Source: Cytobacillus sp. NCCP-133
GTDB lineage: Bacteria; Bacillota; Bacilli; Bacillales; Cytobacillaceae
Length of the DNA stretch: 64,000 nt
NCBI RefSeq assembly: GCF_026011715.1
Contig: NZ_BRVM01000006.1
Span: forward strand, 39,955 to 103,954
Reading direction: 5' to 3'
How positions within the stretch are numbered: position 1 is the stretch's first letter; each line of letters begins with the position of its first letter. Below, one piece after another: positions 1 through 64,000 of the stretch. A program made the position numbers and the translations under genes. Under the pieces are notes generated by a model, which had not been told where the DNA came from, did no database searches, and saw only the letters and a list, made by a program, of their open reading frames with translations.

Positions 1-96
1 GTTGAAGCCTACAGAAAAGGGAAAGCTGCTGCAGCGATACGTCGCACGACAAAAAAAACAGGATCGCTCTTCTTAAGGGAACTGCTTGCAGGATGA
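1..96 (+). CDS. 3' end of an unidentified protein gene (partial)
   Basis: The first 32 codons of the window are open in frame 1 and stop at TGA 94-96, giving a basic, alanine-rich C-terminal tail (…KAAAAIRRTTKK… ending LLAG). The start lies outside the window. The tail is too short for me to assign a family. In B. subtilis the neighbour of yuiD is an aminopeptidase gene, but this tail does not obviously match that family, so I make no functional call. Confidence 0.45.
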   Translation, partial: VEAYRKGKAAAAIRRTTKKTGSLFLRELLAG

Positions 97-214
97 GCGA
101 AACTATTAGAGAATATTAAGTATAAGTTTTAAGAAATTTCAGCTAATCTGCGGACTAAAAAAAGATTGATAGAAGTTCCAGTGAAGTAGCATTCAACTAT
201 AAAGGTGGTCTCAA

Positions 215-691
215 ATGGAATTATTGACGAATTTTCCTCTCTGGTCTGCTCTGGCAGCCATCTTCTTTGCCCAATTTGTAAAAGTGCCCATTCAATATTT
301 TGCTACCAGGAAAATTGATTGGTCATTACTAACCAGTACAGGTGGAATGCCAAGCTCCCACTCTGCAGCGGTTACGGCCCTTTCCACTGGCGTTGCATTT
401 GAAACCGGAATGAACTCGGCTGTTTTTGCCGTCTCCGCCGTTTTTGCCATCATTACCATGTTTGACGCTACAGGCGTCCGCCGACAGGCTGGAGAACAAG
501 CAATCGTTTTAAATCAGCTTGTTGCCGATTTCAATAAGTTTGTTGAAGAAGCAAAGACTTGGCAAAAAAAAGAGGAGCAGGAAAAACAGAAGGAATTGAA
601 GGAATTGCTTGGCCATAAGCCAATTGAAGTATTATTTGGAGGCTTAACCGGCATCCTGCTGACTTTAGCTCTTCATTATTTATTTTCCTGA
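215..691 (+). CDS. yuiD: Divergent PAP2 family membrane protein YuiD
   Basis: A 158-residue protein of the DUF212/divergent PAP2 family. It has hydrophobic segments near both ends and the conserved GGMPSSHSA motif at about residues 43-51, the PAP2-like PSSH core, followed by FDATGVRRQAGEQA. A charged helical stretch (about 105-130) precedes the last membrane segment. Family members are assumed to act on phospholipid or isoprenoid phosphates at the membrane, but the substrate is unknown. The start follows a good ribosome site (AAGGTGG, 7-8 bases upstream). The next gene begins 14 bases after the stop, suggesting cotranscription. Confidence 0.88.
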   Translation: MELLTNFPLWSALAAIFFAQFVKVPIQYFATRKIDWSLLTSTGGMPSSHSAAVTALSTGVAFETGMNSAVFAVSAVFAIITMFDATGVRRQAGEQAIVLNQLVADFNKFVEEAKTWQKKEEQEKQKELKELLGHKPIEVLFGGLTGILLTLALHYLFS

Positions 692-705
692 TAGGTGTGA
701 ATATA

Positions 706-1491
706 ATGAAAATCCTTTCTTTATGCCCGAGCAATACTGAGTTAATGGAATACTTGGGATTTACTCATATGCTTGCCGGAGTGGATGATTATTCCGATTG
801 GCCCGAACCAATTAATACCCTTCCACGGCTTGGACCCGATTTGTCCATTAATATGGATAAGGCAGAAAAACTTAATCCTGACCTTGTACTTGCATCTTTG
901 AGTGTACCCGGCATGGAGAAAAATGTGGAGGAACTGAAGAGGAGACAAATCCCCCATATTGTCTTGAACCCGCAAAGCCTTGCAGATATTGAACATGATT
1001 TAATTGCTGTTGCCGAGAAAATCGGGAAACCTGAAGCAGGCATTTCTGCCGCTAAAAGCGTTCGGACAAAAATAGATGCTCTCCAGAAAATCTCCAGCAC
1101 CCTAGACATTAAGCCCAGCTTATATTGGGAGTGGTGGCCAAAGCCTGTTTTTACACCTGGCCAGGTGAATTGGCTCACGGAAATCAGTGAAATTGCAGGT
1201 GCTGTTAATTTATTCAGTGATGTGGAGCTTGCCAGTGTGCAAACAGATTGGAACGATATACTGGAAAGAAATCCGGATTATATTTGCCTTGCATGGGTTG
1301 GTGTAAGGCGTGAAAAAGTGAAGCCGGAAATTGTACTGAAGCGTCCCGGCTGGAGCGGCCTGAAAGCAGTAAAACAGGGGAAAATCCTTGTCCTTGAGGA
1401 AGAGCTTTATTGCCGGCCTTCCCCTCGGCTCATTGAAGGTGCCGTTCGATTGGCTAAAAAGATCCATCCAGATGAATTTTCAGCATTATAA
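706..1491 (+). CDS. Cytosolic cobalamin/Fe3+-type periplasmic-binding-fold protein
   Basis: A 261-residue protein with the BtuF/FepB periplasmic-binding fold (PF01497). The N-terminus reads MKILSLCPSNTELMEYLG, the usual first strand and helix of the fold, followed by GVDDYSDWP. There is no signal peptide or lipobox, so it should stay in the cytoplasm, unlike transport-binding relatives. ATG 706 is preferred over GTG 697 because the AGGTG ribosome site overlaps the GTG and is correctly spaced for the ATG. It sits 14 bases after yuiD, without transporter genes nearby. Ligand binding (cobalamin or a chelate) is inferred from the family only. Confidence 0.75.
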   Translation: MKILSLCPSNTELMEYLGFTHMLAGVDDYSDWPEPINTLPRLGPDLSINMDKAEKLNPDLVLASLSVPGMEKNVEELKRRQIPHIVLNPQSLADIEHDLIAVAEKIGKPEAGISAAKSVRTKIDALQKISSTLDIKPSLYWEWWPKPVFTPGQVNWLTEISEIAGAVNLFSDVELASVQTDWNDILERNPDYICLAWVGVRREKVKPEIVLKRPGWSGLKAVKQGKILVLEEELYCRPSPRLIEGAVRLAKKIHPDEFSAL

Positions 1492-1675
1492 GAAAAGCGG
1501 AAGGCGCCCGCCTATCGGCAACAAGCATTAGACGATCCTCCCAAAAGGCAAAGGATGCCTTTTTGGGAGGATCGTCTCTGTGCTTACCTGGAGTGGGCAA
1601 TAAGGAAAGCTACTTAGAATTATCATCGCAGAACAAGCGGTCTTTGGTTGTTCCGAAGACGCTTCCGCTTTTCTT
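1492..1675. repeat. Palindromic intergenic repeat with perfect outer ends
   Basis: The spacer between two convergent genes is one large imperfect palindrome. AGAAAAGCGGAAGG, directly after the stop at 1489-1491, is repeated in inverted form at 1660-1675, which overlaps the yuiC stop. Inside, a 20-base arm (1531-1550) pairs with 1556-1576. The left end resembles the AAAAGCGCAAGGCGCC family found at seven other places in the window, but the right end differs. It probably also works as a bidirectional terminator. Confidence 0.7.
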
Positions 1676-2385
1676 TATTTTTGCTCTGTTTTAGTATACT
1701 GCTGCCTAAAAACCTGCATCGATTCATTCTCATTCAGTATTCTTAAATCTTCTTCCGTAAGGGTTCCGTTCCCCATCTCAATGATATAGACATCAAGCGT
1801 CTTTTTTCCCCAATTATTATAAACATCTTCAACTGTTTCATAATAAAGGTCCAGTTTATTCCCTTTAATAGCCCCGCCTTTATCAGCCACGACGCCATAG
1901 CCATAGTCAGGAACAAACAGGATTGTCCCAATCGGAAAAACATTTAAATCTGCTGCGACAGTAGAATATAAGTCTCGTTTCACTTTAACTCCTGAGTATG
2001 TAATGCCAAATGACGGGTGATCAGGATTTTTACCCGTGGATTCATAAAATGCCGTATACCCCGTCGCTACAACCTGCTTCGTCTGATATTGCGACCAGTC
2101 AATTGATTCCTCCAAAGTTGGAGGCTGGCTCGCTGCCGCTTCGCTGGCTGAAATCTTTGAATCCGGGATTGCTGCACGCTTTAAAAATTTTAATGCTACG
2201 CCAACCGACTTAAATGTATGGTCAAAACCTGATAGCTCTTCCTTGGTTTGATCAGCTGTACTTTGGTATAAGTTGACAATCGACCTTGCTTCCACACCTG
2301 AAATGGAATGAAATGTCGTAAATAATGCGCCTAAAAATAAAGCTGACATTATGGCACGTTTTGTCCATTTTTTTAATCTGTTCAT
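1675..2385 (-). CDS. yuiC: 3D-domain cell-wall protein YuiC
   Basis: A 236-residue exported or membrane-anchored protein. Residues 1-35 form a basic N-terminus plus a hydrophobic segment. The C-terminal part (about 105-205) is a 3D domain (PF06725), starting [11 protein letters not shown] and containing the aspartate-rich [18 protein letters not shown] core typical of the MltA-like double-psi barrel. B. subtilis YuiC of this family is described as a peptidoglycan-active stationary-phase protein; the same role here is inference. A strong ribosome site (GGGAGGAG) precedes the ATG. Its 3' end runs into the palindromic repeat shared with the convergent gene. Confidence 0.88.
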
Positions 2386-2399
2386 CTAAAACACTCCTC

Positions 2400-2541
2400 C
2401 CAAAGTTATTCATTTCCCATCTTTCAGAGAAATATTCATAACTTTAAGGGAGAGAGAGCTTCGAGACTGCCCGTCCACACAGGGTCAAGCCAATGTTGCC
2501 AAGAGTTCGACAGACTTGAACACACTATTCAAAAAAAATAA
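2400..2541. other. Intergenic stretch between yuiC and yuiB
   Basis: About 140 bases upstream of yuiC. I see no ORF. It should hold the yuiC promoter on the minus strand, but I could not single out a convincing -35/-10 pair. Confidence 0.4.
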
Positions 2542-2568
2542 AAAATCTCTGCCATCAGCAGAGATTTT
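2542..2568 (-). terminator. Terminator after yuiB
   Basis: A perfect 11-bp stem (AAAATCTCTGC with GCAGAGATTTT, 5-base loop) followed on the minus strand by a long T tract (the A run at 2531-2546). It lies just beyond the yuiB stop. Confidence 0.88.
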
Positions 2569-2575
2569 GATCAAA

Positions 2576-2899
2576 TTAGAACATCCGGTATCCTTTTTTG
2601 CGAAGAAGTCTGATTGTAATTCCGGCAACAACCGCTCCTGCCATCCCGCTGCTTAAAATAAGGATATCCGCGAGTGCAAGGCTGGTTAATTCTACACCAA
2701 GACTGGAGAATGCTTCACCAGCATTTTGGAAATATTCAATAAACCGTACTTTATCGATAATCAAGATTGCGATAATTGGATAGATAATAGCCATAATCCA
2801 GGACATTCTTAATAGCATATTCAAAATAAAGCCTATTCCAAAAAATAGGACAAAAAACAAAAGCATGGAAATAGGCAAAATAAAAATCGTCATTTGCAT
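2576..2899 (-). CDS. yuiB: Conserved membrane protein YuiB
   Basis: A 107-residue, very hydrophobic protein with about three membrane segments (roughly residues 3-30, 33-52 and 75-97) and a short basic C-terminal tail. It matches YuiB in size and position between yuiA and yuiC. The function of the family is unknown. The ATG at 2899 is preceded by AAGGGAGG. Its own terminator lies directly downstream, so it forms a separate short transcript or the end of one starting at yuiA. Confidence 0.82.
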   Translation of the reverse strand: MQMTIFILPISMLLFFVLFFGIGFILNMLLRMSWIMAIIYPIIAILIIDKVRFIEYFQNAGEAFSSLGVELTSLALADILILSSGMAGAVVAGITIRLLRKKGYRMF

Positions 2900-3027
2900 G
2901 GACTTGTTCCTCCCTTAGCACATCAATATTTAGTGTACTTAATGTGGGATAGGGAGTCAATAAGAATGTATATTAGCCATTGAGCCTCCAATTTGACTAT
3001 AAAAAATGGGATGACTCGAAAAGAAAA

Positions 3028-3048
3028 AACTTCGCATGACGCGAAGTT
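3028..3048 (-). terminator. Terminator after yuiA
   Basis: An 8-bp stem AACTTCGC/GCGAAGTT with a 5-base loop, followed on the minus strand by TTTTTTCTT. It begins six bases after the yuiA stop codon. Confidence 0.85.
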
Positions 3049-3053
3049 TCGTC

Positions 3054-3179
3054 TTATTCTTTCTCTTTCCCTGTGCCGCCACAGCATGTGCAGGTTTCCG
3101 ATCCACCTAAAAGCAATTGAAAATAACCTTTCCCTGAACAATACATACACTCTTTATTTTCATAATTCTTTGCTGCCAT
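3054..3179 (-). CDS. yuiA: DnaJ-type zinc-finger miniprotein YuiA
   Basis: A 41-residue protein. It has two CXXCXGXG motifs, CMYCSGKG (residues 11-18) and CTCCGGTG (30-37), separated by YFQLLLGGSET. This is the arrangement of a DnaJ-type four-cysteine zinc-binding module reduced to a single unit. An in-frame upstream ATG (3188) touches the AAGGAG ribosome site, so the ATG at 3179 is the start. It lies between yumB and yuiB as in B. subtilis and has its own terminator. The cellular role is unknown; zinc binding is predicted from the motifs. Confidence 0.88.
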   Translation of the reverse strand: MAAKNYENKECMYCSGKGYFQLLLGGSETCTCCGGTGKEKE

Positions 3180-3339
3180 TTTATTCATCTCCTTAAGGTT
3201 TTTGTAACTGAATTTTCTGATAATATATCAAGAATCTGAATAAATGAAAAGCGCCAAATATCTTGAAAAAGGTTTAATGGAAACGCATACAAGCATGTTT
3301 TCCTTCTAAAATCTCGCTGTACCTTTAGATTTCAGAAAA

Positions 3340-3831
3340 TTATAAAAATATTTTATATGCTGTATAACTAAATGTATCTCCAGGATTTACTCCGTCTATC
3401 AGTGGTTTAACAGATGATTCTGAAGCAGTCAATATATATTGGAGAAGGACAGATGCATCAGGGTCACCAGCCAGTTCCTTCGGTTCGCGATATTGCACAT
3501 CGTAAAGCTCGCTCTCCTGGACTTTTAGGGATTGTCCTGGATCAGCTTCCAGCTTAAAAAGGATCATATTATCGCTGACTTCTCCTTTAATGACTCCTGT
3601 TCGCAAGCCGATCATGCCTTGAACTGTGCACTTCACACCGGTTTCTTCCTTAATCTCACGCACTGCAGCTTCATCTGCGGTTTCTCCCGGCTCCACAAAC
3701 CCTGCAGGCAGCGACCATTTTCCTTTCAGACCGCCGTATTTCTTTTTCACGACAAGCCATTTGCCTTCTGGAGAAACGACAAGCCCAGAAACTGCCAGCC
3801 AAACCTTGCCTCTTTTATGCTCCACTCCCAT
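3340..3831 (-). CDS. NUDIX hydrolase
   Basis: A 163-residue protein with a complete Nudix box at residues 44-66: [13 protein letters not shown] followed by REIKEETGV, with the metal-binding REIKEE present. Nudix enzymes cleave nucleoside diphosphates linked to another group; the substrate here cannot be told from sequence. I start at ATG 3831, because AAGGGGG lies 8 bases upstream of it but too close to the in-frame TTG at 3837. The gene stands alone between yuiA and yumB, with a short-form copy of the dispersed repeat upstream. Confidence 0.88.
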
Positions 3832-3892
3832 AAGCAATCCCCCTTTTTAAAAATATTTTAACACGATATGACTGGGATTAATGAACATAAAA

Positions 3893-3960
3893 AAAAAGCG
3901 CAAGGCGCCTGGAGCTACACAGTTATCTAAGTTCAAAAGGATATAAATTCTGATATTATC
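3893..3960. repeat. Dispersed GCGC repeat, short form
   Basis: The left arm (AAAAGCGCAAGGCGCC) joins directly to the right arm (TGGAGCTACACAG, then TTATCTAAGTTC) and the tail ATATAAATTCTGATATTATC. Only one GGCGCC is present and the internal hairpin cassette of the long copies is missing. It abuts the yumB terminator. Confidence 0.82.
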
Positions 3961-3966
3961 AAAAAA

Positions 3967-3989
3967 GGGATAGACCAAAGGTCTATCCC
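3967..3989 (-). terminator. Terminator after yumB
   Basis: A 10-bp perfect stem GGGATAGACC/GGTCTATCCC with a 3-base loop, followed on the minus strand by six T residues. Confidence 0.9.
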
Positions 3990-4010
3990 CATCATGTATA
4001 AGAACTTTTA

Positions 4011-5228
4011 TTAAAGAACCTTGAATTTACCTTTTTTCAAAACAAGGGATGGTCCGCCAACCATGTAAAGAGCACGATTATCAATCATTTTCTTCATAAA
4101 TGAAGCTTTGGAGCCAACCATTTTTTTGCCGAATGCAACACCGATTGCATCGTCCTCGCCAAGGGAACATACAGTTCCTTTAATATCAGGTGTGAATGTT
4201 TCCAGTTCAGTTTTGTTGCGGATTAAAGCTGTTAGGTTTCTCGCACATACTTCACCTTGCTGCATGGCGATCTGAGCAGTAGGAGGGTATGGACGGTTAA
4301 TTTCTTCATTAATAATTAAAGAACAGTCCCCAATGATAAACATGTTGTCATATCCAGGAGCCCTTAGATCCGGCTGAACTTTTACACGGCCGCGCATGGC
4401 CTCAATGCCTGAATTCTCAATAATGGAGTTTCCGCGTACTCCTGCTGCCCAGACGACTGTTCCAGCTTTAATTTCCTCTACTTCTTCTTCGCCTTTGCCC
4501 ACAATGATGCCTTCAGGTGTAGCTTCTTTAATGGCAGTGCCAATCATGAATTGTACGCCTTTTTTCTCCAAGTGAGAAACAGCATAGTTAACAAGTTCGG
4601 GATCAAAACCAGGAAGAACCATTGGCGCTGCTTCCACACAAATTATTTTTACTTTGTGGTAGTCTACATCATATTCTTTGCAAAGTTCAGGAACACGGTT
4701 TGCCAATTCACCAAGGAATTCGATCCCTGTAAACCCCGCACCGCCGACAACAATTGTCAGGCGCTCATCCTTCTTCTCAGCTTCAGAATTGTAAGTAGCA
4801 AATTGATATTCAATATGCTCGCGGATTTGACGTGCTGCATTTACATTGACAATGGAGAATGCGTACTCCTTTAACCCTTTGATTCCAAACGTTTCCGGCT
4901 CAGCGCCAAGCGCCACAACAAGGTAATCATAGTCCATTTCGCCGTTTTCTAATATGACTTTCTTTTCTTCTGCTTTAATTTCAAGCGCAGTTCCCTGAAC
5001 AAATTCAACCTTATTGCGATCAATAACATCTTTAATATCATAGCGTACACGATCATGATGAAGTGTTCCGGCTGATGCCTCATGCAGCCAAGTTGTTTCA
5101 TAGTGGTAATCATTTTTATTCACCAGTACAATTTCTGCTTCATTTGTCCCTACAGATTTCTGAAGACGAGTTGCAACTATCAATCCGCCATAACCTGCAC
5201 CCAGGATAACAATCTTTGGCTTTCTCAA
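4011..5228 (-). CDS. yumB: Type II NADH dehydrogenase YumB
   Basis: A single-subunit FAD NADH:menaquinone oxidoreductase of the NDH-2 family, about 405 residues. It has the N-terminal FAD motif VILGAGYGG, the second dinucleotide fold [14 protein letters not shown] and the C-terminal FAD-contact region FIIGDCS. It feeds electrons from NADH into the respiratory chain at the membrane face without pumping protons. The long reading frame opens at GTG 5243, but alignment by eye with B. subtilis YumB (MRKPKIV) and the AAAGGTGG site favour TTG 5228. Possible Rex/FNR-like palindromes lie upstream. Confidence 0.88.
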
Positions 5229-5321
5229 ATGTATCACATCCACCTTTATAAAATATTTTCTAATGTTCTTATTATCTTCCGCTGCTTTATCTATTTTATT
5301 GCAAAAAATAGATAAAAAACT

Positions 5322-5373
5322 TTGTGATGTTATTCACTAATAAGTGCAAAAAAATACCTCGAAATTGTCACAA
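5322..5373. promoter_or_regulatory. Rex/FNR-like palindromes upstream of yumB
   Basis: TTGTGA-N6-TCACTA at 5322-5339 fits the Rex operator (TTGTGA-N6-TCACAA) with one mismatch. It also fits the Bacillus Fnr pattern TGTGA-N6-TCACT exactly. A further TTGTCACAA lies at 5365-5373. They are about 95-145 bases upstream of the yumB start. Which regulator binds, if any, is inference. Confidence 0.45.
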
Positions 5374-5617
5374 AATAGTAACATTATTCCTACATTCATA
5401 TTATTCTACTTCCAACTGTTTTTCAAGTCTTAATAAATAGTTGAAAACCTTAAATATTTTGAGAATCTTTTAAAGAACGTACGTGTTTTATATATATGTA
5501 CTCGAAGAGCAGCTGTGTTTTTAGTTTTCATAATATTTACCATGATTAGTGAGGTTTTTATTGATTTATGTTAGAATTAAGAGTGGAATTTTTACTACAT
5601 ACTTGGGGGGATATAGC

Positions 5618-6616
5618 ATGAAAGAAGATCAAAAGGTGTTTGACATAACCATTATTGGCGGGGGGCCAACTGGTTTATTCACTGCTTTCTACGGGGGAAT
5701 GAGACAAGCTTCAGTAAAAATTATTGAAAGCCTGCCGCAGCTTGGGGGACAACTATCTGCTCTTTATCCTGAAAAATACATATATGATGTTGCTGGCTTT
5801 CCAAAAGTCCGCGCTCAGGAATTAATCGATAACCTGAAAGAACAAATGGCTAAATTCGAGCCAACTGTATCTCTTGAGCAGTCTGTAGAGAAATTGGAAA
5901 AGCAGGCTGATGGCACTTTTAAGCTAACCACCAACAAAGAAGTCCACTATTCCAAAACCATCATCATCACTGCTGGCAATGGCGCATTCCAGCCACGCCG
6001 CCTTGAACTTGAAAGTGCTGCACAATATGAGGGGAAAAACCTTCATTACTTTATTGATGATTTGAATCAATTTGCCGGCCAGAAAGTCGTTGTATTCGGC
6101 GGCGGAGATTCTGCAGTAGACTGGGCATTAATGCTTGAACCAATCGCTGATAATGTAACAATTGTTCACCGCCGCGATAAATTCCGCGCACATGAACACA
6201 GTGTAGAAAACCTCCAAAGTTCAAAGGTCGAAATCAAAACTCCTTATGTACCTGCAGAGCTTATCGGTGACGATGAAGGCATTAAGCAGGTTGTTCTTGA
6301 GGGCGTTACGTCCAAAGAAAAGGAAGTATTCGATGTTGATGCCGTAATCGTCAACTACGGTTTCGTTTCCTCCCTTGGCCCAATTAAAGAATGGGGTCTT
6401 GAAATCGAAAAAAATTCAATCGTTGTTAACTCCCGAATGGAAACAAACATCGATGGCATCTATGCTGCCGGCGACATTTGCACATACGATGGGAAAGTAA
6501 AGCTTATTGCCTGCGGATTTGGTGAAGCACCTACTGCAGTCAATCATGCCAAATCATTCATCGATCCAAAAGCAAAAGTCCAGCCAATGCACAGTTCTTC
6601 CATGTTTGGAAAATAA
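5618..6616 (+). CDS. yumC: Ferredoxin--NADP(+) reductase YumC
   Basis: A 332-residue thioredoxin-reductase-like flavoenzyme, the usual length of the YumC family. The FAD site IIGGGPTG is at residues 13-19, the NADPH site [12 protein letters not shown] at about 155-170, and the C-terminal [10 protein letters not shown] near 280. The CxxC redox pair of thioredoxin reductases is absent, as expected for this family. It transfers electrons between NADPH and ferredoxin or flavodoxin. I use ATG 5618, preceded by TTGGGGGG; the upstream extension to 5549 has no ribosome site. Confidence 0.93.
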
Positions 6617-6623
6617 AGTGAAA

Positions 6624-6663
6624 CTAACAATCAGCGGGGAGCTTTATCCCCGCTGATTGTTAG
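6624..6663. terminator. Long hairpin after yumC
   Basis: A perfect 16-bp inverted repeat (CTAACAATCAGCGGGG and its complement, 8-base loop) begins 7 bases after the yumC stop. No T tract follows on either strand, so it may act mainly as a 3'-end stabiliser. Confidence 0.7.
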
Positions 6664-6762
6664 TAGAATCAATCGGGCCTTTACGGGCAGTTGGGCTCCC
6701 ACTTTTACTCTTTCGATTTCTCTGAGTCTTGAAGAGAGAGCCTTACTGCCCGATATACTGCA
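6664..6762. repeat. Structured CGGGCAGT repeat (copy 1)
   Basis: It reads AATCGGGCC, TTTACGGGCAGTT … GATTTCTC … TTACTGCCCGAT, ATACTGC. CGGGCAGT and ACTGCCCG form an inverted pair, and ATCGGGC can alternatively pair with GCCCGAT, so two folds compete. A related element lies at 51484-51580. Confidence 0.6.
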
Positions 6763-6819
6763 AAAAAAAGGAAATAGGGTGGCCTTGGGTCCGCCCTTTT
6801 TACAGGAATGGATATGATT

Positions 6820-6924
6820 TGCGTCATCCGTATTCTTTTCTCCGTAATACAAGCATGGTTTGCGTCTTAACCTGTTTTTTCCGTCTCTGGTTTGGTTTTG
6901 CGTCCCATTTGAAAAATATGCGTC
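6820..6924 (-). repeat. GACGCA-like hexamer array, about 20-bp period
   Basis: On the minus strand six hexamers (GACGCA, GACGCA, GACGGA, GACGCA, TACGGA, GACGCA) have their outer bases at 6924, 6904, 6885, 6866, 6846 and 6825. The spacings are 20, 19, 19, 20 and 21 bp. The spacer sequences are unrelated. The array starts four bases after the yutM stop codon. Confidence 0.65.
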
Positions 6925-6927
6925 AGA

Positions 6928-7290
6928 TTAGCACTCTTCTGGAGTACCAGTATTCGAAGCTGTGCGGAATGATGAACCGCAGCCGCAGGATGCAATGGCA
7001 TTGGGATTATCGATGGTGAATCCGCCGCCCATCATGGATTGTTTGTAATCAATTTTTGTGCCTTTTAGTATCGGGGCATCTTCCTTGCTTACCAGGACTT
7101 GAATGCCATGGTGTTCTGCCTGGATATCACCTTCTTCCGCTTCATGAGCAAATCCCATTCCGTAGGAAAGTCCGCTGCATCCGCCACCTTTTACTGCTAC
7201 TCTCAGGAATGCATCTTCTTCCTCATTCTGCTTCATCATTTCTTTTATATACAAAGCCGCTGCTTCTGTAATTTCCACTACTTGTTCCAT
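6928..7290 (-). CDS. yutM: HesB/IscA-type Fe-S carrier YutM (ErpA-like)
   Basis: A 120-residue A-type Fe-S carrier. The three conserved cysteines are present: GGGCSGLSYGM (about residue 37) and SCGCGSSF (about 104-106). Such proteins receive [2Fe-2S] or [4Fe-4S] clusters from the SUF scaffold and pass them to apoproteins. It lies in the same redox/Fe-S neighbourhood as yumC, yutI and yuzD, as in B. subtilis. The start follows GGAGGG. The tail after SCGCGSSF (RTASNTGTPEEC) is slightly longer than in typical A-type carriers and ends in an extra cysteine. Confidence 0.9.
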   Translation of the reverse strand: MEQVVEITEAAALYIKEMMKQNEEEDAFLRVAVKGGGCSGLSYGMGFAHEAEEGDIQAEHHGIQVLVSKEDAPILKGTKIDYKQSMMGGGFTIDNPNAIASCGCGSSFRTASNTGTPEEC

Positions 7291-7488
7291 TTCATTTCCC
7301 TCCTGTCCTGTATAGATACTTCTATATTCATAGTATATACAGTAAATGATATGTGCTCAACTCAAGAAGCTTAACGTCTTACTATCGATCTAGAAATTCT
7401 GCATATAAACTAGTTCTTTTCACTTAATAAACAACCATATCATGTTACAATAGTCATAATAATCCTTTCCCCAGGAGGTGCCATTCAA

Positions 7489-8181
7489 ATGCAGACAATT
7501 GAGCCCGCTTACAACAAAAAATGTGCTTGCAGGTTCTGTAAAAAGAGTTTCACCACAAAAAAAATTCGCTCCAGATTTGTGAAAGTCTCCAGTTTTGACA
7601 GTGATTTTTGTCCAAATTATATTGAAGGCTTGAATCCTCTTCATTATTATATCCATACATGCCCAAATTGCGGCTATTCGGAATCAGATGACTTTTCACC
7701 ATATTTTCCGCAGGGTGCCCTGGAACTCATCAAGTCTAAAGTGGCAGATGCCTGGATGCCTCATGACTACAGCCAGGAACGCAGTATTCAAGATGCAATT
7801 AGTACTTATAAATTGGCTATTTACAGCGGGACCTTAAAAAATGAGAAGCATATTACACTGGCAGGATTATATTTAAGGCTTGCCTGGCTATATCGGTCAA
7901 TAAAAAACACTGTTCAAGAACAGCGCTTTATGAAGCTTGCCATTAAAGAATACATGGACTCCTATATGGGAGATGACTTTAAAGGATCTCAAGTATCTGA
8001 AACGAGGATCTTCTATTTGATCGGGGAGTTATCGAGAAGGACCCATCAAATTGACCAGGCAGTTAAATACTTCTCAAAAGTAATCGAAAAGCAAACCCAT
8101 ACAACTGAGCCCAAACTGATTGAAATGGCTAGGGAACGGTGGTATGAAATAAGAGAGGAACAAAAAACGGCATCTAACTAA
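7489..8181 (+). CDS. DUF2225 protein with N-terminal zinc ribbon
   Basis: A 230-residue cytosolic protein of the DUF2225 family. Residues 11-17 carry a CRFCKKSF-type CxxC knuckle and residues 54-60 HTCPNCGYSE a second one, together likely binding one zinc. The rest is helical, with TPR-like segments (IQDAISTYKLAIYSG; DQAVKYFSKVIEK). Function is unknown. The start has an ideal site (CCAGGAGGTG, 8-base gap). A long-form dispersed repeat begins immediately after its TAA. Confidence 0.8.
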   Translation: MQTIEPAYNKKCACRFCKKSFTTKKIRSRFVKVSSFDSDFCPNYIEGLNPLHYYIHTCPNCGYSESDDFSPYFPQGALELIKSKVADAWMPHDYSQERSIQDAISTYKLAIYSGTLKNEKHITLAGLYLRLAWLYRSIKNTVQEQRFMKLAIKEYMDSYMGDDFKGSQVSETRIFYLIGELSRRTHQIDQAVKYFSKVIEKQTHTTEPKLIEMARERWYEIREEQKTASN

Positions 8182-8360
8182 AAAAAGCGCAGGGCGCCTT
8201 GCCCACAAAAGGAACGCAGACTAAGAACGCCACTTCCTGAGGCAACGTCTGCATGAACCCCCATCCTGGAGGCCTCAAGCACAAGCCAAGCCTCACTAAA
8301 AAGGCGTCCTTTGCCTTTTTGGGAGGTTGGCTTAGACCCAAGAGCCGATGGCGCTGGAGT
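8182..8360. repeat. Dispersed GCGC repeat, long form
   Basis: It starts at the base after the TAA of the DUF2225 gene with AAAAAAGCGCAGGGCGCC, holds an internal hairpin (AAAAAGGCGTCC … TTTTTGGGAGG region, 8296-8330) and ends GAGCCGATGGCGCTGGAG. The usual TTATCTAAGTTC tail is replaced by the following terminator. Confidence 0.8.
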
Positions 8361-8407
8361 TAAACAGTAAAAAGGAGCGAACACAGTTCGCTCCTTTTTA
8401 CTGTTTA
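8361..8407. terminator. Bidirectional terminator, 22-bp perfect stem
   Basis: TAAACAGTAAAAAGGAGCGA… pairs perfectly over 22 bp with its complement around a 3-base loop (ACA). It lies between convergent DUF2225 and yuzB, and its right end overlaps the yuzB stop. Confidence 0.88.
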
Positions 8408-8644
8408 AAACATTGGATTTTCCTCCAAATATTGATATATATTTTCAACCAGCCCATCTGGTGTTTCCCCAGTAACAACATCACCGTTTACTAGCGCAAA
8501 CAGAGTGCTTGCACATTTTCCGCAATAGCCCAAACAGCCATATTCAATGACATCAAGGTCATAATCTTTCTCGAGCATTTCCAGCGCTTTTTGAGAGCCG
8601 CTGGCCAAATTGCTGATGCAAAATTCGATGATTGGCTTAATCAC
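8405..8644 (-). CDS. yuzB: YuzB family protein (UPF0349)
   Basis: A 79-residue protein with the cysteine cluster [13 protein letters not shown] (CxxxCxxC) plus an early cysteine (EFCISN), and the family ending LEENPMF. It resembles a reduced thioredoxin-like [2Fe-2S]-ferredoxin or metal-binding fold; its function is not known to me. I start at GTG 8644 (VIKPIIEF), as in B. subtilis YuzB, because an AGAGGTG site lies 5-6 bases upstream. The longer frame to 8665 lacks a site. Gene order matches B. subtilis (yuzB-yutJ-yuzD-yutI). Confidence 0.85.
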
Positions 8645-8782
8645 ATCTATCACCTCTCTACCCAATTAATGCTACCTTTTTTACAAGGATTCCGCAAGAA
8701 GAGGATGGGCTGCACATCCTTTTAACCGTGCAGATTTCTACCATTTTATGTCGTATATTGTCAAGTTTTCTTCTTATATGTG

Positions 8783-8799
8783 TTGTGATTTTGTCACAA
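8783..8799. promoter_or_regulatory. TTGTGA-N5-TCACAA palindrome upstream of yutJ
   Basis: A perfect palindrome with a 5-base spacer, 137 bases upstream of the yutJ start. It shares TTGTCACAA with the yumB upstream region. It resembles a Rex operator with a spacer one base short. Confidence 0.42.
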
Positions 8800-8935
8800 T
8801 TTCGTTATACTTTTTATGGATTGAGCTTATTCATATCATTTATTTATTTTTTTAAAATAATATGAAAACGTATAGTTCGGTGAGAAAAAGAGCTTGTTTC
8901 AGTTAAACAGTACGGACATAAAGGGGAATAATACT

Positions 8936-10003
8936 ATGAAAAATCTTGTGATACTTGGCGGTGGCTATGGTGGAATGAGGGTGCTTGCACGTCTTTTGCC
9001 CAACCAGCTTCCTGAAGATGTCTCCATCACGTTAGTAGACCGCGTGCCATACCATTGCCTGAAGACAGAATATTACGCGCTTGCTGCCGGCACTATTTCC
9101 GATCAGCATGTACGTGTTGCTTACCCTGAACATCCAAGATTAACAATTAAATATGGAGAAGTAACAAATATCAGCATCGGGGAAAATAAGGTATATTTAA
9201 AAGATGAAGAGCCTGTTTCCTATGATGATATAATTATTGGCCTTGGCTGCGAGGATAAATACCATAACGTCCCAGGCGCTGATGTCCATACTTTTAGCAT
9301 CCAGACGATAGAAAAGTCGAGAAAAACTTACCAGGTCTTGAATAATTTAACTCCAGGATCTGTGGTTGCAATAGTCGGTGCAGGATTAAGCGGTGTAGAA
9401 CTTGCGTCCGAACTAAATGAAAGCCGTCCGGATCTTAAAGTAAAATTATTCGATAGAGGGAAGCATATTTTATCCGCGTTCCCTGAAAGATTAAGCACCT
9501 ATGTAGAAAATTGGTTTGAATCACATAATGTTGAAATTATTAACCATTCGAACATAACAAAAGTGGAAGAGAATACCCTTTACAACCATGATGAAGCGAT
9601 GCAATGCGATGCTATTGTGTGGACTGCCGGCATCCAGCCTAATAAAGTAATCCGTGATATGGATGTGGAAAAGGACCAGCAAGGACGCGTTGTTTTAACC
9701 AAGTATCACAGCCTTCAGGATAACGACCATGTTTATGTAGTGGGTGATTGCGCAAGCCTTCCTCACGCACCAAGTGCCCAGCTTGCAGAAGGACAGGCAG
9801 AGCAAATTGTTCAAGTCCTTCTGAAACGCTGGAAAGGTGAAGAACTTCCTGAGTCATTGCCCGTCATCAAGCTAAAAGGAGTTCTCGGATCTCTGGGCAA
9901 AAAGCATGGATTTGGTTTGGTTGCTGAACGGCCAATAACAGGACGTGTAGCCCGCCTGTTAAAGTCTGGCATCCTTTGGATGTATAAATACCATAACGGG
10001 TGA
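8936..10003 (+). CDS. yutJ: NADH dehydrogenase-like protein YutJ
   Basis: A 355-residue NDH-2-like flavoprotein, close to B. subtilis YutJ along its whole length. The N-terminal NLVILGGGYGGMRVL and central VAIVGAGLSGVELASEL dinucleotide folds and the C-terminal VVGDCASLPH FAD contact are intact. The last residues (SGILWMYKYHNG) form an amphipathic membrane-binding tail. Whether it oxidises NADH in the respiratory chain has to be inferred from the family. Start ATG 8936 with AAAGGGG upstream; the longer frame to 8894 has no site. Confidence 0.88.
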   Translation: MKNLVILGGGYGGMRVLARLLPNQLPEDVSITLVDRVPYHCLKTEYYALAAGTISDQHVRVAYPEHPRLTIKYGEVTNISIGENKVYLKDEEPVSYDDIIIGLGCEDKYHNVPGADVHTFSIQTIEKSRKTYQVLNNLTPGSVVAIVGAGLSGVELASELNESRPDLKVKLFDRGKHILSAFPERLSTYVENWFESHNVEIINHSNITKVEENTLYNHDEAMQCDAIVWTAGIQPNKVIRDMDVEKDQQGRVVLTKYHSLQDNDHVYVVGDCASLPHAPSAQLAEGQAEQIVQVLLKRWKGEELPESLPVIKLKGVLGSLGKKHGFGLVAERPITGRVARLLKSGILWMYKYHNG

Positions 10004-10104
10004 AAAAGGCTTTTTCGCCGAAAATTGCTGCTGTTAGAAATCATTCCCCGTTTTCCACAATGCTAATTAAAGTAGACGCCATAACCAGAAAAACAGATAT
10101 TTGA

Positions 10105-10160
10105 GAAGTGTGACATGAAAAGAGCATCCACCCTTGGATGCTCTTTTCATGTCACACTTC
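10105..10160. terminator. 26-bp perfect hairpin between yutJ and yuzD
   Basis: GAAGTGTGACATGAAAAGAG… (10105-10130) pairs over 26 bp with 10135-10160 around a CCCT loop. The right arm contains the last three codons of yuzD including its stop, so it works as the yuzD terminator and probably also stops yutJ transcripts. Confidence 0.85.
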
Positions 10161-10475
10161 CTGGTATCCGTATTTTTCCATTTCCGCATAAATCGTTTTC
10201 AATTTTGGATTTCCTTCGCCGACGATTTCGTTCTCAAGCAAAACGACCGGATAAAACATGTCTTCGTCAATAACACGCTGGGCAAATTCCTTTTTATCCG
10301 CCTCTTCAGGAGGGTTGTGGATATCCACATAGCTGATATAAAAAGGCTGATCTGCGTATTTTCGCGCCAGTGCGGCTTCCAGCCATTCGTAAGTCTCTTT
10401 GGATGATGGAAGGTTCACACAGCTTGGGCACAGCTGTGTCGCACCATAAACAACAATCTCTACTTCTTTTTTCAA
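10152..10475 (-). CDS. yuzD: Thioredoxin-fold protein YuzD (DUF1462)
   Basis: A 107-residue protein with the redox motif CPSC at residues 16-19 (GATQLCPSCVNLPSS), at the place of the CxxC in the thioredoxin fold, and VVLLENEIVGEGNP near the cis-proline region. It is the YuzD/DUF1462 family. Its position beside yutI, an NfuA-like Fe-S protein, is conserved in bacilli and suggests a redox or metal role, but no substrate is known. The start at 10475 follows a GGGGGA site. Confidence 0.85.
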   Translation of the reverse strand: MKKEVEIVVYGATQLCPSCVNLPSSKETYEWLEAALARKYADQPFYISYVDIHNPPEEADKKEFAQRVIDEDMFYPVVLLENEIVGEGNPKLKTIYAEMEKYGYQEV

Positions 10476-10639
10476 ATTAACTCCCCCTTTTACACTTTCC
10501 CTTCATAGTTTTATTTTACAATATATCCATACATCTAACATAAGAAAATATTTACCTAAAGTGTGGAAATTATGTTCTGGGAATAGATTTTTAGGATCGA
10601 TTTGATTATAATAAATGTATGGAAAGGAGTCGATTTTAC

Positions 10640-10879
10640 ATGGCAGAACAAACGACTATGACTGAACAAGTTCAGGAAGTATTAGATAAATTGCGTCCAT
10701 TCCTTCTTCGCGATGGCGGGGACTGCGAATTGGTGGATGTTGAAGACGGCATCGTTAAGCTTCGTCTTCTTGGTGCTTGCGGAAGCTGCCCAAGTTCAAC
10801 GATTACGTTAAAAGCCGGTATTGAGCGCGCTCTTTTAGAAGAAGTACCGGGTGTAGTCGAAGTAGAACAAGTATTTTAA
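10640..10879 (+). CDS. yutI: NifU C-terminal-type Fe-S scaffold YutI
   Basis: A 79-residue protein made of a single NifU C-terminal (NFU) domain. The cluster-binding CGSC motif is at residues 47-50 ([10 protein letters not shown]). It likely carries a [4Fe-4S] cluster bridged between two subunits and delivers it to targets. The start is ATG 10640, preceded by GGAAAGGAGT; the upstream ATG at 10619 overlaps this ribosome site and is rejected. A long-form dispersed repeat begins at the base following the TAA. Confidence 0.92.
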
Positions 10880-11085
10880 AGCGCAAGGCGCCTTGACCTC
10901 CCCCGACAAGCACAAGACGAGCCTCACGGAAAGGCATCCTTTGCTTTTTGGGAGGCTCTCCTGAAATGTGGAGGCGACTGCCCAGGGACGACAGGCATAA
11001 GCCGTAACTAGACAAACTAGTGCCTCTAGGGGGCAGGCGCTGGAGCTAGACAGTTATTGTAGTTCAAATGCTATACTTTCTCATT
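10880..11085. repeat. Dispersed GCGC repeat, long form
   Basis: Left end AGCGCAAGGCGCCTTGACC directly after the yutI stop. An internal arm pair around 10923-10960 contains AAAGGCATCC and GCTTTTTGGGAGG. Right end GGGGGCAGGCGC, then TGGAGCTAGACAG and a diverged TTATTGTAGTTC tail. The outer arms CTCCCCC and GGGGGCAG can pair, closing a cruciform. Confidence 0.82.
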
Positions 11086-11091
11086 TTACAG

Positions 11092-11120
11092 AAAAGCGAT
11101 GTCACGCAGACATCGCTTTT
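11092..11120. terminator. Bidirectional terminator between yutI and thrB
   Basis: A perfect 11-bp stem AAAAGCGATGT/ACATCGCTTTT with a 7-base loop. A T tract follows on the plus strand and a shorter TTTT on the minus strand, where it terminates the hom-thrC-thrB operon. Confidence 0.88.
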
Positions 11121-11121
11121 T

Positions 11122-12066
11122 TTAGAAAATATGATCTAATTCATGCTCTTGCTCTTCAGCTAGGCTTTTTTTTAAAACGCTGCTTCCTTCCTGGTCGATT
11201 TGCAGGCAGAGAATATCCATATCCGGCAAAGCTTTTTGCAGCCTGAATGCAATTGGCTGACCCATGCCGGATTCAGCAAGGCAGAGAACAGCCGGTCCGG
11301 CACCGCTTAAAGCAACACCGAAAGCCCCTAGCGAAGGACCCAGCTTTACTACAGTTTCTAAGTGAGGAACCATTTTTTTGCGGTAAGGATGATGGTATAA
11401 GTCAGCATTCATCATCTTGCCCGCTAGAGCAAAGTTCCCGGTTAATAAGGCTGCAACCATGACATTGCCGACTGCCCCTGCTTGTACAGCCTCTTTAAAA
11501 GACCACTCCTCAGGGAGGACACCCCTCGATTCCTTAGTAAGCAGCTCCTCCTTAGGCACTACTGCAACGATATCAAAATCCAGTTTTTTTATATTTTGAA
11601 CATTAACTTCTTCCTCGGACTGGCAGCCAATCACCAGACCGCCCAGCAATGATGCTCCTGCGTTATCAGGGTGCCCTTCCATACGCGATGAAATCTCTAA
11701 TTTATCCTGCTGGCTTAATTGAAGATTGCAGAGCGCATCAGCCAATTCGATTCCTGCTACAATGGCTGCTGCACTTGAGCCAAGGCCTCTTGTCAGCGGA
11801 ATATCGCTTGAAATCCTCGCTTTGCATCCTGGAAGTTCTCTTCCATACTTTTTTGCCGTTTCCATTGCCACTTGAAAAATGAAATTTGATTTATCTGCAG
11901 GATAAACGTTCAAAGGTGCTGATAAGGGGATCATCTCAAAATGATCGGCCTTTTCCGCTTCTAGCGTTAAATATAAATTTAATGCAAGACCGATGGAATC
12001 AAAACCTGGCCCCAGATTTGCGGTGCTGCCTGGCACTTTGATGACAAACATTTCACCTTCGATCAT
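11122..12066 (-). CDS. thrB: Homoserine kinase
   Basis: A 314-residue GHMP-family kinase that phosphorylates homoserine to O-phosphohomoserine in threonine synthesis. The ATP-binding motif [12 protein letters not shown] is at about residues 88-99, the N-terminal [16 protein letters not shown] is typical of ThrB, and [10 protein letters not shown] is the third GHMP motif. Its ATG overlaps the thrC stop as ATGA (4 bases), implying translational coupling in hom-thrC-thrB. A terminator follows the stop directly. Confidence 0.95.
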
Positions 12067-13124
12067 ACGTGAACGACTCCCTTAATATGTTCAGCGACCA
12101 ATTTTTCATCATTCGGAAGCAAGACCGGTTTAACAGGGCTGCAGTCAATGGCTGTATTCGGATCCTTAAGGCCATTGCCAGTAAGGATTGCTACAACTCT
12201 AGTTTTATGCGGAATCTCACCATTGCGGAGCTGTTTATAAATTCCTGCCAGAGAAGCACAAGAAGCAGGCTCTGCGAAAATTCCTTCTGTCAAGGCTAGC
12301 TTGCGGTACATGCAAAGGATTTCTTCGTCACTAACTTCATCAATTTTGCCCTGGGATTCAGCCAAAGCTGCATTAGCTAAATGCCAGCTTGCCGGATTGC
12401 CGATTCTGATCGCTGTTGCAACCGTTTCAGGGTTATCAAAAACACGATTATGGACAATGGCAGCTGCTCCTTCAGCCTGTACTCCATGCATTTTCGGAAG
12501 ACCAGTCTGGCGGGCCTCATTATATTCCTTAAAACCTTTCCAGTAAGCAGAAATATTGCCTGCATTACCGACAGGGAGAGCCAGAATTTCAGGTGCGCCT
12601 CCCAGCTGGTCACAGATTTCAAAAGCACCTGTCTTTTGGCCTTCAAGACGATATGGATTAACCGAATTTACAAGAGTAATAGGTTCAGTTTCACTAATTT
12701 TCCGTACCATAGCAAGGGCCTGGTCAAAATTCCCCTCAATTGATACTACCTCAGCACCATACATGACCGCCTGTGCCAGCTTGCCCATGGCAATCTTTCC
12801 TTCAGGAATGACGACAACGCATCTCATGCCCGCTCGAGCTGCATACGCAGCTGCTGCCGCAGATGTATTGCCTGTGGAAGCACAAATGATAGCATCACTG
12901 CCTTCTTCCTTGGCCTTTGCAACCGCCATCACCATTCCCCTGTCTTTAAAGGATCCAGTCGGATTGGCACCCTCTGTTTTAACATAAAGGTCAATGCCCC
13001 AATCTCTTGAGAGCTTCTCAAGCCTAATCAGGGGCGTGTTGCCTTCATTTAAAGTAAGCATAGGTGTATACTCATTTACCGGAAGAAAATCTTTATATGT
13101 TTTGATTAGCCCTTCCCATCTCAT
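12063..13124 (-). CDS. thrC: Threonine synthase
   Basis: A 353-residue PLP enzyme of fold type II that converts O-phosphohomoserine to threonine. The PLP lysine is in GSFKDRGMV (about residue 60), and the phosphate-binding loop [10 protein letters not shown] is present. It is the short Bacillus-type ThrC. It overlaps hom and thrB by 4 bases at each end, so the three genes form one tightly coupled operon. Confidence 0.95.
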
Positions 13125-14419
13125 ACTCTCGCGCTCCCTTCCGCCCGATACGAACTTTTAATGTTTTGTACAGCAGGCAAATCTCTTAAATTCACTAAAA
13201 TGTCCTCATAATCCTGCAAAGAAGCCTGGTGCGTAACCAGCACGATTTCAGCAAGCCCTTTTTCTTTCAAAGGCAGCTGCAGGATTTTTTCAAAGCTGAC
13301 ATGATGATCGGAAAAGATTGAAGTAATATTGGCGAAAGTTCCCACTTCATCTTTTACATGCAGCCTCAAGAAATACTTCGAATAAATTTCTTTTGCACCT
13401 TTTAATTTTTTCTTATACTGTGGTGTTACGGCACTTTTCCCGTTAACGCCCAGGCGCATATTTTTCATGACTCCAACGAGATCTGAGACAACGGCAGTGG
13501 CTGTTGGCAGGCTGCCGGCACCTGGTCCGTAGAACATCGTTTCTCCTACAGCTTCCCCGTACACATATACGGCGTTATATTCATCCTGTACGGATGCCAG
13601 CGGGTGGGATTCGGCAAGAAGAGTCGGCTGCACGCTAACCTCCACCTTCTCTCCTTCCCTATGGGCAATCCCGATCAGCTTCATTGTATAGCCAAGCTGT
13701 TTGCCATATTGAAGATCCTCTTCCGTAATTTCCGTAATCCCCTTCACTTTTACGTCGTCCAAATCAATATTCATTGAGAAGCCGAGAGTAGACAGGATGG
13801 CCATTTTTCTGGCGGCATCTAAGCCCTCAACGTCAGACGTCGGGTCGCTTTCAGCATAGCCGAGCTCCTGCGCTTCCTTCAGAACCTCATCATATGCGCT
13901 TCCATTCTTGCTCATTTTTGTCAAAATAAAATTTGTTGTCCCGTTTACAATTCCCATCATTTTGGTAATCCGGTCTGAAGCCAGTCCATCTACAAGACCT
14001 CTTAAGATAGGGATTCCGCCAGCCACACTTGCTTCATAAAACAGATCACAGCCATTCTGTGAAGCAGCGGCGAGCAGCTCCGGTCCGTGTACAGCCATCA
14101 GATCCTTATTCGCTGTCACGACATGCTTGCCATTGTTTAATGCTGTCTTTAAGTGATTTCTTGTTTCTTCAATTCCGCCCATTACTTCGATGACTACATC
14201 TATATCATGATCATTTAAGATATCATCGGGATTGACAGTCAGCATTTCCTGGTCGACCTTGACCGCTCTTTCTTTATCTAAGTCTTTCACAAGAACTTTT
14301 TTTACAACAACTGGACACCCTACCTGGTGCATGAGTTTATCCTGATGTTTCTCAATGATTTGCACAACTCCTGATCCAACTGTTCCTAGTCCTAATAAAC
14401 CGATTGAGATTGAATCCAT
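13121..14419 (-). CDS. hom: Homoserine dehydrogenase
   Basis: A 432-residue NAD(P)-dependent homoserine dehydrogenase, first committed step to threonine and methionine. The N-terminal fold is [13 protein letters not shown], the catalytic region [14 protein letters not shown] lies near residue 105, and an ACT domain (about 350-432, starting [17 protein letters not shown]) is the likely threonine-sensing regulatory part. The ribosome site AAGGGGGAG precedes the ATG. I found no T-box or other riboswitch in the 330 bases upstream. Confidence 0.95.
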
Positions 14420-14719
14420 GCCAGCTCCCCCTTAATGTTCACTATGAAAATACATTTGTATTTGTATAGTAGACATTATAGGATTTATAGTCGGTTTTTA
14501 CAATAGCCAATTTTCCGAAAAATTAGATTGGAAACGCTTAACATACTAGTGCATTGCGGTTTTATTTATGAAAATTTTTTTATGTGCTTCTCATAAACCC
14601 AGGAGTTAATTTCCGCTGCAGGCAATCGTGTTTTAAAAGTGTCCGGCATTACCATGCCAACCATTTAAATAATGATCAAAAAGCACGCTAGGGAATCTAG
14701 CCTTACTCTAAATTTTCAA
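14420..14719. other. Upstream region of hom
   Basis: About 300 bases between the hom start and the 2-hydroxyacid dehydrogenase terminator. It must hold the hom promoter. A sequence resembling a catabolite response element (GGAAACGCTTAACA, about 14529) has an extra base and is not convincing. No ORF is seen. Confidence 0.35.
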
Positions 14720-14744
14720 AAGCACCCAGGTATTCTGGGTGCTT
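14720..14744 (-). terminator. Terminator after the 2-hydroxyacid dehydrogenase gene
   Basis: A perfect 10-bp stem AAGCACCCAG/CTGGGTGCTT with a 5-base loop, followed on the minus strand by TTTGAAAATTT. Confidence 0.8.
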
Positions 14745-14751
14745 AATAAAA

Positions 14752-15720
14752 TCACTTCTTATTAACTGGAGTTTTAGGTGCATTCCCTGAAAGAACAAGG
14801 TCGATATTCTCCACACAAAGCTTCATCATGGCAAAGCGTGTTTCCATGCTTGCACTTCCGATATGGGGCATTGCCACTACATTCTTCAATCCCAATAGCG
14901 GATGGTCAGAGCCGATTGGCTCTTCAGCAAATACATCCAGCCCTGCAGCGGCTATTTCCCCTTCCACCAGCGCTTCATATAAATCATGTTCATTTACCAC
15001 CGGGCCTCTTGAGGCATTGACGAAGACGGCCTGCTGTTTCATTTTTTTAAACGCATTCCGATTGAATAGATTCCTTGTCTCTTCCGTTAAAGGAGTCATG
15101 CAGACAACAAAGTCAGACCGCTCCAAAAGTTCTTTAAAGCTGGCGTATTTTGCCCCCAGTTCCTGCTCGGCATCATGCTTCCTGGAGCGATTGTGATATA
15201 AAATCTCCATCTCAAAGCCGGTTGCACGCTTCGCAACCGTCTTTCCTATGTTTCCCATTCCCACTATGCCAATTGTTTTATGATGAACATCCTGTCCAGC
15301 CAGGAGAAAAGGGCTCCAGCTCTTCCAATTCCCTTCTTTCACAAACTCAGATGCTTCCACCATCCTCCGAGCGGCGGCAAGCACCAGCGCAAAAGTCAGA
15401 TCGGCAGTGGAGTCATTTAAGACATTCGGCGTGTTGGTCACGGTGACCCCAAGCCTTGATGCTGCCTTCACATCGATATTATCATACCCAACAGCCATGT
15501 TAGCTACGATTTTCAGCTTTTCTCCTGCTTTCAGCACATCTTCATTCACAGGCTCTGACAGCATGGTCAAAAGGGCATCCGCCTTTTTTGTTTCTTCCAG
15601 AAAAACTTCATACGGAACAGCAGCATCTTCTTGCTCCCACATATGGACATCGTACTTTTCCTTTAAAATGGCTATTGCCTCATCAGGCAGTTTTCTGCTT
15701 ATAAATACATATGGCTTCAT
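14752..15720 (-). CDS. 2-hydroxyacid dehydrogenase (D-glycerate/glyoxylate reductase type)
   Basis: A 322-residue D-isomer-specific 2-hydroxyacid dehydrogenase. The NAD(P) motif IGIVGMGNIGKTVAKR is at about residues 150-165. The catalytic Arg is in NASRGPVV, the Glu in AEEPIG and the His in MPHIGSAS. It probably reduces glyoxylate, hydroxypyruvate or a 2-ketoaldonate; the exact substrate cannot be decided, though it looks like B. subtilis YvcT. It lies between hom and yutH, where B. subtilis has no such gene. The start has an AGAGGGGA site. Confidence 0.85.
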   Translation of the reverse strand: MKPYVFISRKLPDEAIAILKEKYDVHMWEQEDAAVPYEVFLEETKKADALLTMLSEPVNEDVLKAGEKLKIVANMAVGYDNIDVKAASRLGVTVTNTPNVLNDSTADLTFALVLAAARRMVEASEFVKEGNWKSWSPFLLAGQDVHHKTIGIVGMGNIGKTVAKRATGFEMEILYHNRSRKHDAEQELGAKYASFKELLERSDFVVCMTPLTEETRNLFNRNAFKKMKQQAVFVNASRGPVVNEHDLYEALVEGEIAAAGLDVFAEEPIGSDHPLLGLKNVVAMPHIGSASMETRFAMMKLCVENIDLVLSGNAPKTPVNKK

Positions 15721-15793
15721 ACAGCATCCCCTCTTTACTTTCTCTGCTGTATGTTTCTTTCGCCAGCAAAGGTTGAAATCCCTTCCTTTTCAT

Positions 15794-16801
15794 TTAACTC
15801 TTAATCCAATCTACAAGCGGAATTCTAAGTCTTTTTACAGGCACTTCAGCAAATTCATAAAAGCTGCCCAGAAAACGTTCATGGTCATCCGACTGCCAAA
15901 GGTATTTTTGAAGCCGCTCCTGCATCTGCAGCTTCTGCTGTTCAGAATTTGTCATGTAATAGTCTTCAATCGTCTCAAAATAATGCAGCGGGAACAGAAG
16001 ACGTGCATAGAGAAGCCTCCAGGAAAAAGAAGACAGCGGCGCTATGCTTTGATATTCCGATAAAAACTGGCGGAGTTCAGGCTGATAGGTTCTAATATTA
16101 TGGAAATATCTCTCGCGCGTCCACTCGGCCAAGTCTCTTGATGCATGGTCAAACACCCAATCGAATGGATTTTTCATATAATAAGAATCGCCCCAAGTCG
16201 TCGAAGAGAGCCTGACATGGCAAACTGTCCCGCTGTCTATCAGCCCTGGCTCATCATCCAGCTCTGTATCCACAAGGTACTGAATCGAATTTTCAGCGAG
16301 ACCCATATAGTAAGGAAAAGATTCTAAAAACATCCGCTCGAAATCATTGTCAGGCTTCTGGAACAGCATTTCATTCCAAACCTTCTCCATTTGATCCAGC
16401 CTCTGCTCCCACAGTTGCTTCCACTGCCCGATTCTGCTTATCTTTTTCACCGGAAAGGAGATTGTCCTCCCCCTATAGTGAAATTTGGACAGTTTCCGGC
16501 CAAACTTATTCAGCCGGCGGTTTTGGGCATGATGATTAACTAAAATACAAAAGCGTCTGTCATCCATATCAATGTACCGCTTGCCTTCTTTTGTTTTTAC
16601 GAAAGTACTTATATTTCGATCCCCATTCTTCACAAGATGATCAGCTATTTTATCCAGTTCCTCAAGCTCTTCTTCTGGTGCATTCCCCGCAGGCACAAAC
16701 AAGTATAGCTGTCCTTGCTTACGGCATGCATCATATTTGCCAATCCGCATCGTCCCTTCCGCCTCTATTCCAAATTGCTCCTTAAGCAACTTCGTAAACA
16801 C
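15794..16801 (-). CDS. yutH: Spore coat-associated protein YutH
   Basis: About 335 residues with the aminoglycoside phosphotransferase-like/CotS-type fold. The family's central regions are visible (FPYYMGLAENSIQYLVDTE; GTVCHVRLSSTTWGDSYYMKNPFDWVFDHASRDLAEW). The usual catalytic HGD of this fold is replaced by CHVR, so kinase activity is doubtful. It is known in B. subtilis as a spore coat-associated protein made in the mother cell. I start at GTG 16801, because AGAGGTG lies about 8 bases upstream; the GTG at 16810 overlaps that site. Confidence 0.8.
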   Translation of the reverse strand: MFTKLLKEQFGIEAEGTMRIGKYDACRKQGQLYLFVPAGNAPEEELEELDKIADHLVKNGDRNISTFVKTKEGKRYIDMDDRRFCILVNHHAQNRRLNKFGRKLSKFHYRGRTISFPVKKISRIGQWKQLWEQRLDQMEKVWNEMLFQKPDNDFERMFLESFPYYMGLAENSIQYLVDTELDDEPGLIDSGTVCHVRLSSTTWGDSYYMKNPFDWVFDHASRDLAEWTRERYFHNIRTYQPELRQFLSEYQSIAPLSSFSWRLLYARLLFPLHYFETIEDYYMTNSEQQKLQMQERLQKYLWQSDDHERFLGSFYEFAEVPVKRLRIPLVDWIKS

Positions 16802-17001
16802 CTTTATCACCTCTTTAGGAATAAGTCCTTATGGAATATATATGAAAGAGGCAGCCAAAACTTGTTGTTTTCCTGAATAAGACTGTGTACCATGGAGATG
16901 ATGTTAAAAGGTATGAAATTTATCCGACTAACCCGCTATGGGCATATTTTTTCAAAAAAGGGTATATATATAGGGAAAATAAATAGAAAAAGGTGAAGCC
17001 A

Positions 17002-17505
17002 ATGAATGAAGAAGAAAAAGTAGTAAGTGTTACAGAACAAACTGCGCGGAAATGGCTCCATGAAAGAGGCGTAGAAATTCAGGATATCGCTGATTTAGTA
17101 TACTTTCTCCAGGAAAAATATCATCCTGATCTCAAAATGGAAGACTGCGTGAATAATGTGCAAAGAGTCTTGTCCAAAAGAGAAGTACAGAACGCGATTT
17201 TAACTGGCATTCAGCTTGATATGCTTGCTGAAGAAAAGAAACTGCTAGAGCCGCTTCAGTCCATAGTTGAAACAGATGAAGGGTTGTACGGAGCAGACGA
17301 AGTGCTGGCATTATCCATTGTAAACGTGTACGGTTCGATTGGATTTACCAATTTCGGCTATATCGATAAATTAAAGCCTGGGATTCTTAAAGACCTTAAC
17401 GACAAGAGTTCGGGCAGATGCCATACATTTCTTGATGATATTGTTGGCGCTATTGCTGCGGCAGCTTCAAGCAGACTGGCACACAGTGCTGCGCATGCGG
17501 AGTAA
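17002..17505 (+). CDS. yutG: Phosphatidylglycerophosphatase A family protein YutG
   Basis: A 167-residue protein of the YutG/PgpA-related family. It has the characteristic ALSIVNVYGSIGFTNFGYIDK segment followed by HTFLDDIVGAIAAAASSRLAH, where the acidic pair is probably part of the active site. Family members are assigned to dephosphorylation of phosphatidylglycerophosphate; substrate use here is inference. I use ATG 17002 with AAAAAGGTG as ribosome site; GTG 16993 is inside that site. A short-form repeat starts right after its TAA. Confidence 0.85.
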   Translation: MNEEEKVVSVTEQTARKWLHERGVEIQDIADLVYFLQEKYHPDLKMEDCVNNVQRVLSKREVQNAILTGIQLDMLAEEKKLLEPLQSIVETDEGLYGADEVLALSIVNVYGSIGFTNFGYIDKLKPGILKDLNDKSSGRCHTFLDDIVGAIAAAASSRLAHSAAHAE

Positions 17506-17572
17506 GAAAAGTGCAGGGCGCCTTGAGCTAGACCGTTTATCTAAGTTCAAAACGTTATACTTCTTATCTTAT
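17506..17572. repeat. Dispersed GCGC repeat, short form
   Basis: GAAAAGTGCAGGGCGCCTTG followed directly by AGCTAGACCG, TTTATCTAAGTTC and CGTTATACTTCTTATC. There is one GGCGCC only and no internal hairpin cassette. It begins at the base after the yutG stop and ends about 10 bases before the terminator. Confidence 0.8.
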
Positions 17573-17580
17573 TTCGTCGT

Positions 17581-17609
17581 AAAAGGATGGAGAGCGCCTC
17601 CATCCTTTT
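17581..17609. terminator. Bidirectional terminator between yutG and yutF
   Basis: A perfect 12-bp stem AAAAGGATGGAG/CTCCATCCTTTT with a 5-base loop and T tracts on both strands. Confidence 0.9.
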
Positions 17610-17613
17610 TTAT

Positions 17614-18381
17614 CTACTTAAAGTCCCAATCCGCTAAAGAATCAAGGACAAATGCCGGCATTTTTTCGTACCCTTTCAGCAATTCTTTTGTTGTTACACC
17701 TGTATGGACCAGCAGTGTATCCATGCCGGCATTCATGCCCGCCAAAATATCCGTATCGTAATTATCCCCCACCATAAGGGTTTCTTCCTTCGGTGTACCC
17801 AGTACTTTTAATGCCTGCTCCATGATGATCGATTCCGGCTTGCCTATGAATACAGGCTTTGTCTGCGTCGAAACTGTAATAACAGAAGTCAGGGAGCCAT
17901 TCCCTGGCAAAAGCCCTCTTTCAGTCGGAATAGCAATATCTCCGTTCGTAGAAATGAATGTGGCTCCATTTCTTACAGCCAGACAGGCAATGGAAAGCTT
18001 TTCATAGTTAATGGAGCGGTCGATTCCCACCACTACATAATCAGCTTTCTCTTCAGCAAAGCTTAGCCCTTTTTCAGACAATGCTTCCCGAATCCCTTCT
18101 TCTCCAATCACATAAACAGATGCATCATTTTTTTGTTCGTATATGTAATTCGCTGTCGCCATGCTTGTTGTAAAAACCTGCCCCTCTTCTGCCGGGATGC
18201 CGAATTTGGCTAACTTGTCTGCTACCTGCGCAGGTGTTCTCGAAGAATTATTGGTTACAAACAAATAGGGCAAGCCGTATTCGCGAAGCTTGTTCACAAA
18301 GTCAGCAGCCTCACTGATCAGTTCTGTTCCACGGTACATCGTGCCGTCCAGATCTATTAAATAGCCTTTATATTTTTTCAA
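17614..18381 (-). CDS. yutF: HAD-family phosphatase YutF (NagD-like)
   Basis: A 255-residue HAD superfamily hydrolase of the NagD/TIGR01457 type. The nucleophile motif is YLIDLDGTMYRG at residues 6-17; FVTNNSSRTP carries motif II, and VGDNYDTDI is the metal-binding motif IV. It dephosphorylates a small phosphorylated metabolite that is not identified. The longest frame starts at 18405, but a GGGAG site lies 8 bases before TTG 18381, giving the B. subtilis-like start MKKYKGYLIDLDG. Confidence 0.88.
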   Translation of the reverse strand: MKKYKGYLIDLDGTMYRGTELISEAADFVNKLREYGLPYLFVTNNSSRTPAQVADKLAKFGIPAEEGQVFTTSMATANYIYEQKNDASVYVIGEEGIREALSEKGLSFAEEKADYVVVGIDRSINYEKLSIACLAVRNGATFISTNGDIAIPTERGLLPGNGSLTSVITVSTQTKPVFIGKPESIIMEQALKVLGTPKEETLMVGDNYDTDILAGMNAGMDTLLVHTGVTTKELLKGYEKMPAFVLDSLADWDFK

Positions 18382-18404
18382 AATCATCACTCCCAAATTG
18401 ATCA

Positions 18405-18543
18405 TTGCAAAAGTTAGTATTTGTATAAGATTGGCTTTTTAGCTATGTAAAATGTCCATAAAAGCTATCTTAAAGGATAGATGTCATTTGTGCAATCTTT
18501 CACGATTTTTGCCTGAGGTACTTTCTGTAAAAAATGATGCTTT
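18405..18543. other. Intergenic DNA upstream of yutF
   Basis: AT-rich sequence with no ORF. It should contain the yutF promoter on the minus strand. I see no clear hairpin or operator in it. Confidence 0.35.
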
Positions 18544-18745
18544 AGGTCCCTTCCTTTTTTTGGGGTAATAGGGTGGTTTTGACGCCTTTTGTTTGTCTGA
18601 GAATACTGACTCTATATAGGCATATTTTAAGAACCTGAATATATCTTCTAACAGCCACTTCGGAAATTCCTAATTCGATCGCTATTTCATTCCATAATCG
18701 ATTGTTTTCCGGAAATCTTGATGAACCGCAGGATAAGACCTTTCA
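18544..18745 (-). pseudogene. Possible remnant of a helix-turn-helix gene
   Basis: In one minus-strand frame the sequence is open between a TGA and a TAA for about 65 codons without a start codon. It encodes RLWNEIAIELGISEVAVRRY followed by IQVLK, which looks like a DNA-binding helix-turn-helix of a regulator's C-terminus. The continuation (…RQTKGVKTTLLPQKKEGT) looks like random read-through. I read this as a degraded gene fragment; family identity is not established. Confidence 0.3.
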
Positions 18746-18841
18746 TCGATTTCGATCCAACAAGCATGAAATTAAGCGTCCTTCCCTTTATTTTGCTTTA
18801 CGCCCGTTAGGCACTACAATAGATAAGAAGCTTATAGGGAA

Positions 18842-18867
18842 AAAGATCGGATTTCTCCGATCTTTTA
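18842..18867 (-). terminator. Terminator after yutE
   Basis: A stem AAAAGATCGG/CCGATCTTTT with a 6-base loop overlaps the yutE stop codon region and is followed on the minus strand by TTTTTCCC. Confidence 0.85.
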
Positions 18868-19305
18868 TCGCGGCTTAAACGCAGAAACAGGGCCTAATTC
18901 GCTTATTAAATAGTCCCTTACACAGCCCGGGAATTCTTTTAGCATCGGCAAGTGTTTTCCAAATGCTTCCTTTACATCATCGTGCTGAACATCCGTATAA
19001 TTCTGGACAAGCATTTTACGGTATGTAAGGATTTCTTTAAAGCTTTCGCTCATCTCTTTAGTGATTACTTTTTCATCATCAAGAATATCCACAATATCTT
19101 CGTAGCTGCCTGGGTCCCTCATGATAAAGCCATCAATCATGGCATTGCCTGTATCCAGAATGGCTTCAATCATAATTTGGGCAATGCGCTCCAAAGCTGC
19201 CTTTTCAATAGGGGATGTCCACTCTTTCTTTTCTTCAAAAAGGGAGATTTGCTGTTCCAAGTGTTTAAGCGTGTCTTCTATTTTTTCCCTGTCTACGAAA
19301 TACAT
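18865..19305 (-). CDS. yutE: DUF86 / HepT-like HEPN protein YutE
   Basis: A 146-residue helical protein of the DUF86 (HepT-like) family, equal to B. subtilis YutE. HepT toxins have the RNase motif RxxxxH. Here the corresponding sequence is RKMLVQNY, with Gln at the His position, so the usual HEPN ribonuclease site is incomplete. No MntA-type nucleotidyltransferase antitoxin is encoded nearby. It follows the EAL gene after 25 bases with a strong GGAGGAAG site, implying cotranscription. Its role is unknown; a non-toxic housekeeping function is more likely than a toxin. Confidence 0.82.
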   Translation of the reverse strand: MYFVDREKIEDTLKHLEQQISLFEEKKEWTSPIEKAALERIAQIMIEAILDTGNAMIDGFIMRDPGSYEDIVDILDDEKVITKEMSESFKEILTYRKMLVQNYTDVQHDDVKEAFGKHLPMLKEFPGCVRDYLISELGPVSAFKPR

Positions 19306-19330
19306 AATGCTTCTTCCTCCTATGAAGATT

Positions 19331-20626
19331 TCAGGCTCCTGGTAATGTGTCTGGACGAGCGTAAAAGTACCCCTGCGCTAAATCCACTTTGTTTCGGAAA
19401 AGAACAGACGCTTCCCCTTCACTTTCAATTCCCTCAGCAACAACTAGTGAACCTGCTTCTTTCGCTACCAATAGAAGGCCCTTCAGCATTGATTCTTTCA
19501 CTGTGTTTGTATCAATGCCCTGAATGACAGACCGGTCGATTTTAATAATGTCCGGCATGATCTCACTAATGGAATGCAAACTGGCATACCCTGCCCCAGT
19601 GTCGTCAACAGCCACCCGAAATCCCAAAGATCTTAGTACCTTTATATTGTATATAAAGTTTTCCATCCCTTCAATGGAATCTCGCTCGGTTATTTCCAGT
19701 GTAATCTGGTACGGAGAGATAGTTCTATTCTTGGCCAGCATCTTTTTGATATCCCTGACAAATCGTTCATTGCCGATTGTCACAGGAGTAAAGTTGATGA
19801 AAATATCCTGAAGGCAGCCAGTTTTTATCATCTGTTCAATCGTTTTTTCAAAAACAATCAGCTCCAGGTTATAGAGCCTTCCCGTTTGCCGGGCAACCGA
19901 AAAAAGCTGCAGCGGTCTTTCAAGAGAGGTGCCTTGTGGACCCCGCGCAAGCATTTCCCATGCCCTTACCTCGCCTGTAGCCACATTGATGATAGGCTGC
20001 GCCAGCATGCGGATATCCTTTTTTTCTACAATTTTATTAATCGTATACATCATCTCGTTAAATTCGGATCTTACTCTTTTTTCTGCCATGGCCAACGCTT
20101 GCTGATGGGCTTTAAACACGGCTTCACGGACAGAAGAGCAGTACTTTTTTTCAACAAACATATATCCTATATCAAAAACAGGCTCTATATACGGCATTTC
20201 TTTAAATAAAATTTTCTCGGATTGCCGGACAATCTTTTTCATCGTTTGATCAATTTCTGTTACACAGTCCCGGCTATAGTCCACTTTTAATACTAATGTC
20301 AGATCGTCATTATAATAATCAAGGAGGCTAATGATTTTCTCATCTTCCAGTTCATGTTCAATGACCTTCTTGAATGTGGACTTCAGCATATTCATAAATT
20401 CCCAGAACCCCATATCCCCAAGCAATTCGGATAGCTCTGGCAAATTTTTAATGTTAAAAACAGCAACTGCTACCTCAGATCCTTGTTCCAATACCCGGTT
20501 AACCCCTTTAGCGACAGGATCTCGAATGACAAATTGCGGCGGAAAGTACTTTATTTTTTGTAATGGCAGGACAAGTTTCCCCCATTTGCTGATTAGGTTA
20601 ATATTTTTTAGGCATTGTCGAACCAT
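19331..20626 (-). CDS. EAL-domain c-di-GMP phosphodiesterase with degenerate GGDEF
   Basis: A protein of about 431 residues. The N-terminal half (about 35-185) looks like a GGDEF fold whose signature is lost (YYNDDLTLVLK stands there), so no cyclase activity is expected. The C-terminal EAL domain (about 200-430) has the signature as EMLARGP and keeps the other catalytic positions: Asn in INFTP, Glu in LEITERD, the DDTGAG pair, Lys in IKIDRS, Glu in VAEGIES and Gln in AQGYFYARP. It likely hydrolyses c-di-GMP to pGpG. No transmembrane or PAS segment is seen. ATG 20626 has AGAGG 9 bases upstream. Confidence 0.85.
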   Translation of the reverse strand: MVRQCLKNINLISKWGKLVLPLQKIKYFPPQFVIRDPVAKGVNRVLEQGSEVAVAVFNIKNLPELSELLGDMGFWEFMNMLKSTFKKVIEHELEDEKIISLLDYYNDDLTLVLKVDYSRDCVTEIDQTMKKIVRQSEKILFKEMPYIEPVFDIGYMFVEKKYCSSVREAVFKAHQQALAMAEKRVRSEFNEMMYTINKIVEKKDIRMLAQPIINVATGEVRAWEMLARGPQGTSLERPLQLFSVARQTGRLYNLELIVFEKTIEQMIKTGCLQDIFINFTPVTIGNERFVRDIKKMLAKNRTISPYQITLEITERDSIEGMENFIYNIKVLRSLGFRVAVDDTGAGYASLHSISEIMPDIIKIDRSVIQGIDTNTVKESMLKGLLLVAKEAGSLVVAEGIESEGEASVLFRNKVDLAQGYFYARPDTLPGA

Positions 20627-20928
20627 ATCCTTCAATCCTCTCGGGTGTGTCAGCTTCAGTCTTTATAAAAATAACGCTTCCAATTTATATGTAATCTATT
20701 GTATCACAATATTTTGAATTTAATATTTTTTCCTATAATAGAAGATAAATGAATTGGAATATTGTCGAAATTTCCATAATGACATTCAGTATTAGGCGTA
20801 ATTCTGATAAGATTAGAAAGGATAAAAGCTGATTGCGGAAGCCATTGATAGTATGTAAGCGCATTAGCTTTTTAACCGCTAAAATTTTTTTATTAAAAGA
20901 CAGAGAATTGCTAACAGGAGGGAACCTG
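20627..20928. other. Divergent spacer between the EAL gene and glpX
   Basis: About 300 AT-rich bases between divergent genes. A TATAAT hexamer occurs near 20735 on the plus strand, but without a correctly spaced -35. No ORF or hairpin stands out. Confidence 0.4.
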
Positions 20929-21881
20929 GTGGAACGTGAGCTGGCTCTAGAGATTGTCCGTGTTACCGAAGCTGCCGCACTTGCATCCGCTCAATGGATG
21001 AGCAGAGGGAAAAAGAACGAAGCAGATGGCGCTGCTACAGCAGCATGCGAGGTATGTTTGATTCAGTTAATATGAACGGTGTGGTTGTGATTGGAGAAGG
21101 AGAATTGGACGAAGCCCCTATGCTATATATTGGCGAAGAGCTGGGCACAGGCATGGGACCCAAGGTGGACATTGCCGTTGATCCGCTGGAAGGTACAAGT
21201 ATTGTGGCCAAAGGACATAACAACGCAATGGCGGTAATTGCTGTTGCGGACAAAGGCACATTGCTTCATGCCCCGGATATGTACATGGAAAAAATCGCTG
21301 CCGGAAAAGTGAGTTTGCTTGATCCAATCGAGGAAACCATTGATATTGTTGCTGAAGCAAATAATAAACGCGTCCAGGATCTGACGGTTATTATTCATGA
21401 ACGAGACCGCCACGACGAGCTAATCGAAAGAATTCGGGCAAAGGGTTCCCGTGTTAAATTATTTGGAGATGGTGATGTGGGAGCTGCCATTGCAACTGCA
21501 CTTCCACATACAGGGATTGATTTATTCGTCGGAATCGGCGGAGCACCTGAAGGGGTTATCTCAGCTGCAGCTCTAAAAGCGCTTGGCGGTGATATGCAGG
21601 CCCGCCTCGTACCATATACAAAAGCCGAAGAAGAGCGCTGCATTGAAATGGGATTACAAGACCCCCGTCAGCTGCTCAAGCTTTGCGACCTTGTTTCTGG
21701 TAATGACGCCATTTTTGCAGCAACAGGTGTTTCGAGCGGAGAGCTGCTTGATGGGGTCCGCTTTCTTGGCGGCGATCTCATTGAAACACACTCAATTGTC
21801 ATGCGTTCAAAAACCAAGACCGTACCTTATATAACGGCCCACCATCATCTAGAGCATAAGCCTCACCTGGTTATGCTCTAA
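20929..21881 (+). pseudogene. glpX: glpX, class II fructose-1,6-bisphosphatase, frameshifted
   Basis: Two frames together give a full-length (about 317-residue) GlpX. GTG 20929 (site AGGAGGG) opens [20 protein letters not shown] through DGAATAA. After base 21045 the family sequence continues one frame over as [20 protein letters not shown]. Restoring one A (GCAGCA-A-TGCGA) repairs it. Downstream, the catalytic GEGELDEAPM, DPLEGTS and GGAPEG motifs are intact. As read, ribosomes would stop at 21073-21075 after 48 codons. It is either a real 1-bp deletion or a sequence error; the otherwise undecayed gene suggests a recent event or an error. The enzyme would act in gluconeogenesis. Confidence 0.8.
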
Positions 21882-21913
21882 TCTTGAATATTCTACCAAA
21901 GGGAGTGTGCAAT

Positions 21914-22180
21914 ATGGCTGATCGTTTTTTCTTATATGATGATCTGGAAGATACAAAAACCCGTTTTATCAGCTTTATGGGGGAAAATCAGCGATTCGAT
22001 CTTGCCATCATTCGTTCGGATCGCTATTATGGCAAACAATTGGTGCTTGATATTCAAGGAAGCCGCTTCGCGATTATTGGCGAAGATGATTTAAAGGAAG
22101 AAGGCTACCTGGAGCATGTTTTTCAGCTGTCAGAGGAAGACGCAGAAGAATTGCGGTCATTTCTGATGGAAATCGTTTAA
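21914..22180 (+). CDS. DUF3055 family protein
   Basis: An 88-residue acidic protein starting MADRFFLYDDLEDTKTRFIS, which I recognise as the DUF3055 family of bacilli and staphylococci. It has no membrane segments or cysteine motifs. The function is unknown. ATG 21914 follows AAAGGGAGTG; the longer frame from 21884 begins only three bases after the glpX stop and lacks a site. It may be cotranscribed with glpX (33 bases apart). Confidence 0.75.
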   Translation: MADRFFLYDDLEDTKTRFISFMGENQRFDLAIIRSDRYYGKQLVLDIQGSRFAIIGEDDLKEEGYLEHVFQLSEEDAEELRSFLMEIV

Positions 22181-22283
22181 TATTAATTGAAATACAGATA
22201 CTAAAGGAGGACCCGTTACGAAGGGTTCTCCTTTTTTCACTTTTTCACCCAGCTTCATCCATCCTTCATAAGGAGTGAAACAT

Positions 22284-22571
22284 ATGGACGATAAGGAAAG
22301 AAGGACCTATTCAGATTTTTCAAATGTGGAAACGCAAAGGAATTTCCTTATTCCAGAGGACTTGCCTGAAGGGGCCTATGGTGCTCCGAGGAATGCTGAT
22401 GAGCCTGTAGAAAACAAAAGTACTCCTTGGCGGGAAGGACAGCGTTATTACAGTTCATTTAATTATGAATTTAAATCCCTTCACCAAAATCTTCCGCGGC
22501 AGATGGAAGGTGCTCATCCTCCCCATGATGATCCGGAAAAGAACGAAGAACCGCCTTATACGGAGACATAA
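22284..22571 (+). CDS. Small conserved cytosolic protein of bacilli
   Basis: A 95-residue, hydrophilic, proline- and charge-rich protein (MDDKERRTYSDFSNVETQRN at the start). It contains EGAYGAPRN and RYYSSFNYEFKSLHQNLP and ends in an acidic, probably disordered tail. Similar proteins occur in many Bacillaceae without a known function. The AAGGAGTG site decides for ATG 22284 over GTG 22275. It converges on yutD and shares a terminator with it. Confidence 0.7.
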   Translation: MDDKERRTYSDFSNVETQRNFLIPEDLPEGAYGAPRNADEPVENKSTPWREGQRYYSSFNYEFKSLHQNLPRQMEGAHPPHDDPEKNEEPPYTET

Positions 22572-22606
22572 TAAAAGGGCCGGGGTTCCTCCCCCTGCCC
22601 TTTTAG
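22572..22606. terminator. Bidirectional terminator before yutD
   Basis: AAAAGGGC … GCCCTTTT with a GC-rich inner stem CGGGG/CCCCC and a short loop. It has T-rich sequence on both sides and lies between convergent genes. Confidence 0.85.
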
Positions 22607-22878
22607 CTTTTTACCTTTTTCACAACAAAATAAGCACAGCCAAAATTACAGAATTCATATAGGTATTCTGTAAGCGTGCTGATTTTAGAATCAAAGGAAG
22701 CTTTTTGGTTCTGGTCATCGAAAAAACCGCGCAGCCGCAGCTGGCCATAGCCCCAATCCCCCACAATATAATCATATCTGGAAAGAATTTCACTATATCT
22801 TCCTCGAAAGGCTTCCTCATTAAAGCCATTTCGTTCTTCCTGAATTACTTCATAGCAAATATTATTAATGCAAACCAA
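22603..22878 (-). CDS. yutD: YutD family protein (DUF1027)
   Basis: A 91-residue protein with the family's strongly conserved core: EERNGFNEEAFRGRYSEIL, YIVGDWGYGQLRLRGFFDDQ and EFCNFGCAYFVVKK. It matches YutD of B. subtilis, whose function is unknown. The reading frame opens at GTG 22887, but that codon is part of the GAGGTG ribosome site; TTG 22878 lies 6-7 bases downstream of the site and is the likelier start. Confidence 0.85.
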   Translation of the reverse strand: MVCINNICYEVIQEERNGFNEEAFRGRYSEILSRYDYIVGDWGYGQLRLRGFFDDQNQKASFDSKISTLTEYLYEFCNFGCAYFVVKKVKS

Positions 22879-23045
22879 TTTTTTCACCTCGACTTAGCAG
22901 CATATGTACCAGTATTATATTGGAAAATTACGGGATATAAAAACGAATATTAAGAAGTCCTACTTAAATTATAACTGATTCCCCATCAATTACTAAGAGA
23001 AAAAAATTTTATGGTGGCAACTCTATTGATAAGGAGGTGTTTTTA

Positions 23046-23732
23046 GTGAAAAAGCCACTAATCATTCTTGGGATTTTCAGCATGGCAGCATTGACCGCAT
23101 GCCAAAACAATGCTGCAAGAGAAGATATTTATGAAGAAAGCGGCAATACGATTAATGTAAACGACCAGCGTGCTGAATTATATAACAGGAATATGGGCAA
23201 TGGCAGAAATGGACGAAATAATGTTAGCGAAGACTTTGGATATGTCCGTCATCAAAGAAGTCCTATTATGGGAGAAAATGCCTCAGCCAATCATTATGCA
23301 GCAATTGACCGTGAACAGATTGCTGATATTATCGGCCAATATTGCACCGAAGTACCGAGTGTTGATGATGTTTCAACTCTTGTGACAGATGAAGAAGTCT
23401 TGATTGTATATGATACAGATACTGAAAACCGCAGCCAAACCGCTGATCAAGTCAAGAAAATGGCCATGTCGGTTGTACCTCGATGGTATCATGTTTATGT
23501 TAGTGATGATACTTCTTTGAGAAAAAATGTGGAAAACTTTGCAACCGTTGACTCTGATGGACGTAATGCAGAAAATGGCATTAACCAGCTCATTAAGCAA
23601 ATGCTGAAATCGCCTCAAGGTGAAAAAATGAGCGAAAGCGAAAATGAGAACGGTGAAATGCAAGGAGAAAGAAATGATGTTATGGATAAGGACGACCTTG
23701 GCGAGTCTGTCCGCAAAGCAGGAAATCAGTAA
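23046..23732 (+). CDS. yutC: YhcN/YlaJ family sporulation lipoprotein YutC
   Basis: A 228-residue lipoprotein. The signal peptide MKKPLIILGIFSMAALTAC ends in the lipobox LTAC, with Cys at residue 19. The mature part has a basic, Asn/Arg-rich linker, then a YhcN/YlaJ domain (about 90-170) with DREQIADIIGQYCTEVPSVD, and a highly acidic tail. Relatives are found in spores, attached to the inner membrane. GTG 23046 is preceded by AAGGAGG with an 8-base gap. A terminator follows. Confidence 0.85.
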   Translation: MKKPLIILGIFSMAALTACQNNAAREDIYEESGNTINVNDQRAELYNRNMGNGRNGRNNVSEDFGYVRHQRSPIMGENASANHYAAIDREQIADIIGQYCTEVPSVDDVSTLVTDEEVLIVYDTDTENRSQTADQVKKMAMSVVPRWYHVYVSDDTSLRKNVENFATVDSDGRNAENGINQLIKQMLKSPQGEKMSESENENGEMQGERNDVMDKDDLGESVRKAGNQ

Positions 23733-23741
23733 TCAAGAGGC

Positions 23742-23778
23742 AAAAAAGAGTCCAGCGGTATGGCGCTGAACTCTTTTT
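23742..23778. terminator. Bidirectional terminator between yutC and lipA
   Basis: AAAAAAGAGT-C-CAGCG pairs with CGCTG-A-ACTCTTTTTT around a 6-base loop (one mismatch). It lies between convergent genes and has T runs on both strands. Confidence 0.88.
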
Positions 23779-23783
23779 TATTA

Positions 23784-24701
23784 TTAAGCCTCTTTCATTT
23801 CCTTTTCTCCCATTAGCTGTTTCTGCTTGGATGCTGCATTTACCTGTTCATCTGCATGGTAGGAAGAGCGAACTAGCGGTCCAGCTTCGCAGTGGCTGAA
23901 GCCTTTGCTCATGGCAATTTCGTTCAGCTCCTGGAATTCCTCCGGACTATAGTACTTGACAACCTTAATATGTTTTTTAGACGGCTGCAGATATTGGCCG
24001 ATTGTCATGATGTCTACATCATGGTGACGCAGGTCATCCATTACGGCAATGATTTCCTCCTTTGTTTCGCCAAGGCCAATCATTAAGCTGGATTTTGTTG
24101 GAATATCAGGCTGCATTTCCTTTGCACGCTTTAAAAACTCAAGGGAACGCTTATACTTCGCACGCGCTCTTACTCTTGGCGTAAGGCGCTCAACCGTCTC
24201 AATATTGTGGTTGAGAATATCAGGACGTGCATCCATCAGCGTCTTCAGGTTTTCATAAACACCGCCCATATCTGAAGGCAATACTTCTATTGTTGTGAAC
24301 GGGCTCTTTCTTCTAATTGCACGGACTGTTTCTGCGAAGACAGCTGCACCGCCATCTTTCAAATCATCTCTTGCCACGGCCGTAACAACCGCATGTTTAA
24401 GATTCATAAGCGCAACTGAATCAGCTACACGTTCCGGCTCCTGAAGATCCAGTTCAGTTGGCAGTCCCGTTTTCACGGCACAAAAGCGGCATGCGCGTGT
24501 GCACACATCACCGAGAATCATAAATGTGGCTGTTCTTCTAACTGCCCAGCATTCATGGATATTCGGACATTTAGCCTCTTCACAAACAGTATGTAGGTTT
24601 TTTTCTCTCATCATCTTTTTGAGGCCAGTATAGTTTTCGTTTGTATTTAATTTTATTTTTAGCCATTCAGGCTTACGCAAGTACTCTTCTTTTTTGCTCA
24701 T
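23784..24701 (-). CDS. lipA: Lipoyl synthase
   Basis: A 305-residue radical-SAM enzyme that inserts two sulfurs into protein-bound octanoate, making lipoate for GcvH and the 2-oxoacid dehydrogenases. Both cluster motifs are intact: CEEAKCPN … C for the auxiliary [4Fe-4S] cluster (about 41-52) and [10 protein letters not shown] (CxxxCxxC, about 67-74) for the radical-SAM cluster. The C-terminal RSSYHADEQ is the conserved serine-containing region. It depends on the SUF system in the same window for its clusters. ATG 24701 follows GGAGTG. Confidence 0.96.
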
Positions 24702-24935
24702 TTTCCCACTCCTTAGAAAATCATAAGCGCCATTTCATGGGCCGAAGCTAGGCATATACAAAAGCCCGTCATCATTCTTTTGACCAGGCTGTTTAGGCTT
24801 CACCTGATGCCACTTTAACATAATGAATACAAGAGAACAAGCTGCAGATATTGGGATTACCATTAATTGATATTTATTAAATTATCCATTACTCACAAAC
24901 TATATAGGCAGACCATATAAGAAGGGAGAATTTCC

Positions 24936-25928
24936 GTGCGGATATTATTTACCGCTGTTGCGGCCTTATCGTTTTTTCTGACTTCTTTATGCACAGCAAG
25001 CGCTCAGGAAAATCAAGCTGATATCTATAAGCAAAGAATGACGCTATATAAAAAAGTGGAAGCCGTCTCGAACATCCCCTGGTATTACCTGGCCGGAATT
25101 GATCAGTATGAACGGAATGTCCGGCAGTCCAGAAGGGATATTCCAAAAGCAGAAGGAATAACAGGGATCTATTATAAGCCTGAAGAATGGGCCGGGGTTT
25201 TGAATCCCAATCCACACGATGAAAATCCCACATCAATTCAATTATTCAACGGAATTGGGATAGACGGGGATGGAGACGGAAAAGCCAGCCCGAAAAGCGA
25301 TGAAGATGTTCTTCATTCCTTTGCAAATTTCCTTCTCTCTTATGGTACAGACCATGACAATTTAAAAATTGGATTGTGGAATTATTATAAGCGGGATAAA
25401 ACGGTTGGCATCATTATTGGCAAAGCTCAGGTCTATAAACACTTCGGGCGCCTTGACCTTGATGATCATGCCTTTCCGGTACCCCTCAGAAGCAATTACA
25501 GCTTTAGAAATACATGGGGGGACGCAAGAGGATGGGGAGGAAGAAGAATTCATGAAGGTACCGATATTTTTGCCGATTATGGAGTGCCTGTCCGCGCCAC
25601 ATCCTATGGAGTTGTAGAAATGAAGGGATGGAACAAGTATGGGGGATGGAGAATCGGCATACGTGATATTAATAATAATTATCATTACTTTGCCCACTTA
25701 AGCGGATTTGCTAAAGACATAAAGCTGGGCCAAATTGTTGAGCCAGGAATGCTGATTGGCGGAGTTGGAAGCTCGGGCTATGGTCCGCCGGGAACATCTG
25801 GAAAATTCCCTCCTCACCTTCATTACGGAATATACAAAGATAATGGGTATACCGAATGGTCTTATGACCCTTATCCCCACTTAAAGCTGTGGGAAAGACA
25901 GGATCGGATAAAGGCGAGGAAAAAATAG
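24936..25928 (+). CDS. lytH: Sporulation cortex endopeptidase LytH (M23)
   Basis: A 330-residue exported peptidase with an N-terminal signal peptide (residues 1-23). The C-terminal LytM/M23 domain carries the zinc ligands: HEGTD (His and Asp, about 208-212) and HLHYG (about 285-289), with HYFAHLSG between. It fits LytH of B. subtilis, an L-alanyl-D-glutamate endopeptidase that trims cortex stem peptides to single L-Ala late in sporulation. GTG 24936 follows AAGGGAG. It is divergent from lipA. A long-form repeat follows the stop. Confidence 0.9.
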   Translation: MRILFTAVAALSFFLTSLCTASAQENQADIYKQRMTLYKKVEAVSNIPWYYLAGIDQYERNVRQSRRDIPKAEGITGIYYKPEEWAGVLNPNPHDENPTSIQLFNGIGIDGDGDGKASPKSDEDVLHSFANFLLSYGTDHDNLKIGLWNYYKRDKTVGIIIGKAQVYKHFGRLDLDDHAFPVPLRSNYSFRNTWGDARGWGGRRIHEGTDIFADYGVPVRATSYGVVEMKGWNKYGGWRIGIRDINNNYHYFAHLSGFAKDIKLGQIVEPGMLIGGVGSSGYGPPGTSGKFPPHLHYGIYKDNGYTEWSYDPYPHLKLWERQDRIKARKK

Positions 25929-25934
25929 CTGCAT

Positions 25935-26093
25935 GAAAAGCGCAAGGCACCTTGCTCACCCCAGACAAAACAAGACGAGCCGGCTGAAAGGTTGTTTTTT
26001 AACCTTTTGGACGGATTGGCTTAGATCCGAGAGCCGATGGCGCCTGGAGCTAGACAATTATCTAAGTTTAAAGGGATATAAAGTTGATATTAC
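25935..26093. repeat. Dispersed GCGC repeat, long form
   Basis: GAAAAGCGCAAGGCACCTTG starts 7 bases after the lytH stop. The internal hairpin differs in sequence from other copies (AAAGGTT at 25987-25993 pairs with AACCTTT at 26001-26007). It ends GAGCCGATGGCGCCTGGAGC, then TAGACAATTATCTAAGTT and AAGTTGATATTAC, abutting a terminator. Confidence 0.82.
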
Positions 26094-26129
26094 AAAAAAG
26101 GACTGTCCTTTTGCACGGACAGTCCTTTT
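26094..26129. terminator. Bidirectional terminator between lytH and metS
   Basis: AAAAGGACTGTCC pairs perfectly with GGACAGTCCTTTT around an 8-base loop, with T tracts on both strands. Confidence 0.9.
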
Positions 26130-26132
26130 AAC

Positions 26133-26240
26133 TTATTTAGCTTTTTTCGCTTTAACTACGGCATTCATTACGCTTGCTGCAAGACCGCCCCAAATAATGA
26201 GCATCCCAACCACCATCATTGTAATTGCGCTACCGGACAT
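26133..26240 (-). CDS. metS: MetS-type small subunit of an NSS transporter
   Basis: A 35-residue single-span membrane peptide (MSGSAITMMVVGMLIIWGGL at the start) with a lysine-rich C-terminus (KAKKAK). It is the MetS family, small partners of neurotransmitter:sodium-symporter-type transporters. Its ATG overlaps the large-subunit stop as TAATG, so translation is probably coupled and the ratio fixed. GGAGGT lies upstream. The large subunit of this type (MetP) takes up methionine and alanine with sodium in Corynebacterium; the substrate here is inferred. Confidence 0.85.
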   Translation of the reverse strand: MSGSAITMMVVGMLIIWGGLAASVMNAVVKAKKAK

Positions 26241-27751
26241 TATTGAGATACCTCCTTCTTTTCAGGAATTTCAAGTGTGTTTTTCTGCCATTTAAATGTC
26301 ATGAAGACAACCCCAAGAATAATGGCTCCGATGGCAACTCCCCAGCCTGAATACAGAAGGAAGCTTGTTGGGTAACCTTCATAATTTTCTTTAATGTTTG
26401 TAACGAGGTTCTGAATCATCATATAGCCTAACACTAAAGGAGTAATCAGGCCTAAGCATATTTTCCACCAGCCGCCAAGGCGGATATCAGACATGCTGTC
26501 CGCATGGCTTTGAAGGTTCTTAAGCTCTTTCAGTACCCAAGCTACAACAACAACTTCAACCAAGCCTGCAAGAGCCACACCAAATTGGTTGATGAAATAG
26601 TCTGCAGCGTCGAGGAAGTATAAACCGCCCTGAGTGGAGAACAAGATCGAGATAATCGCAGACAATCCGCCGCCGTATAGAACAGCCTTTGTACGCGAAA
26701 CTTTAAATTTATCCTGTATCCCTGCAACAAATGTTTCTACGATTGAGATTAGTGATGATAATCCTGCAAGCACCAAACAGATAAAGAACAGTGAACCAAA
26801 AAGGCCATTTAAAGCTGGAAATTCATTAATAATTTGCGGGAAGACCACAAAAGCCAATCCTACACCGCCTGTTACTACTTCACTGACTGGTACTCCAGCC
26901 TGAGAAGCCATAAATCCAAGAGCAGCAAATACACCGATGCCTGCAAGCAATTCGAAGCCTGAGTTGGCAAACCCCGTAATGAAGGCATTGTTTGTAATGT
27001 CAGTCTTCTTTGGCAGATAGCTAGAGTATGTTACCATGATCGCAAAGGCAATTGATAAGCTGAAGAAAATCTGCCCATATGCCGCTACCCAAACTTTTGG
27101 ATTCGCAATCTGGCTCCAGTCAGGCTTGAAGAAAGCATCAAGACCCTGTGCAGCACCTTCTAATGTAAGGGCGCGAACAACGATAATTAAGAATAAAATA
27201 ACGAGTGCCGGAATAAAGATTTTGTTCGCAATTTCGATTCCTTTTTTTACGCCTTTAAATAAAACACCAAGTGTTATCACCCATACGATAATCAATGGAA
27301 TAAATACGCCTGGAACAATTGATCCAACCTGGCCAGGAGCTTCCGCTAGGTTTAAATAGCTTCCGAATAGGAATCCTTCCGGATCATCTCCCCATTTCAG
27401 GCTGAATGAAAAACCAGCAAACGACATAGCCCAAGCAATAATTACAGCATAATAAGTTGAAATAACAAATGAAACGGCAACCTGCCACCAGCCAACCCAT
27501 TCATATTTTTTGCTTAATCTCGCATACGAAAGCGGTGCTGACCCGCGATACTTATGGCCAATGGTAAATTCCATGACAAGCAGCGGAATCCCTGCTGTCA
27601 ATAATGCAAATAAATACGGAAAGAAGAAGGCTCCCCCTCCATTTTCATAGGCCACTGCCGGGAATCTCCAAATGTTCCCTAAGCCAACAGCTGAACCTAC
27701 AGCAGCTAAAATAAAGCCTGCCCTTGTACCCCACTGCGGACGATTATCCAT
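26240..27751 (-). CDS. metP: Sodium-dependent amino-acid transporter (NSS family, MetP-like)
   Basis: A 503-residue membrane protein with about 11-12 spans and a LeuT fold. The signature of unwound helix 1 with its sodium and substrate sites is AAVGSAVGLGNIWRFPAVAY (about 16-35). PYLFALLTAGIPLLVMEFTIG forms helix 2. It should import an amino acid, plausibly methionine or alanine, with Na+. I start at ATG 27751 (MDNRPQWGTRAGF) after GGGGGT; the frame extending to 27805 has no site. The metS subunit follows in TAATG overlap. A near-consensus sigma-A promoter lies 100 bases upstream. Confidence 0.88.
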   Translation of the reverse strand: MDNRPQWGTRAGFILAAVGSAVGLGNIWRFPAVAYENGGGAFFFPYLFALLTAGIPLLVMEFTIGHKYRGSAPLSYARLSKKYEWVGWWQVAVSFVISTYYAVIIAWAMSFAGFSFSLKWGDDPEGFLFGSYLNLAEAPGQVGSIVPGVFIPLIIVWVITLGVLFKGVKKGIEIANKIFIPALVILFLIIVVRALTLEGAAQGLDAFFKPDWSQIANPKVWVAAYGQIFFSLSIAFAIMVTYSSYLPKKTDITNNAFITGFANSGFELLAGIGVFAALGFMASQAGVPVSEVVTGGVGLAFVVFPQIINEFPALNGLFGSLFFICLVLAGLSSLISIVETFVAGIQDKFKVSRTKAVLYGGGLSAIISILFSTQGGLYFLDAADYFINQFGVALAGLVEVVVVAWVLKELKNLQSHADSMSDIRLGGWWKICLGLITPLVLGYMMIQNLVTNIKENYEGYPTSFLLYSGWGVAIGAIILGVVFMTFKWQKNTLEIPEKKEVSQ

Positions 27752-27850
27752 AGTATTTTCTACCCCCTGTGAATTAATTACTTTTCTCCCAATTAAATAG
27801 AACAATGGGAACTTTTTATATTTTCAGATAATTCTATCTAACATAAGACT

Positions 27851-27879
27851 AGTATATCTACTTTTTTAAATTCTGTCAA
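27851..27879 (-). promoter_or_regulatory. Sigma-A promoter of metP-metS
   Basis: On the minus strand TTGACA (27879-27874) and TATACT (27856-27851) are separated by exactly 17 bases. This is the best promoter match in the window and sits about 100 bases before the metP start. Confidence 0.72.
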
Positions 27880-28271
27880 AACATTATTTTGGGAATAGTA
27901 AAATTTTTTTGACTGCTTTAGTCAGACACTCTGCTAAAGTAATGTTGCATTCAGAATTAGTATTTTCCTATTTTAATTTCCAATTTAAAACAGTAAGACA
28001 AGAACTATATTACCAAAGGTTTATCTATTAGGGTTTGAACATTTGTTTCCACCTCCTTTTATTTAAACTTATTCTTGCATGCTAAAAACTTTCATTTTTT
28101 CATTCAGAAAGTTTTAAATATTATCTGTTTATACCATATTGCAGCACTTTACCTTTTAATCACTTTTAAACACAAAAAGGAGTGTCCCTTGCAGCTAAGA
28201 CCGACGGATGAAACTATTGCGAAAGAACCGTACCCTTTATAGCCAAGCCAAAAAACCGTGCGGAAAGACAC
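27880..28271. other. Spacer upstream of the metP promoter, with a four-codon ORF
   Basis: About 390 AT-rich bases without a normal gene. On the minus strand an ideal ribosome site (AAAAGGAGGTGG, complement 28049-28060) stands 8 bases before ATG TTC AAA CCC TAA (28042-28028), encoding only MFKP. A weak hairpin (AAAACTTTC/GAAAGTTTT, about 28086-28117) lies before it. It may be a leader or the wreck of a gene. Confidence 0.45.
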
Positions 28272-28306
28272 AAAAAAGGCCTTCTCCATGAAGAGAAGGC
28301 CTTTTT
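28272..28306 (-). terminator. Terminator after the NhaC-family gene
   Basis: A 14-bp stem AAAAAGGCCTTCTC/GAGAAGGCCTTTTT with a 6-base loop and a T tract on both strands. It lies about 100 bases beyond the stop at 28404. Confidence 0.88.
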
Positions 28307-28403
28307 ATTTAGCTTTGTCAAAGCTGCCAATTGACTTCTTCCGTTCAATCAACAGGGTGCTAAAATCAACATTAAGTGTTAACACAGCATTTTATTTTGT
28401 AAA

Positions 28404-29984
28404 TTAACTAGCGGTTTTCTCTTGAATTGCGCCATCTTTCCGATTGCCTGCCAAAAGAGCAAAGGCAAAGACAAGTACGGCAACAGCCAGCAATGCAAAG
28501 ATTGTGCTGCCTGTAAACCCGATTATCAAGTAACCGACAGAGGCAATTCCTGCTGAGATCAGCGCGTATGGAAGTTGCGTCATCACATGGTCAATATGAT
28601 TGCAGCCTGCTCCTGTTGAGGAAAGAATGGTAGTATCAGAAATAGGAGAACAATGGTCGCCAAATACGGCTCCTGCCAATACTGCTGCCATCGCCGGAAG
28701 CAATAGGCTAATATCCGTTGCAGCTGCGATATCTCCTGCGATTGGAAGCAGGATGCCAAATGAACCCCAAGATGTCCCTGTACTGAATGCCATAATTCCA
28801 GCGATAATAAATAGAATGACAGGCAGCCAGGAAGTACTCATATTTGAGCTTTCCACCATTCCAGCCAGATACTTTCCAGTTTCCAAACGGCCGATTAAGT
28901 CAACGATTGCCCACGCAAACAATAAGATATACACAGCTGGCAGCATGGCTTTAATGCCTTCCCATACCCCTTTGCCAATTACGTTTGAGTTAATGCCTTT
29001 TAAAACAAATGCCTGGCGAAGAAATAGTGCCATCGTGACAAATAAACCAAACAGGCCGCCTAAGATAAGAGACTTTGAAACATCTGTGTTTTCAAAGATT
29101 TGCAGAATCGTTGCGTTTCCTTCAACCACCTGTGATCCTGTCCAGACCATAGAGCCCACAGTACCAATTACAAGTGCCACAATTGGCCAAACAAGATCAC
29201 CCACTGAACCTTTAGAACTTGTTGGAAGATCATCCTTTAATTCGCCTGGTGCAGGCTTCTCAGGATCCATAACCAAACCTTCTTCGATTGCTCGCTTCTC
29301 ATGAATTTTCATTGGGCCAATTTCAATTTTTCTCCATGCAACAATGAAAACAATGGCTAAGGTAGCCCATACATAAAGGTTCATCGGAATCATTTGAATG
29401 AAAGCCGAGAACGCTGTATATTCTGAAACATTATGCGCTGCAAGGATCGTGCTGATCAGCGCAATGATGTAAGCACCCCAGCTGGATACTGGTGAAACTA
29501 CACAAACGGGCGCTGAAGTTGAATCAATTAAGTAGGCAAGCTTCGCGCGGGAAACTCGCTGGCGGTCCGTAATCGGACGCGAAATCTGCCCGACTGCCAG
29601 AGCATTAAAATAGTCGTCAATAAAAATGATAATACCTAATACAGCTCCGACAATCTGTGCACCTGCACGGGTTTTTACCCGCTTCATTGCCCATTCGCCA
29701 AATGCCCGGCTTCCGCCTGAGATTGAAATAAATGCAGTAATGATTCCCAAAACTAACAAGAATAAGATAATATATACATTCCAGGTGTTCAGCTCTCCTT
29801 CTGAAACGAAAATTCCTTTTACTGCATCAAATATAATGCTAAATGTTTCTGTAATGCTGAATTCAGCCAGCAAAAGTGCTGCTGTTACGATCCCCACTCC
29901 CAAAGACAGAAGTACGCGCCTTGTCAGAATAACCATTGCGATTGCTACCAGCGGCGGCAGCAGGGAAAAGATCGTGTTTGCCAT
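28404..29984 (-). CDS. NhaC-family transporter under lysine riboswitch control (LysW-like)
   Basis: A 526-residue membrane protein of the NhaC Na+/H+ antiporter superfamily with about 11 spans. Typical loops are present (FIDDYFNALAVGQISRPITD; DSTSAPVCVVSPVSSWGAY; AVFGDHCSPISDTTILSST). A lysine riboswitch precedes the gene, so it is most likely a lysine transporter rather than a plain ion antiporter. ATG 29984 follows GAGGAGGA; the frame extending to 30113 runs through the leader. Its leader carries a piece of the dispersed repeat between riboswitch and start. Confidence 0.85.
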   Translation of the reverse strand: MANTIFSLLPPLVAIAMVILTRRVLLSLGVGIVTAALLLAEFSITETFSIIFDAVKGIFVSEGELNTWNVYIILFLLVLGIITAFISISGGSRAFGEWAMKRVKTRAGAQIVGAVLGIIIFIDDYFNALAVGQISRPITDRQRVSRAKLAYLIDSTSAPVCVVSPVSSWGAYIIALISTILAAHNVSEYTAFSAFIQMIPMNLYVWATLAIVFIVAWRKIEIGPMKIHEKRAIEEGLVMDPEKPAPGELKDDLPTSSKGSVGDLVWPIVALVIGTVGSMVWTGSQVVEGNATILQIFENTDVSKSLILGGLFGLFVTMALFLRQAFVLKGINSNVIGKGVWEGIKAMLPAVYILLFAWAIVDLIGRLETGKYLAGMVESSNMSTSWLPVILFIIAGIMAFSTGTSWGSFGILLPIAGDIAAATDISLLLPAMAAVLAGAVFGDHCSPISDTTILSSTGAGCNHIDHVMTQLPYALISAGIASVGYLIIGFTGSTIFALLAVAVLVFAFALLAGNRKDGAIQEKTAS

Positions 29985-30002
29985 TACTTGTCCTCCTCTG
30001 AA

Positions 30003-30050
30003 ATTTGATTGGTGTCCAGCTGCAGGCGCCTTCCGGCTTTTCGCTAGGGG
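30003..30050 (-). repeat. Partial dispersed GCGC repeat in the lysW leader
   Basis: On the minus strand GCGAAAAGCCGGAAGGCGCC is followed by TGCAGCTGGACA, matching the left and right ends of the short repeat form with some changes. It lies inside the untranslated leader, between the riboswitch terminator and the start codon. Confidence 0.6.
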
Positions 30051-30082
30051 AACAACAAGGATGATGACAGATCGAAAATAAA

Positions 30083-30122
30083 AAAAGAGCAACGATAGAG
30101 AAAAATCTATCATTACTCTTTT
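30083..30122 (-). terminator. Riboswitch terminator of the lysine leader
   Basis: A 17-bp stem that pairs completely only as minus-strand RNA: the two C/A mismatches seen on the plus strand become U-G pairs. TTTTTTTAT follows. It is the expression platform of the lysine riboswitch. Confidence 0.85.
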
Positions 30123-30144
30123 GAAGTAATTAGTTTCTCCATCA

Positions 30145-30350
30145 CGATCTGTAGCTCCCCATTATGAAGGCTTTGACAAAGTATATTCATACTTTCCCCT
30201 CATAATGACAGTGTTACTTCTATTCGAAGTAACCCCAGCGGAATAAACGCTGACCCATTTATTCTGCTTCGGCAAAATTCCCTTTCAGCTGTGGTCACGG
30301 TTGTCATCCTCGCACAGCTTACTTTTGAATCCTGCACCTCTACCCCATCG
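30145..30350 (-). ncRNA. Lysine riboswitch (L-box)
   Basis: On the minus strand the conserved core is present: GGGTAGAGGTGCAGG, AAAAGTAAGC, TTTTGCCGAAGC, GCTGGGGTTACTTCG and ACTGTCATTATGAGG. Helix P1 forms between CGAT…GTAG (30350-30340) and CTAC…ATCG (30154-30145). It binds lysine and, with the following terminator, should stop transcription of the NhaC-family gene when lysine is plentiful. Confidence 0.92.
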
Positions 30351-30417
30351 GATATGATAAGGTTTTTATACAATTGTATTTATAATTATAGCAAACTACT
30401 AATCCTTTGGCAAGTCT

Positions 30418-31164
30418 TTATTGTCCTGCAGGAATTTCTATTGAAGGCGATGTGCCTCCGCCGCCATTATAGAATTGCGGAACCTTGCCAGGATAAATAC
30501 CATACGCCGCAAGCACATCTTCTTGAACAGTAATAATTTTGGTTGCAAAAGGAATAATGATTTGAACCTGTACATCCAAACGGACTAGTACCTTCACTTC
30601 CACATTGTTGATGCCGTGGTCCTTTGTTTCGGTTATGAAGTTGGACGTGACGGAACCTACTGCATTGAACTTGACGGGAATCCTTGGCCCCAGGTTCCCG
30701 AGAAGCGCATTATTGGTCGCCTGCCCAAGCGGCACATAATAGACAATTCCATTTGAACTCTGCTTCTGTTCCGTATTAATCTCAACATCTGTAAACGATT
30801 CTAAGTCATCGAGATCTCCTTTTTCCGCTTTTTTAATATTATCTTGAACGAGTTCTGTCACTTCGGCCTTTACCCTGTTCAGTTTTTCGACATTTATGCT
30901 GATGACACCGCTTTCGCTTGCTTCAAACATGTCTTCCAAATCCATTACATTTGTAATTTTTTTATTGATCGCATTGTTGATAACCAACGATGCGATTTTT
31001 CTTGTTTGAGAATCGGCATAGCTCATAAGTGTGGGTTTTAGTCCTTCATTGATAATCCATAGGCCGGCAGCTGTTGAAAAAACAAAAAACACAAAGGTCA
31101 GAAGAAAAACATACCGAAACGGCAATGGACCTTTCCGGGGCAGCCGGCCGCGTAATTTTGCCAA
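30418..31164 (-). CDS. yunB: Sporulation protein YunB
   Basis: A 248-residue protein with a basic N-terminus and one membrane span (about 17-38), then a large extracytoplasmic or intermembrane domain (TRKIASLVINNAINKK; LVRLDVQVQIIIPFATK) and a Gly/Pro-rich end. It matches YunB, a mother-cell sporulation protein in B. subtilis needed for normal spore formation. TTG 31164 follows GGGGGGA. The function is not biochemically defined. Confidence 0.87.
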   Translation of the reverse strand: MAKLRGRLPRKGPLPFRYVFLLTFVFFVFSTAAGLWIINEGLKPTLMSYADSQTRKIASLVINNAINKKITNVMDLEDMFEASESGVISINVEKLNRVKAEVTELVQDNIKKAEKGDLDDLESFTDVEINTEQKQSSNGIVYYVPLGQATNNALLGNLGPRIPVKFNAVGSVTSNFITETKDHGINNVEVKVLVRLDVQVQIIIPFATKIITVQEDVLAAYGIYPGKVPQFYNGGGGTSPSIEIPAGQ

Positions 31165-31227
31165 AACAAATCCCCCCCTTTACAAGCTATATGTATGCTG
31201 TAAAGGAGGGAACTAATCCAAAATCGT

Positions 31228-32322
31228 TCATTGTTTTACAAAAGTAGTGTCACAGCCTGTAATAACGGTATTCAGCTCAGTCCTTAAATCTACTTCATAC
31301 GGATTGGTAACGCTTCCATTGTCCTCTAAAATACGAATGACCGGCCTGTCACTGAGCCCTGCATTCTGCCTGCAGACAACTCCCTTTCTTCCATCATTCA
31401 ATTCAATTGTTATGCCCACAGGATAAATGGCAACTGCCTGGCGGAAAGCTTCAATAAGTTTTGCCTCAAAAAGGGTTCCCGCACCGGCATATAAAATTTC
31501 AAGGCCCTCATGCGGAAGCATAGCCTGCCTGTATATTCGATTGGAAGTTACCGCATCAAAAACATCCGCGACCGCAATAATCTTCCCATAATCATGAATC
31601 TGTTCCCCTTGAAGTCCTCGTGGGTAACCCGATCCATTAATCCGTTCGTGATGCTGAAATGCACAATGGGCAACAATCAGCGGGATCGTCTGGACTCCTT
31701 TTAAAAGTTCAAAGCCATCTCCCGGATGCTTTTTTATTTCTTCAAACTCTTCAGCTGTTAACCTTCCTGGCTTCATTAAAATATCGGCGGGCACCTTAAT
31801 TTTTCCCACATCATGCAAAATAGCCCCCAGTCCCAAAGTCTCAAGCTCCTTTGGGGGCATCTTTATCTTCATTCCGATTGCCAGTGAATAAAGGGTAACG
31901 TTAAGGGAATGGGTAAAAATATAGTGATCATACGTATAAACATTAGATAGAATGGTCAGCAGTTCTTTATTCCCTCTAACTTCACCAATCAGCTGGCGGA
32001 TTATCTCAGAAAACCGCTTAGAAGCTTTTTCAATAACTAACGAGCCTGTTAGGTTCTGGTCCTCTTCCACTTGCCGAAAAACAGATTCGATTGTCTGAAT
32101 GGCTTCCTTGCGCATTTTGGCGGGAAGCGGATCTTTATATTGAATATCTTCAGTGCGGCAATCCCTGATATAGATATAGCTTATTCCCATTCCCTGAAGC
32201 CTTCCGATCATTTTCTCAGCCAGTTTCACGCCTTCACGTAGAAGGACTTGACCTTTATCATTATATATAGCCTTGGCCAAAATGCTGCCGGCCTCAACCG
32301 TTTCTGTTGCAGCTAATCTCAT
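31228..32322 (-). CDS. HD-GYP domain c-di-GMP phosphodiesterase
   Basis: About 364 residues. After an N-terminal domain (about 1-100) comes an HD-GYP domain with all signature residues: HSLNVTLYSLAIG, LHDVGKIKVP, KHPGDGFELL, FQHHERINGSGYP and VADVFDAVTSNRIYR. It should cut c-di-GMP. A C-terminal tail of about 60 residues resembles the ligand or dimer strand seen in similar Bacillus proteins. ATG 32322 (MRLAATE) follows ACGGGAGA and is preferred to the GTG at 32352. B. subtilis lacks this gene at this place. Confidence 0.87.
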   Translation of the reverse strand: MRLAATETVEAGSILAKAIYNDKGQVLLREGVKLAEKMIGRLQGMGISYIYIRDCRTEDIQYKDPLPAKMRKEAIQTIESVFRQVEEDQNLTGSLVIEKASKRFSEIIRQLIGEVRGNKELLTILSNVYTYDHYIFTHSLNVTLYSLAIGMKIKMPPKELETLGLGAILHDVGKIKVPADILMKPGRLTAEEFEEIKKHPGDGFELLKGVQTIPLIVAHCAFQHHERINGSGYPRGLQGEQIHDYGKIIAVADVFDAVTSNRIYRQAMLPHEGLEILYAGAGTLFEAKLIEAFRQAVAIYPVGITIELNDGRKGVVCRQNAGLSDRPVIRILEDNGSVTNPYEVDLRTELNTVITGCDTTFVKQ

Positions 32323-32521
32323 ATGAATCTCCCGTAATTTTTTGAATTGCACCCTTTTTAATCATATCGGGCTTATTCAAGGTTTATTTATATTATACGA
32401 CAAAATTTTGGCTCATTCCGGAGAAACAGATAAATTTTTCAGAAAAGATATTTTAAGATAGGGTGATGAAACACTCAGGTTTGATTCCAAAAATAAAAAG
32501 GCAGCTCATTAATGGCTTGCC

Positions 32522-32824
32522 TTATAGCATCTTTAGAAGGGCATCCCTTCCGATTGTTCCTTTATGGATGCCCAGGTTCTCGGCTTCATACGTGACAGAT
32601 TCCAGCGGTGCATGGAGCAGCTGTTCAATCGTCTTGACTCCTACCGCTCTCCCTGCAATTACTTTACGGTCCTTTAGCTTCTCATTCAGCAAAGCAACAT
32701 CCAAGGCACCGCACATAATATATCCTTTATCATTTGCTATAACCAGTAAATTCGTTTTCGGCAATTGCACTGAAATGCCTAAAAAAGTATGGCCATCTAT
32801 ATCAATCGGTTTTAAATCAATCAA
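32522..32824 (-). CDS. yunC: YunC family protein (DUF1805)
   Basis: A 100-residue protein of the DUF1805 family, resembling YunC along its whole length: LPKTNLLVIANDKGYIMCGA, LDVALLNEKLKDRKVIAGRA, VGVKTIEQLLHAPLESVTYE. Function is unknown. The reading frame runs up to 32980, but that part overlaps yunF and lacks similarity. TTG 32824 gives the family start (xIDLKPIDIDG) with AAAGGAG upstream at a rather long distance of 12 bases, so the exact start is not certain. Confidence 0.85.
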   Translation of the reverse strand: MIDLKPIDIDGHTFLGISVQLPKTNLLVIANDKGYIMCGALDVALLNEKLKDRKVIAGRAVGVKTIEQLLHAPLESVTYEAENLGIHKGTIGRDALLKML

Positions 32825-32936
32825 TTTTTCCGCCACTCCTTTCCTTCTATTACACAATATGTGATGACAAGGAAAAGAGTGAAAGCGCCAGACACTTATA
32901 CCAGCTGCCTGGAGCGGGATAGGTGTCTGGGATCTA

Positions 32937-33782
32937 TTAAAATAAATCCAGCTGCCTAGGTGCGAGCTGTTCGTATTCAATATCCAGAAGATCGATCATT
33001 TGTTTTGCGTTATCCGCGGCATCTCCTCCTGAGTTGTTGTTAAATACGACATAAACACTTTTGCAGGTTTTCTCCAGTTCTTTTAATTGGACTGCCCATT
33101 CGGAAAGCTCTTTTTCGTTATAACGGTAAAGATAGCGTACTTCGCGCCAATTATCTGCATTCTTCTTCTGCCAGCCATGAAAATTGCGTCCATGGAAGCG
33201 AACAAGCACTTTGTCAAAGGTGGTTATTTCCAGAACGGCTGGAATAGAGCCTTCTTCAGCTTGAGGTTCATCGCAAATGCTGTGAATCCACCCTTCCTCT
33301 TTCATAAACTCTAGTGTGCTTTCCTTAAATTCAGACCTAAACCATGATTGATGCCTGAATTCCAGGGCACATGGGATATCCCCCATCTGCTCTTTGCACC
33401 AGCGCAGATAGTTGACATTGGCTTTTTTGCAGTCAAACCATGGCGGAAATTGAAAAAGCACCATGGCAAGCTTGCCAGCTTCAATATAAGGCTCCAAAGA
33501 GTCCTTAAAAGCTTCAAACATTTTTTCTTTGCTCTCAAAGGGGGTCTCTCCTCGCTGATGGCCGGTCATGCCCTGATAGGCTTTTACAATGAATTGAAAA
33601 GACTCCGGCGTATCCTTTACCCATTTGGAAGAGTTGTGCTTTGGCTGCACCGCATAAAAAGCAGAATCCACTTCTACAGTCGGAAAATGGCCTGCGTACT
33701 CCTTTAATTTATCTCTCGGTGAACTATTGCCTGTATAAAGGCTATCATGGTCGCCCCAGCCTGTTACACCTATGATAATCAT
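32937..33782 (-). CDS. yunF: YunF family protein (DUF72)
   Basis: A 281-residue DUF72 protein, predicted to be a TIM barrel. Conserved parts include IGVTGWGDHDSLY at the N-terminus, FPTVEVDSAFYA, FQFPPWFDC, CALEFRHQSWF and VVFNNNSGGDAADNA, the last near a putative active site. No reaction is established. GGAGGTG precedes the ATG. A near-palindrome (CCAGACAC…GTGTCTGG, 32887-32931) lies beyond its stop. Confidence 0.87.
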   Translation of the reverse strand: MIIIGVTGWGDHDSLYTGNSSPRDKLKEYAGHFPTVEVDSAFYAVQPKHNSSKWVKDTPESFQFIVKAYQGMTGHQRGETPFESKEKMFEAFKDSLEPYIEAGKLAMVLFQFPPWFDCKKANVNYLRWCKEQMGDIPCALEFRHQSWFRSEFKESTLEFMKEEGWIHSICDEPQAEEGSIPAVLEITTFDKVLVRFHGRNFHGWQKKNADNWREVRYLYRYNEKELSEWAVQLKELEKTCKSVYVVFNNNSGGDAADNAKQMIDLLDIEYEQLAPRQLDLF

Positions 33783-33928
33783 TGAAACACCTCCATTTCT
33801 TTGCTGTAAATAATTCCATTCAAAGCCGCATTGGCTTTACGCAAAGGGTTATATCTTCACTTTAGCAATTAAATCATCAGATTTCCAAAAATATTATCAG
33901 CTTCGGTCCAGCTTCACCTTTTACCTAT

Positions 33929-33966
33929 TTAAAAACCCGTTTACCATGCCTGGTAAACGGGTTTTC
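33929..33966 (-). terminator. Terminator of the suf operon
   Basis: AAAACCCGTTTACC pairs perfectly with GGTAAACGGGTTTT around a 6-base loop. It is 16 bases beyond the sufB stop. Confidence 0.92.
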
Positions 33967-33981
33967 ATAAACTATCTTCTA

Positions 33982-35379
33982 TTAACCGATAGAACCTTCC
34001 ATCTCGAACTTGATCAGACGGTTCATTTCAACTGCGTATTCCATTGGAAGCTCTTTTGTGAATGGCTCAATGAAGCCCATTACGATCATTTCTGTTGCTT
34101 CTTCCTCGGAGATGCCTCTGCTCATTAGATAGAATAGCTGCTCTTCGGATACTTTTGAAACCTTCGCTTCATGTTCTAGTGAGATGTTATCGTTCAGGAT
34201 TTCATTGTAAGGAATTGTATCTGAAGTTGACTGGTTATCCATGATTAATGTATCACACTCGATATTGGCACGTGCTCCATCCGCTTTTCGGCCGAAGTGT
34301 ACGATCCCGCGGTATGTTACTTTGCCGCCTTGTTTGGAAATCGATTTGGACACAATCGTTGAAGAAGTGTTTGGCGCAAGGTGGATCATTTTCGCACCTG
34401 CATCCTGGTGCTGCCCTTTGCCTGCTAATGCAATGGAAAGAGTCATCCCTCGCGCACCTTCTCCTTTAAGGATAACTGCTGGGTATTTCATTGTTAATTT
34501 TGAACCGATATTTCCGTCAATCCATTCCATTGTAGCGTTTGATTCACAAACCGCACGCTTCGTTACCAGGTTGTATACATTGTTCGCCCAGTTCTGGATG
34601 GTTGTGTAGCGGCAATATGCGTCTTTTTTGATAATAATTTCAACAACTGCGCTGTGAAGTGAGTTTGTTGTGTAAACTGGAGCCGTACATCCTTCTACAT
34701 AATGTACATGTGCACCTTCATCAACAATGATCAGTGTACGCTCAAACTGTCCCATGTTCTCAGAGTTAATACGGAAGTATGCCTGTAATGGTGTATCCAC
34801 CTTAACACCTTTTGGAACATAGATGAATGATCCGCCAGACCAAACCGCTGAGTTAAGCGCAGAAAATTTGTTGTCTGTTGGGGGGATAACCTTTGCCCAG
34901 TGCTCACGGAAGATATCCTCATTTTCGCGAAGAGCAGAATCTGTATCTTTGAACACAATTCCTTTCGCTTCAAGGTCTTCCTGCATATTATGATAAACAA
35001 CCTCTGATTCATACTGCGCAGAAACACCAGCAAGATACTTCTGCTCTGCTTCAGGAATACCCAATTTATCAAACGTTTGTTTTATTTCTTCAGGTACTTC
35101 ATCCCAAGAGCGCTCAGTTTTTTCAGATGGCTTTACATAATACGTAATTTCATCAAAGTTTAATGACGCTAAATCTCCGCCCCATTGCGGCATAGGCATA
35201 TTATAGAAATGCTCCAATGATTTTAAACGGAAGTCAAGCATCCATTGTGGCTCTTCCTTCAATTTTGAAATCTCTTCAACAATTTCTTTTGTCAAACCGC
35301 GTTTTGATCGGAAAATGGAAACGTCTTTATCGGCAAAACCATACTTGTAATCGCCAATCTCAGGCATCTTTTTTGCCAT
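33982..35379 (-). CDS. sufB: Fe-S cluster assembly scaffold SufB
   Basis: A 465-residue SufB of the SufBC2D scaffold that builds Fe-S clusters with sulfur from SufS/SufU. Characteristic stretches are [30 protein letters not shown] and [17 protein letters not shown]; the last C-terminal region ([20 protein letters not shown]) is shared with SufD. It is the last gene of sufC-D-S-U-B. A gap of 141 bases with a striking palindrome separates it from sufU, while the other suf genes nearly touch. GGAGG precedes the ATG. Confidence 0.97.
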
Positions 35380-35475
35380 CGTCGTATTCCTCCATTCATT
35401 TAAGAAAGGGTTATAACCCCATCATTTCATAATATTTTAGCACAGAAGGCAACCAAAAAAATTTAAGTCAGACGG

Positions 35476-35520
35476 TTTGATTGAATTTCCTGTAACGGTT
35501 CAATCAAACGTTTGATTGAA
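35476..35520 (-). repeat. Three-part inverted repeat between sufU and sufB
   Basis: TTCAATCAAAC-GTTTGATTGAA (35499-35520) is a 22-bp perfect palindrome with no loop, ending at the sufU stop codon. A third copy of the arm lies at 35475-35485. On the mRNA the middle arm can pair with the third around a 13-base loop. Confidence 0.75.
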
Positions 35521-38499
<2,979 letters not shown>

Positions 38500-38516
38500 A
38501 GTGATCCTCCTAACGC

Positions 38517-39302
38517 TTACGCTTCTTGCCCAACTGTTTCGTCTTCAATGCCCAATTCTTTTTTAATCCAGTCATAACCTTCTGACTCTAAGCGCTGTGC
38601 AAGCTCTGGTCCGCCCGATTTTACAACGCGTCCCTGCATCATCACGTGTACTTGATCAGGAGTGATGTAGTTAAGAAGACGCTGGTAATGAGTAATAATT
38701 AAGCATCCAAATTCCTCTCCGCGCATTTCGTTGATTCCTTTCGAAACAACCTTTAATGCATCGATATCCAAACCTGAGTCGATTTCGTCAAGGATGGCAA
38801 TTCTTGGTTCAAGCATCATTAACTGCAGAATTTCATTACGCTTCTTTTCACCGCCTGAAAAACCTTCGTTCAAGTAACGCTGTGCCATATCAAGGTCCAT
38901 TTCAAGATATTCCATTTTGCTGTCCATTTTGCGGATGAATTTCATTAATGAAATTTCATTGCCTTCTTCCATGCGGCTGTTAATGGCTGAACGTAAAAAA
39001 TCGGCATTGGTTACGCCGCTGATTTCGCTTGGATATTGCATTGCCAGGAATAGGCCAGCTTGTGCACGCTCGTCAACTTCCATTTCAAGAACATCTTTGC
39101 CGTCTAAAGTAATGCTGCCCCCAGTCACTTCATATTTAGGATGGCCCATGATTGCAGAAGATAAAGTGGATTTACCTGTTCCGTTAGGGCCCATGATTGC
39201 GTGAATTTCTCCGCCTTTAATCTCAAGGTTCACACCTTTTAATATTTCTTTCCCCTCAATCGCAACATGAAGGTCTTTGATAGTTAGTACTGATCCTGCC
39301 AT
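38517..39302 (-). CDS. sufC: Fe-S cluster assembly ATPase SufC
   Basis: A 261-residue ABC ATPase without membrane parts. Walker A GPNGTGKST (about 38-46), ABC signature FSGGEKKRNEIL, Walker B RIAILDEIDSGLD and the H-loop LIITHYQRLL are intact. It drives conformational change of SufB-SufD. It is the first gene of the operon. ATG 39302 follows GGAGGT; the frame to 39320 is an extension without a site. Confidence 0.97.
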   Translation of the reverse strand: MAGSVLTIKDLHVAIEGKEILKGVNLEIKGGEIHAIMGPNGTGKSTLSSAIMGHPKYEVTGGSITLDGKDVLEMEVDERAQAGLFLAMQYPSEISGVTNADFLRSAINSRMEEGNEISLMKFIRKMDSKMEYLEMDLDMAQRYLNEGFSGGEKKRNEILQLMMLEPRIAILDEIDSGLDIDALKVVSKGINEMRGEEFGCLIITHYQRLLNYITPDQVHVMMQGRVVKSGGPELAQRLESEGYDWIKKELGIEDETVGQEA

Positions 39303-39590
39303 AATATATACCTCCGTCAATAAAAGAAGATTTGTTTAAATCGGCTGTTTGCCGCAAATCTCTATTCTCATTTTATTCTCATTACAATCTTATAACAAAT
39401 GAAATTTGATAGCAACTCTTTAAGAATATTAACAAACTTTCTAAGTAAAAATGTTTAGAAAGATTGCAAATATAGATTTTATCACATTCAATTTACATCT
39501 TCAAAGTGAAAGCTTTTCAAAAAATAGGCATGTTTCATCTATTTTTTCCTCAAGGATTTATTTCATGTACCAAGATTAAAACGGGAATAG
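39303..39590. other. Upstream region of sufC
   Basis: About 290 very AT-rich bases between the sufC start and the terminator of the next small gene. It should contain the suf promoter. I cannot single out a regulator site. Confidence 0.35.
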
Positions 39591-39631
39591 AAAAAAAAAA
39601 GAAAACCAGGACATAACAGCCGCTGGTTTCC
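39591..39631 (-). terminator. Strong terminator after the small gene at 39.7 kb
   Basis: On the minus strand GGAAACCAG pairs with CTGGTTTTC (13-base loop), followed directly by ten or more T residues (the A run at 39591-39600). Confidence 0.8.
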
Positions 39632-39658
39632 ATTTCTCTTCATTATTATATAGTAATC

Positions 39659-39847
39659 TTAAGAGTGAATTTTTCTGTCAAGGTCCGCTACTAAGCGCTG
39701 GCTTTGAAGATAATCTTCTTCGCGTTTCTTTTCAACTTCCATTCGAATATCATGTTTCCGGCTGTACACTTCGTACCCAACTCCATGGGCAGCTTGCATG
39801 GCTTTTTCCATATCACTTGTGTAGTTCAGCTGTAACTGACTGATAAT
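39659..39847 (-). CDS. Small unrecognised protein gene, start uncertain
   Basis: A minus-strand frame of 62 codons (50 from the first ATG at 39811) ending at TAA 39659-39661. The product is hydrophilic and helical (MEKAMQAAHGVGYEVYSRKH, then DIRMEVEKKREEDYLQ). A strong terminator of its own lies 30 bases downstream, which supports a real transcript. The ATG at 39811 lacks a ribosome site, whereas AAAGGA stands about 8 bases before an ATT codon at 39847, so either a rare ATT start is used or the 5' end is damaged. I do not recognise a family. Confidence 0.5.
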   Translation of the reverse strand: MISQLQLNYTSDMEKAMQAAHGVGYEVYSRKHDIRMEVEKKREEDYLQSQRLVADLDRKIHS

Positions 39848-40074
39848 GAATCAATCCTTTCAATTTTAGCTTATCGAATTTAGTTTTTACATTTAATATC
39901 TTAACACTCACCATATACCCGTCACAAAGCTGAAAAAACCTGATTTTTTTAGCAAAATAAGGAACCAGAATTCATGAGACGCTTACATCTCACCCATACT
40001 TACAATACTGGCTAATTGCTCTTGATAAATGTTTGTTTTGGGAATTTTCTGAAATATACTGGTTTTTTTCATAC
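39848..40074. other. Intergenic DNA between the small gene and yurZ
   Basis: AT-rich, no ORF and no convincing hairpin. It presumably carries the promoter of the small minus-strand gene. Confidence 0.35.
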
Positions 40075-40142
40075 AAAAGGCGCAAGGCGTCTTGCGCTAG
40101 ATAGTTATCTAAGTTCCAAAGGATATAATTTCTTATATCATA
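40075..40142. repeat. Dispersed GCGC repeat, short form
   Basis: AAAAGGCGCAAGGCGTCTTG followed directly by CGCTAGATAG, TTATCTAAGTTC and GGATATAATTTCTTATATC. There is no internal cassette. It abuts the yurZ terminator. Confidence 0.8.
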
Positions 40143-40148
40143 AATAAA

Positions 40149-40172
40149 ACTCCCGCTTTTAGCAGGAGCTGA
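40149..40172 (-). terminator. Terminator after yurZ
   Basis: On the minus strand CTCCTGC pairs with GCGGGAG (one U-G pair, 5-base loop), followed by TTTTATTTAT. Confidence 0.75.
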
Positions 40173-40176
40173 TTTT

Positions 40177-40548
40177 TTATTGTTTTTGCTGATTTAATTC
40201 TGTCATGGCTTCCTGTACAAGCGTGACGGCCTGGCTCATTGCTGCGCCGCCGCCAAAAGCTGCGGTAACCCCTATTGCCTCAAGTATTTCTTCTTCAGAA
40301 GCTCCCTGATCAAGACACCCTTTCGTATGATAAATGATACAATATTCATCCTGTGAATATAAGCTGATGCCAAGGGCAATTAACTGTTTCTGTTTTTGGC
40401 TTAATGTCCCTTCCTTAAAGCACGCTTCTGTAAACGCATTGTAGTGCTGTGCTAAGTCAGGCATTTTTTCTGTGAAGACGCCTAAACCTTCTTTATAATC
40501 ATGAAGAGCTGCTTCGATTGAGTTTGATGGTTCATGATAATGTTCCAT
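40177..40548 (-). CDS. yurZ: Carboxymuconolactone decarboxylase family protein YurZ
   Basis: A 123-residue AhpD/CMD-fold protein. The single redox cysteine of the family region appears in [20 protein letters not shown]; the AhpD CxxC is reduced, with EYCIIYH holding another cysteine, so a disulfide or peroxidatic role is possible. The same family sits between sufC and the methionine transporter in B. subtilis (yurZ). GGAGTGGAG precedes the ATG. Confidence 0.85.
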
Positions 40549-40661
40549 TCTGCTCCACTCCTTTCAAAATATGATCAACGTTAGTATGTTTAAATGGTTT
40601 TCAAACTATGCGGAGCTATGGTGATCGCAAATGTATTTTATTAGAAAATTTAAAGCATACA

Positions 40662-40687
40662 AAAAGCAGGCACCACGGCCTGCTTTT
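40662..40687 (-). terminator. Terminator of the metNIQ operon
   Basis: A perfect 10-bp stem AAAAGCAGGC/GCCTGCTTTT with a 6-base loop, followed by T residues on the minus strand, 9 bases after the metQ stop. Confidence 0.88.
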
Positions 40688-40695
40688 AATTATTA

Positions 40696-41544
40696 TTACT
40701 CAGAAACCGGTACAACGGCTCCTTCATATTTTTCCAGAATGAAATCCTGAATTTCTTTAGAGCGAAGCACTTCTACAAGAGCTTTAATGCTTTCTTTCTC
40801 TTCATCTCCGCTGCGTACTGCAATTACGTTTACATATGGTGACTCTTTGTCTTCGATAGCAATTGAATCTTCCAAAGGATTCAGTCCTGCATCAATGGCA
40901 TAGTTGGAGTTGATTAGAACGGCATCGCCTTCTCCGTTGTTGTAAATTTGCGGAAGAAGTGAGGCTTCATATTCTGTATCAAACTTTAGCTTCTTCGGGT
41001 TGTCTTTAATGTCTTCAAGTGTAGCTTCCGTTTTTTCAACTTCTTCATTTAAAGTAATAAGTCCTTCAGCTTCAAGCATGGATAATATACGCCCATGGTC
41101 TGCCACGGAGTTGCTCATGATAATTGTTGCGCCTTCCGGAAGCTCTTCAAGACTCTTAAATTTTTGAGAGTATACGCCGATTGGCTCGATATGGATTCCG
41201 CCAGCGTTCGCAAAGTCATAGCCATGCTCCGCTTTTTGGGACTCCAGGTAAGGAATGTGCTGGAAGTAGTTTGCATCTAGCTCTTTAGATTCTAAAGCCT
41301 TATTTGGCAGTACATAATCCTGAAATGTAACAACATCGAGTTCAAATCCTTTTTCCTCAAGCAAAGGTTTCGCTTCTTCAAGGATTTCCGCATGCGGTAC
41401 GTTAGAAGCTCCTACAGTTATTTTAGTGCTTTCTTTGCTTTCTCCGCCTTCACCTGCTTGATTGCCTTCTTCCTCTGATGTTCCGCATGCTGCAAGAACT
41501 AAAGCTACAGCTAATGCCAGAACAAGTGATAACCATTTTTTCAT
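40696..41544 (-). CDS. metQ: Methionine-binding lipoprotein MetQ
   Basis: A 282-residue substrate-binding lipoprotein of the NlpA family. The signal peptide ends in the lipobox LAAC with Cys at residue 20, followed by an acidic Gly-rich linker. TKITVGASNVPHAEILEEAK, NALESKELDANYFQHIPYL-type and VADHGRIL segments are family hallmarks. It delivers methionine to MetNI. GGAGAGG precedes the ATG. It is the last gene of the SAM-riboswitch-controlled operon. Confidence 0.94.
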   Translation of the reverse strand: MKKWLSLVLALAVALVLAACGTSEEEGNQAGEGGESKESTKITVGASNVPHAEILEEAKPLLEEKGFELDVVTFQDYVLPNKALESKELDANYFQHIPYLESQKAEHGYDFANAGGIHIEPIGVYSQKFKSLEELPEGATIIMSNSVADHGRILSMLEAEGLITLNEEVEKTEATLEDIKDNPKKLKFDTEYEASLLPQIYNNGEGDAVLINSNYAIDAGLNPLEDSIAIEDKESPYVNVIAVRSGDEEKESIKALVEVLRSKEIQDFILEKYEGAVVPVSE

Positions 41545-41558
41545 GTGTTGACCTCTCC

Positions 41559-42227
41559 TTATCGTTTGTCTAGTTTGGTTGTTATTAAATCACCAATAAT
41601 CTGGATGATAAATACGATGATTAAAATAATAATAGTTGCCATTAGCGTGACATCATTTCGGCTTCTCTGGAACCCTTCAAGATAAGCAAGGTTCCCCAGT
41701 CCTCCTGCCCCGATAACACCTGCCATTGCTGTGTATCCGACAAGTGCAATCGCTGTTACTGTAATACCCGATACAAGGGCCGGCATCGATTCAGGAAGCA
41801 GCACTTTCCATATAATCGTGCTTGTCTTTGCACCCATTGACTTTGCCGCTTCGATAACACCTTTGTCAATCTCCCTTAAACCGATTTCAACCATACGGGC
41901 ATAAAATGGTGCCGCACCGATAATGAGTGCAGGCAGTGCTGCATTTTCCCCGATCATTGTTCCAATTAAAAACTTGGTAAAAGGAATTAACAGTACAATC
42001 AAGATAATAAACGGAATCGAACGAAAAATATTAACGAAAGCAGAAATGACTTTACTGATCATAACATTTTCCCAAATATTCCCCTTGGAGGTCAGGAAAA
42101 GTAGCAGCCCCAAAATTGCTCCCAAAACAAATGTTGCCACAACAGAGATAGCGGTCATATAAAGGGTTTCCATGGTAGCTTCCCACATGGAGTCCCATTT
42201 TACATTTGGAAACCATTCGTTAAGCAT
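41559..42227 (-). CDS. metI: Methionine ABC transporter permease
   Basis: A 222-residue permease with five predicted spans. The EAA loop is EAAKSMGAKTSTIIWKVLLP (about 130-150), which contacts MetN. It is called MetP in B. subtilis. The start overlaps the metN 3' end by 8 bases, and GGAGGTGA lies upstream. Confidence 0.94.
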   Translation of the reverse strand: MLNEWFPNVKWDSMWEATMETLYMTAISVVATFVLGAILGLLLFLTSKGNIWENVMISKVISAFVNIFRSIPFIILIVLLIPFTKFLIGTMIGENAALPALIIGAAPFYARMVEIGLREIDKGVIEAAKSMGAKTSTIIWKVLLPESMPALVSGITVTAIALVGYTAMAGVIGAGGLGNLAYLEGFQRSRNDVTLMATIIILIIVFIIQIIGDLITTKLDKR

Positions 42228-43245
42228 TGGAAATCACCTCCACGCCTACCCGCTGGGAATGAATATAATCAATCGCTTTGGCAACTTCCTCTGCCTGTCC
42301 ATCCACATGGATGAACAACGTTCCATAAGAGCCACTTTGTGTTTGTGAGATCTTCCCTTGAAGGATATTTACTGTCACCTGGAAATTGCGGATCAGATTC
42401 GTAATCAACGGCTGTTCTGCGGCTTCACCGACAAATCCCAATTGAACAACCTTGCCTTGCGGATACAGATCCACCAGGTGATCAATGGTTTCCTTTGTCT
42501 CTTCAGGCTCTGTGACCTGCTGGACAAAACGTTTTGTAATCGTGGCTTTAGGATTTTTAAACACATCCAGCACTGGCCCGATTTCAACTATACGGCCGCC
42601 TTCCATGACAGCAACTCGATGACAGATTTTACGGATCACATGCATTTCATGTGTAATCAGCACAATGGTTAACCCTAAGCGCTCATTAATATCCACTAGC
42701 AGCTCCAAGATGGAATCCGTTGTCTCAGGGTCAAGAGCAGATGTTGCTTCATCACAAAGCAGCACTTTCGGGTTATTGGCAAGAGCCCTTGCAATCCCAA
42801 CCCTTTGCTTTTGTCCGCCGCTAAGCTGGGATGGATAGGCATCCTCCCTGCCTTCAAGTCCAACAAGCCTAATAAGATCATCCACTTTTTTCAGCCTTTC
42901 CTTTCGCGAAACACCTGCAATTTCAAGAGGAAATGCAATATTATCCCTTACCGTTCTGGACCATAACAGGTTAAAGTGCTGAAAAATCATGCTTATTTCC
43001 TGTCGTGCTTTTCTAAGTTTGCTGCCCTTTATCCTGGAAACTTCATTGCCGGCAACCGTCACACTTCCTTGAGTGGGAAGTTCAAGGCCATTCAGCATGC
43101 GGATTAGGGTACTTTTGCCCGCACCGCTATATCCAATCACACCGAAGATTTCTCCTTCTTTTATTTCCAGGTTGACTTCATCAACTGCCTTGATCTGGCC
43201 TTTTTTAGAATCGTAAATCTTCTTAACATCTTTTATGGAAATCAA
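42220..43245 (-). CDS. metN: Methionine ABC transporter ATP-binding protein
   Basis: A 341-residue ATPase. Walker A GYSGAGKST (about 38-46), signature LSGGQKQRVGIARAL and Walker B LLCDEATSALD are intact. The C-terminal part (about 265-341) is a NIL/ACT-like domain that senses intracellular methionine in homologues (transinhibition). The start is a TTG at 43245, with AGAGGTG about 10 bases upstream. A SAM riboswitch precedes it. Confidence 0.94.
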   Translation of the reverse strand: MISIKDVKKIYDSKKGQIKAVDEVNLEIKEGEIFGVIGYSGAGKSTLIRMLNGLELPTQGSVTVAGNEVSRIKGSKLRKARQEISMIFQHFNLLWSRTVRDNIAFPLEIAGVSRKERLKKVDDLIRLVGLEGREDAYPSQLSGGQKQRVGIARALANNPKVLLCDEATSALDPETTDSILELLVDINERLGLTIVLITHEMHVIRKICHRVAVMEGGRIVEIGPVLDVFKNPKATITKRFVQQVTEPEETKETIDHLVDLYPQGKVVQLGFVGEAAEQPLITNLIRNFQVTVNILQGKISQTQSGSYGTLFIHVDGQAEEVAKAIDYIHSQRVGVEVISNA

Positions 43246-43347
43246 CGTGTTGTTTCACCTCTTTAGTCGAAAAATACTGATTATAATTAATAAACCGCTT
43301 TATATTTCCCTAGTTTTTGCTCCTTATGAGCTTTCATGCGCTAAACG

Positions 43348-43503
43348 AAAAATGCCTTTCTGCACATGAGCAGAAAGGCATAAAAAATTAAGTCCTTTCT
43401 CTCATCTATCAAAGCAATGCTTTGAGTGAATTGGCACCATTTCAACTTAATGACGGTTGCCGGGCTTCATAGGGCACTTCCCTCCACCTCTCTTGATAAG
43501 AGC
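43348..43503 (-). ncRNA. SAM riboswitch (S-box) of metNIQ
   Basis: On the minus strand CTCTTATCAAGAGAGGTGGA, GGGAAGTGCCC, ATGAAGCCCGGCAACC and GGTGCCAATTC form the S-box core (43503-43399, P1 CTCTTATC with GATGAGAG). The intrinsic terminator ATGCCTTTCTGC/GCAGAAAGGCAT plus T tract (43385-43348) follows. SAM binding should turn the transporter operon off. Confidence 0.95.
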
Positions 43504-43648
43504 GTAACATACTATATTGAATTAACACTTTAAATAATTTAAGCAGTTCTTCATTACGTTTGCTATCGTATCATAGCGATTAAAAAGGTGTCAACGACAA
43601 ATGATTAAACTTTTCCAAAAAAATGAATGGAAATATTTTTTGTCTGCA

Positions 43649-44965
43649 TTAGGCTTTTGCCGTAAGCGATGTGACACCTGTAGCAGCTTCTATCGCCTGT
43701 TCGAGGTCCTCGATTAAATCCTCCACATTCTCAATGCCGATCGAGATTCGAATTAAATCTTCACGGACACCGGCCGCCTTTAGAGCTTCCTCATCCAGCT
43801 GCTGGTGAGTTGTGCTAGCGGGGTGGATGATCAGGCTCTTCGCATCCCCGACATTGGCTACATGAGCCCAAAGCTGAAGATTATTAATCAGTTTTGCACC
43901 TGCTTCTCTGCCTCCCGCAATTCCAAACACAGCCACAGCACCTGCTCCTTTAGGCAAGTATTTATCTGCTAATGGTTTATCCGGGTGGCTTTCATGGCCA
44001 GGGTAAAGCACCCAATTTACGGAAGGGTGAGCTTCCAAATATTCAACCACTTTCCTGGTATTGGCAATATGCTCCTTCATTCTCACATGCAATGTTTCAA
44101 GTCCCAGTGTAAATTGGAATGCACTTTGCGCACTCATTGCAGGCCCCAAATCTCTTAAAAGCTGCACCCGGGCTTTAATGATATAAGCAGCTGCACCAAT
44201 TGCCTCACTATATACAATGTTATGATAGCTTAGATCTGGCTCTGTAAAACCAGGGAACTTGGGTGAGTTCCAATCAAACCTCCCTCCGTCTACAATAATT
44301 CCGCCCATTGTTGTGCCGTTCCCAAGCAGCCATTTCGTAGCAGAGTGTATAACAATATCAGCTCCATGCTCAATTGGCCTGCATAGATAAGGTGTCGCAA
44401 ATGTGTTATCTATAATAAGCGGTAAACCATTTTCATGAGCAACAGCAGCGGCCTTTTCGATATCAAGGACCTTCAAACTCGGATTCCCAATCGTTTCAGC
44501 AAAAATAGCTTTCGTTTTATCTGTAATCGCCTTCCGGAAGTTCTCCGGATCTTCAGGATCCACCAATTTTACATTGATTCCATACTTAGGAAGAGTGACC
44601 GCAAACAAATTATAGGTACCGCCATATAGGTTGGACGCAGCAACAATCTCATCGCCAGCTTCCGCTATATTGAGGATTGCAAGTGTAATGGCAGACTGGC
44701 CGCTGGCAAGAGCCAATGCACCGACTCCCCCTTCAAGCAGGGCTACTCTTTCTTCAAATACACTTACAGTCGGATTATGGATCCGGCTATAAATATAACC
44801 TGGCTCCTTCAAGGCGAACAGATCTGCCGCGTGGTCCGTATTTTTAAATTGATAGGCGTTATTTTGATAAATCGGAACAGCTCTTGCTCCTGTAACAGGA
44901 TCAGGATTTAACCCGCCATGTACGCCAATTGTTTCAAAACGGTAGCTTTTTTGTTTGTCAGTCAT
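43649..44965 (-). CDS. metY: O-acetylhomoserine sulfhydrylase (homocysteine synthase)
   Basis: A 438-residue PLP enzyme of the Cys/Met metabolism family that makes homocysteine from O-acetylhomoserine and sulfide. The PLP lysine is in [18 protein letters not shown] (about 210); the N-terminal [20 protein letters not shown] and YSRIHNPTV are typical of MetY. B. subtilis uses a different route, so this adds direct sulfhydrylation. GAGGAGAG precedes the ATG. A SAM riboswitch lies upstream. Confidence 0.92.
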
Positions 44966-45038
44966 CTTTTTCTCTCCTCTATTTTAAATTTTATTAAAAT
45001 CAACCAGCGGATCTTTAAACTTTTCTATAGAAAAGCTG

Positions 45039-45176
45039 AAAACCCTCTTCACAAGAAGAGGGCTGTATCATCTCTTCTTATCTTTCAGAGCCATTTGCTC
45101 TGCTGGATTTAGCACCGTGTAAATTACCGGTTGCCGGGTTTCATCGGGCCAGTCCCTCCGCCGCTCTCGATAAGAA
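45039..45176 (-). ncRNA. SAM riboswitch (S-box) of metY
   Basis: On the minus strand TTCTTATCGAGAGCGGCGGA, GGGACTGGCCC, GATGAAACCCGGCAACCGG and ACGGTGCTAAATCC give the S-box core (45176-45075). A terminator stem CCCTCTTC/GAAGAGGG (45062-45043) followed by TTTT is the off-state platform. Confidence 0.95.
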
Positions 45177-45229
45177 TATTCAGTTAATTTTAATGTTAAA
45201 GTGATATTATCATATGAAAGAAAAAATGG

Positions 45230-45568
45230 TCAAGGATTTGCATAAGAAAACTTCCCCAGACAGAAGAGTGATTCAAGCAGCAGTTTTTTTCGGAAAGTCG
45301 TGTCTAATGCTATATCCTTTTGCAGCATTGCCTCTCTCAGTTTTTTCTTGCCTGCTATAACTGAAAGCACGGTTTCTTCGGAACCAGTCATGATGATATC
45401 AAAATTTTTCACACGGCTAGCCTTCTTGATTGCCCCATTCGAAATAAGAAGCGGGATGTTTTTATTTCCGGCCAGGATCAGCATAGAAAAAGTTGAATTT
45501 CTTAATAAATAGCCAACATGGCCTTTCGTTTGCGCCTCCCTGACTAATACATCTGCTAAACCTTCCAT
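45230..45568 (-). CDS. yusD: SCP2-like sterol-binding-fold protein YusD
   Basis: A 112-residue protein resembling YusD, an SCP2-type lipid-binding fold (MEGLADVLVREAQTKGHVGY; NSTFSMLILAGNKNIPLLIS). It has no membrane segment. The position after the methionine transporter genes matches B. subtilis yusD. GAGGTGAG precedes ATG 45568; the frame to 45619 is an extension without similarity. A lipid-carrier role is inference. Confidence 0.72.
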   Translation of the reverse strand: MEGLADVLVREAQTKGHVGYLLRNSTFSMLILAGNKNIPLLISNGAIKKASRVKNFDIIMTGSEETVLSVIAGKKKLREAMLQKDIALDTTFRKKLLLESLFCLGKFSYANP

Positions 45569-45619
45569 AGACTCACCTCGCAGAATGGGTTTCTCTTTTT
45601 TTATATATAAAAAGGGCAC

Positions 45620-45707
45620 AGTCCTTTAATTTTAGTTCGACAAATACGGCCAAAAAAAAAGACAATACCTGTTTTTCTATCTGATTGTCTTTCATTTCTC
45701 GGGAAAT
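45620..45707. other. Spacer upstream of yusD
   Basis: It contains an imperfect hairpin AAAGACAAT/ATTGTCTTT (45658-45693) with a long A run (45651-45660), which would be a terminator for minus-strand transcription coming from yusE. Confidence 0.55.
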
Positions 45708-45785
45708 ATGTCGGATCATATTGCTATAACGGCCGGTCTTGCATTTTTTATCTTTTTATGGCTTCTGAAGATAAAGAACAAGTAG
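45708..45785 (+). CDS. Possible 25-residue membrane peptide
   Basis: ATG 45708 to TAG encodes a 25-residue peptide: MSDHIAITAG, then a hydrophobic span LAFFIFLWLL and a basic end KIKNK. This is the pattern of a small single-span membrane protein (stress peptide or type I toxin-like). The ribosome site is weak (CGGGAAAT), and no promoter is clear. It runs opposite to its neighbours. It may be chance. Confidence 0.35.
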   Translation: MSDHIAITAGLAFFIFLWLLKIKNK

Positions 45786-45901
45786 AGTACTCCTATCTGG
45801 TCATGTAATTCGAATATTTTTAAAGGCTATTTTTACACAGCAAAAAACCAGGCGTATGTTCACCAGGTTCTTGTATGAGCTGCTTTCGCGTGCCGCCAGC
45901 G

Positions 45902-46207
45902 CTAACTATTTCTGATTTTTTCCAATAGGTATGGAACAGACCGAAATGCATAGAGCTTTTCGTATACGTTTCCTTCCTTAAAGATGATGAGGCAGGGGAC
46001 ACTTTCAACTCCCCACTGTTCAGCGATTTCCGGCATATAATTTAAATCAGCTTTCCCTATTTCCCGATGCGGCAGCAGTTCGGCTGCCACAGCCAGCATC
46101 TTGCCTGCCATCTGGCAGGTTCCGCACATAGGTGTATACAGATATAAGAGAGCGCTTTTTTTCCCTTTTACCGTTTCCTCTATCTCTTGGCGCGACCATT
46201 CCTGCAT
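45902..46207 (-). CDS. yusE: Thioredoxin family protein YusE
   Basis: A 101-residue thioredoxin-fold protein. The active site is TPMCGTCQMAG (CGTC, about 28-31), and the cis-proline is in ESVPCLIIF (about 72). It corresponds to YusE in the conserved yusD-E-F-G-gcvH order. AAGGATGA precedes the ATG, and it follows yusF after 10 bases. Redox partner unknown. Confidence 0.87.
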   Translation of the reverse strand: MQEWSRQEIEETVKGKKSALLYLYTPMCGTCQMAGKMLAVAAELLPHREIGKADLNYMPEIAEQWGVESVPCLIIFKEGNVYEKLYAFRSVPYLLEKIRNS

Positions 46208-46217
46208 TTTATCATCC

Positions 46218-46571
46218 TTATCTATCTAAATACTGTGTATAAACATCAATGTTCGCTCCAAGCAGCACCGTTGCTAGATGATGCTCAGGAGCTGTTGCAA
46301 CTTCCCTGTACATCCTGTCGATATATAGATGCACCGCCTCGGGAAATTCCCTTTTAAATTGCTTTCTTAGCTTTTCCCCGGCCGAGTCGGCATCCACCAA
46401 TATATATACATTCCTATCAAATAGTGTGTCAATTAATTCGTCCAATTTCGTAATGCTGATTGTCCCGTTTGTACAAATAATTTCAACTGGTTCTCTTATA
46501 ATAGTCTTAACTTTTGTCTTATCTGACTTACCTTCAACAATAATAACCTTTTCCGGAATTGCCTCATTCAT
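46218..46571 (-). CDS. yusF: TOPRIM-domain protein YusF
   Basis: A 117-residue protein consisting of a TOPRIM domain: KVIIVEGKSDK holds the catalytic Glu and ILVDADSAGEK the DxD metal motif. RNase M5-like enzymes share this fold, so action on nucleic acid is likely, but the target is unknown. Four candidate starts lie in a row (GTG ATG ATG ATG); only the last ATG (46571) has the right distance to AGGTG. Confidence 0.85.
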   Translation of the reverse strand: MNEAIPEKVIIVEGKSDKTKVKTIIREPVEIICTNGTISITKLDELIDTLFDRNVYILVDADSAGEKLRKQFKREFPEAVHLYIDRMYREVATAPEHHLATVLLGANIDVYTQYLDR

Positions 46572-46580
46572 CATCATCAC

Positions 46581-46802
46581 CTGAAAGGAGTTATTTTAAA
46601 GCTGAAATGTTAATTCTAAAACCATTGGTTTTTATCCTAATATATTCAATATTCGAGATTAGGGTGTGTATATCCTGCCCATTTTGATGAAGGGAACTTG
46701 CTGATTTAGTTCATGATTACTCGTGAAATGCTCTTAACAAAAATAGTGGTGTTTAGTTTATTCTAATCTATGCTATTCCTTTATTGCTTTAGCCTATTAA
46801 AT
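46581..46802. other. Spacer between yusF and yusG
   Basis: About 220 AT-rich bases. No ORF with a ribosome site is seen. It likely holds the promoter for yusF-yusE on the minus strand. Confidence 0.35.
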
Positions 46803-46830
46803 AAACAGCGGAAAAGCTCCCGCTGTTTAG
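46803..46830 (-). terminator. Terminator after yusG
   Basis: AAACAGCGG/CCGCTGTTT stem around an 8-base loop, followed on the minus strand by ATTTAATAGG, just beyond the yusG stop. Confidence 0.75.
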
Positions 46831-46835
46831 AAAAT

Positions 46836-47075
46836 TTAACACCATCCGCCTTCGTCACAGTCCGTATAGCGCTCTTGCGCCTGGTCTGTTACAGAAACGT
46901 TCTGATAAATTTTTTGCTGGTCTGTTTCAAAGTGATGTTCCAGTTTAAAAGAAAAACCTTCAGGCAGACTAATTTCTCCAATTTTTTCATTTTCGAGATA
47001 AAGCTCTATGTGTTCATTTTTCAGTTTGCCTACAACCCGGTCTGTAATATCTATTTTTTGCTGCTTCAATGACAC
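46836..47075 (-). CDS. yusG: YusG family protein (DUF2553)
   Basis: A protein of about 79 residues with the family core KIDITDRVVGKLKNEHIELY and ENEKIGEISLPEGFSFKLEH, ending in an acidic tail with two cysteines (TDCDEGGWC). It matches YusG in position next to gcvH. Function unknown. The frame opens at ATG 47093, but GTG 47075 has AAAGGATGGG correctly spaced before it and gives the family length; the choice is not certain. Confidence 0.75.
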   Translation of the reverse strand: MSLKQQKIDITDRVVGKLKNEHIELYLENEKIGEISLPEGFSFKLEHHFETDQQKIYQNVSVTDQAQERYTDCDEGGWC

Positions 47076-47175
47076 GGTGACCCATCCTTTCATACCTTTT
47101 GGTACTCATAGTTTTGCCCGATCTCGATAAAAGAAAAATAGCAATTAAAGCCAGCAGTTTTCGGCTGCCAAAATA

Positions 47176-47203
47176 ATAAGCCGGCTTCTAATGAACCGGC
47201 TTT
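47176..47203 (-). terminator. Terminator after gcvH
   Basis: AAGCCGG/CCGGCTT stem with a roughly 11-base loop next to the gcvH stop. T runs are stronger on the plus strand than on the minus strand. Confidence 0.65.
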
Positions 47204-47212
47204 TTCTGCTTT

Positions 47213-47596
47213 TTATTCTTCGTTTGTCATTTCCTCGTATTGATCAGCAGTCATTAACTTCTCAATTTCACTCATATCGGATGGCTCCACTACAACCATC
47301 CAGGCTTTTTCATATGGAGATTCGTTAACGAACTCAGGATTGTCATTCAGGTCTTCATTGATTTCAACAACTTTTCCGCTAATAGGCGCATATAGTTCAG
47401 AAACGGTTTTAACAGATTCAACACTGCCGAAAGGCTCGTTTACTGTTAACTCGTCACCTGCTTCAGGCAGCTCGACGAATACGATGTCCCCAAGCTCTGA
47501 TTGCGCGAAATGCGTGATCCCGATGCGGACTTTTCCATCTTCTGTCTTTACCCACTCATGCTCTTCTGAATAACGTAATTCTTTTGGTGTGCTCAT
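47213..47596 (-). CDS. gcvH: Glycine cleavage system H protein
   Basis: A 127-residue lipoyl carrier of the glycine cleavage system, also the entry point of lipoate in bacilli. The lipoylated lysine is K63 in [19 protein letters not shown] 47596 ([16 protein letters not shown]) follows GGAGGGA; the reading frame to 47674 overlaps yusI's spacer and is not used. LipA, encoded in this window, supplies its cofactor. Confidence 0.95.
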
Positions 47597-47686
47597 AATG
47601 TATCCCTCCATTTTTTTAAATGCCAATTTATGATCGTAAAAATCGATCTCATCATTCATGATGGCCTTAAGCACCCAGATGCTCCC

Positions 47687-48046
47687 TTAGGACAGCCATG
47701 CCTTTTCATAATCCTCTTCTTTAAATCCAACAGTTACCTTTTGGCCATCTGTCAGAAGCGGTCGCTTGATCAGCATGCCGTCTGTTGCAAGAATGTCAAG
47801 CAGTTCTTCCTCTGAAGAGGTTTTTACCTTGTTCTTCAAACCAAGCTCCCTATATTTCTGGCCGCTCGTATTAAAGAACTTTTTTAATTCCAATCCGCTG
47901 TTTTGATAAAGCGTTTTAAGCTCGCTTCCTGAAGGCGGATTCTCAACGATATGTACTTCTTCATAAGACAAGTTATGTTCATCAAGCCATTTCCTGGCCT
48001 TCCGGCATGTCCCGCATTTGGGATACCAGTAAAAAGTCAACGCCAT
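47687..48046 (-). CDS. yusI: ArsC/Spx-type protein YusI
   Basis: A 119-residue ArsC-like thioredoxin-fold protein. It has a CxxC (WYPKCGTCRKARKW) at residues 10-13, as in Spx relatives, and the RPLL segment of arsenate-reductase-type proteins (MLIKRPLLTDG). Regulator-type (Spx, MgsR) or reductase function cannot be decided. It keeps the place of yusI next to gcvH. ATG 48046 has ATGGTG upstream, a moderate site. Confidence 0.85.
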   Translation of the reverse strand: MALTFYWYPKCGTCRKARKWLDEHNLSYEEVHIVENPPSGSELKTLYQNSGLELKKFFNTSGQKYRELGLKNKVKTSSEEELLDILATDGMLIKRPLLTDGQKVTVGFKEEDYEKAWLS

Positions 48047-48070
48047 TTTTTTCACCATCCATGTTAACAT

Positions 48071-48282
48071 ATCCAGGCTTTTAAAAATTTGCTGCCTTTT
48101 AATTGAATACTACCATAAATGGATGACAAAGCATAACATTGATTCACCATTTTATATTCGACATTTTTCTATAAGTTCCTGCAGGTGAATAAATTTCTAA
48201 CTATAAAAAATCTAGTGCTCATATTCCGTGATGCTTCGAAGTTTAAAGAAGAGATTTAAGCAAACAATTACCTAAAATAAAT
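48071..48282. other. Spacer between yusI and fadE
   Basis: About 210 AT-rich bases with no ORF or clear motif apart from the fadE terminator at its end. The yusI promoter should be here on the minus strand. Confidence 0.35.
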
Positions 48283-48306
48283 GCCCCCTTCACAAAGAAG
48301 GGAGCC
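48283..48306 (-). terminator. Terminator of the fadNAE operon
   Basis: On the minus strand GCTCCCTTC pairs with GAAGGGGGC (one U-G pair, 5-base loop), followed by ATTTATTTT. Confidence 0.8.
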
Positions 48307-48315
48307 AGATTACAA

Positions 48316-50100
48316 TCAAACTGCGAAACGTTCAGCGTCAATTAGCTTTTCAGCAGCTTCGCGCTTTTTCGCGATCACGTTAATAGGTGTGTGGCGCGTA
48401 AATTTGCGAAGAGCAGACATCATCATGCGAAGGGCATCACCATTTTCTACTGCAACAAGCGTTTCTTTTGCATCCTGCTCGATTTTGTTGAAAGCTTCCT
48501 GACAGAAGATTTGAGTATAAAGAAGCTTTTGCTTACTCTTTTCAAGGCCAGCTTTTTCAATGGCCTTTTCTGTACGAAGAACAACGGATTCCATTGCATA
48601 TGCATTTGAAATGATGTCAGCAATATTTACTAGGATTTCCTGTTCTTTATCAAGAGCCTTGCCGTACTTCTGGGCCGCTAACCCCGCAGCAAGCAAGCCA
48701 ATCTTCTTCGCATTTTTCACTAAATATTTTTCCTGTGCCAATGGCTCATCGCCAGGCTCTTCAGGCATCATCATCATGAGCTCTTCCTGCAGCGCTTGAG
48801 CTTTTTGGAATAATGGAAGTTCCCCTTTTAATGCTTTGCGAAGATATGTGCCTGGAACCAATAGACGGTTGATTTCGTTTGTCCCTTCGAAAATACGGTT
48901 AATGCGGGAGTCCCGGTAGGCTCTTTCGATTTCATATTCAGCCATGAAACCATATCCGCCATGAATTTGAACGCCTTCATCTACCACATAGTCAAGGACT
49001 TCCGTGTTGAAGTACTTGTTCATCGAACACTCAATTGCATATTCCGCGATGGATTTGGCCACTTCTTTCCCGTCTTTCACTTCTTCATCAGTAAGCTTGC
49101 TCATACGGTCTTCGAATAAGCCTACTGTACGGTAAACTGCACTTTCCGCTGCATAGATTTTCGAAGCCATCGTTCCAAATTTTTCTTTCGTCAAGTTGAA
49201 TTGTGCAATTGGCGTTTTGAACTGCTGTCGCTGGTTTGCGTATTGTGCAGCTAATTCGAATGCGCGTTTGGCGCCGCCGACTGCACCTACACCTAACTTG
49301 TAGCGGCCGATATTTAAGATGTTAAAGGCAATGACATGGCCTTTGCCAAATTCTCCAAGCAGGTTTTCTTTTGGCACCTGCGCATCTTCAAGAATTAAAG
49401 TGCGTGTTGATGAACTCTTGATTCCCATTTTCTTTTCTTCTGCCCCTACAGATACACCAGGGAATTCTCTTTCTACGATGAACGCGGAGAAATACTCTCC
49501 ATCAATTTTTGCATACACCACAAATACATCTGCGAAGCCTGCATTTGTAATCCATTGCTTTTCGCCATTTAATACATAGTGAGTGCCTTCAGCATTCAGC
49601 TTGGCAGTCGTTTTTGCCCCTAGAGCGTCTGAGCCTGAGCTGGGTTCAGTCAATGCATATGCAGCGAGCTTTTCGCCCGTAGCCAAGGCTGGAAGATACT
49701 TTTGTTTTTGGTCTTCGTTACCGAATAGAACGATCGGCAGTGAACCAATCCCTACATGGGCACCATGTGAGATTGAAAATCCGCCGGCACGCGCCATTTT
49801 TTCAGCGATTAATGCTGAGCTTACTTTATCCAATGCAAGTCCGCCGTACTCTTCCGGAACGTCTGCTCCTAAAAGGCCTAGTTCGCCTGCTTGCTTCAAT
49901 AATTTAACTGAACGGTCAAACTCATGATTTTCTAGATGTTCGATTTGCGGAACTACTTCATTCACAACATAGTCTTCTGTGGTTTTCGCAATCATAACCT
50001 GTTCATCCGTGTAATCCTCTGGTGTAAACACACGGTCATAGGAAACATCTTCAATTAAAAAGCTTCCGCCTTTAATTAGGTTTTCAGTTTGATTTGACAT
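48316..50100 (-). CDS. fadE: Acyl-CoA dehydrogenase FadE
   Basis: A 594-residue FAD acyl-CoA dehydrogenase of the larger Bacillus FadE type with an extra C-terminal helical domain (about 420-594). The catalytic Glu is in RINRIFEGTNEINR (about 395); YALTEPSSGSDALGAKTTA and YKLGVGAVGGAKRAFELAA are signature regions. It carries out the first oxidation of beta-oxidation and passes electrons to ETF. Two ATGs follow GGAGG; ATG 50100 has the better 9-base gap. It is the last gene of fadN-fadA-fadE. Confidence 0.94.
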   Translation of the reverse strand: MSNQTENLIKGGSFLIEDVSYDRVFTPEDYTDEQVMIAKTTEDYVVNEVVPQIEHLENHEFDRSVKLLKQAGELGLLGADVPEEYGGLALDKVSSALIAEKMARAGGFSISHGAHVGIGSLPIVLFGNEDQKQKYLPALATGEKLAAYALTEPSSGSDALGAKTTAKLNAEGTHYVLNGEKQWITNAGFADVFVVYAKIDGEYFSAFIVEREFPGVSVGAEEKKMGIKSSSTRTLILEDAQVPKENLLGEFGKGHVIAFNILNIGRYKLGVGAVGGAKRAFELAAQYANQRQQFKTPIAQFNLTKEKFGTMASKIYAAESAVYRTVGLFEDRMSKLTDEEVKDGKEVAKSIAEYAIECSMNKYFNTEVLDYVVDEGVQIHGGYGFMAEYEIERAYRDSRINRIFEGTNEINRLLVPGTYLRKALKGELPLFQKAQALQEELMMMMPEEPGDEPLAQEKYLVKNAKKIGLLAAGLAAQKYGKALDKEQEILVNIADIISNAYAMESVVLRTEKAIEKAGLEKSKQKLLYTQIFCQEAFNKIEQDAKETLVAVENGDALRMMMSALRKFTRHTPINVIAKKREAAEKLIDAERFAV

Positions 50101-50169
50101 TTTCATGTTCCTCCATTCTATATTGAGGAGAAAGCCTGCAGAGGCGTTACTCCATGAATTTTTTATGAA

Positions 50170-51345
50170 TTATAAAAGCTCAAAGACTCCAGCTGCTCCC
50201 ATTCCGCCTCCAATGCACATGGTGACAACTCCGAATTGCTGTTTGCGGCGCTTCATTTCATGAATAAGAGAAAGTGTCAGCTTTGCACCTGTACATCCAA
50301 GCGGGTGTCCAAGCGCAATGGCTCCGCCGTTAACATTCACTTTTTCTTCATCCAAGCCCAGCTCACGGATAATCTGAAGTGATTGTGATGCGAAGGCTTC
50401 ATTCAGTTCGAACAAACCGATGTCGGAAAGCTCAAGCCCTGCTAGCTTAAGTGCTTTGGGAATGGCTACCACCGGCCCTACACCCATGATTTCAGGAGGC
50501 ACTCCGCCGACTGCGAAACTTCTGAATGTAGCCATTGGCTGCAAGCCTGATGATTCAGCTTTTTCACGGTCCATTACCATGACTGCGGCTGCCCCATCAC
50601 TTGTTTGTGAAGAGTTCCCTGCTGTGACTGTACCCGTTACCGAGAAGGCAGGGCGCAGCTTTCCTAGCGTTTCAACGGTAGAATCCGGGCGAACCCCTTC
50701 ATCCTGGCTGAACTGGAGTGTTTTTTCTGTAATCTTATTATCTTTTCCGACAGATCGTAACGTGACATCAACAGGAACAATTTCATCTGCAAATCGGCCA
50801 TCCTGGATTGCCTTCGCAGCATTTTGATGGCTTCTAACCGCAAAAGCATCCTGGTCCTGTCGTGAGATGCCATATTTTTTAGCCACTTCTTCAGCTGTAT
50901 GTCCCATTCCCATGTAGTATTGAGGCGCTGTTTCCGCCAATTTGGCGTTCGGGCGGACCACATGCCCCATCATCGGTACAAGGCTCATCGATTCCGCTCC
51001 GCCGGCAATGATGGTATCGGCATGGCCGATCATAATTTTTTCGGCAGCATAAGCGATTGACTGCAAGCCTGAAGAGCAATACCGGTTGATTGTAATTGCC
51101 GGAACCTCGTGGGAAAGTCCAGCAAGAGCTCCGATATTCCTCGCCATATTCAAGCCCTGTTCTGCTTCGGGCATGGCACAGCCAATGATTAAGTCATCGA
51201 TATTTCCTTCATAATTTCCTGCACGTTTCAATGTTTCCTTTACAACAAGCGCACCTAAATCATCCGGCCTTACATTTGCAAGGGTACCTTTTTTTGCTTT
51301 GCCGACCGGTGTTCTAGCACCTGCAACAATTACAGCTTCTCTCAT
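50170..51345 (-). CDS. fadA: 3-ketoacyl-CoA thiolase FadA
   Basis: A 391-residue thiolase. The nucleophilic cysteine is in [11 protein letters not shown] (about 88), with the active-site His in [14 protein letters not shown] and the second Cys in [12 protein letters not shown]. It releases acetyl-CoA in the last step of beta-oxidation, after FadN. AGAGAGGGA precedes the ATG. Confidence 0.95.
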
Positions 51346-51359
51346 TCTATTCCCTCTCT

Positions 51360-51580
51360 TTCTATAAAGTGAGACTTCACACAGAGGGTTTTTTTTCCCG
51401 CTGAGGCTGAGTGTTAATCGAGGCCCGCACGATGCGGGTCACTCAGACGTTGCTACAGGATGTGCTGAATTTAGTCTGAGTTCCTCTTTCGGGCTTATAC
51501 GGGCAATTACGCCCCGCAATTCAGTCCCGATTCTCCTAGTTTCTATTTGGCGGCTTACTGCCTGTTAAACTGCGATAAAT
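51360..51580. repeat. Structured CGGGC repeat (copy 2) between fadN and fadA
   Basis: A 220-base compound element inside the fad operon spacer. CCCGC-ACGAT-GCGGG is a hairpin; CTCAGAC … GTCTGAG (about 51440-51482) closes a larger stem. The right half, TCGGGCTTATACGGGCAATT … TTACTGCCTGTTAAACTGC, matches the repeat at 6664-6762. Confidence 0.6.
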
Positions 51581-51596
51581 GTTTTAATCTATTTAA

Positions 51597-53981
51597 TTAG
51601 TTGCGCAATGGCTTCCCTTTTAAAAGCATGTGCTGCATACGCTGCTGTGATTTTGGCTCAGCAACAAGGCTTAAGAATGCCTCCCTTTCCAAATCAAGCA
51701 AGTATTGCTCATCTACTTCCGTTCCATACGGCACTTTACCGCCAGCAAGGACATACGCGAGCTTTTTTGCGATTTTCAGGTCATGCTCTGAAATATAGCC
51801 GGATTGGAACATGGCGTGTGCGCCAAGCAGCAATGTGGCATAGCCAGTTTCCCCGACGACTGGCACTTTTTTGCGGACACGAGGCTTGTAGCCTTTTTCA
51901 TGTAGAGCAAGCACAGCCTGCTTCGCATCGTAGAGAAGGTGGTCTCCGTTTACGCTAATGCCATCAGCAGGATTCAGGAAGCTATGATCGCGTGCTTCTT
52001 CACCGGATGTAGATACTTTCGCCATGGCAATCGTCTCAAATACTTTATTGGCAACCTTTTGAAGATCAAATTCTATACCATTAGGCAGGCTTTCAAGGTG
52101 CTTAATATATAGCTCCTTGTTGCCACTTCCGCCTGGAATCAGACCAACTCCTGCTTCAACAAGACCCATATAAGTTTCGCTGGAAGCCTGGATATGCGCT
52201 GCAGGCAGGCAAACCTCTGTCCCTCCGCCAAGTGTCATTCCGAATGGAGAAGCAACAACAGGCTTCGAGCTGTATTTGATTTTCATCATGGCATTCTGGA
52301 ATTGGCGGACGACCATATCCAGTTCGTAAATATTGTCATCTTGCGCTTCCAACAGGATCATTCCCAAGTTGGCGCCGACACAGAAGTTCTTGCCCTGATT
52401 TCCAATGACAAGGCCTTTGTAATGTTTCTCCACCTCATCAACTGCAAAATTGATCATTTGGATAATATCTAGTCCGATCGCATTGCTTTGTGAATGGAAT
52501 TCCAGTAGGGCAACGCCATCACCTATGTCAATAAGGCTTGCACCAGTATTCTTTTTAATGACTCCCTTTTGCTTTTTGAGCTGCTTAAGATTGATTACTT
52601 TTGGATTTTCTTCGATTAATTTATATTCGCCGTTAAGATAGAAATACTTGAGCCCATCCTCTTCCTTATAGAATGAGGTGAAGCCTTTTTCGAGCATCTC
52701 TTTAACCCATGCAGGGACTTCTTCACCTGCTTCTTCCATTTTCTGAACAGACTTTTCTACCCCGATAGCATCCCATGATTCAAATGGGCCAAGCTCCCAT
52801 CCGAAGCCCCATTTCATGGCACGGTCTATCGCAGTGAGATCATCTGCAATTTCGCCTAGCAATTGAGCAGAATAAAGCAGTGCCGGGCTAAGGATATTCC
52901 ATAAAAGCCCGCCTGCGCGGTCATCCGCATATACAAGCGCCTTCAACTTTCCGGCAGTTCCTTTTTCCTGTTTGCTCATTTCTACTGATGCCGTTTTAAG
53001 CTTTTTGCGAGAACCGTATTCCAAGCTTTCAGGATTAAGTTCAAGGATTTCTTTTCCTTTTTTCAAAAAGAATCCCTGTCCGGACTTGCTTCCAAGCCAG
53101 CCTTTTTCCTGCATGGCTTTCATGAAGCCAGGCACTTCAAATACTTCTTTTTCTTTTCCTTCCACTTGCTCATAAACGTTCCCTGCGACGTGTATAAATG
53201 TATCAAGGCCAACTACATCTAGCGTTCTGAAAGTGGCGCTTTTTGGCCTTCCGATCAGCGGTCCTGTAACGGAATCTACTTCGCCGACACTATAGCCGCC
53301 CTTCAGCATTTCCTGAACGGTTACCAGAAGACCGTATGTGCCAATCCGGTTTGCAATAAAGTTTGGCGTATCCTTTGCTTCTACAACGCCCTTGCCCAGT
53401 ACATCTTCTCCGAACTGCTTCATGAATGTAATCACTTCAGGAGCAGTATTCTTAGCGGGGATTATTTCTAAAAGCTTTAAGTATCGCGGAGGATTGAAGA
53501 AATGGGTGCCAAGGAAGTGCTTCTGGAAATCCTCTGAACGCCCTTCCGACATAGCTTCAACAGAAATACCCGAAGTATTGGTACTGATGATGCTTCCAGG
53601 CTTTCTGTACTGGTCCACTTTTTCAAAAACCTGTCTCTTTATGTTTAAATTTTCTACAACCACTTCGATTACCCAATCCACATCTTTAATGCGTTCCATA
53701 TCATCTTCAAAATTGCCAGCTTCAATCAGCGCAAGATTCTTTTTGGATGTAAGCGGAGCCGGTTTTTGCTTCAATAGTTTTTGGCGGTTGCCCTCACTTA
53801 ATCGATTGCGCACCGCTTGATTTTCAAGGGTAAGTCCTTTTGCTTTTTCAGCATCCGTTAATTCACGAGGTACAATATCGAGCAATAATGTTGGTATTCC
53901 GATATTAGCCAGGTGGGCAGCGATTCCTGAACCCATTACACCGGAGCCCAAAACAGCAGCCTTTTTAATTTGTTGGATCAA
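51597..53981 (-). CDS. fadN: Enoyl-CoA hydratase / 3-hydroxyacyl-CoA dehydrogenase FadN
   Basis: A 794-residue bifunctional beta-oxidation enzyme. The NAD-binding fold comes first (KKAAVLGSGVMGSGIAAHL, residues 6-24), with LGTHFFNPPRYLKLLEII of the dehydrogenase. The hydratase-type crotonase domain follows (about 490-690: VIGNQGKNFCVGANLGM; FGMTLGGGTEVCLPAAHI). TTG 53981 follows AAAGGGGGA; the frame from 54017 would read through the FadR operator and has no site. It is the first gene of the operon. Confidence 0.94.
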   Translation of the reverse strand: MIQQIKKAAVLGSGVMGSGIAAHLANIGIPTLLLDIVPRELTDAEKAKGLTLENQAVRNRLSEGNRQKLLKQKPAPLTSKKNLALIEAGNFEDDMERIKDVDWVIEVVVENLNIKRQVFEKVDQYRKPGSIISTNTSGISVEAMSEGRSEDFQKHFLGTHFFNPPRYLKLLEIIPAKNTAPEVITFMKQFGEDVLGKGVVEAKDTPNFIANRIGTYGLLVTVQEMLKGGYSVGEVDSVTGPLIGRPKSATFRTLDVVGLDTFIHVAGNVYEQVEGKEKEVFEVPGFMKAMQEKGWLGSKSGQGFFLKKGKEILELNPESLEYGSRKKLKTASVEMSKQEKGTAGKLKALVYADDRAGGLLWNILSPALLYSAQLLGEIADDLTAIDRAMKWGFGWELGPFESWDAIGVEKSVQKMEEAGEEVPAWVKEMLEKGFTSFYKEEDGLKYFYLNGEYKLIEENPKVINLKQLKKQKGVIKKNTGASLIDIGDGVALLEFHSQSNAIGLDIIQMINFAVDEVEKHYKGLVIGNQGKNFCVGANLGMILLEAQDDNIYELDMVVRQFQNAMMKIKYSSKPVVASPFGMTLGGGTEVCLPAAHIQASSETYMGLVEAGVGLIPGGSGNKELYIKHLESLPNGIEFDLQKVANKVFETIAMAKVSTSGEEARDHSFLNPADGISVNGDHLLYDAKQAVLALHEKGYKPRVRKKVPVVGETGYATLLLGAHAMFQSGYISEHDLKIAKKLAYVLAGGKVPYGTEVDEQYLLDLEREAFLSLVAEPKSQQRMQHMLLKGKPLRN

Positions 53982-54002
53982 CTTTATTTCCCCCTTTATT
54001 TT

Positions 54003-54020
54003 TGAATGAACAATCATTCA
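54003..54020. promoter_or_regulatory. FadR operator of fadN-fadA-fadE
   Basis: TGAATGA-N4-TCATTCA is a perfect palindrome fitting the Bacillus FadR consensus TGAATGA-N4-TCATTCA. It lies 22 bases before the fadN start codon. FadR should repress the operon until long-chain acyl-CoA appears. Confidence 0.88.
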
Positions 54021-54042
54021 TTTTATTCCCAAAAAAATATTC

Positions 54043-54062
54043 ATCTGATCTGATCTGATCTG
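54043..54062. repeat. ATCTG pentanucleotide repeat, four units
   Basis: Four perfect tandem ATCTG units lie about 23 bases upstream of the FadR operator, in the expected promoter region of fadN. Length changes here would move promoter elements. Confidence 0.8.
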
Positions 54063-54277
54063 AATGAGTCCTGTTAGTTATAACTATAAAATATTTGCAA
54101 AATTTACGCAATGATTTTAATCGGAAAAATTTGAAAATGTTTTGAATTTTTTTGAAGGCCGCAGGGACTTTTGGGAGAAATGATACAGATTGTTTTGGGA
54201 CATCCTATAAAAGAAGCTTCTGTTGCCGGACGTATCAGTCTGCAATCAGAAGTTGATTGTAATGGAGGTGAAAAAAG

Positions 54278-54409
54278 ATGGGCAAAATGAAAAAGGATCC
54301 ATCGAGGGCTGGAGTCAGTGCAGCAAGTGTTCAGGGCGATGCGGGACCAACTGTTGAAAGACAAGGCCCCAAAAAGAGGAACAGCCAAAACAATCAATAC
54401 AAACGTTAA
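54278..54409 (+). CDS. yuzL: YuzL family small protein
   Basis: A 43-residue, very hydrophilic protein: MGKMKKDPSRAGVSAASVQG, then DAGPTVERQGPKKRNSQNNQ. It matches the YuzL family, whose short, disordered, Lys/Asn-rich members resemble minor small acid-soluble spore proteins; the function is not established. An excellent site (GGAGGTG, 8-base gap) precedes the ATG. Confidence 0.82.
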   Translation: MGKMKKDPSRAGVSAASVQGDAGPTVERQGPKKRNSQNNQYKR

Positions 54410-54632
54410 TTCAGAGTAGGATTTAAAAGCGTAAATTAAATATAACTTGCTTGCTTATTGGGCTGGCTGCTGCCAGCCTCTTTCCATTATGTACATAGGG
54501 TAAATCTTCAAATTCTTTCCTTAAGAATAACCGAGGTTTTTCAGAGGAAAGATATGTTCGAATAAAAGTGCTTTTATTCCCTGTGTCGCTTTATATATTT
54601 GCGGTTAACAATACTAAATTGGAGGGTTTTCT
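54410..54632. other. Spacer between yuzL and the coat genes
   Basis: It holds a small hairpin-like GGCTGGCTGCTGCCAGCC (about 54460-54478) that may terminate yuzL, and the promoter for the coat genes. No ORF is seen. Confidence 0.4.
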
Positions 54633-54905
54633 ATGCAACAGCAAAATATGAACATGCAAAACCAGCAGGGCATTATGCAGCAGCCGCCTGCCGTTGTTTC
54701 CACTAAGGATTCTCTGTACTTAACAGATATGCTTTCCTGGAACCTTCTTGCTTTTAAAAAGGCTCATTTTTATGCCCAGCAGTGTCAGGATCAGGAGCTG
54801 AAGACTCATTTCGAACAGTGTGGGCAAATGCATCAGCGTCATTATCAGCAGCTGCTTACCCATTTAAATCAGCAGAATCAGCAAAGCTTTATGGGAATGC
54901 AATAA
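54633..54905 (+). CDS. Spore coat-like protein (CotF-related, YusN type)
   Basis: A 90-residue, Gln- and Met-rich protein (MQQQNMNMQNQQGIMQQPP at the start) with a helical core DSLYLTDMLSWNLLAFKKAH and FEQCGQMHQRHYQQLLTHL. This is one helical unit of the ferritin-like CotF fold. It precedes a second, full CotF-type gene by 27 bases, and GGAGGG lies upstream of its ATG. Likely a coat protein assembled late in sporulation; a direct role is inference. Confidence 0.78.
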   Translation: MQQQNMNMQNQQGIMQQPPAVVSTKDSLYLTDMLSWNLLAFKKAHFYAQQCQDQELKTHFEQCGQMHQRHYQQLLTHLNQQNQQSFMGMQ

Positions 54906-54932
54906 GAAAAATAAATATTGAAGGAGATTATA

Positions 54933-55286
54933 ATGAATCAAAATCAGAACCAAAATCAAAATACCATTCAAAACTCTGAAACTCAGGTTAATAAAACCCC
55001 GCAAATGAATGACCGGGACTTTTCAAACGATTTGCTGGCAATGGAGAAATGGATGACAAATGCCTATTCTGTTGCCATGAATGAAGCAAGCCACCAAAGC
55101 CTTTACCAGGACATGCTGACAGTGTTCAATGAAACGCAAAATCAGCAAAGAGAGCTTTATAATCTTATGTTCAGAAAAGGCTGGTACAAGGTGGAAGCAG
55201 CTGACCAGCAAAAGCTACAGCAATCCTATCAGCAATTCCAAGGTTATTCCAGTCAGTTTCCGTATGGAAATGGACAAATGCAATAA
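54933..55286 (+). CDS. CotF family spore coat protein
   Basis: A 117-residue CotF-family (PF07875) protein. After an Asn/Gln-rich head (MNQNQNQNQNTIQN) comes the core DRDFSNDLLAMEKWMTNAYS and a second helix QDMLTVFNETQNQQRELYNL; RKGWYKVEAADQQKL is the usual ending. ATG 54933 follows GAAGGAGA; the TTG at 54918 overlaps it. It pairs with the preceding coat-like gene. A long-form repeat starts directly after its TAA. Confidence 0.87.
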   Translation: MNQNQNQNQNTIQNSETQVNKTPQMNDRDFSNDLLAMEKWMTNAYSVAMNEASHQSLYQDMLTVFNETQNQQRELYNLMFRKGWYKVEAADQQKLQQSYQQFQGYSSQFPYGNGQMQ

Positions 55287-55492
55287 GAAAAGCGCAAGGC
55301 ACCTTGACCTCCCCCGACAAGCATTAGACAATCCCTTCCAGAAGGTGTTTTTTCCTTCTGGAAGGGATTGGATTATGATCCCGAGTCCCTAGGAGCCGAA
55401 ACTAGACAAGTTTGTGACCTCGAGGGAGGTAGGCGCCTGCAGCTAGACAGTTCTGTAAGTTCAAAGAGATACATATTCTGATATTATAAACA
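55287..55492. repeat. Dispersed GCGC repeat, long form
   Basis: GAAAAGCGCAAGGCACCTTG begins at the base after the coat gene stop. The internal hairpin is a perfect 16-bp stem (55330-55345 with 55354-55369) unlike the sequences in other copies. The right end reads GAGGGAGGTAGGCGCCTGCA, then GCTAGACAG, TTCTGTAAGTTC and ATATTCTGATATTATAAAC. The arms TTGACCTCCC and GGGAGGT pair. Confidence 0.85.
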
Positions 55493-55494
55493 AG

Positions 55495-55524
55495 AAACCG
55501 CTGCAATCCTTGTAGCGGTTTCTT
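55495..55524. terminator. Bidirectional terminator before yusU
   Basis: GAAACCGCT/AGCGGTTTC stem with a roughly 11-base loop, following the repeat. Confidence 0.78.
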
Positions 55525-55568
55525 GCAAATAATTGCAAAAAAAAAACATGTACTACTCTTTCACATCT

Positions 55569-55820
55569 TTATTGTGTTTTTTTGCTTCTCATTTCTTCAT
55601 TCATCATCTTGATTTCAGCAATAAGAGCTTTCATTTCCTCTTTTGCATCCGGATATGTATCATTCCAATGCTTCGCTAAAGGGGGCATGGATTTGGCAAT
55701 AAAGGAGTATAGTGCCCATGCTTCAACCTTGTCCTTTAGTTCCGGGTTGGTCTCGCCGATAAGGAGTTCCGTATATTTTTCCAGCAGGCCGTCAAGCTGA
55801 CCTTTTAATTTATCATTCAT
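55569..55820 (-). CDS. yusU: YusU family protein (DUF2573)
   Basis: An 83-residue helical, acidic protein: MNDKLKGQLDGLLEKYTELL, then ALYSFIAKSMPPLAKHWNDT. It fits the DUF2573 family (YusU), located next to yusV in B. subtilis too. It has no known function. GGAGGAAT precedes the ATG; it ends the Fur-controlled minus-strand cluster, 4 bases after the reductase gene. Confidence 0.75.
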   Translation of the reverse strand: MNDKLKGQLDGLLEKYTELLIGETNPELKDKVEAWALYSFIAKSMPPLAKHWNDTYPDAKEEMKALIAEIKMMNEEMRSKKTQ

Positions 55821-55824
55821 TCTC

Positions 55825-56583
55825 CTATTCCTCCTTTTTTCTGTTCCTGCAAGTTAGAGGACAAGGGCCGCAGCGTTTACCACTATCAGTCAAATAAGAA
55901 AAGCAGCATGTTTTTCTTGGCCTGATCATGTTCTCTTTGTTTTCCATAAAGATTTTTTCATTATAAAAACGCCCGAGCGGGTTGGCATGATATCCGCCAA
56001 ATACCTCACAAGAGGCCTCTTCGATGATGAATTTAAAATCTTTAACAGCCTGTTTGGCCACTGCTGTTTCTTTTGGCATGATGGTTTCATACAGCCAATA
56101 TACATAAATGGCGATATTTTCCCAGAGAATCAGCTTGGAAATCCTCGCTTCCTTTGCGACACAGTCCACGATTGGAAAAACATGCTCGCTAAATAAAGTG
56201 CGAATCACCTCTTCCCGCCACTGGTCCCTATTTTTTCCGGCTCTTTCTCCAATAAGCTTTTTAAACCGAAAATTTGGAAGCCACAGTCCGTTCTTTTCCC
56301 TGCTTTCCATTACCAGGTTCTCATGCGATATGTCTAGTTTCAAGTTCCAGGAAGTCATGCTATATAAAAAAATCACAGGAAGAAAGGCATATCTTTTAAT
56401 CAGTATGGAAGCAGCTGTTTTTTCATCATTGGCACCAATTAGCTGTTTTACCTGCTGAAGATATCCCCTTATTTTTCCGGGATCCAGCAGATCAGTCACT
56501 TCTATCGAAAAAGAAGGGCTTTCATGATCAGCAAGCCTGAACAGCTGCAGCGCTTCTGCTTGCTTTTCCGTCAGCACCATCAT
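55825..56583 (-). CDS. FhuF-like ferric siderophore reductase
   Basis: About 252 residues. The C-terminal [20 protein letters not shown] shows the CC-x10-CxxC arrangement that binds a [2Fe-2S] cluster in FhuF-type ferric reductases; the rest resembles the C-terminal domain of IucA/IucC and FhuF proteins. It probably reduces ferric siderophore inside the cell so iron is released. Its first ATG (56583) overlaps the yusV stop as ATGA, with GGGGAGGG upstream; it is translationally coupled to the transporter ATPase. Confidence 0.8.
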
Positions 56584-57404
56584 CCCAAAATTCCCTCCCC
56601 TTTTAGGATGCATCTGCCTTTGCCGTAAGGAATGCAAAGCGGGGTGCCGAATAATGGGTCGATGGTAACTTCACACTCCATGCCAAATACATTTTTCACT
56701 AATCCGCAATTAATGACATGTTCGGGCTTGCCCTGGGCGAAGACTCTTTGGTCCATTATCGCGACAATATTATGTGCATACCTGCAGGCTAGATTAAGGT
56801 CGTGAAGCACCATCACAATTGTACGCTGCTCTTTCTCGTTTAGTTCAAACAGCAAATCGAGAATTTCAATTTGATGGGTCATATCCAAATAAGTCGTCGG
56901 CTCATCGAGTAAAATGGTGTCCGTATCCTGGGCCAATGTCATGGCAATCCATGCTCTTTGGCGCTGGCCTCCAGATAAGGAATCTACAGTACGGTCCTTT
57001 AATTCTTCCATGCCAGTAGCTCTCAGGGCACTTTTGACTTTCAGTTCATCTTCTGTTGACCATTGCTTCAGCCAGGTCTGGTAAGGATACCGCCCTTGTT
57101 TTACAAGCTGGAGCACTGTCAGGCCTTCAGGAGCAGAAGGAGATTGCGGCAAAATAGCCATTTTTCGGGCGACATCTTTTGTGGAAAGCCGGGCAATGGC
57201 CTCCCCTTCCAATAATACAGCACCTGACTTTGGCTTTAAGAGCCGGGCAATGGACCTGAGCAAAGTAGATTTACCGCAGCCATTTCCACCTATAAAAACC
57301 GTAATTTCGCCTTTAGGGATTTCCAAGTTCAGCTCATTAATGATAATGGTATCTCCATATGACAGTGTTAAATCCTTTGTTGCGATCGCTTGCCCTGTTG
57401 TCAT
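56580..57404 (-). CDS. yusV: Siderophore ABC transporter ATP-binding protein YusV
   Basis: A 274-residue FecE/FhuC-type ATPase. Walker [15 protein letters not shown] (about 37-45), signature [13 protein letters not shown] and Walker [12 protein letters not shown] are intact. In B. subtilis YusV serves schizokinen/arthrobactin uptake with separately encoded YfiYZ-YfhA; here permeases, ATPase and binding protein are together. AAAGGAGAGG precedes the ATG. Confidence 0.92.
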
Positions 57405-57477
57405 GTGCGCCCTCTCCTTTTAAAAAATATTTATATCTATAGACTATCCAGTTACTTGTTCCGTACGAGTTTCAAGC

Positions 57478-58533
57478 TTATGAGTTCCTTGTTTTAAAAA
57501 GCAAATAAATAAAATACGGTGCACCAATGCTGGCTGTAAAAACGCCTGCCGGGATTTCCAGCGGGGAAAATAACGTTCTTCCGATTAGATCGGCTGCCAT
57601 TACGAGGATACCTCCGATTAAAGCGGAAGCAGGCAGCAAAGCACCGAAAGCTGAACCAACGAGCCTTCGGGCCATGTGCGGTGCCATTAAGCCAACGAAA
57701 CCGATTCCGCCTGCGAATGCAACAGCTCCCCCTATCAATCCTGTGCTTACCATCAGCAGCAGAAATCGGTGTTTTTGGACAGTACTGCCGACGCCTGTAG
57801 CAACGTCATCCCCGAGTTCCTGAACATTTACATTTCTGGCTAAAACAAAGGCCAGGATCAGAAGGATAAGCGTCCATGGCACTAAGATCGCGACATTTCC
57901 CCAGTTAGAGCCGTATACAGTTCCTGTGATCCAGATATTCGCCTGGCTTGCCTGATAAATCGGGCCAAAAACCATCATTAAAGTAGTCAGTGCCTTCATT
58001 AAGCTCGCAATCCCAATTCCGATCAAAACAAGGCGAATCGGTGATACTCCATTTTTATAGGCTAAGAAATAGACTAGAAAAGCGACAATTGCAGCACCGC
58101 CAAATGCTGCAAGCGGCATCCAATTAATACTTACGGTTAATGCGTTATTTTCATCACTAAAAAAGGCTAAAAAACCGACAACTGCTACAGAGGCACCGCC
58201 TGTTATCCCAATAATGTCCGGTGAAGCCAGCGGATTCCTGATCATCCCCTGAAGGATGCCGCCCGCAACAGCAAGTGATATTCCCACCAAAAGGGCGATG
58301 ATAATTCTTGGAAGCCTGAAGGACTGAATAATCAGCCGCTCCATATCCGAGCCTCCGCCAAAAAAGACTTGCACAACTTTAAGGGGGCTGATTTTCATAT
58401 CACCTGTTCCAGTACTGATTACAAAAACGCCAGCCGCAGCAGCCGTAAGTAGAAGGAATATGGCAAGTGCCCTCCGGTCGATTAAAAATGAAACTTTGCC
58501 GCCAAGTAGGCGGAGATTATCATATTTTTTCAT
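57478..58533 (-). CDS. Iron-siderophore permease, FecCD family (YfhA-like)
   Basis: A 351-residue permease with about nine or ten spans. The GIGFVGLMAPHMARRLVG motif (about 280-297) is the FecCD cytoplasmic loop that contacts the ATPase. Its ATG overlaps the preceding permease stop (ATGA), with AAGGGGG upstream. Together with the next gene it forms the heterodimeric membrane channel. Confidence 0.92.
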   Translation of the reverse strand: MKKYDNLRLLGGKVSFLIDRRALAIFLLLTAAAAGVFVISTGTGDMKISPLKVVQVFFGGGSDMERLIIQSFRLPRIIIALLVGISLAVAGGILQGMIRNPLASPDIIGITGGASVAVVGFLAFFSDENNALTVSINWMPLAAFGGAAIVAFLVYFLAYKNGVSPIRLVLIGIGIASLMKALTTLMMVFGPIYQASQANIWITGTVYGSNWGNVAILVPWTLILLILAFVLARNVNVQELGDDVATGVGSTVQKHRFLLLMVSTGLIGGAVAFAGGIGFVGLMAPHMARRLVGSAFGALLPASALIGGILVMAADLIGRTLFSPLEIPAGVFTASIGAPYFIYLLFKTRNS

Positions 58534-59534
58534 GATTGATTGAACCCCCTTCTGGCAATGTACACAAAGAAAGGAGTTCCAATAACAGCCGTCATAACCC
58601 CAACAGGAACTTCCTGAGGCATGATGATATATCTTGCTGCGATATCTGCTGATAGCAGGAGCATCCCGCCAAACAGGCCAGAAAAAGGGATGACCCAGCG
58701 GTGGTCTATGCCTACAATCGCACGGGTAAGGTGAGGGATGACGATCCCAAGGAAACCGATCGGCCCTGCAACAGCTACTGCCCCCCCAGATAGAAGAACA
58801 ACAATGATGCCTGCACCAAGTTTGATCATTCCCGTTTTTAATCCTAATCCCTTTGCAACATCTTCACCCATAGAAAGGACATTCATTTTACCGGCAATTA
58901 TCATGGAAAAAATCCAGCCGGCAGTGAAATACGGAAGCACAGTGATTAATGTTTCAAGCTTCCGGCCCGATACAGAGCCTGCAAGCCAGAAAAGGACTTG
59001 CTCAAGGTCTGTTTCATTTAACACTAAGAATCCTTGTGTCATAGATGCAAACATGGCGCTCATCGCTGCACCGGCAAGTGTGAGCTTCATAGGAGTCAGT
59101 CCTTCTCTGCCGATCGAGCCGATAATGTAGACAAAGATAAAGGAAAGAGCCGCTCCTAAAAAAGAAAGCCATGTGAAAAACTGCAGACTGCTTATCGAAA
59201 ACAGTGATACCGCTATAACCACTGCGAAGCCTGCCCCGGCGTTAATTCCAAATATTTCAGGTGCAGCAAGCGGATTCTTAGTCAAAGTCTGAAGCAACAC
59301 TCCCGCTATTGCCAGGCTTGCCCCAACTGCTGCAGCAATCAATGCCCTTGGAAGGCGGACAGATTGTATAATAATATGTTCATTGGATCCATCAAATTCT
59401 GTAAACGCATCAATTGCTATCTTCCACGTTGTGTCCGTATATCCGTATACAATGCTGAAAGACATTAATACTAATAGCAGCAGCATAGCCAAAACAAGCC
59501 CTGCCCACCTCATGGAGTTCGTTTTTAATAACAT
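58530..59534 (-). CDS. Iron-siderophore permease, FecCD family (YfiZ-like)
   Basis: A 334-residue FecCD permease, first gene of the minus-strand siderophore operon. Signature stretches are SVRLPRALIAAAVGASLAIAG (about 55-75) and GPIGFLGIVIPHLTRAIVG (about 255-273). AAAGG lies upstream of the ATG. A Fur-box-linked promoter stands about 55-80 bases before the start. Confidence 0.92.
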   Translation of the reverse strand: MLLKTNSMRWAGLVLAMLLLLVLMSFSIVYGYTDTTWKIAIDAFTEFDGSNEHIIIQSVRLPRALIAAAVGASLAIAGVLLQTLTKNPLAAPEIFGINAGAGFAVVIAVSLFSISSLQFFTWLSFLGAALSFIFVYIIGSIGREGLTPMKLTLAGAAMSAMFASMTQGFLVLNETDLEQVLFWLAGSVSGRKLETLITVLPYFTAGWIFSMIIAGKMNVLSMGEDVAKGLGLKTGMIKLGAGIIVVLLSGGAVAVAGPIGFLGIVIPHLTRAIVGIDHRWVIPFSGLFGGMLLLSADIAARYIIMPQEVPVGVMTAVIGTPFFVYIARRGFNQS

Positions 59535-59587
59535 AATGTAAACCTTTCTTGCTTCTATATTTAATAAGATCTTTCTTTTACAATTTT

Positions 59588-59616
59588 AGTCTATTGTACA
59601 GCTCAAATGCTGTCAA
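59588..59616 (-). promoter_or_regulatory. Promoter of the siderophore permease operon
   Basis: On the minus strand TTGACA (59616-59611), a 17-base spacer and TAGACT (59593-59588). A Fur box sits 6 bases upstream of the -35. Confidence 0.7.
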
Positions 59617-59622
59617 TGAGTT

Positions 59623-59637
59623 TGAAAATCATTTTCA
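59623..59637. promoter_or_regulatory. Fur box 1
   Basis: TGAAAAT-C-ATTTTCA, a perfect 7-1-7 palindrome, next to the permease operon promoter. Confidence 0.88.
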
Positions 59638-59713
59638 TTGGTAATTAAACATGTTCAGATTAGTGACCTGATTTTGGATCATTTTAGTCTTCCAAAGTGT
59701 TAATTTAAATAAT

Positions 59714-59728
59714 TGAAAATGATTTTCA
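59714..59728. promoter_or_regulatory. Fur box 2
   Basis: TGAAAAT-G-ATTTTCA, a perfect 7-1-7 palindrome, 8 bases upstream of the -35 of the binding-protein gene. Confidence 0.88.
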
Positions 59729-59736
59729 TTTGTCTA

Positions 59737-59765
59737 TTGACATCCTTTTGAATTCAAATTAAGAT
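59737..59765 (+). promoter_or_regulatory. Promoter of the siderophore-binding protein gene
   Basis: TTGACA (59737-59742), 17-base spacer, TAAGAT (59760-59765). Fur boxes lie on both sides of it. Confidence 0.65.
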
Positions 59766-59777
59766 AAAGATGTCAAA

Positions 59778-59792
59778 TGAAAATGATTATCA
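59778..59792. promoter_or_regulatory. Fur box 3
   Basis: TGAAAAT-G-ATTATCA (7-1-7, one mismatch) in the expected transcription start region of the binding-protein gene. Confidence 0.87.
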
Positions 59793-59820
59793 TTAACAAT
59801 ACATAATGGAGGAAGCACTT

Positions 59821-60789
59821 ATGAGATTAAAATCATTACTTGCAATGTTTTCAGTTTTAGCAATTCTCTTCCTTGCAGCCTGCGGGAATAACAATGAAGA
59901 AGATCAGACAGCTGAAAAAGAAAACGAAGGAAACAAAACAGAAGATACAAGCTATACAGTGGAGCACGCAATGGGGACAACTACACTTGAAAAAACACCT
60001 GAAAAAGTCGTGATTCTTACAAATGAAGGAACAGAAGCTCTTCTTTCAATGGGTGTAACCCCAGTCGGAGCTGTTCAGTCTTGGACAGGCGATCCTTGGT
60101 ACGAGCATATCGCTGATCAGATGAAGGATGTTCAGGTTGTAGGAACAGAAAGTGAAGTGAATGTTGAAGCCATCGCTGCGCTTCAGCCGGATCTCATTAT
60201 CGGAAACAAAATGCGCCAGGAAAAAATCTACGATCAATTAAACTCGATAGCCCCTACCATTTTTGCCGAAACATTGCGCGGTAATTGGAAGGAAAACTTC
60301 GAGCTTTATGCAAAGGCAATCAATAAAGAAGAAGCAGGCAACAAAGTCATTGCGGATTATGACAGCCGCATTGAAGAAATTAAAACAAGCCTTGGCGATA
60401 AATTAAACCAGGAAGTTTCAATTGTCCGTTTTATGGCAGGCGATGTCCGCATCTATCATAAAGATTCCTTCTCTGGTGTCATTCTTGACCAAATCGGCCT
60501 TGCCCGTCCTGAAAGCCAGAATGTAGATGATTTTGCCGAAAAGAATGCTACCAAAGAACGCATTCCTGCCATGGATGGAGATGTCCTATTTTACTTCACG
60601 TATGAAACAGGCGATGACAAAGCAAGCCAGCTTGAAAAAGAATGGATTGAAGATCCGTTATTCAAAAATCTGAAAGTTGCCCAGGAAGGCAAAGTTTACA
60701 AAGTAAGCGACACCATCTGGAATACAGCAGGCGGCGTCATTGCTGCAAACCTGCTGCTGGATGACATCGAGAAGCATCTGGTTAAATAA
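59821..60789 (+). CDS. Iron-siderophore-binding lipoprotein (YfiY-like)
   Basis: A 322-residue FecB-type lipoprotein. The signal MRLKSLLAMFSVLAILFLAA ends in the lipobox LAAC with Cys 21, followed by an Asn/Glu linker. The binding fold shows PEKVVILTNEGTEALLSMGV and NVEAIAALQPDLIIGNKMRQ. It hands a ferric siderophore, probably hydroxamate/citrate type, to the divergent permeases. ATG 59821 follows GGAGGAAG; the frame from 59806 includes that site. Controlled by two Fur boxes. Confidence 0.92.
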   Translation: MRLKSLLAMFSVLAILFLAACGNNNEEDQTAEKENEGNKTEDTSYTVEHAMGTTTLEKTPEKVVILTNEGTEALLSMGVTPVGAVQSWTGDPWYEHIADQMKDVQVVGTESEVNVEAIAALQPDLIIGNKMRQEKIYDQLNSIAPTIFAETLRGNWKENFELYAKAINKEEAGNKVIADYDSRIEEIKTSLGDKLNQEVSIVRFMAGDVRIYHKDSFSGVILDQIGLARPESQNVDDFAEKNATKERIPAMDGDVLFYFTYETGDDKASQLEKEWIEDPLFKNLKVAQEGKVYKVSDTIWNTAGGVIAANLLLDDIEKHLVK

Positions 60790-60846
60790 CGATAGTGATT
60801 GCGCTCCCATAATACCCCCTCTTTTATGAGAGCTCATATATAAAAT

Positions 60847-60876
60847 AAAAGAGCCTGCATCTGCAGGCTCTTTTTT
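60847..60876 (+). terminator. Terminator after the siderophore-binding protein gene
   Basis: AAAAGAGCCTGC/GCAGGCTCTTTT stem with a very short loop, followed by TTTTTT on the plus strand. Confidence 0.88.
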
Positions 60877-61030
60877 CATGGATATAAAAATTTTCCTCCC
60901 TAATTGAATGCTCTCTTCCCTTTTTCTTATTCATTCAGCCAAATGGGCCTCTTTTTTATTGCCTTCCATTCATAAGATTTCCAAAACCGGCAACAATAAG
61001 TTTAATGCCGAAAATGATGGTGATTTTCCT

Positions 61031-62524
61031 ATGAAAAGATGGTTGAAAAACAAGCGTATTAAAGAAGATGTTAAACATAAAGAATGGGAGCAATCCTTTA
61101 TAAAATCCAAAGACTTTAAGAAAATCTTTTACTATAACCAAAAAACGAACATCCGTTTTTGTCTTACGTTCATGGCTACTTTAGTAGATGAGAATATTAT
61201 TCAGGACGGCATCCTCCCAAATTTGCTGGAAGATGAGTTTCGGGAAATTGAAGACATTAAACAGCTGGTGCCGGTTGCCGATGTCCAAATTTGCGATGAT
61301 CCGTCTTTGATTGAACAGAAGTTAATGAACGGCTATGTGATGCTTACCGTTGAAACAGAGATGAAGCATTTTGGCTTTATAGCGGCACAAAAAGAAATTG
61401 TCAGGGGAATCAGTCAGCCTGAAGTTGAATTTTCCGTTATTGGACCAAAGGAAGCATTTGTAGAGTCTCTCGGGCAAAATTTGAATTTAATCCGTAAGCG
61501 TCTTCCGGTAAAAGAGCTAATCATCGAAGAGTTCACTCTTGGCAGCTTATCTAAAACCAGCATAGCCATGATGTATATGGAAAACATCACAAACGAAGAT
61601 AACGTAAATACTGTCAGGCAGCGGTTAACGAATGTAAAATTTGACGCGATAACCGACAGTTCCTATATTGTGCAGCTAATTTCGGATAACTCCAACTCTC
61701 CTTTTCCGCAGCTTCTTGATACTGAAAGGCCAGATCGGGTGGCCGGAATTTTGGCTGAGGGGAAAATTGCGATAGTAGTCGATGGGTCGCCGCATGTCTT
61801 GATTACACCAACTACTCTTGTTGAGTTTTTTAGTTCTTTTGAAGATTATTTTTTAAATTGGCTATTATCGTCTTTTTTCCGGTTGATCCGTTTATTTGCG
61901 GTTGCCTTTTCGATTCTTGTCACACCTATTTATGTAGCAACTTTGTCTTATCATTATGAGCTGATTCCAAAAGATTTGATGAACACTTTAATTACGTCAA
62001 GGAGGGAAATTCCCCTCCCTCCTATTCTTGAAGCACTGTTTTTGGAACTGACGATTGAACTGCTGCGCGAGGCAGGAGCCCGGCTGCCTACAAAGGTTGG
62101 CCAGACAATCGGCATCGTGGGCGGGATTGTGATCGGGACGGCTTCGGTAGAAGCCGGACTCACAAGTAACGTCCTCCTGATTATCGTGGCCCTTGCCGCT
62201 CTTGCCTCCTTCACAACGCCGGTATACAGAATGGGCAACACAATCCGTTTGCTTCGGTTCCCTTTCCTATTTTTTGCGGAGCTTTGGGGTCTGCTTGGAA
62301 TCGTGTTTTGTTTCTGTATCCTGCTGACCCATTTAATCCGGCTTACGTCACTTGGAAGGCCTTTTCTTGAGCCGCTCTATCCGCCTCGGGTGACAGATAT
62401 GAAGGATGCGCTGATCAGGCTCCCATTTGAAAAGCAATCCAAGAGGCCTCTTTACTTAAGAACCAAAAACCCTTTCCGCTTCAGCAAGAAAAAAGCTGAA
62501 GAGAAACAGGATATTGATGAATAA
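61031..62524 (+). CDS. gerKA: Spore germination protein, GerA family A subunit (GerKA-like)
   Basis: A 497-residue GerA-type A subunit (PF03323). The soluble N-terminal domain (about 40-240) contains NIRFCLTFMATLVDENI and NLIRKRLPVKELIIEEFTLG. The membrane part (about 250-450) has four or five spans with SRREIPLPPILEALFLELTI, ELLREAGARLPTKVGQTIGI and a cytosolic basic tail. It forms a germinant receptor in the spore inner membrane with the next two gene products. Start ATG 61031 has GGTGATT upstream; longer frames lack a site. The K-type name is inferred from likeness. Confidence 0.88.
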   Translation: MKRWLKNKRIKEDVKHKEWEQSFIKSKDFKKIFYYNQKTNIRFCLTFMATLVDENIIQDGILPNLLEDEFREIEDIKQLVPVADVQICDDPSLIEQKLMNGYVMLTVETEMKHFGFIAAQKEIVRGISQPEVEFSVIGPKEAFVESLGQNLNLIRKRLPVKELIIEEFTLGSLSKTSIAMMYMENITNEDNVNTVRQRLTNVKFDAITDSSYIVQLISDNSNSPFPQLLDTERPDRVAGILAEGKIAIVVDGSPHVLITPTTLVEFFSSFEDYFLNWLLSSFFRLIRLFAVAFSILVTPIYVATLSYHYELIPKDLMNTLITSRREIPLPPILEALFLELTIELLREAGARLPTKVGQTIGIVGGIVIGTASVEAGLTSNVLLIIVALAALASFTTPVYRMGNTIRLLRFPFLFFAELWGLLGIVFCFCILLTHLIRLTSLGRPFLEPLYPPRVTDMKDALIRLPFEKQSKRPLYLRTKNPFRFSKKKAEEKQDIDE

Positions 62525-62587
62525 CACGAAAGTGCAGTTCCAGATGAATCATCATCAGTTAACAAGCGTGGAACGGAGGTGAACCAG

Positions 62588-63697
62588 ATGAAGGAGCAGA
62601 CAGTGCCCGACAGATTAAAAATTTCCCCTTTTTTAGTGTTTTATTTGATCATGTCCATGCAAATCGGAATCGGGGTTTTGGGTTATCAGCGCATTATCGC
62701 GATGGATGCTGGCTATGATGCCTGGATATCCATTCTATTTATCGGGGTAGGCATCCATGTCATCGTGTGGATGATGTATAAAATTGGCGAAACCGTTAAT
62801 GGAGACATTGTTACAGCCCATAAATATCTTGCCGGGAGTTTCTTTGGCAAAGCGCTCAGTGTTATTTTCATCGGCTATTTTATCTTATATAGCTTAACAG
62901 TCATCCGGACATTTATTGAAGTGATCCAGGTGTGGATGTTTCCGGAGCTAAGTACATTCTGGTTCACCTTTGGATTTTTGCTTCTCTGTGTATATATCAT
63001 TTTTGGCGGATTTCGGACCGTGGTTGGAACGGCTTTCTTCGGGGTAGTCCTCCCTGCTTATTTACTTTTTACATTTGGATGGGCCGTCAAATTCTCCAAT
63101 TTATCTAATCTTTTGCCTATTTGGGACCATACCATTAAAGAGCTGCTGACAGCTTCTTATCACACATCACTTACGTTTATTGGATTTGAGATCATACTAT
63201 TCTGTTATCCTTTTATTAAAGAGCCAAAGAAATCGCAAAAATGGGCCCATTTAGCTGTATTGACGACTACTCTCATCTATACGGTATTAGCAATCATTAC
63301 TTTTTCGTATTTTGCGGAGGACCAGCTCCAGAAGCAAATTTGGGCAACTTTAACGATGTGGAAAATAGTAGAGATGCCCTTTGTGGAACGATTCGAATAT
63401 ATTGGGATCGCTAACTGGAACTTGATTATTCTGCCAAACGTGTGCATTTCCATTTGGATTGCTTCCCGTCTGATCAAAAGAATATTTAATATCAGGCAAA
63501 AAATCGGCGTGTTTTTTATCGTAGGAGCCGTTCTGATTTTAATTAATTTCCTGAATACGCGCGAGAAAATAAACACGCTGAATGACTATATTGGAAAAAT
63601 GGGTTTTGCTTTTACCTTTATTTATATCCCCCTGCTGTTTGCAGCCGTTAAGATCGCCAAGAAGTTTATGCAGAAAAGGAAGGTGAAAAAGCAATGA
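62588..63697 (+). CDS. gerKB: Spore germination protein, GerA family B subunit (GerKB-like)
   Basis: A 369-residue membrane protein with about ten spans of the spore permease family (PF03845), an APC-type fold that binds the germinant. It begins with KISPFLVFYLIMSMQIGIGV, followed by GYQRIIAMDAGYDAWISIL; it ends in a lysine-rich tail. ATG 62588 follows GGAGGTG; the GTG at 62579 is part of that site. Its stop overlaps gerKC by 4 bases. Ligand unknown. Confidence 0.88.
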   Translation: MKEQTVPDRLKISPFLVFYLIMSMQIGIGVLGYQRIIAMDAGYDAWISILFIGVGIHVIVWMMYKIGETVNGDIVTAHKYLAGSFFGKALSVIFIGYFILYSLTVIRTFIEVIQVWMFPELSTFWFTFGFLLLCVYIIFGGFRTVVGTAFFGVVLPAYLLFTFGWAVKFSNLSNLLPIWDHTIKELLTASYHTSLTFIGFEIILFCYPFIKEPKKSQKWAHLAVLTTTLIYTVLAIITFSYFAEDQLQKQIWATLTMWKIVEMPFVERFEYIGIANWNLIILPNVCISIWIASRLIKRIFNIRQKIGVFFIVGAVLILINFLNTREKINTLNDYIGKMGFAFTFIYIPLLFAAVKIAKKFMQKRKVKKQ

Positions 63698-64000
63698 AAA
63701 AGCTGGCCATATTTTTTCTTGCGGTCCTTCTCACGGGATGCGTCGATAAAGAAATCATTGATGATATTAATATTGAAGTGGCTGTAGGCTATGACTTATT
63801 AGAGGGGTCGGAAGATACCTATCGAGGCACGATACTCTTTCAGGAATTCCAGACTGACAAAAGTGTGATAAATCGTACTTATAGCGGCAATGGCTTGTTG
63901 CGCAAAGATCTCATTTTGGATGTTTCCAAGCAAACGTCTGAGCCTGTTGTCACTGGAGGATTAAAGCTCGCTATTTTCGGTCCTGATATTTCGGAAAAAG
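63694..64000 (+). CDS. gerKC: Spore germination lipoprotein, GerA family C subunit (GerKC-like, partial)
   Basis: The first 102 codons of a GerC-type lipoprotein, cut by the window end. The signal peptide MKKLAIFFLAVLLTGC ends in the lipobox LTGC (Cys 16). It continues with the family sequence DKEIIDDINIEVAVGYDLLE. ATG 63694 overlaps the gerKB stop (ATGA) after an AAGGTG site. GerC proteins anchor to the outer leaflet of the spore inner membrane and assist receptor function. Confidence 0.9.
   Translation, partial: MKKLAIFFLAVLLTGCVDKEIIDDINIEVAVGYDLLEGSEDTYRGTILFQEFQTDKSVINRTYSGNGLLRKDLILDVSKQTSEPVVTGGLKLAIFGPDISEK

Follow-up and report, generated by a model that had tools for sequence, protein, structure and literature searches.

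Repeat copies and neighbouring genes in the window

The window, by which we mean the whole 64-kb stretch of DNA analysed here, holds nine copies of a dispersed repeat: eight lie on the plus strand, and the ninth, on the minus strand, is partial (Table 1). The starts given in the preliminary description (3893, 8182, 10880, 17506, 25935, 40075 and 55287, all on the plus strand) were all re-found in the sequence, as were the diverged copy at 1492 and the partial minus-strand copy at about 30003. The copy at 8182 follows the stop codon of the upstream open reading frame (ORF) without a gap, and that at 3893 is succeeded by an A-run and the terminator hairpin of the opposite-strand gene at 4011–5243. 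The partial copy falls within the 5′ part of the longest ORF (28404–30113), about 20 bases 5′ of a later, likely start codon. Elsewhere in the window, Rfam riboswitches were matched at 30144–30350 (lysine) and at 43399–43502 and 45075–45176 (-) (both SAM), and a perfect 26-base inverted repeat with a 4-base loop lies at 10105–10160, near an ORF at 10134–10406.

Table 1. Repeat copies and associated features in the 64-kb window.
Feature	Position	Strand	Composition
Diverged copy	1492..1673	.	Left-type ends (GAAAAGCGGAAG) on both sides, in inverted orientation
Short copy	3893..3962	+	Left end, one GGCGCC, right tail
Long copy	8182..8368	+	Left end with GGCGCC, Bacillaceae-1 module, hairpin module, right border GGCGCT, truncated tail
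RF01690 (Bacillaceae-1) module within the long copy at 8182	8205..8272	+	65.4 bits against a gathering cut-off of 35
Long copy, core 165	10878..11092	+	Hairpin modules, right border GGCGCT, tail, then terminator
Short copy after stop codon	17506..17578	+	
Long copy, core 110	25935..26096	+	Left GGCACC, right GGCGCC, full tail, then A-run and terminator
Partial copy	29996..30034	-	Left end fused to the beginning of the tail
Short copy	40075..40142	+	Near-perfect palindrome GGCGCAAGGCGTCTTGCGC centred on GGCGTC; tail, A-run and terminator follow
Spacer occupied by a second type of insertion, also bearing Bacillaceae-1	51346..51596	-	Rfam match at 51424-51490
Long copy, core 151	55287..55496	+	Directly after stop codon

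Long copies had been described as bearing GGCGCC at both borders, yet none of the four long copies in the window has the exact motif on both sides: those at 8182 and 10880 combine a left GGCGCC with a right GGCGCT, and those at 25935 and 55287 a left GGCACC with a right GGCGCC. Copies with GGCGCC at both borders do exist elsewhere in the genome (loci L034, L040, L060 and L251). For the short copies, the description of a single GGCGCC is accurate at 3893; the copy at 40075 has GGCGTC, and that at 17506 reads GTGCAGGGCGCCTTGAGC.

Folding above chance was seen for the long copies at 55287 (z -6.07), 8182 (z -2.27; RNA parameters) and 10880 (z -2.52; DNA parameters). Among the short copies, only that at 40075 (z -3.12) folds better than its shuffles (z 0.02 at 3893 and z -0.40 at 17506). 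Covariation in the folds was weak, with double changes in 5 of 19, 2 of 17 and 2 of 14 pairs, counted without a shuffle control.

A frame of two ends around a variable core

From left to right, the element comprises a left end, an outer stem, modules, the mirrored outer stem, a right end and a tail (TTATCTAAGTTCAAAAGGATATAAATTCTGATATTAT), followed by an A-run and the hairpin of a host terminator. The left end reads GAAAAGCG(C/G)AAG(G)CGCC, taking the form (T)AAGAAAAGCGCAAGGCGCC in the window's genome and GCGGAAGCGCC in most of the congener copies printed; the right end reads (G)GCGC(C)TGGAGCTAGACA or the variant TTGCGCTAGACA. The ends of the core are inverted repeats, AGCGCAAGGCGCC against GGCGCCTTGCGCT (agreeing at 11–13 of 13 positions; more often ...TGGAGCT) or GGCGCCTGGAGCT, and form a terminal stem. 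GGCGCC is the inner end of the terminal inverted repeat formed by the first two of these sequences and, being self-complementary, makes the inner stem arm a direct repeat as well; in the short form, both arms are fused on a single GGCGCC. Conserved sequence continues on the right for about 50 bases beyond the copy as first delineated (TTATCTAAGTTC...TTCTGATATTAT). This AT-rich tail, which the element has in the window's genus, lies outside the core inverted repeats and is part of the element.

Core lengths fall into classes of 15–17, 30–32, 49–57 and 100–111 bases and then near 170, 232, 295, 355 and 411, with 142, 151, 206 and 259 lying between classes.

Copy number and taxonomic spread

The genome that contains the window measures 4.3 Mb in 62 contigs. 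The family is real, with repeats at high copy number against zero for a reversed control: the exact left end GCGCAAGGC(A/G)CCT matched 44 times, palindromic places being counted on both strands, and the reversed pattern 0 times. A search with a short copy as query located at least 43 places, at least 40 of which cover the right end and 3 the left end only; these counts are lower bounds, drawn from the 40 of 166 first-look candidates that were scored. Stretches fetched from the genome yielded 54 tail sequences, belonging to 28 short copies, 24 long copies and 2 copies without a left end, a set that is incomplete and weighted towards copies like the two queries. As in miniature inverted-repeat transposable elements (MITEs), the copies are small, numerous, devoid of coding capacity and, two of the three short copies excepted, folded.

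Across the bacterial family, the left-end 19-mer was present in 92 of the 121 genomes sampled, representing 21 of 25 genera. A 25-base tail pattern identified 38 stretches; they come from Cytobacillus, Neobacillus and Bacillus sp., and from records labelled Sporosarcina globispora and Paenibacillus sp. One long copy used as query against plasmids and phages gave no match.

Two other sequences came to light in these comparisons. In the 23S–5S rRNA spacer of genome G020, a stretch of about 124 bases is similar to inner modules (GAAAAGTGGAGGCGACTG...TAGGAGCCGAAGCTAGACAAG) and lacks the ends of the element; it is absent from genome G021. Another repeat, of about 240 bases with the ends GGCTGTTTTCG...CGAAAAGAGCC, occurs at locus L062 (about 1000–1290), in the right flank of L013 and in the G026 spacer orthologous to 8182–8404, where TAAGGAA stands on both sides; it looks like a classic terminal-repeat MITE family.

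One module is the Bacillaceae-1 RNA

The repeat had been taken to be uncatalogued, which is right in part. One of its modules is the Rfam family RF01690 (Bacillaceae-1), whose cut-off that module passes, a match that applies to the module and not to the element as a whole; the rest was not found described, in that open-library searches, including six sequence strings of the element, returned no published account of it. Rfam curates RF01690 as an sRNA gene, and the accessible portions of two further sources list it as a table row (Weinberg et al. 2010; PMC2864571) and as 8 structures among new Bacillus subtilis annotations (BSGatlas).

RF01690 has 60 matches in the window's genome and occurs in 34 of 36 genomes of the genus. 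When the top-scoring loci were fetched (n = 24), the left end and/or the tail surrounded the module in 18, was absent from 5 and could not be parsed in 1. At the level of the family, with filters stricter than those of the left-end scan, 30 of 61 genomes gave matches, representing 17 of 25 genera. Three genomes of one genus group (G054, G073 and G085; group g20) carry the left end and have no RF01690 match; thus, Bacillaceae-1 is an optional module.

The module is also found in another setting. The RF01690 match at 51424–51490 lies in a spacer that measures 254 bases in the window against 37–43 in 14 of 15 congeners, so this stand-alone Bacillaceae-1 likewise belongs to a lineage-specific insertion, which is a second mobile host of the module. 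We note separately that the frame of this insertion reads, on the minus strand, ...TTGCCCGTATAAGCCCGA ... CACTTTA and that similar frames occur at loci L182, L199 and L205. The orthologous spacer in genome G009 contains a different 201-base sequence (GGAGGATGAAAGGGAACAGG...), perhaps a further repeat family.

Copies are insertions beside terminators

The region of the window is largely collinear with that of ten congeners and of five more compared subsequently, and where one species has a copy, the spacer in others is short and plain. The diverged copy at 1492..1673 stands where seven congeners have a terminator spacer of 51–57 bp, the spacer of the 3893 copy is without a copy in the seven congeners compared, and at the place of the 10880 copy the congeners compared have a short plain spacer. 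The spacer of the 17506 copy holds a long copy (core 142) in G007 and another insertion in G015, and is plain in the rest compared; the site of the 55287 copy contains cores of 50 to 411 in other species. Across the congeners, 54 copies were grouped into 22 sites, 11 of which are filled in at least two genomes; these counts include site 15 (core 30 in G026 and G008), which is unlike the element and probably a pattern artefact, and some sites scored as empty do hold a copy that escaped the patterns, as in G007 at site 1, in G017 at site 6 and in the window itself at site 5.

Genomes G020 and G021 share 99.5% amino-acid identity over up to 24 proteins and about 99.4% DNA identity over 368 kb aligned. 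At site 12, G020 carries a 150-base copy and G021 is empty, with CTCCTTTAAA abutting AAACAAAACC; the flanks are identical over 1000 bp on the left and about 570 bp on the right. The empty allele has 6 A, compared with 3 + 2 around the element, showing that nothing was duplicated at this site. The clean empty orthologous sites in relatives, together with this near-identical pair that differs by one copy, establish the copies as insertions. A target-site duplication, which is a feature of both MITEs and BOX elements, is thus absent from the G020/G021 pair; at most other sites the exact ends are hidden in A-runs, as any duplication of up to 3 bases would be.

Site 12 is filled in G009, G018, G028, G032 and G034 as well and empty in G006, G007, G008, G017 and G026, a distribution that implies either precise reuse of the site or precise departure of copies. 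Empty sites could also come about by homologous recombination with an empty allele, and copies at the same site could be separate insertions. Among the gaps in 372 kb of collinear G020 and G021 sequence, larger unaligned gaps being left out, we saw one whole-element difference, which suggests that activity is low or past; the other gaps in the comparison were IS-sized insertions, rearrangements, larger unaligned gaps and small indels.

The seats of the copies are asymmetric. Scoring 32 copies in the window's genome, the majority of which came from the short-copy query, we found a hairpin score of at least 20 within 55 bases to the right of the tail in 17 of 32 copies and to the left in 1 of 31, a count in which the left-side entry of the 10880 copy is invalid (left end misplaced, core 79). 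An opposite-strand ORF ends within 250 bases to the right of 23 of these 32 copies, and 6 of the 32 start within 10 bases of a same-strand stop codon. From the asymmetry of hairpins and opposite-strand ORFs, the right end tends towards the T-run side of an opposite-strand terminator.

Cores differ in length at shared sites

At sites filled in several genomes, length differs by at least 20 bases in 7 of 11 cases (7 of 10 without site 15). The recurrent differences correspond to a module of 121–123 bases, the 65-base Bacillaceae-1 module and a module of 59–60 bases. One position of this last module is a TCCT loop of Bacillaceae-1, where TCCT borders it at either end; the other is in the right end, between GGCGC and TGGAGC. 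As a 59-base hairpin (CCCAAAAGCT...CTTCCTTG), it occupies (G/A)TCCT loops of Bacillaceae-1, and elsewhere the right end, in G006 and G007 at the site orthologous to 55287 and at loci L023 and L033. At L033 the module seems to be interrupted itself.

Orthologous spacers bear out the view that long and short copies represent alternative states of a single element. At site 3, a 92-bp cassette between direct GGCGCC repeats is present in G017, and G032 has the short form with one GGCGCC. Over the 35 core bases compared outside the cassette, G032 is identical to G017, G028 matches at 97% and G020/G021 at 91%; left flanks and tails beyond the core are alike, although not identical, indicating that the long and short forms at this site go back to one insertion. 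G017 lies within a group with the short form on the species tree, in which one branch has a support of 0.50, so that a single gain is no less parsimonious than several losses. At site 1, G028 and G017 are 96% identical and differ by 122 bases.

The tails tell the same story for the genome as a whole, in that they do not divide its long and short copies into the separate lineages that had been named as the contrary outcome. On a tree of 51 tails (55 bases, poorly resolved; the partial minus-strand copy and two copies without a left end were omitted), at least 16 changes of the long/short label are required. The nearest tail carries the same label in a fraction of 0.49, the random expectation being 0.49 by our own arithmetic from 27 and 24 labels, without a shuffle control. 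The short copy at L002, for example, is one base from L020 (core 111) and one base from L022 (core 366).

Recombination between GGCGCC sites, or insertion with duplication of such a site, had been put forward to account for the two forms; as a general mechanism it is not supported. Among pairwise gaps of at least 15 bases at sites filled more than once, which overlap and are not independent, the flanking repeat was 0–2 bases in 94 of 104 and 3–6 bases in 10 of 104, and in pairs at least 95% identical it was 0–2 bases in 26 of 30. With flanking repeats mostly this short, slippage between repeats does not explain most length changes, and a better fit is given by recombination among the many copies or by a process that acts on folded DNA.

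Whole units also form head-to-tail arrays, at loci L194 and L134 in genomes G011 and G009. At L194 (G011 C4:356465-360587), 14 RF01690 matches lie exactly 312 bases apart, and the unit is a dimer of two elements head to tail (GCTGGACAATA joined to GAAAAGCGG); the G009 array has two units and part of a third.

Search for a mobilizing enzyme

No mobilizing enzyme was found in surveys of Y1 transposases, reverse transcriptases and IS110. A linked transposase with matching ends had been envisaged, and none was present at the Y1 (RAYT/IS200-type) loci examined: of 32 loci scanned among 59 PF01797 matches, none has the ends of the element as its own. Twenty-eight of these loci lacked any end match, three had one isolated match and one, L134, has copies near an IS200-type gene, another locus of which (L156) is free of copies. 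PF01797 at E 1e-3 had no match in ten tail-bearing genomes (G007, G014, G015, G017, G018, G019, G021, G025, G032 and G034). We rejected RAYT/IS200–IS605 as the present mobilizer, given that the three PF01797 matches in the window's genome look decayed (two contain in-frame stops and one is a 26-position fragment) and have different ends.

For reverse transcriptases, RVT_1 at 1e-6 had no match in eight tail-bearing genomes (G007, G014, G015, G016, G018, G019, G025 and G034), and in G010 the counts are 29 for RVT, 2 for RF01690 and 0 for the tail. IS110 transposases occur in 33 of 36 congeners. Neither group showed an association that explains copy number, and both were set aside. We also discarded a pair of inverted left ends 2.9 kb apart on contig 12 as a candidate autonomous copy, only one end having passed the left-end scan; judged by their first 60 residues, the ORFs between them look like host genes. 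As an observation apart, locus L061 contains a decayed IS200/IS605 copy beside a tRNA-like cluster, inside which lies a fragment of an element module (GCTAGGAGCCGAAGCTAGACGA).

Proposed mechanism and alternatives

The repeats are very probably copies of a non-autonomous, gene-less mobile element of modular build. Its frame of two ends encloses 0 to about 6 hairpin modules of about 60 bases each, which would be gained and lost at fixed insertion sites. The element would insert without target duplication at the edge of an A-run leading into a terminator hairpin, a place that, for a terminator of the opposite strand, lies just past its T-run, and would probably also be able to leave a clean site. 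Because its seats lie between stop codons and terminators, insertion should be nearly harmless; we assign the element no host function.

HUH single-strand transposition and site-specific recombination are both known mechanisms. The lack of target duplication, the hairpin ends, the clean sites and the head-to-tail arrays would fit either; the first three are best fitted by the HUH/IS200–IS605 manner, and we suggest, tentatively, that a transposase may act in trans on the folded single strand. Such transposition seems somewhat likelier than the work of a site-specific recombinase, although it is itself a doubtful assignment. Modules may change by recombination between copies or by replication slippage across hairpins, with GGCGCC as one place at which a stem arm doubles as a direct repeat. 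More speculative still is a comprehensive picture in which a terminator-targeting, duplication-free frame with exchangeable hairpin cassettes, among them Bacillaceae-1, whose (G/A)TCCT loops take the 59-base module between TCCT repeats, might be mobilized and reshaped, in the form of folded single strands or structured RNA, by machinery shared across the Bacillaceae.

Two other routes of movement deserve consideration. Site-specific recombination, either IS110-like with a bridge RNA or of the kind carried out by tyrosine recombinases and suggested for bcr1 (TTTAT), would account for head-to-tail arrays and the lack of a clear target duplication, and IS110 transposases are widespread among the congeners. 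They are, however, too common to be informative, and a constant core dinucleotide or TTTAT at both junctions was not established, which leaves this route quite unlikely in our estimate. Group IIC introns are known to target T-runs after terminators, and a structured RNA with an A-rich end could in principle be copied by a reverse transcriptase, for instance that of a group II intron, into such T-runs. The A-rich right junction, the terminator T-run target, the structured sequence and the lack of target duplication all agree with a retro-type process; but we saw no intron-like ends, eight tail-bearing genomes are without an RVT_1 match and G010, in spite of its 29 RVT matches, has no tail match, and we regard this origin as highly improbable.

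The variation in length and the RNA structure invite different readings. Slippage deletion between short direct repeats, GGCGCC among them, might be the only source of short forms, modules never being gained, as the 92-bp cassette with its 6-base repeat at site 3, the 96% identity around the 122-base difference between G028 and G017 at site 1, and the one-tenth of differences (10 of 104) flanked by 3–6 bases would permit. The remaining 94 differences, with 0–2 bases, speak against this, as do the long form of G017 inside a short clade and the appearance of the 59-base module in different places, making deletion alone an unlikely account of the length changes. Alternatively, the repeats could be selected 3′-UTR or sRNA elements, with Bacillaceae-1 as the sRNA, spread mainly by gene duplication and transfer. 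The curation of RF01690 as an sRNA gene, the better-than-shuffled folding of long copies and the seat beside terminators are what one would expect of such RNAs. Yet most sites are not shared from one species to another, a single site can gain and lose modules, the stand-alone Bacillaceae-1 of the window is missing from the orthologous spacer in 14 of 15 congeners, and G054, G073 and G085 have the left end with no RF01690 match under the stricter filters. We therefore give the selected-RNA explanation very little credence.

Understood as a modular mobile element, an apparently unnamed and very common Bacillaceae repeat can now be described by how it is built, where it inserts and the signs that it is mobile. 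For RF01690, a curated 'sRNA' family, many copies find an explanation as parts of mobile elements, which matters for genome annotation. Sister species in which one site is filled or empty, long or short, provide a natural system for studying the insertion, loss and remodelling of hairpin-rich DNA without target duplication.

Comparison with known systems

REP and BIME sequences are palindromic and intergenic and, in the current model, are moved in trans by RAYT (Y1) transposases. By contrast, no linked Y1 gene with the same ends was present at the 32 loci scanned here, and ten tail-bearing genomes had no Y1 match. Bacillaceae-1 RNA, catalogued as an sRNA gene, is here a module in a mobile frame at 18 of 24 top loci.

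The repeats bcr1–bcr18 of the Bacillus cereus group are intergenic, 100–400 bp long, repeated and mobile-like, and bcr1–3 have been called MITE-like (PMC6542083, PMC3446304). They differ from the present element in that the available parts of these sources describe no modular cassette structure, a distinction drawn from descriptions. For bcr1, a TTTAT motif and an idea resembling site-specific recombination are on record in the accessible text (PMC6542083). ATAA/TTAT does stand at both ends of many copies in the window's genome, but in an A-run context, and not at the G020/G021 site. Bhal-1 and Bhal-2, stem-loop families of Bacillus halodurans according to the portion available (PMC2267715), resemble the element, by description only, as short intergenic stem-loop repeats in a related genome.

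By analogy, the closest known kind would be the pneumococcal BOX elements, a likeness of design. In Streptococcus pneumoniae and Streptococcus suis, BOX elements have the arrangement boxA–boxB(n)–boxC and measure 67–637 bp, and the part of the account available to us reports terminal inverted repeats, target-site duplications and a proposed link to ISSpn2 (PMC3049150). Both kinds are folded, have end modules with a variable number of inner modules, as seen here, and vary in length between orthologous insertions. In the present element, by contrast, no duplication was seen and no partner was found, and its frame takes up several unlike modules, one of them an Rfam family, on the terminator side of genes.
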